Origin: Gammaproteobacteria bacterium
GTDB taxonomy: Bacteria; Pseudomonadota; Gammaproteobacteria; Chromatiales; Chromatiaceae
Direction of reading: 5' to 3'
Assembly (NCBI GenBank): GCA_018812525.1
Contig: JAHJDE010000149.1
Location: 1-47,433, forward strand
DNA: 47,433 bases
The notes under the pieces are model-generated. The model searched no databases. It saw only the letters and a list, made by a program, of their open reading frames with translations, and was not told the origin of the DNA. A program made the position numbers and the translations under genes. Below are positions 1 to 47,433 of the stretch, piece by piece; within the stretch, counting starts at the first letter, position 1, and every line of letters starts with the position of its first letter.

Positions 1-204
1 CTGCGATTTGTTGCTTTCTTTGCGTTGCGCCCAATCTTGAATGGCCTGACGACCAAATTCCTTGATACCCTCCACCATGAGTTCTTCAATCCGATCCGCA
101 CTGTCGATATCGCTTTCAGCGAATTCAAGCAGCTTCAAAAGGTGTTGCTTCAGTTCCGGGTGTGAAACCAAGCGTTCTTCGAGGGTGTTGGTCTTTGTGG
201 GCAT
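1..204 (-). CDS. N-terminal part of a transposase (ISKra4-like), runs off the left edge
   Basis: Sixty-eight codons are visible, starting with ATG at 204-202 after an AGGA ribosome-binding site; no stop occurs before the window edge. The protein begins MPTKTNTLEERL, followed by HPELK, an acidic helical stretch and FGRQAIQDWAQRKE. This charged helical start, with an LEERL..HPEL opening and a late QxWAQR motif, recalls the N-terminal region of ISKra4-family transposases. I recognise it from general resemblance only; the catalytic part lies outside the window. It could instead be an unrelated small helical protein. The neighbouring 115-bp inverted-repeat element and the lack of housekeeping context fit a mobile-element setting. 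Confidence 0.5.
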   Translation of the reverse strand, partial: MPTKTNTLEERLVSHPELKQHLLKLLEFAESDIDSADRIEELMVEGIKEFGRQAIQDWAQRKESNKSQ

Positions 205-407
205 GGTCGGTTCCTGCTGGAATGAGTGCTTTGTCCCACGCTGTTTTACACAACACCGTTTCCAATGTCCAGCTATATTAGCGCCCTCTTATCTTCACTT
301 TGGATTGCACCCCCATGACCAAGGGGGTTGATTGAGGTTGGGAACGCCGAATCCCACGCATGTTCTGGGGATTGACGTAAGCCGAGGCTTTCGACAGCGA
401 GGGGTCA

Positions 408-522
408 GAGGCTGTGAAAATACCTCCTGCCGTAGCGAGGGCGGCACTGGGCGTGGTCGTTGCAGCACAGCCCACTGCGTTCAGGGCCGTTCGTAGTAGG
501 TGGGAGGTATTTTCACAGCCTC
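408..522. mobile_element. 115-bp MITE-like element with 20-bp perfect terminal inverted repeats and TCA flanks
   Basis: The left end (408-427, beginning GAGGCTGTGAAAATACC) is the exact reverse complement of the right end (503-522). The 75 bases between carry no credible gene. The trinucleotide TCA lies directly outside both ends (405-407 and 523-525), as expected for a 3-bp target duplication. IS5-family elements of the IS1031 type have ends beginning GAG and duplicate TNA, so this may be a non-autonomous relative. The right TCA is also the TGA stop codon of the gene that ends at 523. A simple bidirectional terminator hairpin is the alternative, but a 75-base loop and lack of a T-run argue against it. 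Confidence 0.55.
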
Positions 523-2598
523 TCAGTGCAGCCTGTGGGGTGGGATGTTGCTCAAAGTGATGCGGATGGCGATGCCGGCGTCGACGGTGTAGATGTGGTT
601 CAACAGCCATTCACGCAAAAACTCGACCACCTCGATGCCCAGAATAAGGGGGTTGTGCATCAGCTCTCGCTTGAAGCCCACGAGCTTCCGCTCAAAGGCG
701 CGGTGCATGCGGGCATGGGCCTCCAAGTCACGATAGCCGTAGGCCTCCATCATCCGCTCTTCCGCTGCGAAATGGATACGGCAATAGCGGTCCAGGGCGT
801 AAAGGGCCTTGCCGATTTCGATGGTTCCCTTCTCTTTGCGCAGTGAATGGTGAAGCCGGCTGATCCAGTGGAGCAGGTGGCGGTGATGTTCGTCAATAAT
901 ATCGATGCCAACGGAATAGCCAGGATTCCAGGGGATCAGGTCACTGCTCTCCATGCTCGATATGTCCAGCGGCAGCCGCTCGCGGGGATTGATGGTGTTG
1001 TCCTGATAGCGGGCTCGGATCTTCAGGATATCGGTCAGCGCATCGTTGAAGGCGGTCACCAGGTTCGGATCGAAATAGCTGCCGCCATGCTCGCGGACGT
1101 AATCGATGGCCTGTTCGACGGGCCAGCCACGTTTATAGGGACGTTCCGAGATGAGGGCGTCGAACACATCGGAAATGGCGCATATCCGGGCGGCAAGAGG
1201 GATTTCCTCCCCCGCCAGCCCATGGGGATATCCCCTGCCATCCCATCGCTCGTGGTGGCTGAGGGCGATATCCCGCGCCATGCGCATCAAGGCATCCCCG
1301 TTTTCGAGCATTCGGGCGCCGATGATCGTGTGCTTTTTCATGCGCTCGAATTCGTCATAACTCAGCGGGGCGGGTTTCAGCAGGATGTCGTCAGCTATGC
1401 CAATCTTGCCCAGATCATGCATGGGGGCAGCTTGCTCAACGAGTTCGCAGGTGGCTTGATCCAATCCGGCCGAAGCTGCGATCAGCGCGGCAAATTTGCT
1501 CATCCGCAGGATGTGCATGCCGGTTTCGGCATCGCGGTATTCGGAGGCCAGGGCCAGTCGGTGGATGGTATCTGTTCGGGAATGGTTCAGTTCGACTTGT
1601 TTCAGCCGGATCCTTTCTTCGGCCATGCGGCGGCCGACGACACTGGCCAGAATATCCCTCAGTTCCTTCATGACCTCCAACTCGCCTTCGCTCTGGACAT
1701 GGCCCTCGGGAAGGTAGACCAGAAGCACGCCAAGCAGGAGCGATGCATCCTGTAGCGGAAGGCAGTAAGCACCGCCCGGTGATGGTTGGTCGTTGAGGCA
1801 TTGGTCGCAGAGCGCCATGCCGGGAATGAAGAGAGGTTGCCGCCGCTTGGCTGCCTGACCGCACAAGCCATGTCCCAGGGGAATTCTGGAGCAGGCCTTT
1901 CGTTGATCCTGCGAAAAGTTGCGTTGGGCGATCAGGGATAATTCGCCCTTATTGTTCGTGAGGAAAATCGCCCCCCGCGACGGGCCAGAGAGATAGGGTA
2001 TGGAAAGGACCTGGTCAAGGGCGGCCTCCATCTGATTCTTGAATCCGGTGGCCAGGAAAGCCGTTCGAGCGAGGCCAAGCATGGCCTCCTTGCCCTGCTC
2101 CAGTTGTTCCCGAACTTCCTCCGAGCGCGAACGTACCGAGGCCTCGGCCACCACGGCCTGTTCAGCACGATATAATTCCTGCTGAACATTCTGGAGATAG
2201 TTGCTCAGGGTTAGCTGTCTTTCGATACGCGCATTCAGGCTTTGCGATGCAAAGGGCTTGGTGACATAGTCGGCCGCGCCAAGGCTGAACCCCTGGGCTT
2301 CATCATCGCTTTCGGAGAGGGCTGTCAGGAAAATGATGGGGATGTCCTGGGTTCGCCTGTCTGCCTTGAGGCGGCGACATACTTCATAGCCATCCATGCC
2401 GGGCATCATGATGTCGAGCAGTATCAGATCGGGCCTGGGATCTTGCGTGGCGAGGTCGAGCGCTCTCTTCCCGTTCTCAGCGGTCAGGAGTTGGTATCTG
2501 TCGCGCAGTCGAGCCGATAGGATGAGGAGGTTGTCCAGTCCATCGTCGACGATGAGCAGTTTTTTCTGCTGCCTTGGTGCTTGAGTTTGCAGTTCCAT
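523..2598 (-). CDS. Response regulator with GAF, HD-GYP phosphodiesterase and hemerythrin domains
   Basis: Predicted cytoplasmic c-di-GMP phosphodiesterase of 691 residues. A receiver domain comes first (LLIVDD; phosphoacceptor D62 in LLDIMMPGMDGYE; Lys in VTKPF), then a coiled coil and a GAF domain (about 175-325). A complete HD-GYP domain follows (HD at 394-395 in MHDLGK; HHERWDGRGYPHGL with GYP at 456-458). The last 130 residues are a bacteriohemerythrin with all di-iron ligands: H571, H609xxxE613, H628xxxH632 and H668xxxxD673. The protein probably joins phosphorelay input and oxygen or redox sensing to c-di-GMP hydrolysis. No partner kinase is adjacent. The chosen ATG (2598) lies just before the receiver; in-frame starts at 2634 and 2715 would add a poorly conserved leader. 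The stop codon overlaps the TCA flank of the MITE-like element. Confidence 0.88.
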   Translation of the reverse strand: MELQTQAPRQQKKLLIVDDGLDNLLILSARLRDRYQLLTAENGKRALDLATQDPRPDLILLDIMMPGMDGYEVCRRLKADRRTQDIPIIFLTALSESDDEAQGFSLGAADYVTKPFASQSLNARIERQLTLSNYLQNVQQELYRAEQAVVAEASVRSRSEEVREQLEQGKEAMLGLARTAFLATGFKNQMEAALDQVLSIPYLSGPSRGAIFLTNNKGELSLIAQRNFSQDQRKACSRIPLGHGLCGQAAKRRQPLFIPGMALCDQCLNDQPSPGGAYCLPLQDASLLLGVLLVYLPEGHVQSEGELEVMKELRDILASVVGRRMAEERIRLKQVELNHSRTDTIHRLALASEYRDAETGMHILRMSKFAALIAASAGLDQATCELVEQAAPMHDLGKIGIADDILLKPAPLSYDEFERMKKHTIIGARMLENGDALMRMARDIALSHHERWDGRGYPHGLAGEEIPLAARICAISDVFDALISERPYKRGWPVEQAIDYVREHGGSYFDPNLVTAFNDALTDILKIRARYQDNTINPRERLPLDISSMESSDLIPWNPGYSVGIDIIDEHHRHLLHWISRLHHSLRKEKGTIEIGKALYALDRYCRIHFAAEERMMEAYGYRDLEAHARMHRAFERKLVGFKRELMHNPLILGIEVVEFLREWLLNHIYTVDAGIAIRITLSNIPPHRLH

Positions 2599-2817
2599 GC
2601 GGTTGATTTTAACCTTGATTGAGAATTTTCTCATAGCTCCGAAAGAAAATTCCCACAATGTGGACAGTAAGTTATGCGCCAAAAGGGAGGCTATGGGACG
2701 GGGCCTTATCGGCATCCTCCGACAGATGGGCGGTTTCAGGGATGCTGCCTTTCATTTCTGTAAAAATAGGATCGAAATGTTGACCTTGGTTAATCTCTAT
2801 TACTAATAGGTAAAGGC

Positions 2818-3525
2818 ATGCGGATCCACTATCTACAACATGTTCCATTCGAAGGGCTGGGAAGCATGGAGGCATGCCTCCTGTCGCGAGGTCATCAACT
2901 CAGTTGCACCCGGCTTGACCTGGGGGAGGCCTTGCCGGATCTCCGGGAGGTTGATTGGCTCATCGTCATGGGCGGCCCAATGGGGGTTTACGATGAGGAA
3001 CAATATCCCTGGTTGAAAGAGGAGAAGGCGTTCATCAAGGGCGCCCTGGGTGCCGGGCGGCTGGTGTTGGGTATCTGTCTCGGCGCACAGCTCATGGCCG
3101 ATGTCCTGGGCGCCAGGGTGGAGAAGAATGTCTTTCGCGAAATTGGCTGGTTTCCGATCAATCCCTCGGCTGACATCGCCGGGACCTTTCTGGAAGACCT
3201 GTTCCCTCCTGGGCTGGAAGTATTTCACTGGCACGGCGATACCTTCGATATCCCCAGGGGCTCCCAGCCCCTGGCCTCCAGCGCGGCATGCCGGAATCAG
3301 GGATTCATGATGGGCGATCGGGTCATAGGGCTACAATTCCACCTGGAGGTCACGCCCGCCTCTGCGGCCGAGTTGATCTCCAATTGCCGGGGTGAGCTGG
3401 ATGGCAGCCGGTTTGTCCAACAGGAAGCGGAGCTGATGAGCGATCAGGTCAGGTTCGCCCATATCAACGACTTGATTTGTTCCTTGTTGTTGAGATTGGA
3501 GGAAAGAGACCCCGGCCCGGTCTGA
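2818..3525 (+). CDS. Class I glutamine amidotransferase (GuaA-type fold)
   Basis: A stand-alone 235-residue class I glutamine amidotransferase domain. The family liberates ammonia from glutamine for an acceptor subunit or, in stand-alone members, cleaves gamma-glutamyl bonds. Visible motifs are MGGPMGVYDEEQYPWL (oxyanion region, 51-66), the nucleophile C87 in LGICLGAQL, and H175/E177 in LQFHLEVTP. The catalytic triad is therefore intact. Start is ATG after AGGTAAAGGC. It is divergent from the phosphodiesterase gene and followed by 156 bases with no gene before the convergent FKBP gene. The substrate cannot be told; similar proteins are often labelled GMP synthase-like, but the synthetase half is absent, so guaA is not the right name. 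Confidence 0.85.
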   Translation: MRIHYLQHVPFEGLGSMEACLLSRGHQLSCTRLDLGEALPDLREVDWLIVMGGPMGVYDEEQYPWLKEEKAFIKGALGAGRLVLGICLGAQLMADVLGARVEKNVFREIGWFPINPSADIAGTFLEDLFPPGLEVFHWHGDTFDIPRGSQPLASSAACRNQGFMMGDRVIGLQFHLEVTPASAAELISNCRGELDGSRFVQQEAELMSDQVRFAHINDLICSLLLRLEERDPGPV

Positions 3526-3681
3526 ACGGAAGGTTGGCGCCAAGGATCGCGGCAATGGCGTCGGATTCATAGTGGTAACGGGAATTGGGACCTCTAACCC
3601 ATCAGCATGCCGGCGAAGGGCCTGAATCGAATCTGGTGCGCGGTCTCGGCGCTGGCCAGAGACTCTCTCTCGGACAGGCTC

Positions 3682-4164
3682 CTAGTTAATGCTGCACTGC
3701 CCGGCACTGGAAAGGGCCATGACGTCTTCTTTTGTGGCATCCCGCACTTCCCGGACATTCACGGACACTATCAATGTCTTGCCAGCCAAGGGATGGTTTC
3801 CATCAACCGTCAACCTGTCATCCTCGATGCGGGTGACATAGAAGCTCTTGACATCTCCCTGGTCGTTCTGCATCTGAACCTCGGCGCCAAGATAGCGGAA
3901 CTGGGGAGGCACATTTCCAATGTCATCGGTGAACACCAAATCCTGGTCATGTTTGCCAAAGGCAGCCCCCGGAGGAACACTGAACTCAACCCTGTCTCCT
4001 GGCTTTTTTCCCTCCACGGCCATGTCCATGCCACCAATCAGCTCCATGTCCCCACCATGGATATAACTCACAGGGATGTCATTCTGCTCCAGGACATTGC
4101 CTTGGGTATCACAGATGGAGTAGGTCAAGGAGACAAACTTTCCGGATTTGATGACATCACTCAT
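3682..4164 (-). CDS. FKBP-type peptidyl-prolyl cis-trans isomerase (SlyD/FkpB-like)
   Basis: 160-residue prolyl isomerase and probable folding helper. The N-terminal FKBP part reads SLTYSICDTQGNVLEQND, then YIHGGDMELIGGMDMAVEGKKPGD, the usual binding-pocket and IF-domain boundary. The IF-like insert follows (PPGAAFGKHDQDLVF to FYVTRI). The end returns to FKBP fold (DGNHPLAGKTLIVSVNVREVRDA). SlyD's metal-binding His/Cys tail is missing, so it is SlyD-like in fold but closer to the short forms. The start ATG at 4164 follows ACAGGAAATGCC; an upstream in-frame ATG at 4236 would read through the terminator of the ATP synthase operon and is unlikely. It lies just downstream of that terminator on the same strand. 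Confidence 0.88.
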   Translation of the reverse strand: MSDVIKSGKFVSLTYSICDTQGNVLEQNDIPVSYIHGGDMELIGGMDMAVEGKKPGDRVEFSVPPGAAFGKHDQDLVFTDDIGNVPPQFRYLGAEVQMQNDQGDVKSFYVTRIEDDRLTVDGNHPLAGKTLIVSVNVREVRDATKEDVMALSSAGQCSIN

Positions 4165-4192
4165 GGCATTTCCTGTCGTTTTGGGCGCAAAT

Positions 4193-4219
4193 AAAAAACG
4201 CCCCTCCCTTTCGGGAAGG
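4193..4219 (-). terminator. Rho-independent terminator of the ATP synthase operon
   Basis: Read on the minus strand, CCTTCCC-GAAA-GGGAGGG forms a 7-bp stem (one G-T pair) with a GAAA tetraloop, followed by GC and GTTTTTT. It starts about 20 bases after the atpC stop and precedes the FKBP start, so it closes the atp operon. Confidence 0.85.
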
Positions 4220-4237
4220 CCGATCGAAAGTAACAAC

Positions 4238-4663
4238 TCAACCGCTCTTGGTCTGCTTGCGGATCTTTTCGATGGCGCGCAATTGGGCTACAGCCTCGGC
4301 CAATTCGGCCTGGGCCTTGGCATATTCAAATTCCCCGGTCCTGTTAATCAGCGACTCTTCCGCCCGCTTCTTTGCCTCTTGCGCAGCCGCCTCATCCAGA
4401 TCATGGGCGCGCATGGCGGTGTCCGCCAGAACTGTTACCACATGCGGTTGAACCTCAATTATTCCGCCGGAGACATAGAAATACTCTGTATCCCCGCCGT
4501 TCTGGACCCGCACCTCTCCGGGTTTCAGCCGGCTGATCAGCGGGGCATGGCGTGGGGCAATGCCCACTTCACCAAACTCAGCTGGCGCAAATACCATCTC
4601 AGCAAGCCCAGAGTGAATCCCCCCCTCGGCGCTTACGATGTCGATATGGATGGTCATGGGCAT
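4238..4663 (-). CDS. atpC: ATP synthase F1 epsilon subunit
   Basis: 141-residue central-stalk subunit. It couples rotation of gamma and the c-ring and can inhibit ATP hydrolysis. The beta-sandwich N-terminal domain is visible as HIDIVSAEGGIHSG and PAEFGEVGIAPRHAPLIS, then the typical KPGEVRV and FYVSGGIIEVQPHVVTVLAD. The C-terminal helical hairpin runs from AMRAHDLDEAAAQEAKKRAEE to the end. It is the last gene of atpIBEFHAGDC, 22 bases after atpD, with a good terminator behind it. Length is normal. Confidence 0.97.
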   Translation of the reverse strand: MPMTIHIDIVSAEGGIHSGLAEMVFAPAEFGEVGIAPRHAPLISRLKPGEVRVQNGGDTEYFYVSGGIIEVQPHVVTVLADTAMRAHDLDEAAAQEAKKRAEESLINRTGEFEYAKAQAELAEAVAQLRAIEKIRKQTKSG

Positions 4664-4685
4664 AATGCCTTCTCCGCTTTTCTAG

Positions 4686-6951
<2,266 letters not shown>

Positions 6952-6981
6952 AACTATATACTCTGTCGCTTTAGTTAGGCC

Positions 6982-8523
6982 TTACCAGGCGTTATTTGCC
7001 TTGAAGTCCTTGATCGCTCCATGCAGGGCATTTGCCGTGTCCACATCGAAAGCACCAGTACTTGTGATCTTACCCAACAGATCGAAGTGGCTACTCTTCA
7101 TGTAAGATTGCATTGCGGCCTCAAAATCGACGACCTTTTTGACATCCACGTCATCCAGGTACCCTTCGTTCACGGCAAACAGGGAGACCGCCATTTGCCC
7201 CACGCTCATGGGCGAAAATTGAGGCTGTTTCATCAGCTCCGTAACCCGCTGACCACGTTCCAACTGCTTCCGGGTGGCATCGTCCAGATCGGAGGCAAAC
7301 TGCGAGAAGGCAGCCAGTTCACGGTATTGCGCCAAGGATAGCCGGGTCCCCCCCCCCAGTTTCTTTATGATCTGGGTCTGTGCCGAGCCACCGACCCGGG
7401 AAACTGAGAGACCTGCGTTGATCGCAGGTCGAATGCCAGAGTTGAAGAGGCTGGTTTCAAGGAAGATCTGACCGTCTGTTATTGATATCACGTTGGTCGG
7501 AACGAAGGCGGAAACATCGCCAGCCTGGGTTTCGATGATAGGCAACGCGGTCAAGGAGCCGGTCTTGCCCTTAACTGCACCCTTCGTAAACTGCTCAACA
7601 TAGCCTTCATTGACGCGCGCGGCACGTTCTAGTAGGCGTGAGTGCAGATAGAAGACATCGCCGGGATAAGCTTCGCGGCCCGGTGGCCGGCGCAGCAAAA
7701 GGGAGACTTGGCGATAGGCCCAGGCCTGCTTGGTCAGGTCATCATAGACGATTAGTGCGTCCTGGCCGCGGTCACGGAAATATTCGCCCATGGCACACCC
7801 GGCATAAGGTGCCAGGAACTGCATGGCGGCCGAATCGGCGGCGGGAGCAGCGACGATGATGGTGTGGTCCATGGCGCCGTGCTCTTCAAGCTTCCTGAGA
7901 ACCTGCGCGATGGTGGAATTTTTTTGTCCGACGGCAACATAGATGCACTTAACGCCGGTGCCCTTTTGATTGATGATGGCATCAATGGCCACAGCGGTCT
8001 TGCCGGTCTGCCGGTCGCCGATGATCAATTCACGCTGGCCGCGTCCGATGGGCACCATGGCGTCGATGGCCTTGATGCCGGTTTGTACCGGCTGATCTAC
8101 CGACTTGCGAGCGATGACTCCAGGCGCGACCTTTTCGATGGCTGAGCTTTCGCTGGCGTTGATGGGACCCTTTCCATCAACGGGATTGCCTAGGGCATCG
8201 ACCACCCGACCCAAGAGGGCATCACCCACCGGCACCTCGAGAAGACGACCGGTACATTTTACCGGATCCCCCTCTGACAGGTGCTTGTATTCCCCGAGCA
8301 CCACGGCGCCGACTGAATCACGCTCGAGATTGAGCGCCAGTCCAAAGGTATTGCCGGGAAACTCAAGCATTTCGTAGGACATGGCGTCGTCAAGTCCGTG
8401 TATGCGGCAAATACCGTCGGTTAAACTGACGATGGTGCCTTCACTCCTGGCTTCTGTCTTCAGATCGAACTTTTCGATCCGGCTTTTAATCAGCTCACTG
8501 ATTTCTGATGGATTGAGTTGCAT
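6982..8523 (-). CDS. atpA: ATP synthase F1 alpha subunit
   Basis: 513-residue non-catalytic nucleotide-binding subunit of the F1 head. It opens [19 protein letters not shown], with the family's [16 protein letters not shown] next. The P-loop GDRQTGKT lies near residue 170, and QKNSTIAQV and the late [11 protein letters not shown] are typical. A run of ten C in the reference strand near 7350 encodes part of [16 protein letters not shown] in frame, so there is no sign of a break there. It starts 13 bases after atpH. Confidence 0.98.
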
Positions 8524-8536
8524 GATGGCTTCTCGC

Positions 8537-9076
8537 TTAAATTCCGAATTCTGTAGCCAGACGGGCGATCTTGCCTTTGATCGAACCGTCGATGACCAGA
8601 TCGCCCGCGCGGATCTTTACCCCGCCAAGCAGTGAAAGATCTTGTTCGCTGGAAATCCGGACATCCTTGCCCAACTTCGATTTCAAGGCCGCTGCCAGTT
8701 TTTCCTGTTGTTCGGAATCGATGGCGTAGGCGGTAAGTATCCTGAGATCAATGCTGCCCTCGTGCTCACTTTTCAGCGTATCGAACAAGGATGCGATTTC
8801 GGGCAGTACGGACAGACGACCATTTTCGGCCAGCAGCCGGACTAGGTTGCGCCCTTCATTGCTGAGGTGTTCCCCGCTAATGTCAAGCAAAAGCTCCAGT
8901 CCCATCTGCTTGCCCAGGTTGGGATTGGTGATCATGGCGGCGATCCTTGCATCACCCACGATCTCCGTCATCAGGCTCAGCATTTCTGACCACTGGGCTA
9001 TCGTGCCGGACGAAGTGGCAACAGCGAATGCCGCAGCTGCATAGGGTCGTGCAATGGTCTTTTTTTCTCCGGCCAT
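8537..9076 (-). CDS. atpH: ATP synthase F1 delta subunit
   Basis: 179-residue peripheral-stalk subunit that ties the b dimer to the top of F1. The start [20 protein letters not shown] carries the family's ARPYA.A.F signature. The middle holds [15 protein letters not shown], and the C-terminal part is the conserved [18 protein letters not shown] with [16 protein letters not shown]. Length is normal. It lies 11 bases after atpF and 13 before atpA. Confidence 0.96.
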
Positions 9077-9087
9077 GGTGTCTTGCC

Positions 9088-9558
9088 TTAGATTTCCGTC
9101 GCCAATTTATCCACGATACCCCTATGGACCGTTGCATCGACCTCTTTCTCAAGGATCTTCTCAACGCCACGGATAACGAGGGTTCCAAGATGCTCACGGA
9201 GGTGCTCGCGAGCACGATTGGTTTCCTGCTCAATCTCAGCCTTGGCAGCCGTCAGCAGGCGGTCACCCTCCGTGCGTGCATTCCCCTTGGCCTCCTCGAC
9301 AATCTCGGATGCGCGCTTCTGGGCCTGGGAGACGATATCGGACGCAATCATCTTGGCCTCGTGCAGGACCTCCTTTGCGCGCTCCTTGGCCAGTTCCTGT
9401 TCGTGTATGCCGCGCTCGGCAGCCGCGAGACCCTCGGCAATCCTGGCCTTGCGCTCGTCCAACGCCTTCATGATGGGCGGCCATACAAATCGCATGCTGA
9501 ACCATACGAAAAAAATGAACGAGATACTCTGCCCGATCAGCGTCGCGTTAATGTTCAT
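9088..9558 (-). CDS. atpF: ATP synthase Fo subunit b
   Basis: 156-residue membrane-anchored peripheral stalk. One N-terminal membrane helix ([20 protein letters not shown], about residues 5-28) leads into [20 protein letters not shown], the usual start of the long dimeric coiled coil, rich in Ala, Glu and Lys. The C-terminal end ([18 protein letters not shown]) contacts delta. Only one b gene is present, not the b/b' pair of photosynthetic alphaproteobacteria and cyanobacteria. Confidence 0.96.
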
Positions 9559-9612
9559 ACGCTACCTCTCGATTAGGAAAGATCGGATATTGATATCAAT
9601 CCTACCGTTCAC

Positions 9613-9882
<270 letters not shown>

Positions 9883-9891
9883 TTAATGAAG

Positions 9892-11141
<1,250 letters not shown>

Positions 11142-11170
11142 TGCCGGACCTCTGTGTGACAACGGGCGCA

Positions 11171-11199
11171 ACTATAAGTGTTCGCTTTTATAAGGTCAA
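11171..11199 (-). promoter_or_regulatory. Sigma-70 promoter of the atp operon
   Basis: On the minus strand TTGACC (11199-11194), a 17-base spacer and TATAGT (11176-11171) are near consensus. Transcription would start about 25 bases before the atpI ATG. The 190 bases between this promoter and the parB stop contain no gene. Confidence 0.75.
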
Positions 11200-11391
11200 G
11201 CTACGTGCCGATAAGATAGACTTTGTGACGCATGACTGATCTCACCAAAAACCTTAATCAAGACAAGCTGTTGTTTCAGATGGTTACGCCGCCATTAGGT
11301 CTAGTAAGGCGGATCATTAACCTGATTGAATTCATCAAGCTTTATCTGGATTTTTCCTTATGGGCGAGATCCATCCATGACAATTGTCAAT

Positions 11392-12276
11392 TCAACGAAT
11401 GTGGTCGAGTATGCCGTCCAATTCTTCAAGGCTGTTGTACGCGATCACCAGTTTTCCCTTCCCCCCCTTGCCTTGTTGCAAGTGGACAGCGGCGCCTATC
11501 TTTTCACTGAGTCCATCAATAAGCCGTTGAACATCCGGATCGGTCCTTCGACTCCCCGGATTCCCCGCTTCCTTCGATTCTTCTGTTTTGCTGCTTTGCA
11601 GATTGCGGACCAGTTCCTCGGTTTCGCGCACGGACAAGCCACCGTCGGCGACCTGGCGGGCCGCCTTACTCTGCTCTGCGTCCTTGAGCCCTAGCAGCGC
11701 ACGGGCATGTCCCATTTCAATACGGCGACTTTCAATCATCTCCTTGACATCGTCATTAAGCTCCAGAAGACGAAGCAGATTGGTTACAGTTGCACGGGAT
11801 TTGCCTACGGCCTCTGCCACCTGTTGATGTGTCAAGCCAAACTCGTTAAGCAGCCGGTGGAGGGCACTTGCTTCCTCCACGGCGTTCAAATCTTCTCGCT
11901 GGATATTTTCGATCAGCGCCATGGCCATGGCAGACTGATCGTCAACCGCGCGAATGACTACCGGGATCTCTTGTTTACCCGCCAGTTGCGATGCACGCCA
12001 GCGCCTTTCCCCGGCAATGATTTCATAACGGTCGCCGTCGATCGGCCTTACAACGATGGGCTGGACGACACCCTGGGCTCTTATGGAATCGGCCAATTCT
12101 TGAAGGCTAGCCTGATCAAAGTCCCTGCGGGGCTGAAAACGACCGCGCTGAATGAGGTCGAGAGGGAGTTTGGCAATCTCTGCGTGATAGGCTTCACCCT
12201 CTTCTTGCTCATCCCCGGGGCCTCCCCCCAATAGGGCGTCCAAGCCACGGCCAAGACCACGTTTTTTCGATGACAT
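11392..12276 (-). CDS. parB: Chromosome partitioning protein ParB
   Basis: 294-residue parS-binding CTPase and clamp of the chromosome segregation system. The start MSSKKRGLGRGLDALLGG is the conserved ParA-interacting tail. The CTP-binding/ParB domain shows RGRFQPRRDFDQASLQELA and the GERRWRAS motif (Box II). The helix-turn-helix is GLTHQQVAEAVGKSRATVTNLLRLL. The C-terminal dimerisation part follows IDGLSEKIGAAVHLQQ. It lies 49 bases after parA. No consensus parS site was noticed in the window. Confidence 0.96.
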   Translation of the reverse strand: MSSKKRGLGRGLDALLGGGPGDEQEEGEAYHAEIAKLPLDLIQRGRFQPRRDFDQASLQELADSIRAQGVVQPIVVRPIDGDRYEIIAGERRWRASQLAGKQEIPVVIRAVDDQSAMAMALIENIQREDLNAVEEASALHRLLNEFGLTHQQVAEAVGKSRATVTNLLRLLELNDDVKEMIESRRIEMGHARALLGLKDAEQSKAARQVADGGLSVRETEELVRNLQSSKTEESKEAGNPGSRRTDPDVQRLIDGLSEKIGAAVHLQQGKGGKGKLVIAYNSLEELDGILDHIR

Positions 12277-12325
12277 GATGCTTATTTCTGCTCCATTTTC
12301 GTCTATGTGGGGTTTTATCGGCTTC

Positions 12326-13084
12326 CTAGGATCTCAACATCTCTTTCGCAAGTTCGAGATAGGACTCCGCGCCACGTGAATCCTTATCATACATTAAAAC
12401 CGGAAGGCCATGGCTTGGCGCCTCGGCAACCCTGACGTTGCGCGGGATGATGGCTTGGTAGACGCGGTCCTTGAAATGCCGGATCAATTGGGCAGAGACA
12501 TCGTTTGCCAGATTGTTCCTGGGATCGTGCATGGTGCGCAGAATCCCGACGATTTCCAAATCGGGATTCCGCGATGCCCGAACCTGCTTGATGGTGTTGA
12601 TCAAGGACGAAAGCCCTTCCAGAGCATAATACTCCGTCTGAATCGGGATCAGGACCCCGTCCGCCGCCACCAGTGCATTCAAGGTCAGCATGTTCAAAGA
12701 GGGCGGGCAATCGATCAGGATGAAGTCGTATTCCTTGCGTACCTCTTCCATGGCGATTCGCAATCGCCGCTCGCGCAGAGGGGCCTCCATCAATCCTACC
12801 TCTGCAGCGGTCAGATCAGCGTTGGCGGGAATGATGTCGTACATCTGGGCATCAAGATGGATGATTGCCTGCTCGAAGCTCGACTCGCCGAGCAGCACCT
12901 CACAGGAGGTCTTGCTCAAATTGTGCTTGTTCACGCCGGAACCCATGGTGGCATTGCCTTGGGGATCCATATCAAGCAACAAGACTTTTTTCCCCAGATA
13001 ACCCAGCGATGCGGCCAGATTGATGGAGGTAGTGGTTTTGCCTACGCCGCCTTTCTGGTTGGCAATGGTGATCACTTGACCCAT
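12326..13084 (-). CDS. parA: Chromosome partitioning ATPase ParA (Soj)
   Basis: 252-residue deviant Walker ATPase that drives ParB-parS movement over the nucleoid. The deviant P-loop KGGVGKTTT is at 11-19, with LLLDMDPQGNAT next and the Walker B IDCPPSLNMLTLNAL after it. It lacks an N-terminal DNA-binding extension, so it is the chromosomal (Soj) type. The start ATG follows AGAGGTCAGGACC. It forms an operon with parB, downstream of rsmG. Confidence 0.97.
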   Translation of the reverse strand: MGQVITIANQKGGVGKTTTSINLAASLGYLGKKVLLLDMDPQGNATMGSGVNKHNLSKTSCEVLLGESSFEQAIIHLDAQMYDIIPANADLTAAEVGLMEAPLRERRLRIAMEEVRKEYDFILIDCPPSLNMLTLNALVAADGVLIPIQTEYYALEGLSSLINTIKQVRASRNPDLEIVGILRTMHDPRNNLANDVSAQLIRHFKDRVYQAIIPRNVRVAEAPSHGLPVLMYDKDSRGAESYLELAKEMLRS

Positions 13085-13173
13085 GGTCCTGACCTCTTGG
13101 GGTAATGCGGAAAAATGCGCTTATATTAGCAGGGATAGATCCCCCCACTGAAACCTGAACGTCCTCAGCCTTA

Positions 13174-13824
13174 TCAGGGGGCCTTGCGGATAATCACTAT
13201 GTGCCTCTCCTCCGCGACAAAGGGGACGAATATGCGATGTGTTTCCTTTGCGGCCTCCTCCAATCCCCGCGACTCCTCCATGATGGCATTGGCTGTTCCT
13301 TTCATGGCCAAGAGGCACCCCCCCGGCATGATGTGATGCCCGCAGAGGGCATAGAGGTCCGACAGTGTCGTGAACGCGCGGGCCATCACCGTATCAAAGG
13401 CCCTGGATGGATGGTATTCCTCAATCCTTTGCTGAACCGTTGTCAGGTTTGACAGGCCCAACTCCAGTGCGGCTTGGCGAACGAAACGGATCTTTTTTCC
13501 GTTGGAGTCCAGCAGAGTGAATCTGACCTCTGGCAGCAACAAGGCCAGTGGGATTCCCGGTAAACCCGGTCCGGTTCCCACGTCGAGCACCGCCGGACCT
13601 CTGACGTAGGGATAAATGCTCAGGCTATCGAGCAGGTGGCGGGGCACCATTTCCAAGGGATCCCGCACGGCGGTCAGATTGAAGGAATTATTCCATTTCA
13701 TCAGGAGCGCTAGGTAGCTTAACAGCCCCTCACGGACATCGGGGGGCATGGCCAGGCCCATCCTTTCCAAGCCCTGATCCAGGAGCAGGGAGCAGGGCGC
13801 AGGTAATTCCAGATGGGATCTCAT
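13174..13824 (-). CDS. rsmG: 16S rRNA (guanine527-N7)-methyltransferase RsmG (GidB)
   Basis: 216-residue methyltransferase acting on G527 in the 530 loop of 16S rRNA. The SAM-binding strand [18 protein letters not shown] holds GTGPG at 83-87. Family marks include [14 protein letters not shown] before it, [18 protein letters not shown] after motif I, and [11 protein letters not shown]. The start codon overlaps the mnmG stop by four bases, the classic gidA-gidB coupling. Confidence 0.96.
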
Positions 13825-15698
13825 CCCGAAGACCGCTTCTTCAGATGTATCAGCAGGATGGATATTGCTGCGGGAGTCATGCCCGGGATTCGGCTCGCCT
13901 GCCCCAGGGTCTCAGGGCACTGCCGCTGAAGCTTTTCCCGGACCTCTGTCGATAGCCCTTTGATCCCGGTGTAGTCCATCTCTTTCGGCAGCCGAAGGTT
14001 TTCCATCTGTCTTTGGCGGCTGATCTCTTCCTGTTGCCTATTGATGTAGCCGGCGTATTTGACCTGGATCTCCACCTGCTCGGCCACGTCCGGATCATCG
14101 ACGCCAGGGCCGATTCCAGGAAACCCCATCAGCCCTTCATAAGTTGCCGAGGGCCTGGTCAAAAGTTCTAGGGCGCGCGCCTCCTTGCTCATGATCGAGC
14201 CCAGTACAGCGATTTCTACCGCTTCGCTCAGGGTTCCTGGTCTCACAAGGATCTCAGCCAGTCGCTGTTTTTCCCGTTCGATAGATTCTCGTTTCCTCTC
14301 GAAGGTTTCCCAGTGTGCATCCTCCACGAGACCCATATCATGTCCCAGTTTGGTCAGGCGCAGGTCTGCGTTGTCTTCCCGCAACAGCAATCTGTATTCT
14401 GCCCGGCTCGTAAACATACGATAGGGATCTGTAATCCCGCGCGTGATCAGGTCATCGACCATGACCCCGATGTAGGCCTCGTCTCGGCGTGGACACCAGG
14501 GCTCCTGCCCCCGAACCAGTCTCACAGCGTTTATGCCGGCAAGCAGACCCTGGGCGGCGGCCTCTTCGTAACCCGTCGTTCCATTGATCTGCCCGGCAAA
14601 AAAGAGGCCGCCGATATGGCGGTTTTCCAGGGAATGCCTCAGATCGCGCGGATCGAAGAAATCATATTCGATCGCATAGCCCGGCCGTGTGATCTGAGCA
14701 TTTTCAAAACCCTTCATGGAACGCACCAAACGATACTGGATATCGAATGGCAGGCTGGTGGAGATGCCGTTGGGATATATCTCATTGATGTCAAGACCCT
14801 CTGGCTCGATGAAGATTTGGTGTGAATCCTTGTCTGCGAAGCGGACCACCTTGTCTTCAATGGAGGGGCAATAGCGGGGACCGGCACCTTCGATGACCCC
14901 TGTGTACATGGGGGAGCGTGACAGCCCGGACCTTATTATCTCGTGGGTCGATTCATTGGTTCGGGTAATGTGGCATACGACTTGGCGGGGATGGTCCTGT
15001 ACCGATCCCATAAAGGAGAAAACCGGTCTGGGGTCGTCGCCTGGCTGGGAATCCAGGATTGAAAAGTCGATGCTCCGGCTGTCTATCCTCGGCGGGGTTC
15101 CGGTTTTTAACCGTTGCACCAGCAAGGGAAGCTCCCTCAAGCGACGAGATAGGGCATTGGAAGGAGGATCCCCCATCCGGCCCCCTTCGTAATTGGAAAG
15201 GCCAATATGAATTCGCCCACCAAGAAAGGTACCCGCAGCCAACACCACCGCCCCGGCAGTGAATTTGAGACCCATCTGGGTCACCACACCACAGATTCTA
15301 TCCCCTTCGACCAGCAGGTCATCTACAGCCTGTTGGAAAAGATCGAGATTCGGTTGATTTTCCAGTGCTTGGCGTACAGCCAACCTATAGAGACTGCGGT
15401 CCGCCTGGACTCGCGTGGCTCGTACCGCAGGCCCTTTGCGGGAATTAAGGATACGGAAATGGATACCTGCATGGTCTGCCGCCCTGGCCATCAAGCCCCC
15501 TAGGGCATCAATCTCCTTCACCAGATGCCCCTTCCCGATCCCGCCAATGGCTGGATTGCAGCTCATCTGCCCGAGGGTCTCGATATTGTGGGTTAACAGC
15601 AATGTGCTTGCCCCCATTCGCGCGGAGGCCAAGGCCGCTTCCGTGCCGGCGTGTCCACCACCGATGACTATGACCTGGTACGTCTTGGCGTAATACAT
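13821..15698 (-). CDS. mnmG: tRNA uridine-5-carboxymethylaminomethyl modification enzyme MnmG (GidA)
   Basis: 625-residue FAD enzyme which, with MnmE, builds the cmnm5 group on wobble uridine 34. The dinucleotide motif [12 protein letters not shown] is at 11-22. Other family marks are [34 protein letters not shown], the TGTPPRID segment and [15 protein letters not shown]. Full length. It lies between mnmE and rsmG; the 126 bases upstream hold no gene and no recognisable DnaA box cluster. Confidence 0.98.
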
Positions 15699-15824
15699 CG
15701 CGGCTAAACTCTTGACATTAATAACCTGCCGTTTTGCAAGAATCTCTTATTGCATTCCCGCTAAATCGTCCTCTTGACGCCTTTATGAAAACGCCATCGA
15801 TCAATCAAAGCCCTATCCATTCTC

Positions 15825-17216
15825 TCACTTGCCGATACAAAATCCCGCAAAGATTTCCATAAGCAGATCCTCGTTAGTAAAGGTGCCGGTTATTTCTCCA
15901 AGGCAGTTTTGAGCCTGTCGCAGCTCTTCTGAGACCAGTTCATATCCTGCTGTCTGATGAAAAATGTGCAGGGCTGTTTCCAGGTGTACGCCAGCCCTTT
16001 GCAAAGCATTCAGATGACGCCTTCTGGCAATAAATTCACCTTCTTGTGTCTCGGTCATTCCGGCGCAGTGTTTAATATGCTTTTTCAGATCCTCTACGCC
16101 GTCTCCTGTTATTGCTGAGATAGCTATCTCAGCAAAATCACCAGCGTCCCTGATGCCAGGTTTTCTGCCAGAAAGGTCGATCTTATTCCTGATGACTGTG
16201 AACGGTATCTTCTCCGGTAGTCCAAAGCCAGCCAATGCCGGAAGGCTCTCCATCGCATCGTCGATGATCAATAGGATATGATCCGCCGTTTCCATGGCCG
16301 CCCTTGCCCTCCTTATGCCTTCTTGTTCAATCGAATCACAGCTATCACGAAGCCCCGCCGTATCAATGATATGAAGTGGAATTCCATCTAATTCGATCCG
16401 TTCCCTGAGGAGATCTCTGGTCGTTCCAGGAATTTCCGTTACTATTGCCCGATCCTCTCCGGTCAGTGAGTTGAGCAGACTTGATTTGCCGGCATTGGGC
16501 CTGCCTGCAATGACAAGGGTAAGGCCATCGCGCATGATGGCACCAACCCTGGCCTTGGCTACGAGAAGTTCAAATTGATTCTGCAGTTTTGATAACCTAT
16601 CTACAATCTCAGCCGTGGATAGAAAATCAATTTCCTCATCCGGAAAATCGATAGCTGACTCAACAAAGACTCTGATGCTTATGAGGCTTTCCACAATCTG
16701 GTGTATTCTTTTTGAAAAGCCTCCCCGCAAGGTCCTTGCTGCCATTCGTGCACCAACAGCGGTTGTGCTTTCGATCAGATCCAGAATGGCCTCTGCCTGA
16801 GACAAGTCCAGCTTATTGTTGAGAAACGCACGCTCAGTGAACTCACCAGGACGGGCTAATCTCGCCCCCAGCTCCAATGTTCTCGCCAGCAACATGTCCA
16901 GCAGAACCACGCCGCCGTGAGCCTGTAGTTCGATTACGTCTTCGCCAGTAAAACTCGACGGAGCTTTAAAGTATAGAATCAGGCCCTCATCAAGAATCTC
17001 AGCCTTGCTATCAGTGAATCCCGTGTAATAGGCGAATCTCGGCAAGGGGGTGGATAGGTCGCGCGATGATAACTTTTGGGCAATGGAAAGCGCCTTGTTG
17101 CCCGAGATGCGCACAATGCCTACCCCACCTTTTCCCTGTGGGGTAGCAATCGCACTGATCGTATCAATGATCAGGCTTTGTTCTCCGCCTTTTCGATAAC
17201 TTGCGTTATCCTCCAT
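15825..17216 (-). CDS. mnmE: tRNA modification GTPase MnmE (TrmE)
   Basis: 463-residue partner of MnmG. The N-terminal tetrahydrofolate-binding part has ATPQGKGGVGIVRISG. The G domain begins with GRPNAGKSSLLN (238-249), followed by ATG-type switch residues in EIPGTTRDLLRE, DTAGLRDS and NKIDL. The protein ends FCIGK, the invariant C-x-G-K. Base composition here and in yidC is less GC-rich than in the flanking genes. The ATG start overlaps the 3' end of yidC by 46 bases and adds about 15 residues to the usual N terminus; a rarer start nearer LIIDTISAIAT is possible. Confidence 0.95.
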   Translation of the reverse strand: MEDNASYRKGGEQSLIIDTISAIATPQGKGGVGIVRISGNKALSIAQKLSSRDLSTPLPRFAYYTGFTDSKAEILDEGLILYFKAPSSFTGEDVIELQAHGGVVLLDMLLARTLELGARLARPGEFTERAFLNNKLDLSQAEAILDLIESTTAVGARMAARTLRGGFSKRIHQIVESLISIRVFVESAIDFPDEEIDFLSTAEIVDRLSKLQNQFELLVAKARVGAIMRDGLTLVIAGRPNAGKSSLLNSLTGEDRAIVTEIPGTTRDLLRERIELDGIPLHIIDTAGLRDSCDSIEQEGIRRARAAMETADHILLIIDDAMESLPALAGFGLPEKIPFTVIRNKIDLSGRKPGIRDAGDFAEIAISAITGDGVEDLKKHIKHCAGMTETQEGEFIARRRHLNALQRAGVHLETALHIFHQTAGYELVSEELRQAQNCLGEITGTFTNEDLLMEIFAGFCIGK

Positions 17217-18817
17217 TGCTGGGCAATGGAGATCAGATTATTTACTACCCAGTAAAGAACCAATCCAGCAGGGAAGAAAGCGAACATGGCAGTAAATATG
17301 AACGGCAGGGCCATCATGATCTTCGCCTGCATGGGGTCGGGCGGAGTGGGGTTCAGCTTTTGTTGAATCACCATGGATAAACCCATGATTATCGGCAGCA
17401 CAAAATAGGGGTCCTTGGCGGAAAGATTGCTGATCCAGAAGATGAAAGGTGCATCACGAAGTTCGACGCTCTCCAGCAACACCCAATACAGGGCGATAAA
17501 GACTGGCATCTGCACCAGGACCGGCAGGCAGCCGCCGACTGGGTTGACTTTTTCCTTTTGATACAGCTCCATCATCGCCTTATTGAAACGCTCCTTGTCG
17601 TCACCATACCTTTCCTTGATCGCCTGGAGCTTGGGAGACACCTTGCGCATGGCAGCCATTGAACGATAACTTGCGGCTGAGAGGCGATAGAATGCCAATT
17701 TAATAAGCAGGGTCAAAATTACAATTGCCCAGCCCCAATTTCCGACCCATTGATGGATGAAATTCAGAATCCAGAAAATAGGTTTTGCAAAAATAGTTAG
17801 CCAGCCGTAGTCAGTAGTCAGTTCCAGTCCAGGAGCGGTCTTTTCCAATTGCTGCTGGAGCTTTGGGCCAACCCATATACTTCCATCAAATGATGCGCTC
17901 TGGCCTGGCTTCAATGTTCTCGCAGGCCCATACATGCCCAGGATATATTCTTTCTCACCCAGTTTATTGCTATAAAAATGCATGTTTTCATCGGGCTTGG
18001 GTATCAAGGCGCCGATGAAATAATGCTGGATCATTGAGACCCAACCACCCATAGCGTCTAGTGACAGATCGTTCTGGTCCATTTCATCGAAGTCAATCTT
18101 CTCGAACTTACCCAGAGGATCGTAATAGGCGCCGCCAGTATAGGTATAAATAAATGCTGCGCCGGAGCTCGTTTCCGGTTTCCCACGAATCAACTGGCGA
18201 TAATCTCTACCTTCCCAATCGACAGATCCACTGTTAGTGACTTTCTGCTCAAGTTTGATAAGATAAGAACCACGCTTGAAAAAATATTTCTTCTCTACGG
18301 TTACTCCATCAGCAGATTGCCAAAGCATGGAAACAATCAGCTCATTCTCACCATCAGCCAGTTTATGGCTGTCTTTAGCCACCGTAAATGATGCCTTATG
18401 GTTCGGTGCGTTATCCGTACTTTTTCCCAGGATTCCTGACTGTATTATGAATTCAAAGGGGGTCTCGCTATTCAACAGTAGAAATTTTTCATCCGGGCTA
18501 TCAGTGGATTGGGGATAATCAAGAAGCTCGGCCTTTCTGAGAGTTCCACCCTTAGTATCGATCTCCAATCTGAATACATCTGTTTCAATCTTGACGATAC
18601 TGCCGGGGGATTCTTTCAAAATGGCTGCAGGAGTTGCATCAATTTGAGGGTTTTTTACCGACCCGAGGGGCGTTTCCTTCTGGATTTCAGGACCATTAAG
18701 ATCTTTCTGTTGTGTCGTGATCAACTTTGGTCTTACATAATCCGTTTGCCAGGCATCCCATATAAGCGTACCTAAAAACACAAGGGTCATTGCTAAGATT
18801 AAGCGGAAGTTATCCAT
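17171..18817 (-). CDS. yidC: Membrane protein insertase YidC
   Basis: 548-residue insertase that inserts and folds inner-membrane proteins, including ATP synthase subunits. The N-terminal segment (FRLILAMTLVFLGTLIWDAW) is a membrane anchor. A large periplasmic beta-sandwich domain follows (about 60-330). The conserved core of five helices begins near WGWAIVILTLLIKLAFY and includes NPVGGCLPVLVQMPVFIALYW. The ATG shares ATGGATAA with the end of rnpA, an 8-base overlap. The yidD gene usually found between them is absent here. Confidence 0.96.
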   Translation of the reverse strand: MDNFRLILAMTLVFLGTLIWDAWQTDYVRPKLITTQQKDLNGPEIQKETPLGSVKNPQIDATPAAILKESPGSIVKIETDVFRLEIDTKGGTLRKAELLDYPQSTDSPDEKFLLLNSETPFEFIIQSGILGKSTDNAPNHKASFTVAKDSHKLADGENELIVSMLWQSADGVTVEKKYFFKRGSYLIKLEQKVTNSGSVDWEGRDYRQLIRGKPETSSGAAFIYTYTGGAYYDPLGKFEKIDFDEMDQNDLSLDAMGGWVSMIQHYFIGALIPKPDENMHFYSNKLGEKEYILGMYGPARTLKPGQSASFDGSIWVGPKLQQQLEKTAPGLELTTDYGWLTIFAKPIFWILNFIHQWVGNWGWAIVILTLLIKLAFYRLSAASYRSMAAMRKVSPKLQAIKERYGDDKERFNKAMMELYQKEKVNPVGGCLPVLVQMPVFIALYWVLLESVELRDAPFIFWISNLSAKDPYFVLPIIMGLSMVIQQKLNPTPPDPMQAKIMMALPFIFTAMFAFFPAGLVLYWVVNNLISIAQQWRITQVIEKAENKA

Positions 18818-19184
18818 TAGACGCTTGGCCTGTAATTGGAGTGTCATTAATTATCGAGGTCCATCTCAGATTTATGGAGGCTGATATTGTGTCCCTATCG
18901 GCTTTGGAAAGCAGGGGTCCAGCAAGAACAACTATGTCGATTGCGGGCAATTTGCACCGTCGCTTTCTAAAGCTTTCCCGTATTAATCTTTTTATAAGAT
19001 TGCGATCGACAGCCCTTTTAATGTGCTTTTTGGATATGGCTAGGCCAACACGCGCCGATCCCTTGGCGCTCGGTCTCCACAATAGGGTGAAATAACGATC
19101 TTTGTTTTTATGCGCTTTTTCAAAGACGTAGGAATAGTCTTCTTTTGTCAACAAGCGGTGCTGACGAGAAAAAAGCTCGTCCAT
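18810..19184 (-). CDS. rnpA: Ribonuclease P protein component
   Basis: 124-residue protein cofactor of RNase P, which trims tRNA 5' ends. It shows the start LFSRQHRLLTKEDYSYVFE, then RVGLAISKKHIKRAVDRNLIKRLIRESF, which is the family's RNR signature (KRAVDRNLIKR). It starts with ATG at 19184, 13 bases after the rpmH stop, with a weak ribosome-binding site, and overlaps yidC. Arrangement rpmH-rnpA-yidC is the common one apart from the missing yidD. Confidence 0.95.
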   Translation of the reverse strand: MDELFSRQHRLLTKEDYSYVFEKAHKNKDRYFTLLWRPSAKGSARVGLAISKKHIKRAVDRNLIKRLIRESFRKRRCKLPAIDIVVLAGPLLSKADRDTISASINLRWTSIINDTPITGQASNG

Positions 19185-19197
19185 CAAGCGCTAAATA

Positions 19198-19332
19198 TCA
19201 GGGGATTAGGCGCATACGGCCTTTTGCCCGACGTGCATTCAATACTTTCCTTCCATTGCGGGTTGCCATGCGGGCACGAAAGCCGTGGGCGCGCGCCCTC
19301 TTGATGCGGCTGGGCTGAAAAGTTCTTTTCAT
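19198..19332 (-). CDS. rpmH: 50S ribosomal protein L34
   Basis: A 44-residue ribosomal protein: it begins [18 protein letters not shown], has [19 protein letters not shown] in the middle and ends MRLIP. This is the full L34 sequence pattern. The ATG at 19332 follows AAGGAACTATC. It heads the rpmH-rnpA-yidC transcript. In most bacteria dnaA lies on the other side; here the divergent gene is hemC. Confidence 0.98.
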
Positions 19333-19464
19333 GATAGTTCCTTAAGGTAATGGGAGAAAAATCGGTTAAAACTCTAGAAATCATCTTCTTCGTCCCTGAT
19401 TTCCCTTTCTACACAGGTATTTGTGTGTCTGTTTCCGTTGGTCCCTGATCTTCAGAGGCCGTAT

Positions 19465-19493
19465 AAAATATCTTTGAGATTCAATAATGTCAA
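19465..19493 (-). promoter_or_regulatory. Probable sigma-70 promoter for rpmH-rnpA-yidC
   Basis: On the minus strand TTGACA (19493-19488) is followed after 17 bases by TATTTT (19470-19465). This would leave a leader of about 125 bases before the rpmH ATG. The 247-base spacer between rpmH and hemC holds no gene and no convincing DnaA boxes. Confidence 0.5.
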
Positions 19494-19579
19494 TTAAATC
19501 AATTTCATTGTACGCCTGGAGTTGAATCCCGGAACGGCAACGCAGTAGGATGCGTTGATATTTACGCTGGGATAACAGA

Positions 19580-20509
19580 ATGTCAGACAACCTCATACGA
19601 ATTGCCACCCGCAGGTCCCCCTTGGCAATGTGGCAGGCCGAGCATGTCGCGGACCTGCTGAAGGTACATCATCCCGGCTTGCGCGTGGAACTGGTGGGCA
19701 TGAGTACCCAGGGAGACAGGATCCTCGATACCCCCCTGGCCAAGATCGGCGGCAAGGGCCTCTTTGTCAAGGAGTTGGAGCAGGGCATGCTGGAAGGACG
19801 GGCCGATATTGCCGTGCATTCCATGAAGGATGTCCCGGTCAGCCTGCCCGAGGGATTGCATCTGGCGGTCATCATGGCGCGCGAAGACCCCCGCGACGCC
19901 TTTGTTTCGAACTGCTTCGATGGTATCGACGACCTGTCCCAGGGGGCACGAATCGGCACGGCCAGCCTCAGACGTCAGTTGCAGCTCTCGTCCTATCGCC
20001 CCGACCTGGAGATCCTGAGCCTGCGCGGCAATGTAAATTCACGACTGGCAAAACTGGACGCGGATCAATATGACGCCATCATCCTCGCTTCTGCCGGCCT
20101 TAAGCGGCTCGGCTTAGAAAAGCGAATCCGCTCCTCCCTGACCCCTGAACAGAGCCTGCCGGCCATAGGCCAGGGCGCCATCGGCATCGAGTGCCGTTCA
20201 GACGATGAGTACGTCAATCGGCTGATCCGGTCGCTGAACGATTCTGACACGGCCGTCTGCGTGACAGCCGAACGGGCCATGAACCGCCGACTAATGGGGG
20301 GCTGCCAGGTACCCATAGCTGGCTACGCGCAACTGGATGGGGGCGGACTGCGCCTGCGGGGCCTGGTGGGAGAAATCGACGGCAGCGAAATCATTCGATC
20401 AGAACGGCGTGAACGACCGGCGAACGCTGAACTGCTTGGCCTTGCAGTGGCGGAAGACCTACTCTCCCGTGGCGCCGGCCGCATCCTGCGGAATCTGTAT
20501 CAGGGCTGA
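19580..20509 (+). CDS. hemC: Porphobilinogen deaminase (hydroxymethylbilane synthase)
   Basis: 309-residue enzyme that joins four porphobilinogens into hydroxymethylbilane for haem, sirohaem and, where present, bacteriochlorophyll or cobalamin. Motifs: [19 protein letters not shown] at the start, [21 protein letters not shown], and the dipyrromethane-anchoring cysteine C242 in [11 protein letters not shown]. The start ATG follows GGGATAACAGA. It heads hemC-hemD-hemX-hemY and diverges from rpmH. Confidence 0.97.
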
Positions 20510-20515
20510 TCCAGC

Positions 20516-21271
20516 ATGGCCATTAAAGCGGACAGGCGGTTCGGGGTCCTGGTGACACGCCCCTTCGCTCAGGCGGAAGGCTTGTGCGAAAGCATCGAGG
20601 GGCTCGGTTGGCGTTCGATCCCTTTTCCGACCATCGAGATCGCCCCTCTGTGTGATAATGGCCCCTGGCATGAGCGGGATTTCGACCTACTGATCTTCGT
20701 CAGCAAAAATGCCGTCATTTATGGCTTGCCGTTGCTCCGGGGTCTTAAAAAGAGCACAAGGATCGCAGTGGTGGGCCGTGGAACAGCTCGGCAACTGGAG
20801 GAGATGGGACGCCATGCGGACATCCTGCCCGACGGTCGCTGGGATAGCGAGGGGCTTTTGGCCCACCCAGGATTGCAGGCCGTCGAGGGACAGAGGGTCC
20901 TGATCCTGCGTGGCGAGGGGGGCAGACCCTTGCTCGCCGACAGATTGCGTTCGCGCGGGGCATTGGTTGCTTACGCTGAGGTATACCGCCGCCTCGTCCC
21001 AGAGGCGGATGTTACATCGCTGATCACCACCTGGACGGAAAGGGTCGATTTCGTGCTGGCTACCAGCAACGAGATCCTCGACAACCTCCATTCCCTCCTG
21101 GGAAATGACGCAACGGCCTTGCTGCAGCGAACCCCTGTCGTGGTCGTCAGTGAACGCGGCCTGGGGCATGCGCGCGCAAAGGGCTGCGAACGGGTAATTC
21201 TCGCCCGGGGCGCCGACGATGAATCCTTGGTTGCGGCCATGCTCCAGTGGACGGAAGGTGCTAATCTCTGA
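20516..21271 (+). CDS. hemD: Uroporphyrinogen-III synthase
   Basis: 251-residue enzyme that closes hydroxymethylbilane with inversion of ring D. The family is poorly conserved, but the two-domain pattern is visible: VLVTRPFAQAEGLCESIEGLG at the start, DLLIFVSKNAVIYGLPLL, VVGRGTARQLEEMG, VLILRGEGGRPLLADRLRSRGA and the second-domain VDFVLATSNEILDNL. It starts six bases after hemC, as in other gammaproteobacteria. Confidence 0.94.
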   Translation: MAIKADRRFGVLVTRPFAQAEGLCESIEGLGWRSIPFPTIEIAPLCDNGPWHERDFDLLIFVSKNAVIYGLPLLRGLKKSTRIAVVGRGTARQLEEMGRHADILPDGRWDSEGLLAHPGLQAVEGQRVLILRGEGGRPLLADRLRSRGALVAYAEVYRRLVPEADVTSLITTWTERVDFVLATSNEILDNLHSLLGNDATALLQRTPVVVVSERGLGHARAKGCERVILARGADDESLVAAMLQWTEGANL

Positions 21272-21402
21272 GGAAATGTACTTTCGGGTGCCTTGCAAAA
21301 GCCCCCTCCTTGGGACTTGGGTTTGATGCAAGGGCTTTCAACAAATCAAACGGCTCTTTTTTAAGTCGATAGGTTCCAGAGCCAAGAATCCGAGGGTTAT
21401 AG

Positions 21403-22746
21403 ATGATCGATAACGAGGAAAAACAGCTAGGGAACAAGAACTCTGGTGAGGAGTTGAATTCCAGGGGATCCTTGACTGCGGAGGGGGAAGGCCACAAGCG
21501 AAAGGGATCTGGCACCTCCCCCCTCCCATTGGTCCTTGCCTTGTTTGCCCTGGTCGGCCTCACGGCCGTGTCAACGGCGGCCTTCTTCTTTCTTAAATCA
21601 GCGCAACAGGACGTGCGCGAATTGGAAAACCGAATCGAAGAAGGATTCCAGGGACAGGGCCAGTTGTCCGATAAATTGGGGGAGTTGAGGACACAACTGG
21701 GTACCCAGGCAGATCGCATCGCCCAGCAGCAAGCAACCTTCGATGAGTATGCCCAACTCTTCCGAACCGAACGGGACCATTACGAACTGGGCCGCAAGGA
21801 GATGCTGGCGGCGGTCAATGCGCTCCAGCGGCGGCTTGGGCGCAGCACCAGCCGGTGGATGGCGGCAGAGGCCGAATACCTGATTCGGGTCGCCAATTAC
21901 CGCGTTCAACTGGAGAGCGATGCGGCAACGGCCCTCAGTGCCCTCAAAGCGGCCGACGAACGCCTCCGCGACAGCGGCGACCCCCTATGGACGCCGGTGA
22001 GAAACCAATTGGCGGAGGATATCGCCGCCCTCCAGGCGGTTACACCCCTGGACCGGGAGGGAGTTTCCGCCCGCCTGTTCGCCCTCTCCCGGCAGGTAGA
22101 AAGACTAAAGCTCAGCGAGTCCCTGCTCAGCCATCCCAAAAAGCTCGCGGAGCAGGCCTCCCAGCAGGAATTTTCCTTTGACAACCTGTTGCGGGATGGG
22201 GTCAAGGGCTTCAAATCCCTGCTGGTCGTGAGACGGCACAACCGACCGGTGACCGCCATGCTGCCGCCGGAGCAGGAATTTTTCCTCGGCCACAATATGC
22301 GGCTACAGTTGGAGGCCGCGCGACTGGCCCTTCTGCGTGCCGATCAGGCCCTTTTTGATGCCTCTCTGAAATCCGCCATGGCGTGGCTGGATGCCTTTTA
22401 CGACAGGGAGGATACGGCCGTCTCGGTATTGCGTGATGGACTGAGTGAGCTTGCCCCCATCCAGGTACGTCCAAAGCTTCCGGACATCTCTGCATCGCTG
22501 GCGCTTATGAGAAAGCAGGCGGAAGAGGCCGATGCTTCGCCCCCCCCGGCACCGGAAGAACAGGGTGCCCCCCCTCTACCCGTATCTCCCGCACAGCCCG
22601 GCGTGGTGGACAGAACGGGGGGTGCGCTCTCCCCTCCGGTGAGTCAGGAACAGGGATTTCACGTGCCCGCCCTGGAACCCATGGCTGCCGACAAGACAGG
22701 GGAAGCCCCCCCCCCACCGGTGAAACTCCGCCTAGTCTGGATGTAG
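21403..22746 (+). CDS. hemX: HemX family membrane protein (uroporphyrinogen-III C-methyltransferase-like name)
   Basis: 447 residues as read. A short charged cytoplasmic tail is followed by one membrane helix (about 42-64, PLVLALFALVGLTAVSTAAF), then a long coiled coil (SAQQDVRELENRIEEG onward) and an alpha-helical periplasmic domain (WMAAEAEYLIRVANYRVQLE). The C terminus is a Pro-rich tail. The family is fixed in the hemCDXY cluster but is not an active methyltransferase. A run of ten C at 22706-22715 sits just before the stop. With one more C, the frame would continue for about 25 Pro-rich codons and end in TGA overlapping the hemY ATG. The present end may thus be an indel. Confidence 0.9.
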   Translation: MIDNEEKQLGNKNSGEELNSRGSLTAEGEGHKRKGSGTSPLPLVLALFALVGLTAVSTAAFFFLKSAQQDVRELENRIEEGFQGQGQLSDKLGELRTQLGTQADRIAQQQATFDEYAQLFRTERDHYELGRKEMLAAVNALQRRLGRSTSRWMAAEAEYLIRVANYRVQLESDAATALSALKAADERLRDSGDPLWTPVRNQLAEDIAALQAVTPLDREGVSARLFALSRQVERLKLSESLLSHPKKLAEQASQQEFSFDNLLRDGVKGFKSLLVVRRHNRPVTAMLPPEQEFFLGHNMRLQLEAARLALLRADQALFDASLKSAMAWLDAFYDREDTAVSVLRDGLSELAPIQVRPKLPDISASLALMRKQAEEADASPPPAPEEQGAPPLPVSPAQPGVVDRTGGALSPPVSQEQGFHVPALEPMAADKTGEAPPPPVKLRLVWM

Positions 22747-22789
22747 TCGTCCCACCCCCGCAGCCCAAGCAGGCAGGGGAGGTCAAACC

Positions 22790-24079
22790 ATGAAGTGGTT
22801 GTTCGGCACCCTGGCGGTAATGCTTGCAAGCGTTGCACTTACCCTGCTGGTCAACAAGGACAACGGGTACGTCCTGATCGGGTATGGGACCTGGACCCTG
22901 GAGGGGAGCCTGGCCTTCTTTGTCCTCGTCAACATGCTGCTGTTTCTCTTGTTTTACTTGGCCGTGCGGAGCATCAAAGGTCTGTGGACCATGCCGCAGA
23001 ATGTGCGTGCCTGGAATGGGCACCGCCTCTCGCGCCGGGCGCGGAGCCACCTGACCCGTGGATTGGTGCAACTGGCCGAGGGACGCTGGCAGGAGGCCGA
23101 AAAGAGCCTTTTGAGGCACGCCGAGAATTCGGATGCCCCCCTGTTGAATTATCTTGCGGCGGCGCGTGCCGCTCAGGCCCAGAGCGCCCATGAGCGGCGA
23201 GACAATTACCTGCATCAGGCCCACGAGAGCATGCCATCAGCCGACGTGGCCGTCGGCCTGACCCAGGCCGAGCTACAGCTGTCCCATCATCAGATGGAGC
23301 AGGCCCTGGCGACACTGATGCACTTGCGCTCCATCTCCCCGAAGCACCGTTATGTCCTCATGCTGCTCAAGTCCCTTTACGAAAGCCTGAATGACTGGTC
23401 GCAGCTCGCTGAATTGCTGCCTGAGCTGCGCAAGTACAGGATCTTCTCTAGCAGCGAGTTGTACGACTTGGAGCTGAACGTGCAGGTCCACTTGTTGCGC
23501 CAGGCCGCCAACGACCCCAACGGGAACCGGCTCCCCATACTCTGGGACTCGCTGGCCAGACCCCTGCGCTCAAACCCTATGCTGGTTCGCGAATACGCCT
23601 CCCTTCAAATCAAACGGGACAGTGGGGCGGACGTGGAGGGCCTGATTCGAGACACACTCAATCACCAATGGAATGCCGATCTGATCGCCCTCTATGGTTT
23701 CCTGGAGGGAGAGGAACCGACCCGGATGCTGGCCAATGGCGAGAAGTGGCTGGCGCAACGACCGAAAGACTCCCAACTGCTCCTGGCCTTGGGCCGCCTG
23801 GCCATGCGTGGTCGGCTATGGGGCAAGGCAAGGAGCTATTTCGAGGCCAGTATCGGTGAAGCGGAGTCTCCCGAGGCTTACAGGGAATTGGGGACCCTGC
23901 TGGATCAGCTGGAGGAAGCGGACAAGGCGACAGAGTGCTTCCGCAAGGGCCTTGAGCTATCGACCCGAGGTAAGTCGCCGCAGCCCCTTCCCGCCCCCGA
24001 GGTTTTGGGCTCACGCTCACTGATCAAGCTCACCACGGCTTCCCCCGCATTTACCCCGGCGTATCACAAGTCCGACTGA
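22790..24079 (+). CDS. hemY: HemY family TPR membrane protein
   Basis: 429-residue inner-membrane protein of the gammaproteobacterial hem cluster; its role in haem or tetrapyrrole synthesis is not firmly known. Two N-terminal membrane helices (3-21 and 38-58) are followed by RSIKGLWTMPQNVRAW, typical of the family, and a cytoplasmic or periplasmic array of TPR-like helices (LVQLAEGRWQEAEKSLL; LLALGRLAMRGRLWGKARSYF). It is not the protoporphyrinogen oxidase also called HemY. The ribosome-binding site GGGGAGG precedes ATG. Confidence 0.93.
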   Translation: MKWLFGTLAVMLASVALTLLVNKDNGYVLIGYGTWTLEGSLAFFVLVNMLLFLLFYLAVRSIKGLWTMPQNVRAWNGHRLSRRARSHLTRGLVQLAEGRWQEAEKSLLRHAENSDAPLLNYLAAARAAQAQSAHERRDNYLHQAHESMPSADVAVGLTQAELQLSHHQMEQALATLMHLRSISPKHRYVLMLLKSLYESLNDWSQLAELLPELRKYRIFSSSELYDLELNVQVHLLRQAANDPNGNRLPILWDSLARPLRSNPMLVREYASLQIKRDSGADVEGLIRDTLNHQWNADLIALYGFLEGEEPTRMLANGEKWLAQRPKDSQLLLALGRLAMRGRLWGKARSYFEASIGEAESPEAYRELGTLLDQLEEADKATECFRKGLELSTRGKSPQPLPAPEVLGSRSLIKLTTASPAFTPAYHKSD

Positions 24080-24095
24080 TGCATTGACCCTTCGC

Positions 24096-24117
24096 GCCCC
24101 GCCCCGAGGGGTGGGGC
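24096..24117. terminator. GC-rich hairpin between convergent hemY and lysR-type genes
   Basis: GCCCCGCCCC-GA-GGGGTGGGGC forms a 10-bp stem (one G-T pair). There is a short T-rich stretch after it (GCCTTTC) on the plus strand. It lies between the hemY stop and the stop of the convergent regulator, a good place for a shared terminator. Confidence 0.45.
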
Positions 24118-24139
24118 TGCCTTTCACTGGGTCATGTTC

Positions 24140-25051
24140 CTATAAGAACGCGGGATCCATCATGTCGATAAACCGTTTGGCCTGCGGCGATAGATACTTT
24201 CCCTTGCGGATAACGATGCCGTAGCTACGGGTCGGAAAATAGTCGAGGAGATGGCGGCGAATGACCCGTTCCGTTCCATTCAGGCAGACATCGGTAACAA
24301 TGGAGATGCCCATGCCCAGTTCGACATATTTCTTGATGATCTCCCAGCCGCCAGCCTCCAGCGCCACCTTAAGCCTGAGGTTGCGGCTGGCGAAGCCCAT
24401 TTCGACAATGCGCCAGGTCGCCAGATGCCTGGGTGGCAGAATCAATCCGTACTGGGCGATATCCTCCAGGGTAACCGTTTCCAATAGACCCAGTGGATGG
24501 TCCAGCGGAGCTATCAAGGCCGGGTGATAGACCATGCTCGGTTGATAGACGATGTCGTCCGGAACCTCGATCATGGAGCCAACAGCGAAATCCGCCTCGT
24601 CCGCCCGAAGCATGGCCATGCCGTCCCGACCCGTGACATTGTGGAGCTTGAGGTGAATGCCGGGGTATTTCTGCGCAAAGCGCTGCATCGGCCCGGGCAG
24701 GATATACAGGATCGTGGACTCGCCGGCGGCAATGTTCAGTTCGCCACTATCCAGATTTCCAGCATGGGCGACGAGGGCCGCTTCAAGATTATCTATTCCC
24801 TCCACCAATGGCTGGGCCAGTTGAAAAAGCACTTGGCCCTCGGGAGTAAGTTTAATCCTGGGACCCCGCCGCTCGAAAACCACGATGCCCATTTCCCGCT
24901 CCAGTGCCTGTATCTGTAAGGAGATGGTGGGCTGACTGAGGCAGAGGGATTCCGCCGCTTCACTGATGCTGCCTATCTGCGCCGCACGGCAAAAGGCGCG
25001 CAACTGTTTCAGGCGGTTCTGCTTGTAGTAGAGTTGAGGGGTGCAGGTCAT
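24140..25051 (-). CDS. LysR-type transcriptional regulator, CysB-like
   Basis: 303 residues. The N-terminal winged helix-turn-helix is clear: LKQLRAFCRAAQIGSISEAAESLCLSQPTISLQIQALE (within 14-52), then FERRGPRIKLTPEGQ. The effector domain (about 100-295) shows GELNIAAGESTILYILPGPM and ADFAVGSMIEVPDDI, with EIIKKYVELGMGISIV near the end, an arrangement seen in CysB-type regulators. It is divergent from rnfB with a 367-bp spacer, so it is the likely regulator of the Rnf/2-oxoacid oxidoreductase cluster. The effector cannot be deduced. Confidence 0.88.
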   Translation of the reverse strand: MTCTPQLYYKQNRLKQLRAFCRAAQIGSISEAAESLCLSQPTISLQIQALEREMGIVVFERRGPRIKLTPEGQVLFQLAQPLVEGIDNLEAALVAHAGNLDSGELNIAAGESTILYILPGPMQRFAQKYPGIHLKLHNVTGRDGMAMLRADEADFAVGSMIEVPDDIVYQPSMVYHPALIAPLDHPLGLLETVTLEDIAQYGLILPPRHLATWRIVEMGFASRNLRLKVALEAGGWEIIKKYVELGMGISIVTDVCLNGTERVIRRHLLDYFPTRSYGIVIRKGKYLSPQAKRFIDMMDPAFL

Positions 25052-25092
25052 GGCTTCAAAATCGATACCTTGAAAGTCGTGAAACGCTCGTT

Positions 25093-25162
25093 AGCTTTCC
25101 CTTCCTCTGGGAGAGATGATCCGGCCCTGGGGGCCTCCCTCTCCCAGAGGGAGAAGTTAAGC
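25093..25162. repeat. Imperfect inverted repeat with a CTCTCCCAGAGG core
   Basis: CCTCTGGGAGAG (25104-25115) and CTCTCCCAGAGG (25139-25150) are perfect complements around a 23-base loop. Imperfect pairing extends outward to AGCTT (25093) and AAGCT (near 25162). Repeats of this kind are common between genes in related bacteria. It lies in the lysR-rnfB spacer. Confidence 0.6.
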
Positions 25163-25197
25163 TGCCATGGGGTCCGGGGTAGGGAGCGATCAGGCCA

Positions 25198-25217
25198 GTC
25201 CTGAGCGCAGTCGAAGG
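25198..25217. repeat. Interspersed short repeat (CCTTCGACTGCGCTCAGGAC type)
   Basis: The 20-mer GTCCTGAGCGCAGTCGAAGG matches a short repeat found between genes in many proteobacteria, recognised from memory. Only one copy was noticed in this window. Confidence 0.5.
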
Positions 25218-25300
25218 GGCCGAGGAGACCCATGATCCTTAACCCGAGGAACCTGCAGTTTCGCAAGCACCCCTCCCGCAAGCATAGTCAAATATTGAGA

Positions 25301-25331
25301 ATGCAAATATTAAAGATTGAAATAATTGCAT
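25301..25331. promoter_or_regulatory. Candidate operator/promoter region of the divergent lysR-rnfB pair
   Basis: ATGCAA (25301-25306) and TTGCAT (25326-25331) form an inverted repeat with a 19-base AT-rich spacer. The surrounding 25285-25340 stretch is the only AT-rich part of the spacer. A loose promoter for rnfB can be read as TTGAGA (from 25295) and TGAAAT 17 bases later. LysR-type regulators bind AT-rich dyads in such spacers. Confidence 0.4.
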
Positions 25332-25418
25332 TGCCAAATCATCGAGCCACTCCTAACCTGCCATGACCCCCAAATCTACGGGGCCAAAAAACGAGGTTTC
25401 TTTACTGGGAGATTCAGA

Positions 25419-26303
25419 GTGCAAGGCTGGCTAGACCTGCAAAATATCGTGGTCGCCACTCTCTTCATGACCGGGCTGGGCGGACTCCTGGCAATGCTGT
25501 TGGTGCTTGCAAACCGAAAGCTGTGGGTCTACGAAGACCCTCGCATCGACGAGGTAGAGGAATTGCTGCCTCACTCCAACTGTGGGGCTTGCGGCACTGC
25601 GGGCTGTCGCCCCTTTGCGGAGGCGCTGATCGCCGGCGAGGTTATCCCCGGCCAATGCACCGTCAACAGCCGGGAGATGAATGAAGAGATCGCCCACTAC
25701 CTGGGTGTAGACGCGGGAGATGTGGAACAGCGGGTCGCCCGGCTGGCCTGCGCCGGCGGGGCCAACGTGGCGCGCATGCGCGCCCATTACGACGGATTGC
25801 CCACCTGTCGGGCGGCTGCGGCCGTGGCAGGCGGACCCAAGGGATGCAGTTGGGGTTGCCTGGGCCTGGCCGATTGCGAGGATGTCTGTGAATTCGTTGC
25901 CATTACCATGGACCCGCAAGGGCTGCCAGTCGTCGAGGCGGCCAACTGCACTGCCTGTGGGGATTGCGTCGAGATCTGTCCCAAGGACCTCTTTTCCATT
26001 CAGCCCATATCCCATCGCCTCTGGGTGGCCTGCAGGAATCTTCAGCGAGACGAAAAGGCGGAGGCCGAGTGCGAGGTAGCCTGCACCGCCTGCGAGCGCT
26101 GCGCCAAGGACTCCCCTGAGGGGCTCATCCATATCCGGGACAACCTTGCCGTGATCGATTACAGCAAGAACGGACTGGCCTCCCGTGTGGCAACCGAACG
26201 CTGCCCCACCGGCGCCATTGTCTGGCTAGACGATCTGGCAGGCGCCCTCAAGGGCCGCGAGGCCAAGCGGATAATCCGCAACAGCGCCCTTCCCGTGCGC
26301 TGA
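25419..26303 (+). CDS. rnfB: Electron transport complex subunit RnfB, long type
   Basis: 294 residues from a GTG after GGGAGATTCAGA. An N-terminal membrane helix (about 9-31) leads to the Fe-S domain HSNCGACGTAGC (C55, C58, C63, C80). The rest resembles long clostridial-type RnfB, not the short 190-residue gammaproteobacterial form: CSWGCLGLADCEDVC (143-157), a full CTACGDCVEICP (177-187), and CTACERCAKDSP (222 on), in which the fourth ligand is S232. The last motif keeps only C262 in ERCP. So one [4Fe-4S] cluster appears lost. RnfB receives electrons from, or passes them to, ferredoxin. The first gene of the cluster, 137 bases before the oxidoreductase. Confidence 0.93.
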   Translation: MQGWLDLQNIVVATLFMTGLGGLLAMLLVLANRKLWVYEDPRIDEVEELLPHSNCGACGTAGCRPFAEALIAGEVIPGQCTVNSREMNEEIAHYLGVDAGDVEQRVARLACAGGANVARMRAHYDGLPTCRAAAAVAGGPKGCSWGCLGLADCEDVCEFVAITMDPQGLPVVEAANCTACGDCVEICPKDLFSIQPISHRLWVACRNLQRDEKAEAECEVACTACERCAKDSPEGLIHIRDNLAVIDYSKNGLASRVATERCPTGAIVWLDDLAGALKGREAKRIIRNSALPVR

Positions 26304-26339
26304 ATCAATTTTGTCGCAAAGATCGTTGAAAACTGCGGA

Positions 26340-26381
26340 GTGCGCAAGGGATCCATAAGTTATGCTCTCGTCCTTGCGTAC
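26340..26381 (+). other. Hairpin in the rnfB-oxidoreductase spacer
   Basis: GTGCGCAAGG (26340-26349) can pair with CCTTGCGTAC (26372-26381), 10 positions with one imperfect pair, around a 22-base loop. No T-run follows, so it looks more like an mRNA processing or stability element than a terminator. Confidence 0.35.
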
Positions 26382-26440
26382 ACCCCGCTACCTCGCAATC
26401 TCTGCGTCCTGGAACACAGCTACAGTTAAGGTGAAGAGTC

Positions 26441-29400
26441 ATGGCCGGTAAGAAAGAGCAGAAAACCTTCAAGTACCCAGGCATCCGCATGGCGATGGCC
26501 GGGAATGAGGCCGTCATCCGCTGCGAACGCGAGGCTTCGGATGCGGCCGGGGCCTATCCCATCACGCCTTCCACCGAGATGGGTGAGCTTTGGGCGGAGG
26601 AGATGGCCAAGGGTCATGTCAATATCTCGGACCGCAGTCTGATCTTCGTCGAACCCGAATCGGAACATGCGGCAGCGGCCGTTACCGCCGGCATGTCTAT
26701 GACTGGCCTGCGCGCCACCAACTTCTCGTCCGCCCAAGGCGTCGCCTTTATGCATGAGTCGCTCTACGCCGCCGCCGGCAAGCGGCTGCCTTATGTGTTG
26801 AATATCGGCTGCCGCGCCATCACCAAGGCCTCGCTCAATGTCCATTGTGGCCACGACGATTTCCACTGCATCGACGATACCGGCTTCATCCAACTCTACG
26901 CCAACGGCGCCCAGGGCGCCGCCGACCTCAACCTGATTGGCCGCAAGGTTGCCGAGCTGGCCCTAACCCCCGCCGCCGTGGGCCAGGACGGCTTCCTCAC
27001 CACCCATTTGATCGAGCCGGTGCAGGTCCCCGAACGTGAGCTGATCGCCGAATTCCTGGGCCGCCCCGATGACATCATCGACTCCCCCACACCGGCGCAG
27101 AAACTCCTTTACGGCGAGACCCGCCGCCGCATCCCCGCCATCTGGGACGTGGACAACCCGATGCAGTCGGGCACGGTGCAAAATCAGGACGCTCACATGC
27201 AGACCACGGCAGCGCAGCGTCCCTTTTTCTACGACCATGTGGAGAAGATTGCCGATCAGGTGATGGACGAGTTCTATGAACTCACCGGCCGCCGCTACAG
27301 TCGCATTGGCCTCTACAACCTAGACAAAGCGGACTATGTCATCCTCGGCATGGGTTCCATGGTGGTGCAGGCCCGTAGTGTGGCCGACTATCTGGAGAAA
27401 ACCCGCAAGCTGAAGGTCGGTGTGGTCGATCTCACTCTCTATCGCCCCTTCCCCGGCGATCTGATCGGCAAGGTATTGAAGGGCAAGAAGGGCGTGGCCG
27501 TGCTTGAGCGTACCGACCAGCCCCTGGCCGAAGACCTGCCGCTGATGCGCGAGGTGCGTGCCGCTATCTCAAAGTGCATCGAGAACGGCCAGGCGGAGAA
27601 GGGGCTGCCCTATCCCGAATACGACCGCTACACCAGCTTCAAGGATGCCCCCAGCCTCTATTCCGGTTGTTATGGCATAGGCTCTCGCGACCTCCAGCCG
27701 GAGGGGTTGATCGGCGCCATCGAGAACATGCTGCCGGACGCCCCGAAGAAGAAATTCTATTATCTCGGCATCGACTTCGTGCGTGAGGCGGCCAACCCCA
27801 AGCAGGAGATCCATGTCCAGAAGGTGCTCGATGCCTACCCCAGGGTCGGTGAGCTGTCGGTGCATGGCTCCGAGAACCCCAACCTGATGCCCGAGGGCTC
27901 CATCACCGTGCGCATGCACTCGGTGGGGGGCTGGGGGGCCATCACTACCGGTAAGAATCTGGTGATGACCCTCTACGACCTGCTCGGCTACGAGATCAAG
28001 GCCAACCCCAAATACGGTTCTGAGAAGAAAGGCCAGCCCACAACCTATTTCTTGTCAGCGGCACCGACCCCGATCCCGCTTAACTGCGAATACTACTTTG
28101 TCGACGTGGTGCTGAGTCCCGACCCCAATGTCTTCGGCCATTCCAATCCCCTGAGCGGCCTGAAGCAGGGCGGCACCCTCATCATCCAGTCCAGCCTTGC
28201 GAGCCCGGATGCGGTCTGGGCCAGCTTCCCGCGCTGGATGCAGCAGCAAATCGTCGCCAATGATATTCATGTCTTCTACCTCGACGGTTTCAAGATCGCC
28301 CGCGAGGAGGCCAGTAATCCCGAGCTGCAACTGCGCATGCAGGGCAACGCATTCCAGGGGGCCTTCTTCGCCGGATCGCCTCTGATGAAGATGGCAGGAC
28401 TGGACGAAAAGAAGTTGTTCCAGTCCATTGAGGAACGCTTGCAGTCCAAGTTCGGCTCCAAGGGCAAACGGGTGGTGGAGGACAACCTGCGTGTGGTGCG
28501 CCGCGGTTTCATCGAGATCCACGAGATCACCGACAAGCGGGTCAGTGTCGAGAACCAGCAACAACTCAAGAAGGAAATAGGCCTGCCGGTGATGCTCAGG
28601 CAGCTTTCCCAGGGCGATGGCGGCATCTCCGACATTCACCGTTTCTGGGAGCAGACCGGCAGCTTCTACGCCAGCGGCAAGGGTTCCGACATCCTGGCCG
28701 ACCCCTATCAGGCCCTTTCCCTTGTGCCTGCGGCCACCGGCATCTTCCGCGACATGACCCAGATCCGTTTCGAGTACCCCAAATGGATCGCGGAGAATTG
28801 CACCGCTTGCGGCGACTGCTATACGGTCTGTCCGGACAGCTCCATTCCTGGTTTGGTCAATTCAATCGGTGAGGTCTTCAACAGCCTCATCACCAAGATC
28901 GAGATGGGCGGGACCCCGACCCAATTCCTGCGCCGCGAAAGCCGCAATGTGGAGAAGCGCCTGCGCGGCCTGATCAACGAGCGGGGTGAAGGGGCCAAGG
29001 TCCGTGAACTGCTCGATCAGGCAGTGCTGGAGACCATCGCCGCCGCGGAGCTGGATGAGAAGGGCATGGCCAACCTCGAAAAGGAGTTCGCCCTGTTTAT
29101 GGAGAAGATGGGGACTTTCGAATTCTCCATCACCAAGCCCTACTGGAATAGCATCGAGAAGAAAAAACCCAATGCCGGCGGTCTCTTCTCAATCACCATC
29201 AACCCTTACACCTGCAAGGGCTGCATGGAGTGCGTCGAGGTCTGCGGCGACCAGGCCCTGTTGGCGGAGCGCCAGGACCAGGCCGCCATCCAGCGTATGC
29301 GTGACGACTGGAACTTCTGGCTCGACCTGCCCACCACCGGCGAAACCTACAGCCGTATCGATGACCTCGACGGCAAGATCGGTGCCCTGGAAACCCTGCT

Positions 29401-31360
29401 GCTGGACAAGTCCTCCTATAACTCAATGAATTGTGGCGACGGTTCCTGCCTGGGCTGCGGCGAGAAGACCATCATCCACCTCTTTACCGGCACGGTGACC
29501 GCGCTGATGCAGCCTCGGGTAAAGGCGCTACTGGCCAGGCTGGATGATCTGATCGCCCGGCTGGAGCAGCATACCCGGCTGAAGCTGGCGCAGGGCGTCG
29601 ATCTGAGCGATCCCTCCGCCCTGGGCCGGGCTGCTGATAGCGCCGATGAGCTGACCCTGGCCGGGTTGAGCGAGTCCATCGACCCGGATCGTGAGAACAC
29701 CCTGGTGGACAAGGATTGGCTCAAGCGTGTCTCAGGCCTGCTCAGCGATCTGCGTAACCTTCGCCAGGCCTACCTGGCCGGACCCTCGGGACAGGGCCGC
29801 GCCGCCATGGGGATAGTCAACGCCACGGGCTGCACCTCGGTCTGGGGCTCCACCTTCCCCTTCAATCCCTATCCCTTCCCCTGGACCAGCCATCTGTTCC
29901 AGGACAGCCCCTCTGTGGCCATGGGCCTCTTCGAGGGCCACATGGCGAAAATGGCGGACGGATTCAAGGCAATCCGCCGTAGCGAACTGGAACTGGATGG
30001 GAAGTACAACGCGACAGAGCATGAGCCCTTCTTCCAGCGTTTCGACTGGAAGGGCTTCACGGATGAAGAGTGGCTGCTCTGTCCGCCAGTGGTCTCCATC
30101 GGCGGCGACGGCGCCATGTATGACATCGGTTTCCAGAATCTCTCCCGCGCCCTCGCATCAGGCATGCCGATCAAGGTGCTGGTGTTGGATACCCAGGTCT
30201 ACTCCAATACTGGTGGTCAGGCCTGTACCTCGGGCTTTATCTCCCAGGTTTCTGACATGGCCCCCCACGGCTCTAAAATGAGAGGCAAGGAGGAGATGCG
30301 CAAGGAGATGGGCCTGATTGGCATCGCCCACCGGACCTCCTATGTACTGCAGGGCAACATCAGCAATACCACCCACCTGATCGAGGGCTTTATCGACGGC
30401 CTCAACAGCCGCCGCCCCGCGCTGTTCAACGTCTATGCAGTGTGCCAGCCCGAGCATGGCGTCGCCGACGATGCCTCCCGCCGCCAATCCAAGCTGGCCC
30501 TGGAATCGCGCGCCTATCCCCTGATGAAGTACAACCCGGACCTGGGCGATACCATCGACGAGTGCATCGACCTGGAAGGCAACCCCTCCCTCGAAGAAGA
30601 CTGGCCGATGTACAACATCAGCTATCTGGACGAGAGCGGCAAGGAAGGCAGACTGGAGGTTCCCATGACCTTCGCTGATTTTGCCGCCACTGAGGCCAGG
30701 TTCCGCAAGCATTTCCGCAAGGCCCCGCCAGAAACCTGGAATGAGGCTATGGTGCCATTGCACGAGTTCCTGGATCTGGATGCGGATGAACGTGAGGGTA
30801 AATACCCCTTTATCTGGGCACTGGATGCCAAGAACCGTCTGATGCGCATGATTTGTGCCCAGGAGATGGTCACCTCCTGTGAGGAGCGCCGCCAATTCTG
30901 GCACCAGCTCAAGGGCATTGCGGGCGAAATGAACAAGGTCGATGTGAATGCGGCGGTCGAGCGGGCCAAGATTGAAATGGCCAACCGCCTCAGCTCTACC
31001 CTGCTATCCCTGGCAGCCTCTGGTAACGCTGCCACCCTTTCCGGTACGAGTGCCGGTGGTGGCAATGGGACGGCAGCAGGCGTCGCTGTCGCGGGTGGAG
31101 CCCCGGTGAACTACGAGCCCGTCTGGATCGAGACCCCGGAATGCACCGCCTGTGACGAATGCATGGACATCAACCCCAAGATATTCGGTTATAACAGCGA
31201 CAAGCTGGCGATCGTCCTAGACCCTCAGGCAGGGAGCTACAAGGATATAGTGCGCGCTGCCGAAAAGTGTACGGCCGGCTGCCTGCACCCAGGAACACCC
31301 TGGAACATGGGCGAAAAAGACGTCGAGAAACTCGTCAAGCGGGCTGCGAAGTATCAGTAA
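26441..31360 (+). CDS. Pyruvate:ferredoxin-type 2-oxoacid oxidoreductase with C-terminal ferredoxin domain
   Basis: 1639 residues; ordinary homodimeric PFOR/NifJ is about 1170-1200. The family joins 2-oxoacid + CoA to acyl-CoA + CO2 + reduced ferredoxin, reversibly. Seen in order: YPITPST (39-45; substrate Thr), GCRAIT (R125, matching the carboxylate-binding Arg), the gamma-type domain with SVGGWGAITTGKN, a two-cluster ferredoxin insert (CTACGDCYTVCPD near 787; CKGCMECVEVCGD near 924), proximal-cluster cysteines NCGDGSCLGCGEKT (near 997), a predicted coiled-coil insert of about 100 residues, NATGCTSVWG (near 1130), and the TPP motif GGDGAMYDIG (near 1221) with YSNTGGQ. A Gly/Ala-rich linker leads to an added single-cluster ferredoxin (CTACDEC from 1568; CTAGCLHP near 1610). 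Pyruvate is the likely but unproven substrate. rnfC starts directly after its stop. Confidence 0.92.
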   Translation: MAGKKEQKTFKYPGIRMAMAGNEAVIRCEREASDAAGAYPITPSTEMGELWAEEMAKGHVNISDRSLIFVEPESEHAAAAVTAGMSMTGLRATNFSSAQGVAFMHESLYAAAGKRLPYVLNIGCRAITKASLNVHCGHDDFHCIDDTGFIQLYANGAQGAADLNLIGRKVAELALTPAAVGQDGFLTTHLIEPVQVPERELIAEFLGRPDDIIDSPTPAQKLLYGETRRRIPAIWDVDNPMQSGTVQNQDAHMQTTAAQRPFFYDHVEKIADQVMDEFYELTGRRYSRIGLYNLDKADYVILGMGSMVVQARSVADYLEKTRKLKVGVVDLTLYRPFPGDLIGKVLKGKKGVAVLERTDQPLAEDLPLMREVRAAISKCIENGQAEKGLPYPEYDRYTSFKDAPSLYSGCYGIGSRDLQPEGLIGAIENMLPDAPKKKFYYLGIDFVREAANPKQEIHVQKVLDAYPRVGELSVHGSENPNLMPEGSITVRMHSVGGWGAITTGKNLVMTLYDLLGYEIKANPKYGSEKKGQPTTYFLSAAPTPIPLNCEYYFVDVVLSPDPNVFGHSNPLSGLKQGGTLIIQSSLASPDAVWASFPRWMQQQIVANDIHVFYLDGFKIAREEASNPELQLRMQGNAFQGAFFAGSPLMKMAGLDEKKLFQSIEERLQSKFGSKGKRVVEDNLRVVRRGFIEIHEITDKRVSVENQQQLKKEIGLPVMLRQLSQGDGGISDIHRFWEQTGSFYASGKGSDILADPYQALSLVPAATGIFRDMTQIRFEYPKWIAENCTACGDCYTVCPDSSIPGLVNSIGEVFNSLITKIEMGGTPTQFLRRESRNVEKRLRGLINERGEGAKVRELLDQAVLETIAAAELDEKGMANLEKEFALFMEKMGTFEFSITKPYWNSIEKKKPNAGGLFSITINPYTCKGCMECVEVCGDQALLAERQDQAAIQRMRDDWNFWLDLPTTGETYSRIDDLDGKIGALETLLLDKSSYNSMNCGDGSCLGCGEKTIIHLFTGTVTALMQPRVKALLARLDDLIARLEQHTRLKLAQGVDLSDPSALGRAADSADELTLAGLSESIDPDRENTLVDKDWLKRVSGLLSDLRNLRQAYLAGPSGQGRAAMGIVNATGCTSVWGSTFPFNPYPFPWTSHLFQDSPSVAMGLFEGHMAKMADGFKAIRRSELELDGKYNATEHEPFFQRFDWKGFTDEEWLLCPPVVSIGGDGAMYDIGFQNLSRALASGMPIKVLVLDTQVYSNTGGQACTSGFISQVSDMAPHGSKMRGKEEMRKEMGLIGIAHRTSYVLQGNISNTTHLIEGFIDGLNSRRPALFNVYAVCQPEHGVADDASRRQSKLALESRAYPLMKYNPDLGDTIDECIDLEGNPSLEEDWPMYNISYLDESGKEGRLEVPMTFADFAATEARFRKHFRKAPPETWNEAMVPLHEFLDLDADEREGKYPFIWALDAKNRLMRMICAQEMVTSCEERRQFWHQLKGIAGEMNKVDVNAAVERAKIEMANRLSSTLLSLAASGNAATLSGTSAGGGNGTAAGVAVAGGAPVNYEPVWIETPECTACDECMDINPKIFGYNSDKLAIVLDPQAGSYKDIVRAAEKCTAGCLHPGTPWNMGEKDVEKLVKRAAKYQ

Positions 31361-32701
31361 ATGAACCTAGCGCAACTCCTCGGCATGGCAAGCTTCAGAC
31401 ACGGCATCCATCCGCCGGACCATAAAGCGGAGACGGCGTCGCGGCCCATAAGGCGCATGCCTTTTCCGCCCCGGTTGGTGCTCCCGCTTGCCCAGCATAT
31501 CGGGAAACCGGCGCTGCCTCTGGTGCAGAAAGGCCAGGAGGTCGTGCGCGGACAACCGATAGCCGCCGCTGACGGCTATGTGTCGTCGCCGATCCACGCC
31601 CCCGCGACGGGACGGGTAAGGGGCATCGAGCTGATGCCTTCGGCGCGCGGCCCCAAGGAACCGGCAATCCTGCTCGATGTGTACGAGAGTGCAACCCAGG
31701 AGGTGCTCTGGGGTTCGCCGAGGAAGATGGGGGAATTGACGCCGGAGGAAATCGTCCAGGCAGTCTGGGACAGCGGAATGGTCGGTTTGGGAGGCGCGGC
31801 CTTCCCTTCCCATGTGAAGCTGGCCCCCCCAAAGGGGCTTGAGGTCGATGTGCTGGTGGTCAACGGCTGCGAGTGCGAACCCTATCTGACTTGTGACTAC
31901 CGCATGATGCTGGAGTGGACCGATGACCTGGTGCGCGGCACTCGCTACGCGATGCTCGCCCTGGGCGTGAAGAAGGCGGTCATAGGCATTGAAGATAATA
32001 AAATGGATGCGGTGCGCAGGATCTCAGATCGAATATCGGCCGGATCGGGGATCAGCGTCAAGGCGGTGGAGACCAAGTATCCCCAGGGCGCCGAGAAGAT
32101 GCTGATCAAATCGGCGCTCGGACGCGAGGTCCCTGCCGGAGGGCTTCCTGCCCAGATAGGCGTGGTGGTCAACAACGTGGGGACCCTGGCGATGCTGGGC
32201 CGGCTCCTGCCGCGTGGCGAGGGCCTGATAGAGCGTGTCATCACCGTGACGGGGCCGGGCGTGGAACGCCCAGGCAACTATCTGGTACCCATCGGCGCCA
32301 CGGTGGGTTTCGTGTTGAAGCAGGCCGGCCTGAAGGACGTCAGGGCGGAGGTAATTCTGGGCGGCCCCATGATGGGGTCTTCGGTGCCCTCTTTCGATAC
32401 ACCAATCATCAAGGGGACCTCCGGTGTCCTGGTGCTGAACGAACCAGCCATCGGCGCGGAGGACCAACGAATCTGGCCCTGCATCAAATGCGGCCGTTGC
32501 CTCAGCGCCTGCCCGATGCATCTCAACCCCTCCATGCTGGGTCTGCTGGCAGCCAAGCGTGAATTTGACACCATGGCAGAGAAGTACCACCTGTTCGACT
32601 GTTTCGAATGCGGCTGTTGCTCCTACACCTGCCCCTCAAATATCCCCCTGGTGCAGTACTTTCGCATCGCCAAATCGATCCAGCGTGAGAAAGCGGCATG
32701 A
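31361..32701 (+). CDS. rnfC: Electron transport complex subunit RnfC
   Basis: 446-residue peripheral subunit carrying NADH/FMN and two [4Fe-4S] clusters, the NAD(H) end of the Rnf pump. It shows SSPIHAPATGRVRGIE (biotinyl-like fold), GLGGAAFPSHVKL and VVNGCECEPYLTCDYR (FMN/NADH site), VETKYPQGAEKMLI, and the cluster motifs CIKCGRCLSACP and CFECGCCSYTCP. It is the short form without the long Ala-rich C-terminal repeats of E. coli RsxC. The ATG directly abuts the TAA of the oxidoreductase gene, so the two are surely co-transcribed. Confidence 0.96.
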   Translation: MNLAQLLGMASFRHGIHPPDHKAETASRPIRRMPFPPRLVLPLAQHIGKPALPLVQKGQEVVRGQPIAAADGYVSSPIHAPATGRVRGIELMPSARGPKEPAILLDVYESATQEVLWGSPRKMGELTPEEIVQAVWDSGMVGLGGAAFPSHVKLAPPKGLEVDVLVVNGCECEPYLTCDYRMMLEWTDDLVRGTRYAMLALGVKKAVIGIEDNKMDAVRRISDRISAGSGISVKAVETKYPQGAEKMLIKSALGREVPAGGLPAQIGVVVNNVGTLAMLGRLLPRGEGLIERVITVTGPGVERPGNYLVPIGATVGFVLKQAGLKDVRAEVILGGPMMGSSVPSFDTPIIKGTSGVLVLNEPAIGAEDQRIWPCIKCGRCLSACPMHLNPSMLGLLAAKREFDTMAEKYHLFDCFECGCCSYTCPSNIPLVQYFRIAKSIQREKAA

Positions 32702-32795
32702 AGCCCTTAATCTCACCACTGATACCACGGGGCGTTGCTCTTGCACATGAGAAACTCTGTGCTCTCCGCGTCTCCCTGAATAAAACAGCATTGCG

Positions 32796-33842
32796 ATGAA
32801 AAAGAAAGCGCAACTCGAATTACGAACCTCGCCGCATGCCCATGCCGGGCAGGATGTGGTGCAGATCATGCGCAATGTGGTCTGGGCCACAGTCCCCATA
32901 GCGGGGTTTGCCGTTTGGCAATACGGACTGTCGGTATTGGCCCTGCTGCTCACGGCCGTCCTGAGCTGCCTGTTGAGTGAACGGCTCTTCAACCGGCTCG
33001 GCCTGGAGCCCAGTACCCTGGGCGACTGGTCGGCCAGCATCACCGGTATCCTGCTGGCCCTGACCCTGCCCCCCGGCTTTCCCCTTTGGATGACGGCCGT
33101 AGCAGGGATCATCGCCATCGCCATGGGCAAGGCCCTGTTCGGGGGGCTGGGTATGAATCCCCTCAATCCCGCCTTGGTGGGCCGCGCCTTCGTACAGGCC
33201 GCCTTTCCCGTCGCCATCACCACCTGGACCCCGTCCCTGTTCAATGGGCGCTTTACCAGCTTCATCCCTACAACACTGACGGCGCCCTTCCAACGGCCGC
33301 CAGCTATTACCGAATGGGTCCAGGGCGTTGCGGTGGACAGCTTTGCCGGGGCAACACCGCTGGCGCTCATGAAGTTCGAACATGCCGCGACGCCGGTCAC
33401 CGACCTTATTCTGGGAGCCACTGCGGGCTCCACGGGCGAATCTGCCCTGGTGATCCTGGTGTGCGGCCTCTATCTCGCCTTCCGCCGCATGCTTGACTGG
33501 CGCATCCCGGTATCGATCATGGCCGCCACCGCCTTTCTTTCCTGGGCCTACCAGCTCATCGAGCCGACCGCACCCGGCCCCCTGTTCATGCTTTGCTCCG
33601 GCGGTCTGATGCTCGGCGCCTGGTTCATGGCCTCCGATATGGTCGGTTCCCCGGTAACCCCTTTGGGCGTGGTGATCTACGGTCTGCTGATCGGCTTCAT
33701 CACGGTAGCCGTGCGCCTCTTCGGGGGGCTTAACGAAGGGGTGATGTACGCCATCCTGCTCGGCAATGCGGCGACCCCGCTGATTGACCAATGGACCCAG
33801 CCCAGGGTGTTCGGCGCGGATGGCAGGAGAAAACAGGCGTGA
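32796..33842 (+). CDS. rnfD: Electron transport complex subunit RnfD
   Basis: 348-residue polytopic membrane subunit. ELRTSPHAHAGQDVVQIMRNVVWA at the N terminus, ITGILLALTLPPGFPLW and GKALFGGLGMNPLNPALVGRA are family marks. DSFAGATPLALMK holds T187, the expected site of covalent FMN. A 94-base spacer separates it from rnfC; it ends in a GTGA overlap with rnfG. No apbE flavin transferase gene lies in the window, so it must be elsewhere. Confidence 0.96.
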   Translation: MKKKAQLELRTSPHAHAGQDVVQIMRNVVWATVPIAGFAVWQYGLSVLALLLTAVLSCLLSERLFNRLGLEPSTLGDWSASITGILLALTLPPGFPLWMTAVAGIIAIAMGKALFGGLGMNPLNPALVGRAFVQAAFPVAITTWTPSLFNGRFTSFIPTTLTAPFQRPPAITEWVQGVAVDSFAGATPLALMKFEHAATPVTDLILGATAGSTGESALVILVCGLYLAFRRMLDWRIPVSIMAATAFLSWAYQLIEPTAPGPLFMLCSGGLMLGAWFMASDMVGSPVTPLGVVIYGLLIGFITVAVRLFGGLNEGVMYAILLGNAATPLIDQWTQPRVFGADGRRKQA

Positions 33843-34567
33843 AAGGACAAGATGCCCAGGCGCCCGCAACGCCGGCTCTCAAGATGCTGATAGTACTCGG
33901 TGGCATCGCCATGCTGTCGGGCTTTCTGGTGGTGCTAGTCGACCAGTTGACCAAGCCGATCATCGAGGCTAACCAACAGCGAGCCATTGAGCGGGCGGTG
34001 TTCAAGGTGGTGCCGGGAGCGACCCTGCGCCGCAATTACCTTGTCACCCCTGAAGGCGTGCACCCTGCCGGTGATGTCGGCAGCGGCAATGGCATCACTG
34101 TATACGGGGGATATGACGATCAGGGCCGGCTCAAGGGCATTGCCGTCAATGGTGCCGGCATGGGATATGCCGGTCTTGTCTATTTGCTCTACGGCTACGA
34201 CCCGGACTGCGCTTGTATCCGCCGTTTTGAAGTACTGAAGATGACGGAGACACCGGGCCTGGGCGACAAGATCATCAGTGACGCGGGTTTCCAGGCCAAC
34301 TTCATTGGTCCTGACGGGCTATCCGCCCGTCTCAACGGGGCCGGCACAGCCCTTGAGAACGCCATCCTCACCGTCAAGCACGGAAGTAAGCAACATCCCT
34401 GGGAGATAGATGCCATCTCCGGGGCGACCATCACTTCCAAGGCGGTAGGCAAGGCGCTGAATCAGTCGGCTCAGAATCTGCTGCCGCTACTGGCTCCCCA
34501 TCTGGAGCAACTGAAGCGGATCGACATTGCCCCTGCAGAGTCCCCCACCAATGGGAAAGGAGAATAG
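33839..34567 (+). CDS. rnfG: Electron transport complex subunit RnfG
   Basis: 242-residue subunit with one N-terminal membrane helix (LIVLGGIAMLSGFLVVLVDQL) and a periplasmic FMN domain. DAISGATITS carries the flavinylation threonine (T197), modified by ApbE in this family. MTETPGLGDKI is also conserved. The GTG at 33839 overlaps the rnfD stop and is preceded by GGAG; a farther in-frame ATG at 33791 would lie within rnfD and is not needed. Confidence 0.94.
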   Translation: MKGQDAQAPATPALKMLIVLGGIAMLSGFLVVLVDQLTKPIIEANQQRAIERAVFKVVPGATLRRNYLVTPEGVHPAGDVGSGNGITVYGGYDDQGRLKGIAVNGAGMGYAGLVYLLYGYDPDCACIRRFEVLKMTETPGLGDKIISDAGFQANFIGPDGLSARLNGAGTALENAILTVKHGSKQHPWEIDAISGATITSKAVGKALNQSAQNLLPLLAPHLEQLKRIDIAPAESPTNGKGE

Positions 34568-34570
34568 GCC

Positions 34571-35221
34571 ATGGGCATGAATAAGAGCGACGATGTCACC
34601 TGGGATTCCTTCGCTGAAGGCCTGTGGCGGGAAAACCCCGTGTTCGTCATGCTGCTGGGCATGTGTCCTGTGCTGGCGGTGACGAACTCCGCCATCAATG
34701 CCCTGGCCATGGGCCTGGCAACCACCTTTGTGCTGATGGCGTCCGGCCTGCTGATCTCCCTTATGCGACATCTGATACCCAAACAGGTCCGCATTGCCGC
34801 CTTCATCGTCATCATCGCCACCTTCGTCACCGTCGTCGATTATTCGATCCAAGCGATCTCCCTGGATCTCTACAACGCGCTCGGCGCCTTCATCCAGCTC
34901 ATCGTGGTCAATTGCATCATCCTGGGCCGCGCCGAGGCCTACGCCTCGAAACGTCGTCCGGCCCTGGCCCTGATCAGCGCCCTTGGCATGGGGGCCGGCT
35001 TCACCTTTGCCCTGCTCTGCCTGGGTGTGGTGCGGGAGATCCTGGGTGCCGGGGCCTTGTTCGGTTTCGACCTGTTTGGGGCCAATTTCGAACCCTGGGT
35101 GGTGATGGTCCTGCCGCCGGGGGGATTCATCATCCTGGGGGCCTGGTTGCTGCTGTTCGATTGGCGGAAACACCGCACTCAATTGCGTTCGCTGCAAGAG
35201 GAGAGGGGCCGTGCCGGCTGA
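34571..35221 (+). CDS. rnfE: Electron transport complex subunit RnfE
   Basis: 216-residue membrane subunit paired with RnfA; the two hold a [2Fe-2S] cluster within the membrane. It shows NPVFVMLLGMCPVLAVTNSA, where the Cys is a predicted cluster ligand, and LIVVNCIILGRAEAYAS, the second Cys. Six membrane helices are expected. The start is ATG (MGMNKSDD) after AAAGGAGAATAGGCC, three bases after the rnfG stop, and the end overlaps rnfA by 11 bases. Confidence 0.96.
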   Translation: MGMNKSDDVTWDSFAEGLWRENPVFVMLLGMCPVLAVTNSAINALAMGLATTFVLMASGLLISLMRHLIPKQVRIAAFIVIIATFVTVVDYSIQAISLDLYNALGAFIQLIVVNCIILGRAEAYASKRRPALALISALGMGAGFTFALLCLGVVREILGAGALFGFDLFGANFEPWVVMVLPPGGFIILGAWLLLFDWRKHRTQLRSLQEERGRAG

Positions 35222-35795
35222 AAGTCTGAGCTTTATCTTCATCAACGCGGCCCTGGCGAACAATTTCGTTCTGGCACTGTTCCTGGGGCTCTGTCCCTTC
35301 CTTGGCGTCTCCGGCAAAATGGAGACGGCCGTGCCCATGGGTCTTGCCACCAGCTTCGTCATGCTGGTCAGTTCCATCTGCGCCTTCGGCATCAATTTGT
35401 TGCTGACCAGCTTCGACATCGAGTTCCTGCGTCTGATCAGCTATATCGCCGTCATAGCCAGTGCCGTGCAGTTGGTCGAGATGACCCTGAAGAAATTCAG
35501 CCCAGGGCTGTTCCGGGCGCTCGGCATCTTCCTGCCGCTGATTACCACCAATTGTGCCATCCTGGGTCTGGCACTTTTCCAGACCTTCAAGGAATACAAC
35601 TTCCTCCAATCCCTGGTCTACGCACTTGGGGCCGGGGCCGGATTTACCCTTGCCATTGTGCTGATGGCGGGTCTCCGGCAGCGACTGGCACTGGCCAATC
35701 TGCCAACACCGGCCCGGGGGGCGGCTATGAGTCTGATGCTGGGCGGCCTGCTGTCGCTAGCCTTCATGGGCTTCGCCGGGATGGGTGGACACTGA
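35211..35795 (+). CDS. rnfA: Electron transport complex subunit RnfA
   Basis: 194-residue membrane subunit, the pseudo-symmetric partner of RnfE. It shows NAALANNFVLALFLGLCPFLGVSGK with the first conserved Cys and LPLITTNCAILGLALF with the second. It starts with GTG after AGGAGAGGGGCC, within the end of rnfE, and its TGA overlaps the ATG of the small Cys protein (TGATG), so all are translated together. Confidence 0.96.
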   Translation: MPAESLSFIFINAALANNFVLALFLGLCPFLGVSGKMETAVPMGLATSFVMLVSSICAFGINLLLTSFDIEFLRLISYIAVIASAVQLVEMTLKKFSPGLFRALGIFLPLITTNCAILGLALFQTFKEYNFLQSLVYALGAGAGFTLAIVLMAGLRQRLALANLPTPARGAAMSLMLGGLLSLAFMGFAGMGGH

Positions 35796-35980
35796 TGTAT
35801 TGGGATTACCTGATTGCCATGACGGTCATCCCTCTGCTGCTGGTTGGCTGGCAGTTCGTGCAATGGGCGTCACATCGATTTGCCAAGACCCACCCGGAAT
35901 TTGGTCCCCCGAGGAAGGAGGGTGGCGGCTGCGGCAGTTCCTGTGGCTGCCATGGCGGCAAGTGCCAAAAGCCTGACTAG
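35795..35980 (+). CDS. Small Cys-rich membrane protein encoded with rnfA (candidate Rnf maturation factor)
   Basis: 61 residues, too short for most gene callers. It starts MYWDYLIAMTVIPLLLVGWQ, one predicted membrane helix (about 6-23), then a basic stretch and a tail with four cysteines: C46, C50, C52 and C57 in CGSSCGCHGGKC. The ATG overlaps the rnfA stop (TGATG), so it is translationally coupled. I do not know a named Rnf family for it. In build it matches NqrM (DUF539), a one-helix, four-Cys protein needed to mature the related Na+-NQR, and also FeoB-associated Cys-rich proteins. By inference it may deliver iron for the RnfA-RnfE [2Fe-2S] centre. Confidence 0.8.
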   Translation: MYWDYLIAMTVIPLLLVGWQFVQWASHRFAKTHPEFGPPRKEGGGCGSSCGCHGGKCQKPD

Positions 35981-35987
35981 GGAGGAA

Positions 35988-36126
35988 CTTGCAAAATGGC
36001 CATCCTGGCCATTTTGCAAGGCGAAAACGAAAAATGTGATTTTTCGTTTTCTTCATTTTCAATGGCTTAGGCCATTGAAAATGGCGGTTCATCCCTGAAC
36101 CGCAAGGGGTTCTTGCAGTTTTGCAA
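35988..36126. repeat. Row of perfect hairpins between convergent operons
   Basis: Three perfect hairpins follow each other: stem 15 bp (35988-36002/36006-36020, CTTGCAAAATGGCCA, loop TCC), stem 13 bp (36023-36035/36039-36051, GAAAACGAAAAAT, loop GTG) and stem 13 bp (36054-36066/36071-36083, CATTTTCAATGGC, loop TTAG). A fourth of 8 bp (36084-36091/36096-36103) and weaker ones to 36126 follow. They lie between the Rnf cluster and the convergent reductase. The second has T-runs on both strands and can act as a two-way terminator; the number of hairpins is unusual. Confidence 0.85.
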
Positions 36127-36143
36127 TAACCTCTAGGAAGACT

Positions 36144-37166
36144 TCACTCCCCCTTTGGCTCCTCCTTCGGGGCAGCGTACTCGAAAGAGTCATAGAACAT
36201 ATGGTCGTGGCCGAGACCCGCAGCGGCGAATCTGTCACGGGCTGACCTTATCATGGGTGGAGGGCCTGCCATGTAGAGATCGAAGCTGCTCATGTCCGGG
36301 CTGTCCTCCAACACAGCCTCATGCACCCAGCCTGTTCGCCCGGCCCAGTCACTGTCCGGCTCTGACAGCACTGGCGTATAGCGAAAATTTGCATGCCCCT
36401 GCTCCCAGTCCAGCGGCAGGTCATGGAGATAGAGGTCACGCCTAGAACGCACCCCCCAATAGAGGTGTATGGGGCGTATCTCCCCCAGGTGGAAGGCATG
36501 CTCGATTATCCCCTTGATCGGGGCAAATCCGGTGCCCCCGGCCACGAAGACCATCGGCCGGTCGGAATGTTCACGCAGGGTAAAACCGCCGAGTGGGGCC
36601 TGAATCCGGAGGATGGCCTTTTCCTGCATCCCATGAAAGACGAAATCAGTGAATTCACCCCCGCTGACATGGCGGACGTGCAGTTCAATACAGGCGTCGT
36701 CATGGGGAGCATTTGCAATGGAAAAGGCGCGGCGGCGACCATCGGGCAGCAAGATGTCGAGATACTGGCCCGCCAGGAATTGCAGGCGTTGGCTTTCGGG
36801 TAATTTCAGCTTGAGCCGAATGACATCATGGGCCAGGTTTTCTACTGATTCAACGCGGCAGGGAAGGGTACGGATCTCGATCTCATCAGCTTTTTCCACT
36901 TCGCCGGCGAGGATCAAGAGATCAGTGACAGGAATGGCCTGACAGCTCAGGCAGGCATTGTCTCCCTGATCTTTCAGGGCATCCGGCTTACCTTTGGGAT
37001 AGTCGACCTCGCCTTCGCTCAAGCGGCAGAGACAGCTCCCGCAAAGACCGTTGCGGCATCCATAAGGCAGCCCAACCCCTTGACGCAGGGCTGCCTCAAG
37101 CAGCGTCTCGCCCCTTTCTACATTGAAGCTATGGCCGGATGGTTCGATTTGCACGCTGAAAGTCAT
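36144..37166 (-). CDS. 2Fe-2S ferredoxin/FAD/NAD(P)H reductase (AscD-like)
   Basis: 340 residues, often labelled CDP-6-deoxy-delta-3,4-glucoseen reductase. An N-terminal plant-type ferredoxin binds [2Fe-2S] through C37, C42 and C45 (GCRNGLCGSCLC) and a fourth Cys in NACLSCQ (C75). The flavin domain shows RRAFSIANAP, and the NAD(P)H domain shows FVAGGTGFAPIKGII and YMAGPPPMI. It could pass electrons from NAD(P)H to an FeS or flavin partner. No deoxysugar genes are nearby, so that specific role is unlikely; an electron-transfer role near Rnf is plausible but inferred only from position. Confidence 0.87.
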   Translation of the reverse strand: MTFSVQIEPSGHSFNVERGETLLEAALRQGVGLPYGCRNGLCGSCLCRLSEGEVDYPKGKPDALKDQGDNACLSCQAIPVTDLLILAGEVEKADEIEIRTLPCRVESVENLAHDVIRLKLKLPESQRLQFLAGQYLDILLPDGRRRAFSIANAPHDDACIELHVRHVSGGEFTDFVFHGMQEKAILRIQAPLGGFTLREHSDRPMVFVAGGTGFAPIKGIIEHAFHLGEIRPIHLYWGVRSRRDLYLHDLPLDWEQGHANFRYTPVLSEPDSDWAGRTGWVHEAVLEDSPDMSSFDLYMAGPPPMIRSARDRFAAAGLGHDHMFYDSFEYAAPKEEPKGE

Positions 37167-37235
37167 ACGATTACTCGGTCAGTGGCTCGGCGGATCGCAA
37201 AGCATTCTGACTGATGCGGAGGAATAAAAAAACCT

Positions 37236-38210
37236 ATGAGAAAAATCGTTATTGTGGGATGCGGTTATGTCGGAATAAGGGTCGCCACCCGGCACAGCAC
37301 GCGTGGCGATCATGTGGCCGGCATCGTTCGAAGCGAATCGGGCATTGATCGACTGAACGCCGAGGGCATTGAGGCATTGCGGTTTGACCTGGATGGTCCT
37401 TGCCCTGCTGAGTTGACGGATCTTGCCGATACCCTCCTTTACTATTTCGCCCCACCCCCAGGCGAAGGTGACACCGATCCCCGTGTCGGACGAATGATCA
37501 ATGCCTTCGACCGTTACGGTCATCCTGCGCGGCTGGTCTATGTCAGCACTTCGGGGGTATACGGTGATTGCCAGGGGCACTGGATCGATGAGGAGTGCCC
37601 GCTCAATCCCCAGGCGCATCGCAGCCGACGCCGTCTCTCGGCGGAAGACGCCTGGCGGTTGTGGCGCCGTAAACGGGGCGCTGGACTGGTCATATTACGG
37701 GTGGCCGGGATCTATGGACCGGGCCGTTTACCCCTTCGCCGCTTACGCGAGGGCCTGCCGCTGCTGCGCGAGGAGCAGTCTCCCTTCACCAACCGGATAC
37801 AGGTGGAGGACCTGGTGGATGTCTGTGTCGCCGCAATGGATTCGCCAAACCAAGATGCGGTTTACAATGTCAGCGACGGCCACCCCTCGACCATGGTCGA
37901 TTATTTCTGTCGGATTGCCGATCTGACCGGACTGCCCCGCCCCCCGCTGATTGGCAAGGAGGCGGCGGAACAGGCCCTCTCTCAAGGGATGCTCGATTAC
38001 ATGAATGAATCCCGGCGGCTTTCCAATGACCGGATGCTGCACGAGTTGGGCATCAGCCTGCGCTATCCAACCCTGGCCCAAGGATTGGCTGCCTCTCTGC
38101 CCGAAATCGCCAGGGAGGCCCCTGAGAATGATCCACGACGCTGGGGGCCAGAGGGCGCGGACTCGGCCGCTAGTGTCGCGATAAATGGGGATCCGACTGC
38201 ATCTGCATAA
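37236..38210 (+). CDS. NAD(P)-dependent epimerase/dehydratase-like SDR protein
   Basis: 324-residue extended short-chain dehydrogenase fold. The N-terminal VIVGCGYVGIRVA (GCGYVG at 8-13) binds NAD(P). VYVSTSGVYGD holds the active-site Ser region, and LRVAGIYGPGRLPL is typical. The usual YxxxK is replaced by SAEDAWRLWRRKRG, so classic epimerase chemistry is doubtful; this resembles the YeeZ-like subgroup. A GGAGGAATAAA ribosome-binding site precedes it. It is divergent from the reductase and may be co-transcribed with the membrane protein gene three bases on. Confidence 0.83.
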   Translation: MRKIVIVGCGYVGIRVATRHSTRGDHVAGIVRSESGIDRLNAEGIEALRFDLDGPCPAELTDLADTLLYYFAPPPGEGDTDPRVGRMINAFDRYGHPARLVYVSTSGVYGDCQGHWIDEECPLNPQAHRSRRRLSAEDAWRLWRRKRGAGLVILRVAGIYGPGRLPLRRLREGLPLLREEQSPFTNRIQVEDLVDVCVAAMDSPNQDAVYNVSDGHPSTMVDYFCRIADLTGLPRPPLIGKEAAEQALSQGMLDYMNESRRLSNDRMLHELGISLRYPTLAQGLAASLPEIAREAPENDPRRWGPEGADSAASVAINGDPTASA

Positions 38211-38213
38211 ACG

Positions 38214-38879
38214 ATGGAATTCGCGTCTAGCCTTTTCACCACTGGCTCTCTGTGGATTATCAGCATCTTGGATGCCCTGTTCGTCGTCCTGGCTCTCAGG
38301 CACGCTCCCTGGCGAAGACTGGCAGAGTCGGGCCGTTCCAACTCCTATTTCGCTATGTTGGTCGCCCTGATGCTCCTCTGGGGTATGCGTACCGAGGTAA
38401 CCATCGGCCTCCAATATCATCTTCTGGGCATCACCTCCCTGACCCTCATGTTCGGCTGGTCTCTGGGACTGATTGGTTCCATTCTGGCCCTGCTGGGGGT
38501 CACCCTCGCCGGCTGGTCCCAATGGTCCGCACTGCCTTTCAGTATCGTTACCGTTGGCATTGTCCCGGTGAGCCTGACGTTCATCAGCCTGCTGGTCGTG
38601 CGGGCCTACTTGCCGAAACATTTTTTTGTCTTTGTCTTTGTCAACGCCTTCATTGCCGGTGGGCTGGTGGGCCTCATCTGCGGCTTTATTGCGGTGGCTA
38701 TGCTGGTCATGAGTGGAGTCCACACACCTGATCGGCTCTTGGACGGGGTCATGCCCTTCTTCCCCATCATGTTTTTCCCCGAGGGGGTCCTCAATGGCTG
38801 GATCATGTCCCTGGTGGTGGTATTCAAGCCTGACTGGGTCTACTCCTTTAGCGATGAGGAGTATCTCGCCGGTAAATAG
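38214..38879 (+). CDS. CbiM-superfamily predicted membrane protein (ECF-permease-like)
   Basis: 221 residues with about six hydrophobic segments. MRTEVTIGLQYHLLGITSLTLMF and LMFGWSLGLIGSILALLGVTL are the recognisable part and match the uncharacterised COG3235-type relatives of the CbiM/NikM substrate-binding membrane proteins. FPEGVLNGWIMSLVVVF near the end is also typical. A metal or vitamin transport role is possible, but no CbiQ/CbiO-type partner genes are adjacent. It starts three bases after the epimerase-like gene. Confidence 0.75.
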   Translation: MEFASSLFTTGSLWIISILDALFVVLALRHAPWRRLAESGRSNSYFAMLVALMLLWGMRTEVTIGLQYHLLGITSLTLMFGWSLGLIGSILALLGVTLAGWSQWSALPFSIVTVGIVPVSLTFISLLVVRAYLPKHFFVFVFVNAFIAGGLVGLICGFIAVAMLVMSGVHTPDRLLDGVMPFFPIMFFPEGVLNGWIMSLVVVFKPDWVYSFSDEEYLAGK

Positions 38880-38939
38880 GGCCTGGAACCAGCGGGTATA
38901 GATACCAATCGGACAAAGGCGCCGCGGGCACTTCTTCGG

Positions 38940-38968
38940 TTGACCCTGAATGCCCGAATTGTTATATA
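38940..38968 (+). promoter_or_regulatory. Probable sigma-70 promoter upstream of cytochrome c4
   Basis: TTGACC (38940-38945), a 17-base spacer and TATATA (38963-38968). This gives a leader of about 170 bases to the cytochrome start, containing a TCGGCGG/CCGCCGA hairpin near 39010-39031 and the hairpin at 39076. Confidence 0.6.
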
Positions 38969-39075
38969 TTCCGCAAATTTAAGTCGGTCATTGCGAGGAA
39001 GAGGAAATCGGCGGTTCATGTGCCGCCGAGATTATCAGAACGCGAGCTGCCCTGTTGGGTAGACGAGAATCCAGT

Positions 39076-39110
39076 GCCTGTGCCACCCTAAAGGGCACGG
39101 GCTTTGCTTT
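39076..39110 (+). terminator. Terminator-like hairpin in the cytochrome c4 leader
   Basis: GCCTGTGCC (39076-39084) pairs with GGCACGGGC (39094-39102) in nine positions with one G-T pair, followed by TTTGCTTT. It may end upstream transcription or act as an attenuator. TTTACA with ATATTA just downstream could be a second promoter for the cytochrome gene. Confidence 0.5.
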
Positions 39111-39144
39111 ACACCGTTATATTAGAATTCCAGCAGGTATCAAT

Positions 39145-39747
39145 ATGAAAAAACAGTTCGTCGCATTCGTTGTCGCCCTCGCCATGACCGGCGCCGTCCA
39201 GGCCGCAGGCGATGCAGCCGCAGGCCAGACCAAATCGGCCACCTGCTTGGCCTGCCATGGCGCCGATGGCAACAGCGTCAATCCCATTTGGCCGAAGCTG
39301 GCCGGTCAGCACCCCGAATACATCATCAAGCAGTTGGCCGATCTCAAGTCGGGCGTCCGCGCCGATCCCCTGATGTCACCGATGGCCACCCCCCTGAGCG
39401 ATGCCGACGCAGCCGATCTCGCCGCCTTCTTCGCATCCCAGAAGACGGCGCAGGGAACCGCCGCCGCCGAACAGGTCAAGGCGGGAGAAACCCTCTATCG
39501 TGCCGGCAATGCCGACAGCGGCGTTACAGGATGCATTGCCTGCCATGGCCCGGCCGGCGCCGGCAACGCGGCCGCCAACTTCCCCCAGCTAGCCGGACAG
39601 CATGCCAATTACCTGGAGAAGGCGCTGAAGGATTTTCGCGCCGGTACGCGCAGCAACGACTCCAACAAGATGATGCGTGACATCGCTGGCAAAATGACCG
39701 ACGCGGATATCGCGGCGGTGGCCCAGTATATCCAGGGACTGCGTTGA
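39145..39747 (+). CDS. Periplasmic di-haem cytochrome c (c4 type)
   Basis: 200 residues including a signal peptide (MKKQFVAFVVALAMTGAVQA, cleaved after about A21). Two class I cytochrome domains follow, with CLACH (C34, C37, H38) and CIACH (C130, C133, H134). Likely sixth ligands are Met77 or Met80 in the first half and one of Met177, Met178 or Met184 in the second. NPIWPKLAGQH and ANFPQLAGQHANYLEKAL are the matching repeats of c4. It carries electrons to terminal oxidases or other periplasmic acceptors. The ATG at 39145 follows AGCAGGTATCAAT. DsbA, needed for periplasmic thiol handling, is the next gene. Confidence 0.93.
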   Translation: MKKQFVAFVVALAMTGAVQAAGDAAAGQTKSATCLACHGADGNSVNPIWPKLAGQHPEYIIKQLADLKSGVRADPLMSPMATPLSDADAADLAAFFASQKTAQGTAAAEQVKAGETLYRAGNADSGVTGCIACHGPAGAGNAAANFPQLAGQHANYLEKALKDFRAGTRSNDSNKMMRDIAGKMTDADIAAVAQYIQGLR

Positions 39748-39767
39748 TCGCACACTGACCGGAAACG

Positions 39768-39792
39768 AAAAGGCGGCCTTGGCCGCCTTTTT
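39768..39792 (+). terminator. Rho-independent terminator after cytochrome c4
   Basis: AAAAGGCGGCC-TT-GGCCGCCTTTT followed by T: an 11-bp stem ending in a T-run, 20 bases after the cytochrome stop. Confidence 0.85.
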
Positions 39793-39875
39793 CCGTTCAG
39801 GCAAAATGACGTCAGGTACCCGTTCGGGGCATGGAAGCCTGCCGGATCACAAAACACCTTCCTGGAGGAATAACG

Positions 39876-40541
39876 ATGCGAAAAACAATCCACCTCATTG
39901 TCTTGCTCTTTGTGCTTGTTCCGGCGCTCAGCGTCGCCGCCGAGAAGTTCCAGGAGAACATCAACTATTTCGAGATTTTTCCGAACTACCCCGGAGAGGA
40001 ACAGGGCAAGCTCGAGGTGCTGGAGTTTTTCTGGTACAACTGCCCACACTGCAAGGACATCGAACCCCATCTCTTGAAATGGCTGGAGCGGAAGCCCGAA
40101 GGGGTGACGTTCAACCAGATTCCCGTGATCTTCATGGGGCGAGACGGCCACCCGAACGCAGCGGGCAAATTGCATGCGGAAACCTTTTATGCCCTTGAGA
40201 TGATGGGAAAGCTGGAAGGGCTGCATGAGGTCATATTCAGCGCCATCCACGAACAGGGGCTTTCACTGAACAGTCCCGAAGCCATGGAAAAATTCCTTGC
40301 GGAAAAGGGCGTGGATGCGGAGCAATTCCGCAATACCCGCCAATCCTTCGCCGTACAGACCCGCGTGAGCCGTTCCATCGAGCTTGCCCGCCGCTTTGGT
40401 ATCGATGGCGTGCCCAGTCTGGTGGTGGGCGGGATCTATAGATCCGGATCCACGGACTCCTTCGAGGAGAAGACGGCGTTGGTGGACTTTCTCATCGCAA
40501 GAGTCAAGGCGGAACAAGCATCGGCGGCCAAGACGCCATGA
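39876..40541 (+). CDS. dsbA: Thiol:disulfide interchange protein DsbA
   Basis: 221-residue periplasmic oxidase that makes disulfide bonds. It has a signal peptide (MRKTIHLIVLLFVLVPALSVAA), then a thioredoxin fold with the active site C56-P-H-C59 in FFWYNCPHCKDIEPHL, an inserted helical domain, and the cis-Pro segment FGIDGVPSLVVGG. The ATG follows GGAGGAATAACG. Its TGA overlaps the next ATG by four bases. Confidence 0.95.
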   Translation: MRKTIHLIVLLFVLVPALSVAAEKFQENINYFEIFPNYPGEEQGKLEVLEFFWYNCPHCKDIEPHLLKWLERKPEGVTFNQIPVIFMGRDGHPNAAGKLHAETFYALEMMGKLEGLHEVIFSAIHEQGLSLNSPEAMEKFLAEKGVDAEQFRNTRQSFAVQTRVSRSIELARRFGIDGVPSLVVGGIYRSGSTDSFEEKTALVDFLIARVKAEQASAAKTP

Positions 40542-41353
40542 ACGGAACGGAAGGGGTGGACAACCTGCTGAGGATTCTCAGCTATAACATCCAGAGCGGT
40601 GTCGACACCTATTTCTACCGTCACTATGTAACCCGTGGTTGGCGCAACTGGTTGCCCCATCGGCAGCAGGTGCCGAATCTTGACAAGGTGGCGGGGCTGG
40701 TGGGTCGATACGATATCGTTGGCCTGCAAGAGGTCGACTCGGGCAGCCTGCGCAGCAATTTCATGGATCAAACCGCCTACATAGCGCAGCGAGCCGGCTT
40801 CAGGGGCTGGCATCGCCAGGTGAACCGCGATCTCGGCCCCCTCGGCCAGCACAGCAATGGCTTGCTAAGTCGTTTCAGCCCACTCCGCGTGGAAGAGCAC
40901 AGGCTGCCGGGCAATGTCCCCGGACGAGGCGCCTTGCTGGCCCTCTTCGGGCGACCGGGCAACGAACTGGCGGTCTGTGTCGTGCATCTGGCGCTGGGCC
41001 AGTGGGCGAGAAAGCGGCAACTGAGATACGTGTCCGATCTGATCAGGCCCTATGCACATGTGGTAGTGATGGGGGACATGAATTGCGGCTGCCATGCCCC
41101 GGAGCTGGTCGATCTGGTCGGCTCCAGCCATTTACGTGAGCCCACCTGCGAGGAGGCGAGTTTTCCGAGCTGGCGCCCCATGCGCAGAATCGACCACATC
41201 CTGGTCTCTGATAAACTGGAAGTGGTAAGGGCGGAGGTGGTCAACTTTCCCCTCTCCGATCATCTTCCGGTGCATGTCGAGGTGAAATTGCCGGCGGATC
41301 TTGCCCTGGACCTGGAGCAGTCAATGGGAAACAATCTCCGCCAGGTAGGCTAG
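40538..41353 (+). CDS. Endonuclease/exonuclease/phosphatase (EEP) family protein
   Basis: 271-residue metal-dependent hydrolase of the DNase I/AP endonuclease fold. All core motifs are visible: LRILSYNIQSG, IVGLQEVDSGS (metal-binding Glu), VVHLALG, VVMGDMNCGC (catalytic Asp and Asn), RRIDHILVSD and SDHLPVHVEV (Asp-His pair). No signal peptide is seen, so it is cytoplasmic. The substrate may be nucleic acid or a phosphoester lipid; it cannot be told. The start overlaps the dsbA stop (ATGA). Confidence 0.88.
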   Translation: MNGTEGVDNLLRILSYNIQSGVDTYFYRHYVTRGWRNWLPHRQQVPNLDKVAGLVGRYDIVGLQEVDSGSLRSNFMDQTAYIAQRAGFRGWHRQVNRDLGPLGQHSNGLLSRFSPLRVEEHRLPGNVPGRGALLALFGRPGNELAVCVVHLALGQWARKRQLRYVSDLIRPYAHVVVMGDMNCGCHAPELVDLVGSSHLREPTCEEASFPSWRPMRRIDHILVSDKLEVVRAEVVNFPLSDHLPVHVEVKLPADLALDLEQSMGNNLRQVG

Positions 41354-41384
41354 CCAGGATATTGCATGAATTGCCGGGATGATC

Positions 41385-41418
41385 GTGCCGTAAACGGCAT
41401 ATCACTGTGGCACTTTTT
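41385..41418 (+). terminator. Possible terminator after the EEP gene
   Basis: GTGCC (41385-41389) can pair with GGCAC (41409-41413), followed by TTTTT. An inner TGCCGT/ACGGCA hairpin competes. Weak. Confidence 0.35.
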
Positions 41419-41510
41419 CGGGCGGATCAAAAGACAAGCGCGGGCTCGGCGAATTTAGGAAGTATTCGGGCTAGACTTGGCAGTGGATCATTGGGGAGTG
41501 GGAGCGAAAC

Positions 41511-42575
41511 TTGAGTGCCAATACGAATCCCAACGAAGCCCTGAGCAGGCTGCTGCATACCCAGAAGTGGCCGAATCGCCTTGTTGATTCGATACGCCAG
41601 TTGCAGGAACGGCTCCAGGCCGACATGGCCAACCCAGGCGCCTGGACCAGTGTCCTTGAGGAAATTGTCCTCCTCCTTCTCAGTGCCTTCGGCGGCGCCG
41701 AATCCGATCTCAAGGAGACGAAGACCTTTCTGGTCACCCTGGATAACCGGCTGAAAGAGATCGACTCTGTCATCAATCACATTCAAACCATCCGTGACGA
41801 CGCCATGGAGAGCAATAGGGACCTCCAGGAAAGTCTGGGCATGAAAATGGGAAGGGTCCACAGAGACGGGCTTGCGGCTACCGACCTGGATGCTTTCAGG
41901 GAGGTGGTCGGCCAGCACCTGAATTCTATTCAGGCAAGGATCGAGCAACATCTACAGGGGGAGCGAGACCGCATCCAGGAAGAGGCGCGTAACACCGAGC
42001 GGATGCGTGACCAAATGCGCTCCCTTGAGGATGAGGAGCAGAAGCTGCGTGGAAAGCTGGCCGAGGCACTGATCCTGGCAACAACCGACCGGGTGACCGG
42101 CTTACCCAATCGGACCGCCTATGATCGCAGGATCAGGGAGGAACACCTGCGTTGGAAACGGTTTCGCCGCCCCCTGTGTCTTGTGGTTTGGGATGTTGAT
42201 GACTTCAAGACAATCAACGACATCTATGGGCATCGAACGGGCGATGAAGTGCTGGGATTTATTGGCAGGATTTTCCTGGGCCGGTTACGCGAAACCGATT
42301 TCGTTGCCCGCTATGGCGGCGAGGAGTTCGTCATGCTTCTGCCGGGCGCCTCCCTGGAGCAGGCCAGCCGGGTAGCCGAGGAGATCCGCCGGGGGGTGTC
42401 CGATCGCCCCTTCAATGCCGGCATGAAGCGCGTACCTGTCACCATCTCCTGCGGCGTCTGTGAGTTCCGCAACGGGGACTCTTCCGATAGTGTCTTTGGC
42501 CGAGCCGAACGGGCCCTGTATCAGGCCAAGCAGGCGGGCAAGAATCGCTCTGTGGTCGATCAAGGTTTCCAGTAG
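41511..42575 (+). CDS. Diguanylate cyclase (GGDEF)
   Basis: 354 residues. The C-terminal GGDEF domain makes c-di-GMP from two GTP: DRVTGLPNRTAYDRRI, VWDVDDFKTINDIYGHRTGDEVL, and the signature ARYGGEEF (GGEEF at 269-273). RETD at 260-263, five residues before it, is an intact inhibitory I-site. The N-terminal half is helical with a coiled coil (about 150-190) and no membrane segment; its signal is unknown. The start is TTG, after GGAGTGGGAGCGAAAC. It overlaps the convergent zinc-ribbon gene by 16 bases. It may oppose the HD-GYP protein at the left of the window. Confidence 0.93.
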   Translation: MSANTNPNEALSRLLHTQKWPNRLVDSIRQLQERLQADMANPGAWTSVLEEIVLLLLSAFGGAESDLKETKTFLVTLDNRLKEIDSVINHIQTIRDDAMESNRDLQESLGMKMGRVHRDGLAATDLDAFREVVGQHLNSIQARIEQHLQGERDRIQEEARNTERMRDQMRSLEDEEQKLRGKLAEALILATTDRVTGLPNRTAYDRRIREEHLRWKRFRRPLCLVVWDVDDFKTINDIYGHRTGDEVLGFIGRIFLGRLRETDFVARYGGEEFVMLLPGASLEQASRVAEEIRRGVSDRPFNAGMKRVPVTISCGVCEFRNGDSSDSVFGRAERALYQAKQAGKNRSVVDQGFQ

Positions 42576-43129
42576 AAATAGCGCCAAGGGCCGGTGCCAG
42601 TGCCGGTCTGGGTCAGTCTTTCCAGCAATGCCGGCACGGGAACCGCCTCGCCCGGGAAAACACTGAATATCTCCACCAACCCCCTGGCAAACCCGCCGTA
42701 TCTGCGCCAATTCAGTTCTGTGGCGGCAATTCCGTTGCCACAGCATTCGCAGCGCAAGGGTGCCCCATGAGCCACCCAGCCTTCCACCAGGGACCGCCAC
42801 TCTCTAACTGCCCCACGGCAATAGGGACAAAGAGGGGGTTTGGTGTTATTACTGGCGTGGAAGACAGGGGCATTGCCCCTATTGACTGTTATCCGGACAT
42901 GACAGAAGTCTTCGTCACCCAACCCGGAGGGTTCGAAGCGGAGAAAGGGGGAACAGCCGGTGAAACTGATCCAGCGCATCAGATCTTCCCCTGCCGCGAA
43001 GGCGTTATCTGCGACTTCGCGAAGGGGTTCACCCACAATTCCCATCTCCAGCAACAGAACAGCAACCCCCTCGGGTTCGAAGAGGCTGTAAGGGTCGTCG
43101 GGTGTCAGTATCAAACGGCCGGTCGTCAT
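42560..43129 (-). CDS. Zinc-ribbon protein of unknown function
   Basis: 189 residues; I do not recognise the family. The first two thirds are mixed and acidic (LILTPDDPYSLFEPEG; GEDLMRWISFTGCSPFLRFEP). A zinc ribbon is suggested by CPYC (C101, C104) and CECC (C127, C130) 22 residues apart. NWRRYGGFARGLVEIFSVFPGEAVP follows. No signal peptide or membrane segment. The ATG at 43129 is chosen over a TTG 12 codons upstream. The 3' end overlaps the convergent diguanylate cyclase gene. The 270 bases beyond it hold no other gene. Confidence 0.75.
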   Translation of the reverse strand: MTTGRLILTPDDPYSLFEPEGVAVLLLEMGIVGEPLREVADNAFAAGEDLMRWISFTGCSPFLRFEPSGLGDEDFCHVRITVNRGNAPVFHASNNTKPPLCPYCRGAVREWRSLVEGWVAHGAPLRCECCGNGIAATELNWRRYGGFARGLVEIFSVFPGEAVPVPALLERLTQTGTGTGPWRYFYWKP

Positions 43130-43400
43130 GGGCTGTTCAAATGCCTCAAATGCGGAAGGCGCCAATGCGGAGATGTTATATCATCCAATCGGTATCGGTT
43201 GTTCGAGCGGTGATTGAATGGTGCCGGAAGAGAGGGCTGAGGACAGGGTATTGAGCGCGGCACTGGTGAAAGCGACTGGAACCTGCTGGCAAGAGGGGCT
43301 GGTTCATATGTGGGTGCCGGGTTCCGGAACGCAACCACGGCTGCAAAGGCTTCCGTCAAGTGGTTGAAGTCACAGGCAGTTGTTCCGACTGCGCGGTGAA

Positions 43401-43661
43401 GTGACCTTGAACCCGCTCAAGTTGTTGCTGCTATGGATTATCAGGGGATATCGCTATCTCATCAGCCCCCTGCTGGGTCGAAGCTGTCGCTTTTATCCGA
43501 CATGCTCCGGCTATGCCCTCGAAGCGGTCGAGCGCTATGGGGCACTGCGGGGCGGCTGGCTGGCAGTCAAGCGGGTGCTCCGCTGCCATCCCTACAACAA
43601 GGGCGGCTACGATCCGGTCCCCGATCTCGACTGTTGCAAACACCGGCATCCTGATGACTAA
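43401..43661 (+). CDS. yidD: Membrane protein insertion efficiency factor YidD
   Basis: 86-residue amphipathic protein that helps membrane protein insertion. The family core is complete: [31 protein letters not shown] (two conserved Cys) and [21 protein letters not shown]. The GTG at 43401 follows GGTGAA; a TTG 21 bases upstream is an alternative. It is normally between rnpA and yidC; here it stands alone about 24 kb away, upstream of a glycosyltransferase gene. Confidence 0.93.
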
Positions 43662-43713
43662 TTGCCAGATTCCCGTCACGCTGGGATAGCCTCCCCCCGC
43701 GTGCCGATGGATA

Positions 43714-45456
43714 ATGCGGTCAACATTCTTCGGACCCGGTATATCCATGCTCGCGCTCTTGGAAAAACAAAAACCCAATATCTCGGGAAGCCGTTTCGCT
43801 CCCTTTCTCGCGGCGATACTCTTTGTGCTGGCCCTACTTCCCCTGGCCAGCAATTATGTCACCTTCCACCCGGACGAACGTCACTACACCAACGGCGCTA
43901 TCTTCATGATGCAGTCCGGTGACATCATCAGTCCTCGCGCACGCAATGGGGAGCCTCGCTTCAAAAAGCCGATTCTGACCTACTGGGCCGTTCTCGGCAG
44001 TTACCAAATTCTGGGCACGAGCGCATTCGCCTCGCGCCTCCCCTTCTTATTGGCGGGCGCCTTCAGCATCTGGCTGACCTACCGCATGGGCATACTGCTG
44101 TTTGCCAGCAGGAAAACGGCCCTGATCGCGTCCATGATCATGGCCTCCAATCCGCTCCTGATGATGGCGGGGGTCCGCACCAATCCCGACATGCTCCTGG
44201 CCCTCTGGCTACTGATCAGCGCATTCGGCTTCCTGGGCATCATGCTCTCCCTCAAGCCCTCCTTCCTTCGCTATCTCGCTGCCTACGTTGGCATTGGGCT
44301 GGCCGTGGCCACCAAGGGCCCCCTGCCGGCACTTGTCTTTGCCGGGGTTAGCATGGGGTATCTGAGACTCAATCCCTGGCGCCGTGTCTCCCTCGCACAT
44401 ATCCTGCACTTCCCCGCCATCCTGCTGGGCATGGCAGTGGGGGTGGGCTGGTTCGGGATTATCTACCTGCTCCACGGGGAAACGGCCCTGGCGAGTTTCC
44501 TTGGCGATCATGTCGGCAACAGGATCGGATTCCAATGGCAGGAAATGGCCACCCATCTTCTGGCTGCCATCGCCTCCCTGAGCCTTCTGTTTATCCCCTG
44601 GTTCTTCCCTGCCTTGCGCGCCCACTCGCGTCACACTCAGGCGACATGGGGAGATAGCGGAGACAGATACCGCGCCATCCTGGGGTTCGTGTTGGCCTGG
44701 GTGATCGCGATCATTCTGATGTCGGTTCCGGTCGGCGCCTTCTTCCCCCGGTATGTACTGCCCGCGACCCCCTTGGTCGCACTCCTTCTGGCGGAGGCGC
44801 TGAATCGCAGGAGCGATGAACGCCCAGCGGCCTGGCTGACAGGCGCGATCTACCTGATGGGGATCTTTCTCTCCCTCCTACTATTTGGTGCCTTGCTGAT
44901 CCGGCTGGCCATGGATCCCGATCCCCTCGCCTTGGCCGAGATGGCCCTGGCGCTGTCCGTCGTGCTTGCGCTCCTTGCCCAGGGACGCAAGTGCTTTGAT
45001 CTCTCGGTCACGGCCCTGGCCGCAAGCCTTCTTATGACACCCCTAGCCCTGTTCCTTCTCGCACAACCGATTGTACTGCCCGACCAGGGCAGTCAGATCG
45101 CTGCGAGGCTGGAACAGCTTGACCTGATCGGCAAGGGATCAATTGTCTATATGGGCGAGCCCGTCCCCGCTGCAAAGATCCGGATTGCCGCCGGCCCAGG
45201 CCTCGATCTTAATGAACTGGACCAGCCAACGGCCGAGGATGTGGCACAAAGTCAGGCGTTGATCTTGCTGGAAGAGCGGGCGGGGAGCCTCGATGTTTCA
45301 GGCATGGAGGTCGTGCCGGCCGGGTCCAGCTGGTCGGCCCTGCCCTTGGACAGCCTGAAGAAAGCCCGTAGCCTGGAGGAATTACGCGCGGCCCTGGGAC
45401 ATCCCGACCAGCGTCACTTTATCGCCTGGCGGAGTAAGGGATATGGCGCGCCCTAG
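43714..45456 (+). CDS. ArnT-like glycosyltransferase (GT-C fold, dolichyl-phosphate mannosyltransferase family)
   Basis: 580-residue inner-membrane protein with about 11-13 hydrophobic helices. The first periplasmic loop carries FHPDERHYTNGA (D54-E55), the acidic motif expected for lipid-linked sugar transfer. RFKKPILTYW and GVRTNPDMLLALWLL are family marks. Relatives move sugars from undecaprenyl phosphate to lipid A or other acceptors; the substrate here is open. ATG at 43714, or at 43747 as a shorter alternative. Its 3' end overlaps the tRNA fragment of the decayed integration site. Confidence 0.87.
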   Translation: MRSTFFGPGISMLALLEKQKPNISGSRFAPFLAAILFVLALLPLASNYVTFHPDERHYTNGAIFMMQSGDIISPRARNGEPRFKKPILTYWAVLGSYQILGTSAFASRLPFLLAGAFSIWLTYRMGILLFASRKTALIASMIMASNPLLMMAGVRTNPDMLLALWLLISAFGFLGIMLSLKPSFLRYLAAYVGIGLAVATKGPLPALVFAGVSMGYLRLNPWRRVSLAHILHFPAILLGMAVGVGWFGIIYLLHGETALASFLGDHVGNRIGFQWQEMATHLLAAIASLSLLFIPWFFPALRAHSRHTQATWGDSGDRYRAILGFVLAWVIAIILMSVPVGAFFPRYVLPATPLVALLLAEALNRRSDERPAAWLTGAIYLMGIFLSLLLFGALLIRLAMDPDPLALAEMALALSVVLALLAQGRKCFDLSVTALAASLLMTPLALFLLAQPIVLPDQGSQIAARLEQLDLIGKGSIVYMGEPVPAAKIRIAAGPGLDLNELDQPTAEDVAQSQALILLEERAGSLDVSGMEVVPAGSSWSALPLDSLKKARSLEELRAALGHPDQRHFIAWRSKGYGAP

Positions 45457-45637
45457 AGGATTCGAACCTCTGAAGCCTCCGGAGGCCAATATTTGTGACA
45501 ACATTATGCAATGCATTAAGTTTCTTTCGGTTGGCCGGGTTGTCGTCCAGTGCGGTCTGCTCCCGGCAGCGTTCTCCCTTGTAACGGAAATCGAAGAACA
45601 GTTTGCCGTTGTCTTTTCTGGCGCGGATATTAGCCAT
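45419..45637 (-). pseudogene. Truncated tyrosine integrase (N-terminal arm-binding part only)
   Basis: Starting MANIRARKDNGKLFFDFRYK and continuing GERCREQTALDDNPANRKKL, this matches the N-terminal arm-binding domain (DUF3596 type) of phage-like tyrosine integrases. After about 47 codons the frame runs into the tRNA-derived sequence (45487-45444) and stops at 45419. The core-binding and catalytic domains are missing, so the gene is dead. The join at the tRNA segment suggests a recombination or deletion that ended at the att site. Confidence 0.75.
45444..45487 (-). other. 3' half of tRNA-Arg(CCG): att-site remnant
   Basis: On the minus strand the sequence reads anticodon loop CTCCGGA, then the T arm AGAGG-TTCGAAT-CCTCT, the acceptor strand AGGGCGC, discriminator G and CCA. 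No matching 5' half, D arm or anticodon 5' strand lies before it. Half-tRNAs of this kind are left at one end of elements that integrate into tRNA genes. Confidence 0.75.
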
Positions 45638-45855
45638 GGCAACCCCCTCCGCCCGCCATCGGGATCGAAAGCCCGGTGCTGCGGGAGTGTTTGAACATGT
45701 CGCGTTCGATGGCCTCCCACAGGTAAAGGATTTTTCGTCCGCCAAAGGGGCGGATGTAGTGGGTGCCTTCCAGCAGAACGGAATCCTTCAGCCGGTCGCG
45801 GGTCGTACTTGATGCGTTCAGCCAGTTCGTCGGTTGTCAGGTAGGTGTCAGTCAT
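45630..45855 (-). pseudogene. Frameshifted excisionase/AlpA-like DNA-binding protein
   Basis: The first frame gives MTDTYLTTDELAERIKYDP. In the +1 frame the homologous-looking rest continues: RDRLKDSVLLEGTHYIRP, then FGGRKILYLWEAIERDMF and on to a stop at 45630. Read together they form a short helix-turn-helix protein of the type encoded just before such integrases. A small deletion around codons 19-21 explains the break. It ends by overlapping the integrase start. Confidence 0.65.
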
Positions 45856-45876
45856 TGCCATTCTCCAGATAATCAT

Positions 45877-45902
45877 CAAATGATGTGTAAATGCTTCATT
45901 TG
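45877..45902. promoter_or_regulatory. Candidate operator between divergent excisionase-like and XRE genes
   Basis: CAAATGA (45877-45883) and TCATTTG (45896-45902) form an inverted repeat with a 12-base spacer in the 138-bp divergent region. Confidence 0.35.
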
Positions 45903-45993
45903 CACCAAAGATACCGCGATTGGAAATTAATGCAAGCAACTTTTGATGCATGTAATTATCATACGAAGGAAATTCATATCGAGCGATCAAGAT

Positions 45994-46236
45994 ATGCTGC
46001 GTTTTAAGATTAAAGAGTTGATAGCAAAGAAGGAATTTGAGGAAGGCCGGCGGGTGACGATTGGTGAGGTTGCCGAGGCCGCGGGCATCCATCGGATGAC
46101 GCTGTCAAAGATGATCAATCAAAGAGGGTGCAACACCGGTACAGAAAATCTGGACCGACTTTGCCACTTTTTTGGATGCCAGATTGCGGATCTGGTGGAA
46201 TACATCCCAACGACAAAAGATAAGGAAGAGTGGTAG
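45994..46236 (+). CDS. XRE/Cro-CI-type helix-turn-helix regulator
   Basis: 80 residues, starting MLRFKIKELIAKKEFEEGRR. The helix-turn-helix is VTIGEVAEAAGIHRMTLSKMINQRG, and NLDRLCHFFGCQIADLVEYI is the usual C-terminal helix pair of the small HTH_26/YozG-like regulators. It is divergent from the broken excisionase-like gene, as repressors of integrated elements often are. Composition is more AT-rich than in the neighbours, which fits transfer. It appears intact. Confidence 0.85.
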   Translation: MLRFKIKELIAKKEFEEGRRVTIGEVAEAAGIHRMTLSKMINQRGCNTGTENLDRLCHFFGCQIADLVEYIPTTKDKEEW

Positions 46237-46549
46237 TCGGGCACTATCCGCTATTGCTCGAAGTGCAAAATCTTGTGGCGCAAGTATGTGCTCCGTGTTC
46301 CTGTCAATGCGGCTAACATCATAAGCCACTTCCTTTCGCTGCTGTCTTCAAACACTCGGTCCCTGTCGCAAAACCCGAAGGTGTTCGTAACGGAAGCTGA
46401 TGATCCGCCGGTGGAGGCGACTAGGCTTCAACCCCGGTCGGTATCGAGTTATTCTCAATCCGACCGATAGTAGATGAAACCATCCCCCCGCCATGAGGCG
46501 AGGGACCAGTTTCACAACCCCGAACAGAGGCAGGACAAGGAGAACGGTC
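46237..46549. other. Intergenic stretch without a supported gene
   Basis: No convincing gene in either direction. The only structure seen is a hairpin, CGGTCGG (46435-46441) with CCGACCG (46460-46466), lacking a T-run. It may be part of the decayed element. Confidence 0.5.
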
Positions 46550-47371
46550 ATGACGAATTTTGTTGCCCCCATGCGTATTCCCTTTCTTCCCTCCCTGTTG
46601 GGGCTGACGGTCCTGTGGTGGACGATCGCGATTTCGCCTTTGGGGGCGGAGGAGCCGCTCCCCGCCACGACTGCCGAGCAGGCGGATCGCTATTATCAGC
46701 AGGGCAAGGCATTGCAGGGAGAGCGCCACTATGCCGAGGCGATCGAGGCCTTCCAACAGGCCCTGGCCTACGACAAAGCCCACCGCCCCGAGGATGCCGC
46801 CGCTGGCCTGCACAATATCGGCGATTGTTACCGCGACCGGCAGCAGTTCCAACAGGCCATCCCCTTCTATGAACAGAGCCTGGAATTAAAGAAACAGCAG
46901 CTGGGCGGTGAGAGCGGCAGCTACGCCACCACCCTCAACAACCTGGCAGGGGTGTATCGGAAACTGGGCCAATACGCCGAGGCGAAGGCGCGCTACGAGC
47001 GGGCGCTGGCGATCTGGGAGAAGGTCTATGGCCCGGAACATGGGCAGGTAGCGATCGGCCTCAACAACCTGGCCTTGGTGTATGACAACCTGGGCCAATA
47101 CGCCGAGGCGAAGGTTCGCTACGAGCGAGCGCTGGCGATCGCCCTGCGGGCCCGTCAACCAAGCTTGCTGTGGACCGTCCAGGGCAACCTGCGCCACCTC
47201 TACACCAAGCAGGACAACCCCGCCACCGCCATCTTCTACGGCAAGCAGGCGGTGAATACCCTGCAGATGCAGCGAGGAGCGCTTCAACAACTGGGTGTAA
47301 CGTCCCGCCCTATTCCATCCCCACCATCCCGCCCTAAATCAGGTGAGACAGTCCTTGATGTCCCGCGCTGA
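46550..47371 (+). CDS. Secreted TPR protein, probably a truncated TPR-CHAT family member
   Basis: 273 residues, ATG after AAGGAGAACGGTC. A signal peptide (about 1-33, ending SPLGA) is followed by tetratricopeptide repeats: YYQQGKALQGERHYAEAIEAF; LHNIGDCYRDRQQFQQAI; LNNLAGVYRKLGQYAEAKARY; LNNLALVYDNLGQYAEAKVRY. The following stretch (LRHLYTKQDNPATAIFYGKQAVNTLQ) normally leads into a long helical region and a CHAT protease-like domain in this family. Here it ends within about 35 residues in a Pro/Ser-rich tail that looks unrelated. So it is likely truncated or has a replaced C terminus. Confidence 0.75.
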   Translation: MTNFVAPMRIPFLPSLLGLTVLWWTIAISPLGAEEPLPATTAEQADRYYQQGKALQGERHYAEAIEAFQQALAYDKAHRPEDAAAGLHNIGDCYRDRQQFQQAIPFYEQSLELKKQQLGGESGSYATTLNNLAGVYRKLGQYAEAKARYERALAIWEKVYGPEHGQVAIGLNNLALVYDNLGQYAEAKVRYERALAIALRARQPSLLWTVQGNLRHLYTKQDNPATAIFYGKQAVNTLQMQRGALQQLGVTSRPIPSPPSRPKSGETVLDVPR

Positions 47372-47406
47372 GTGAGGAGAAGGTCTCCCGTCCTCATCGC
47401 GGGACA
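47359..47406. repeat. Nested inverted repeat over the TPR gene stop
   Basis: TGTCCCGCG (47359-47367) pairs with CGCGGGACA (47398-47406); inside, TGAGGA (47373-47378) pairs with TCCTCA (47391-47396). No T-run follows. It may be a terminator, or the edge of an element that cut the TPR gene. Confidence 0.5.
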
Positions 47407-47433
47407 AAGGTGGCTCAGCGCCAGGGGTGCTCC

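Follow-up and report, generated by a model that had tools for sequence, protein, structure and literature searches.

An Rnf-embedded PFOR with a tethered ferredoxin suggests direct coupling of pyruvate synthesis or breakdown to an ion gradient

Gene content of the PFOR-Rnf operon

Within the window, i.e. the whole stretch of 47,433 nucleotides that was analysed, we found the genes rnfB and rnfCDGEA, the gene of a pyruvate:ferredoxin oxidoreductase (PFOR) between rnfB and rnfC, and a small Cys-rich open reading frame (ORF) arranged as a single compact operon on one strand (25419-35980). The operon starts with a long form of rnfB (25419..26303, + strand) encoding 294 aa with 20 Cys, an N-terminal anchor, an FeS domain and Fer4 motifs. 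It matched TIGR01944 with 81 bits (NCBIfam cut-off 69), and its product was alignable with RnfB of the rnf2, delta and planctomycete operons. The start codon is GTG, and an alternative longer frame with a TTG start runs from 25326. Between rnfB and rnfC lies the PFOR gene (26441..31360, +), which encodes 1639 aa with the Pfam domains POR_N, PFOR_II, POR and TPP_enzyme_C. It is followed on the same strand by rnfC (31361..32701; 446 aa; TIGR01945, 496 bits, cut-off 246), rnfD (32796..33842; TIGR01946, 285 bits, cut-off 207), rnfG (33791..34567; FMN_bind, PF04205), rnfE (34571..35221; TIGR01948, 234 bits, cut-off 213) and rnfA (35211..35795; TIGR01943, 237 bits, cut-off 229). The complete subunit set rnfABCDGE is encoded within this one operon, with rnfG assigned by its domain, as its match to TIGR01947 (86 bits) was below the cut-off of 102. 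From rnfB to the small ORF the intergenic distances are 137, 0, 94, -52, 3, -11 and -4 nt. The gene order, single strand and gaps of 137, 0 and 94 nt given in the first-pass annotation were thereby borne out by ORFs, family matches and gap measurements.

The small Cys-rich protein (35795..35980, +; one transmembrane segment) was assigned to no family in a Pfam search. It was matched downstream of rnfA in 21 of 59 loci (L030-L088; bits > 60) and is possibly a maturation factor. Divergently oriented upstream of the operon is a gene for a CysB-like LysR regulator (24140..25051, - strand; NCBIfam CysB family match, under cut-off). Of the 51 loci with at least 3 kb of upstream sequence, 23 had a LysR match no more than 2500 nt upstream of the PFOR, Gallionellaceae loci included. 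The window showed no Rfam match at gathering score and no tRNA.

The PFOR showed clear homology to the PDB PFOR structure 6cin (E=1.5e-79). Its match to the NCBIfam equivalog TIGR02176 (399 bits) was far under the cut-off of 911 bits, which indicates a divergent PFOR member rather than a standard NifJ. Because the protein falls in a divergent subfamily, its specificity for pyruvate is one that we infer. All catalytic motifs checked were intact, comprising the TPP site, the substrate-binding Thr and Arg, and the Cys residues of the proximal and domain-V [4Fe-4S] clusters; we take the residue roles to be those in the D. africanus literature. The PITPS motif of domain I (residues 36-56; 26546..26608, +) occurred in the displayed type-1 rows of the alignment and was gone in the displayed pseudo-PFORs. 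Both domain-V [4Fe-4S] motifs (Cys 787/790/793/797, 28763..28858, +; Cys 925/928/931/935, 29192..29296, +) were conserved in 65/65 type-1 rows as well as in 5/5 rows of the homologue PFORb. The TPP/Mg motif GGDG...YSNTGGQ (residues 1214-1262; 30080..30226, +), was located by alignment to 6cin and 1b0p; PFORb and the delta homologue have lost it.

The C-terminal linker and ferredoxin domain

The PFOR ends with a Gly/Ala-rich linker predicted to be disordered (residues 1521-1556; 31001..31108, +; pLDDT < 50) and a tethered single-cluster [4Fe-4S] ferredoxin domain (residues 1557-1639; 31109..31357, +; Fer4_13). Mean identity to the window PFOR was 28% over the linker (1524-1556) versus 73% over the ferredoxin domain (1558-1639). 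This domain carries the motif C-x2-C-x2-C...C and shows a ferredoxin fold in the predicted structure. It matched D. africanus ferredoxin I both by sequence (E=2e-5) and by Foldseek (TM 0.80 of target, rmsd 1.4, E 0.14, prob 1.00), the AlphaFold model of the PFOR being of moderate confidence (mean pLDDT 66.6, pTM 0.57).

Among Rnf-linked catalytic PFORs with unique ends the tail was present in frame in 79 of 80, the exception being L025, where it is encoded in a different frame past a break in the linker. It was absent in 7 of 8 PFORs with neither an Rnf nor a flavoprotein gene adjoining. The remaining one, from Halobeggiatoa (L056), keeps the tail without adjoining Rnf, the Rnf genes of that genome being found on other contigs. 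The resulting association of tail and Rnf linkage ([[79,1],[1,7]]; Fisher p=1e-8) comes from loci that are not independent and represent few independent lineages. The count covers matches that extend at least to query residue 1440, a limit by which the Flavobacteria loci L089 and L090 were dropped. It excludes 6 half-PFOR ends, 7 pseudo-PFORs and 3 type-3 loci. For two of the tail-less loci, L167 and L169, the contig ends 108 and 367 nt downstream, so that the lack of adjoining Rnf is judged there from the absence of rnfB on the upstream side only. The PFORs of L167-L170 retain the SNTGGQ and proximal CxGC motifs. Type-3 PFORs carry a similar tail, and a putative NAD(P)/FAD partner was adjoining in 3/3 cases. 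In the delta genome G454 the intact PFOR is stand-alone and a pseudo-PFOR without tail is encoded inside the Rnf operon, so the tail is not universal.

Conservation of the linkage and a second Rnf operon

The first-pass annotation had named related genomes carrying these genes apart as the finding that would speak against a dedicated module. Instead, the linkage was kept: among the loci that could be scored, 54/56 had rnfB at most 500 nt upstream of this type of PFOR and 45/47 had rnfC at most 700 nt downstream of it, with 14 of 61 loci unscored downstream (L089 and L090 excluded beforehand, 12 without a PFOR end or with less than 300 nt after it). The arrangement occurs in sulfur- and iron-oxidizing bacteria, namely Sedimenticolaceae, Chromatiaceae, Beggiatoa relatives and Gallionellaceae, was kept in 19/19 family genomes found with this PFOR (read by eye), and is also present in some Planctomycetota, where the operon begins with korAB. 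Cultured carriers include Thiorhodococcus drewsii (L076) and Imhoffiella purpurea (L048). A chance or assembly join is therefore untenable. For the planctomycete locus L072 a long ORF suggested an RnfB-PFOR fusion, which we rejected as the RnfB match sits in a different frame. In an RnfC tree of 39 rows (48 loci tried, of which 10 yielded no row), PFOR-linked RnfCs were separate from the Beggiatoa-relative copies L101 and L102. Within the available text of open-access articles in PMC, we found no description of a PFOR inside an rnf operon.

A second Rnf operon encoded KorAB together with two degenerate PFOR homologues, one of which had lost the active site and retained both electron-wire clusters. 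All 8 domain-V Cys were retained in the active-site-less homologues of Rnf operons (5/5 PFORb rows and the delta homologue), as would be expected of a structural electron conduit in the Rnf complex. In the PFOR tree, delta and gamma pseudo-PFORs join on long branches.

Possible functions and comparison with known systems

Judging from gene content, motifs, the predicted fold of the tail, the conserved linkage and the co-occurrence of tail and Rnf, we consider it fairly probable that the products of this operon form a dedicated 2-oxoacid:NAD oxidoreductase and ion pump, in which the PFOR passes electrons to RnfB via its tethered ferredoxin. The PFOR would interconvert pyruvate and acetyl-CoA plus CO2. 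Low-potential electrons from the TPP site would travel along three [4Fe-4S] clusters inside the enzyme and reach a fourth, which is carried by the ferredoxin domain. On its flexible C-terminal linker this domain may dock on RnfB and replace soluble ferredoxin. Beyond RnfB, electrons would follow the usual Rnf route (RnfA/E, RnfG, RnfD and RnfC) to NAD(H), and this transfer would be coupled to the movement of Na+ or H+. The proposal in the first-pass annotation that such a module works without a free ferredoxin pool gained partial support, as the tail, a feature that annotation does not mention, tracks Rnf linkage and PFORs without active site keep their wire clusters. In ordinary PFORs domain V serves soluble ferredoxin, and the tail could therefore be an extra store rather than a docking part.

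A wider, more tentative reading, to which we give somewhat less than even weight, is that a distinct clade of Rnf complexes has PFOR-fold proteins as genuine accessory subunits, the whole being a membrane supercomplex of 2-oxoacid oxidoreductase and Rnf in which ferredoxin is built in. Planctomycetota have KorAB and PFOR together in one operon, and Gammaproteobacteria would have two specialised pumps, one for pyruvate (in the window) and one for 2-oxoglutarate, the latter with an active-site-less PFOR keeping the wires and a tethered ferredoxin on a neighbouring half-PFOR. If so, both 2-oxoacid steps could either draw on the ion gradient or feed it, with no need for free ferredoxin.

The tethered-ferredoxin pump could in principle run in both directions, and the two readings that follow restrict it to one of them. 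Running backward, NADH and the ion gradient would drive the reductive carboxylation of acetyl-CoA. That the operon serves only to make pyruvate in this way for the reverse TCA cycle, and the second operon likewise 2-oxoglutarate, seems doubtful. In its favour, an ATP-citrate-lyase-type match, idh, sulfhydrogenase/Flx-like genes and korA share one contig in this genome, no single-chain PFOR other than the window's was found with an intact active site among the genome's matches, and the lyase match goes together with the KorAB-Rnf cluster (7/10 versus 2/23 family genomes; p=8e-4, kinship uncorrected). However, the association of the PFOR-Rnf operon itself with the lyase match is weak (7/19 family genomes versus 2/14 without the operon; p=0.24), a separate multi-subunit 2-oxoacid oxidoreductase is encoded on contig C143, and the operon also occurs in Planctomycetota, lyase matches having been examined in family genomes only.

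Running forward, pyruvate oxidation under low oxygen would yield NADH and an ion gradient. An exclusively oxidative role, in which the oxidation of pyruvate, and of 2-oxoglutarate, feeds Rnf and conserves energy from stored glycogen, appears similarly questionable. The genome encodes pyruvate dehydrogenase (aceE), and tubeworm symbionts, Chromatiaceae and Gallionellaceae are known chiefly as autotrophs. On the other hand, both TCA-type 2-oxoacid oxidoreductases are joined to Rnf in planctomycete operons, and the lyase match was missing in 12 of the 19 family genomes with this PFOR. In Riftia symbionts, according to the available text of PMC11636981, one isoform termed PFOR(3), whichever gene it corresponds to, increases along with glycogen breakdown when O2 is low.

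We regard it as unlikely that PFOR and Rnf are no more than functional neighbours, co-transcribed because ferredoxin is used by both and sharing a soluble ferredoxin pool, with the C-terminal domain merely speeding exchange with soluble ferredoxin. Ordinary PFOR-Rnf metabolism in fermenters does use free ferredoxin, and the Halobeggiatoa PFOR has its tail without adjoining Rnf. Against this stand the absence of the tail in 7 of 8 relatives without an adjoining redox partner gene, the fact that distant groups have the PFOR placed between rnfB and rnfC, and the pseudo-PFORs kept in Rnf operons, which make no sense as pool suppliers. A supply of electrons from NifJ and Rnf to nitrogenase, the role credited to Rnf in Sideroxydans (PMC5178258, available text), was rejected as highly improbable for this genome, since nifH was not found in it at E<=1e-60 (genome listed as 100% complete) and showed no co-occurrence with the operon (7/19 type-1 family genomes over cut-off versus 8/15 without type 1; p=0.49).

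By tying Rnf to PFOR, the operon offers a concrete, testable partner for Rnf complexes. In Gallionellaceae iron oxidizers the function of Rnf is stated as unknown (PMC10734462; no occurrence of "pyruvate" in the main text), and in the Riftia symbiont RNF and PFOR/OGOR isoforms are listed in the available text of PMC11636981 as of unknown function or direction. If electrons are indeed channelled, oxygen-exposed autotrophs could perform low-potential carbon chemistry without leakage from soluble ferredoxin, and a respiratory complex would have gained a new kind of part, a pseudo-enzyme serving as electron wire.

The operon shares all six subunits B, C, D, G, E and A with the Rnf complexes of A. 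woodii, C. tetanomorphum and A. vinelandii and differs from them in holding a PFOR gene and in its order B-PFOR-CDGEA. With single-chain PFOR/NifJ of Moorella (6cin) and D. africanus (1b0p/1kek) the enzyme shares domain order, active-site motifs and the domain-V and proximal cluster Cys, but it is about 400 residues longer, with extra helical stretches, the linker and the single-cluster ferredoxin domain. The reverse TCA cluster of tubeworm symbionts and Thioflavicoccus also has Rnf beside carboxylase genes of that cycle; it comprises korABCD, Hdr-Flx, pntAB and rnfABCDGE, with no PFOR inside rnf described in the available text (PMC6315080). A further parallel is NQR, where, as far as the available text of PMC12174285 describes, NqrF takes the place of RnfB as input module, so that both cases show Rnf evolution via the electron-input side; in contrast to NQR, the operon in the window retains RnfB and adds an upstream enzyme.

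A PFOR gene within the Rnf operon

On the forward strand of the window (25419-35980), rnfB is followed by a gene encoding a PFOR of 1639 residues and then by rnfC, rnfD, rnfG, rnfE, rnfA and a small Cys-rich ORF, with intergenic distances of 137, 0, 94, -52, 3, -11 and -4 nt in this order. Rnf subunits were named on the basis of NCBIfam and Pfam; rnfG scored under its NCBIfam cut-off, but FMN_bind was present. ORF calls, family assignments and measured distances confirmed the gene order, the abutting PFOR and rnfC, and the 137- and 94-nt gaps described in the first-pass annotation. The last gene (35795-35980) encodes a small protein with one TM segment and a Cys-rich tail, which matched no Pfam family, has a counterpart in 21 of 59 loci and resembles NqrM in general appearance only. 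The PFOR matched solved PFORs (6cin, E=1.5e-79) and scored far under the TIGR02176 equivalog cut-off, and therefore belongs to a divergent subfamily. In the window-like PFORs (type 1, 65 rows), none of the eight cysteines of domain V varied, nor did three of the four in the proximal cluster; the fourth (1335) was found in 98%. The type-1 rows displayed also contained PITPS, the Glu motif, the Arg motif and GGDG...SNTGGQ, which aligned to solved PFORs.

A contig scan with the window PFOR yielded 61 loci, of which two Flavobacteria loci were distant (26% identity) and the other 59 were kept. rnfB lay at most 500 nt upstream of the PFOR in 54/56 loci whose upstream sequence reached 300 nt or more, and rnfC at most 700 nt downstream in 45/47 loci with the PFOR end and at least 300 nt beyond it, L056 and L070 being the exceptions in both counts. 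Linkage was thus kept, and the finding that by the first-pass annotation would refute its inference, namely related genomes with these genes apart and no conserved linkage, was not made. According to record titles, carriers of the Rnf-linked PFOR include tubeworm and lucinid symbionts, Sedimenticola, Chromatiaceae, Beggiatoa relatives and Gallionellaceae. In the window's family the PFOR was found at ≥63% identity in 19/34 genomes searched (own included), and all 19 carriers, read by eye, had rnfC within ~700 nt of a PFOR end; for G006, G010, G019 and G026, whose assemblies are broken here, this was the end of a PFOR fragment. Matches occurred in 2/397 other genomes of a phylum sample (E≤1e-200), in 36/100 Gallionellaceae genomes (25/27 within one genus), in 1/46 genomes of the phylum of the delta G454 (G454 itself), and, at a looser E≤1e-100 and with types mixed, in 47/343 Planctomycetota genomes, including that of locus L072. 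The arrangement of PFOR and Rnf is real and conserved, and no description of it was found in the part of the literature that is openly searchable. Since the Halobeggiatoa rnfC (L119), encoded on a contig other than its PFOR's, falls together with that of Parabeggiatoa (L087), which is PFOR-linked, the Halobeggiatoa PFOR probably stands apart from Rnf through operon dispersal.

A tethered ferredoxin at the PFOR C-terminus

In the AlphaFold model, which covers PFOR residues 716-1639 (mean pLDDT 66.6), residues 1521-1556 had a pLDDT <50 and residues 1557-1639 one of ~70-87. The best structure matches of the whole model were PFORs, and the C-terminal domain matched Desulfovibrio africanus ferredoxin I both in sequence (E=2e-5) and in structure (TM 0.80 of target, rmsd 1.4, 58 columns, Foldseek E 0.14, prob 1.00). 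Relative to the window, identity averaged 28% across the linker and 73% across the ferredoxin domain, as fits a tether that carries a conserved load.

Among 104 unique C-termini, this tail was in frame in 79/80 Rnf-linked catalytic PFORs; in the 80th (L025) the frame is broken in the linker and the ferredoxin is encoded in another frame. The break in the frame of this PFOR (L025:1423-6093) could be a real split or a sequencing error. The tail was found in one (L056) of eight PFORs lacking both an Rnf link and an adjacent flavoprotein, and the tail-less seven were L070 and L166-L171, of which L167 and L169 have just 108 and 367 nt of sequence downstream. For the association of tail and Rnf linkage, Fisher's test gave p=1e-8, a value inflated by shared ancestry. 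Three type-3 PFORs (~35% identity) carry a similar tail, each adjoining a gene of 951-968 aa (L091:2827-10679, L093:2722-10796, L094:1-6582). The one scanned (L091) contained Pyr_redox_2, Fer4_20, DHODB Fe-S and NAD_binding_1 (FAD/NAD(P) and Fe-S), and this pair is possibly an NAD(P)-linked PFOR system without Rnf. The tail therefore tends to accompany a dedicated redox partner. The best-supported reading is that the PFOR would be wired to Rnf through its tethered ferredoxin; the contact itself we infer.

Pseudo-PFORs and related operons

The window's genome has three rnfC genes, in the window, on C33 (643-aa frame, taken as the canonical copy) and on C208. The latter contig carries a second Rnf operon (L009:1725-18696) in the order NuoF-like, korA, korB, an 823-aa half-PFOR (PFORc), rnfB, a 1531-aa PFOR homologue (PFORb) and rnfCDGEA. 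In the five PFORb rows the eight domain-V cysteines (both clusters) are kept, and nothing is left of PITPS, the TPP motif or the four cysteines of the proximal cluster; the tethered ferredoxin of this operon sits on PFORc instead. Likewise, the Rnf operon of G454, whose contig stops after rnfG, encodes a 1423-aa PFOR homologue with lost active site and eight domain-V cysteines kept, and an intact PFOR stands alone elsewhere in that genome. A Lamellibrachia symbiont (G021) encodes KorAB, half-PFOR, RnfB and the pseudo-PFOR PFORb followed by sucCD (L124:1637-15200), with rnfCDGEA on a separate contig (L123).

Two complete planctomycete loci (L159 and L165) showed, on one strand, korA, korB, a ~333-aa protein, rnfB, PFOR with ferredoxin tail, rnfC, rnfD, rnfG, rnfE and rnfA. 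In another genome the two halves are split over two contigs (L072 and L122), and the remaining planctomycete loci fetched showed the operon in parts, the ORF calling used being one that misses genes in GC-rich DNA. The ~333-aa protein (L159:11870-12871, L165:13659-14657, L155:10709-11707), which L159 and L165 have between korB and rnfB, occupies the same operon slot as PFORc and is weakly similar to it at the profile level (hhalign probability 62, P=7.5e-5, from shallow alignments).

Direction of the pathway

The window's genome encodes aceE, and nifH was not found in it at E≤1e-60. With kinship ignored, genomes assigned by eye and G001 left out of the lyase search, an ATP-citrate-lyase-type match (PF16114) was associated with the KorAB-Rnf operon (7/10 genomes with it vs 2/23 without) and weakly with the PFOR-Rnf operon (7/19 vs 2/14). 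Oxidative and reductive use of the PFOR-Rnf operon therefore appear about equally probable. In G012, contig C111 (168-193 kb) carries both the PF16114 match (168.1-168.6 kb) and, at a distance of roughly 9 kb, the KorAB-Rnf operon, which begins at ~178 kb. One contig of the window's genome (L172, C166) encodes monomeric idh, an ATP-citrate-lyase-like match, korA and a gene which we take to be Flx-like. This gene set is similar to the published rTCA cluster of tubeworm symbionts (PMC6315080).
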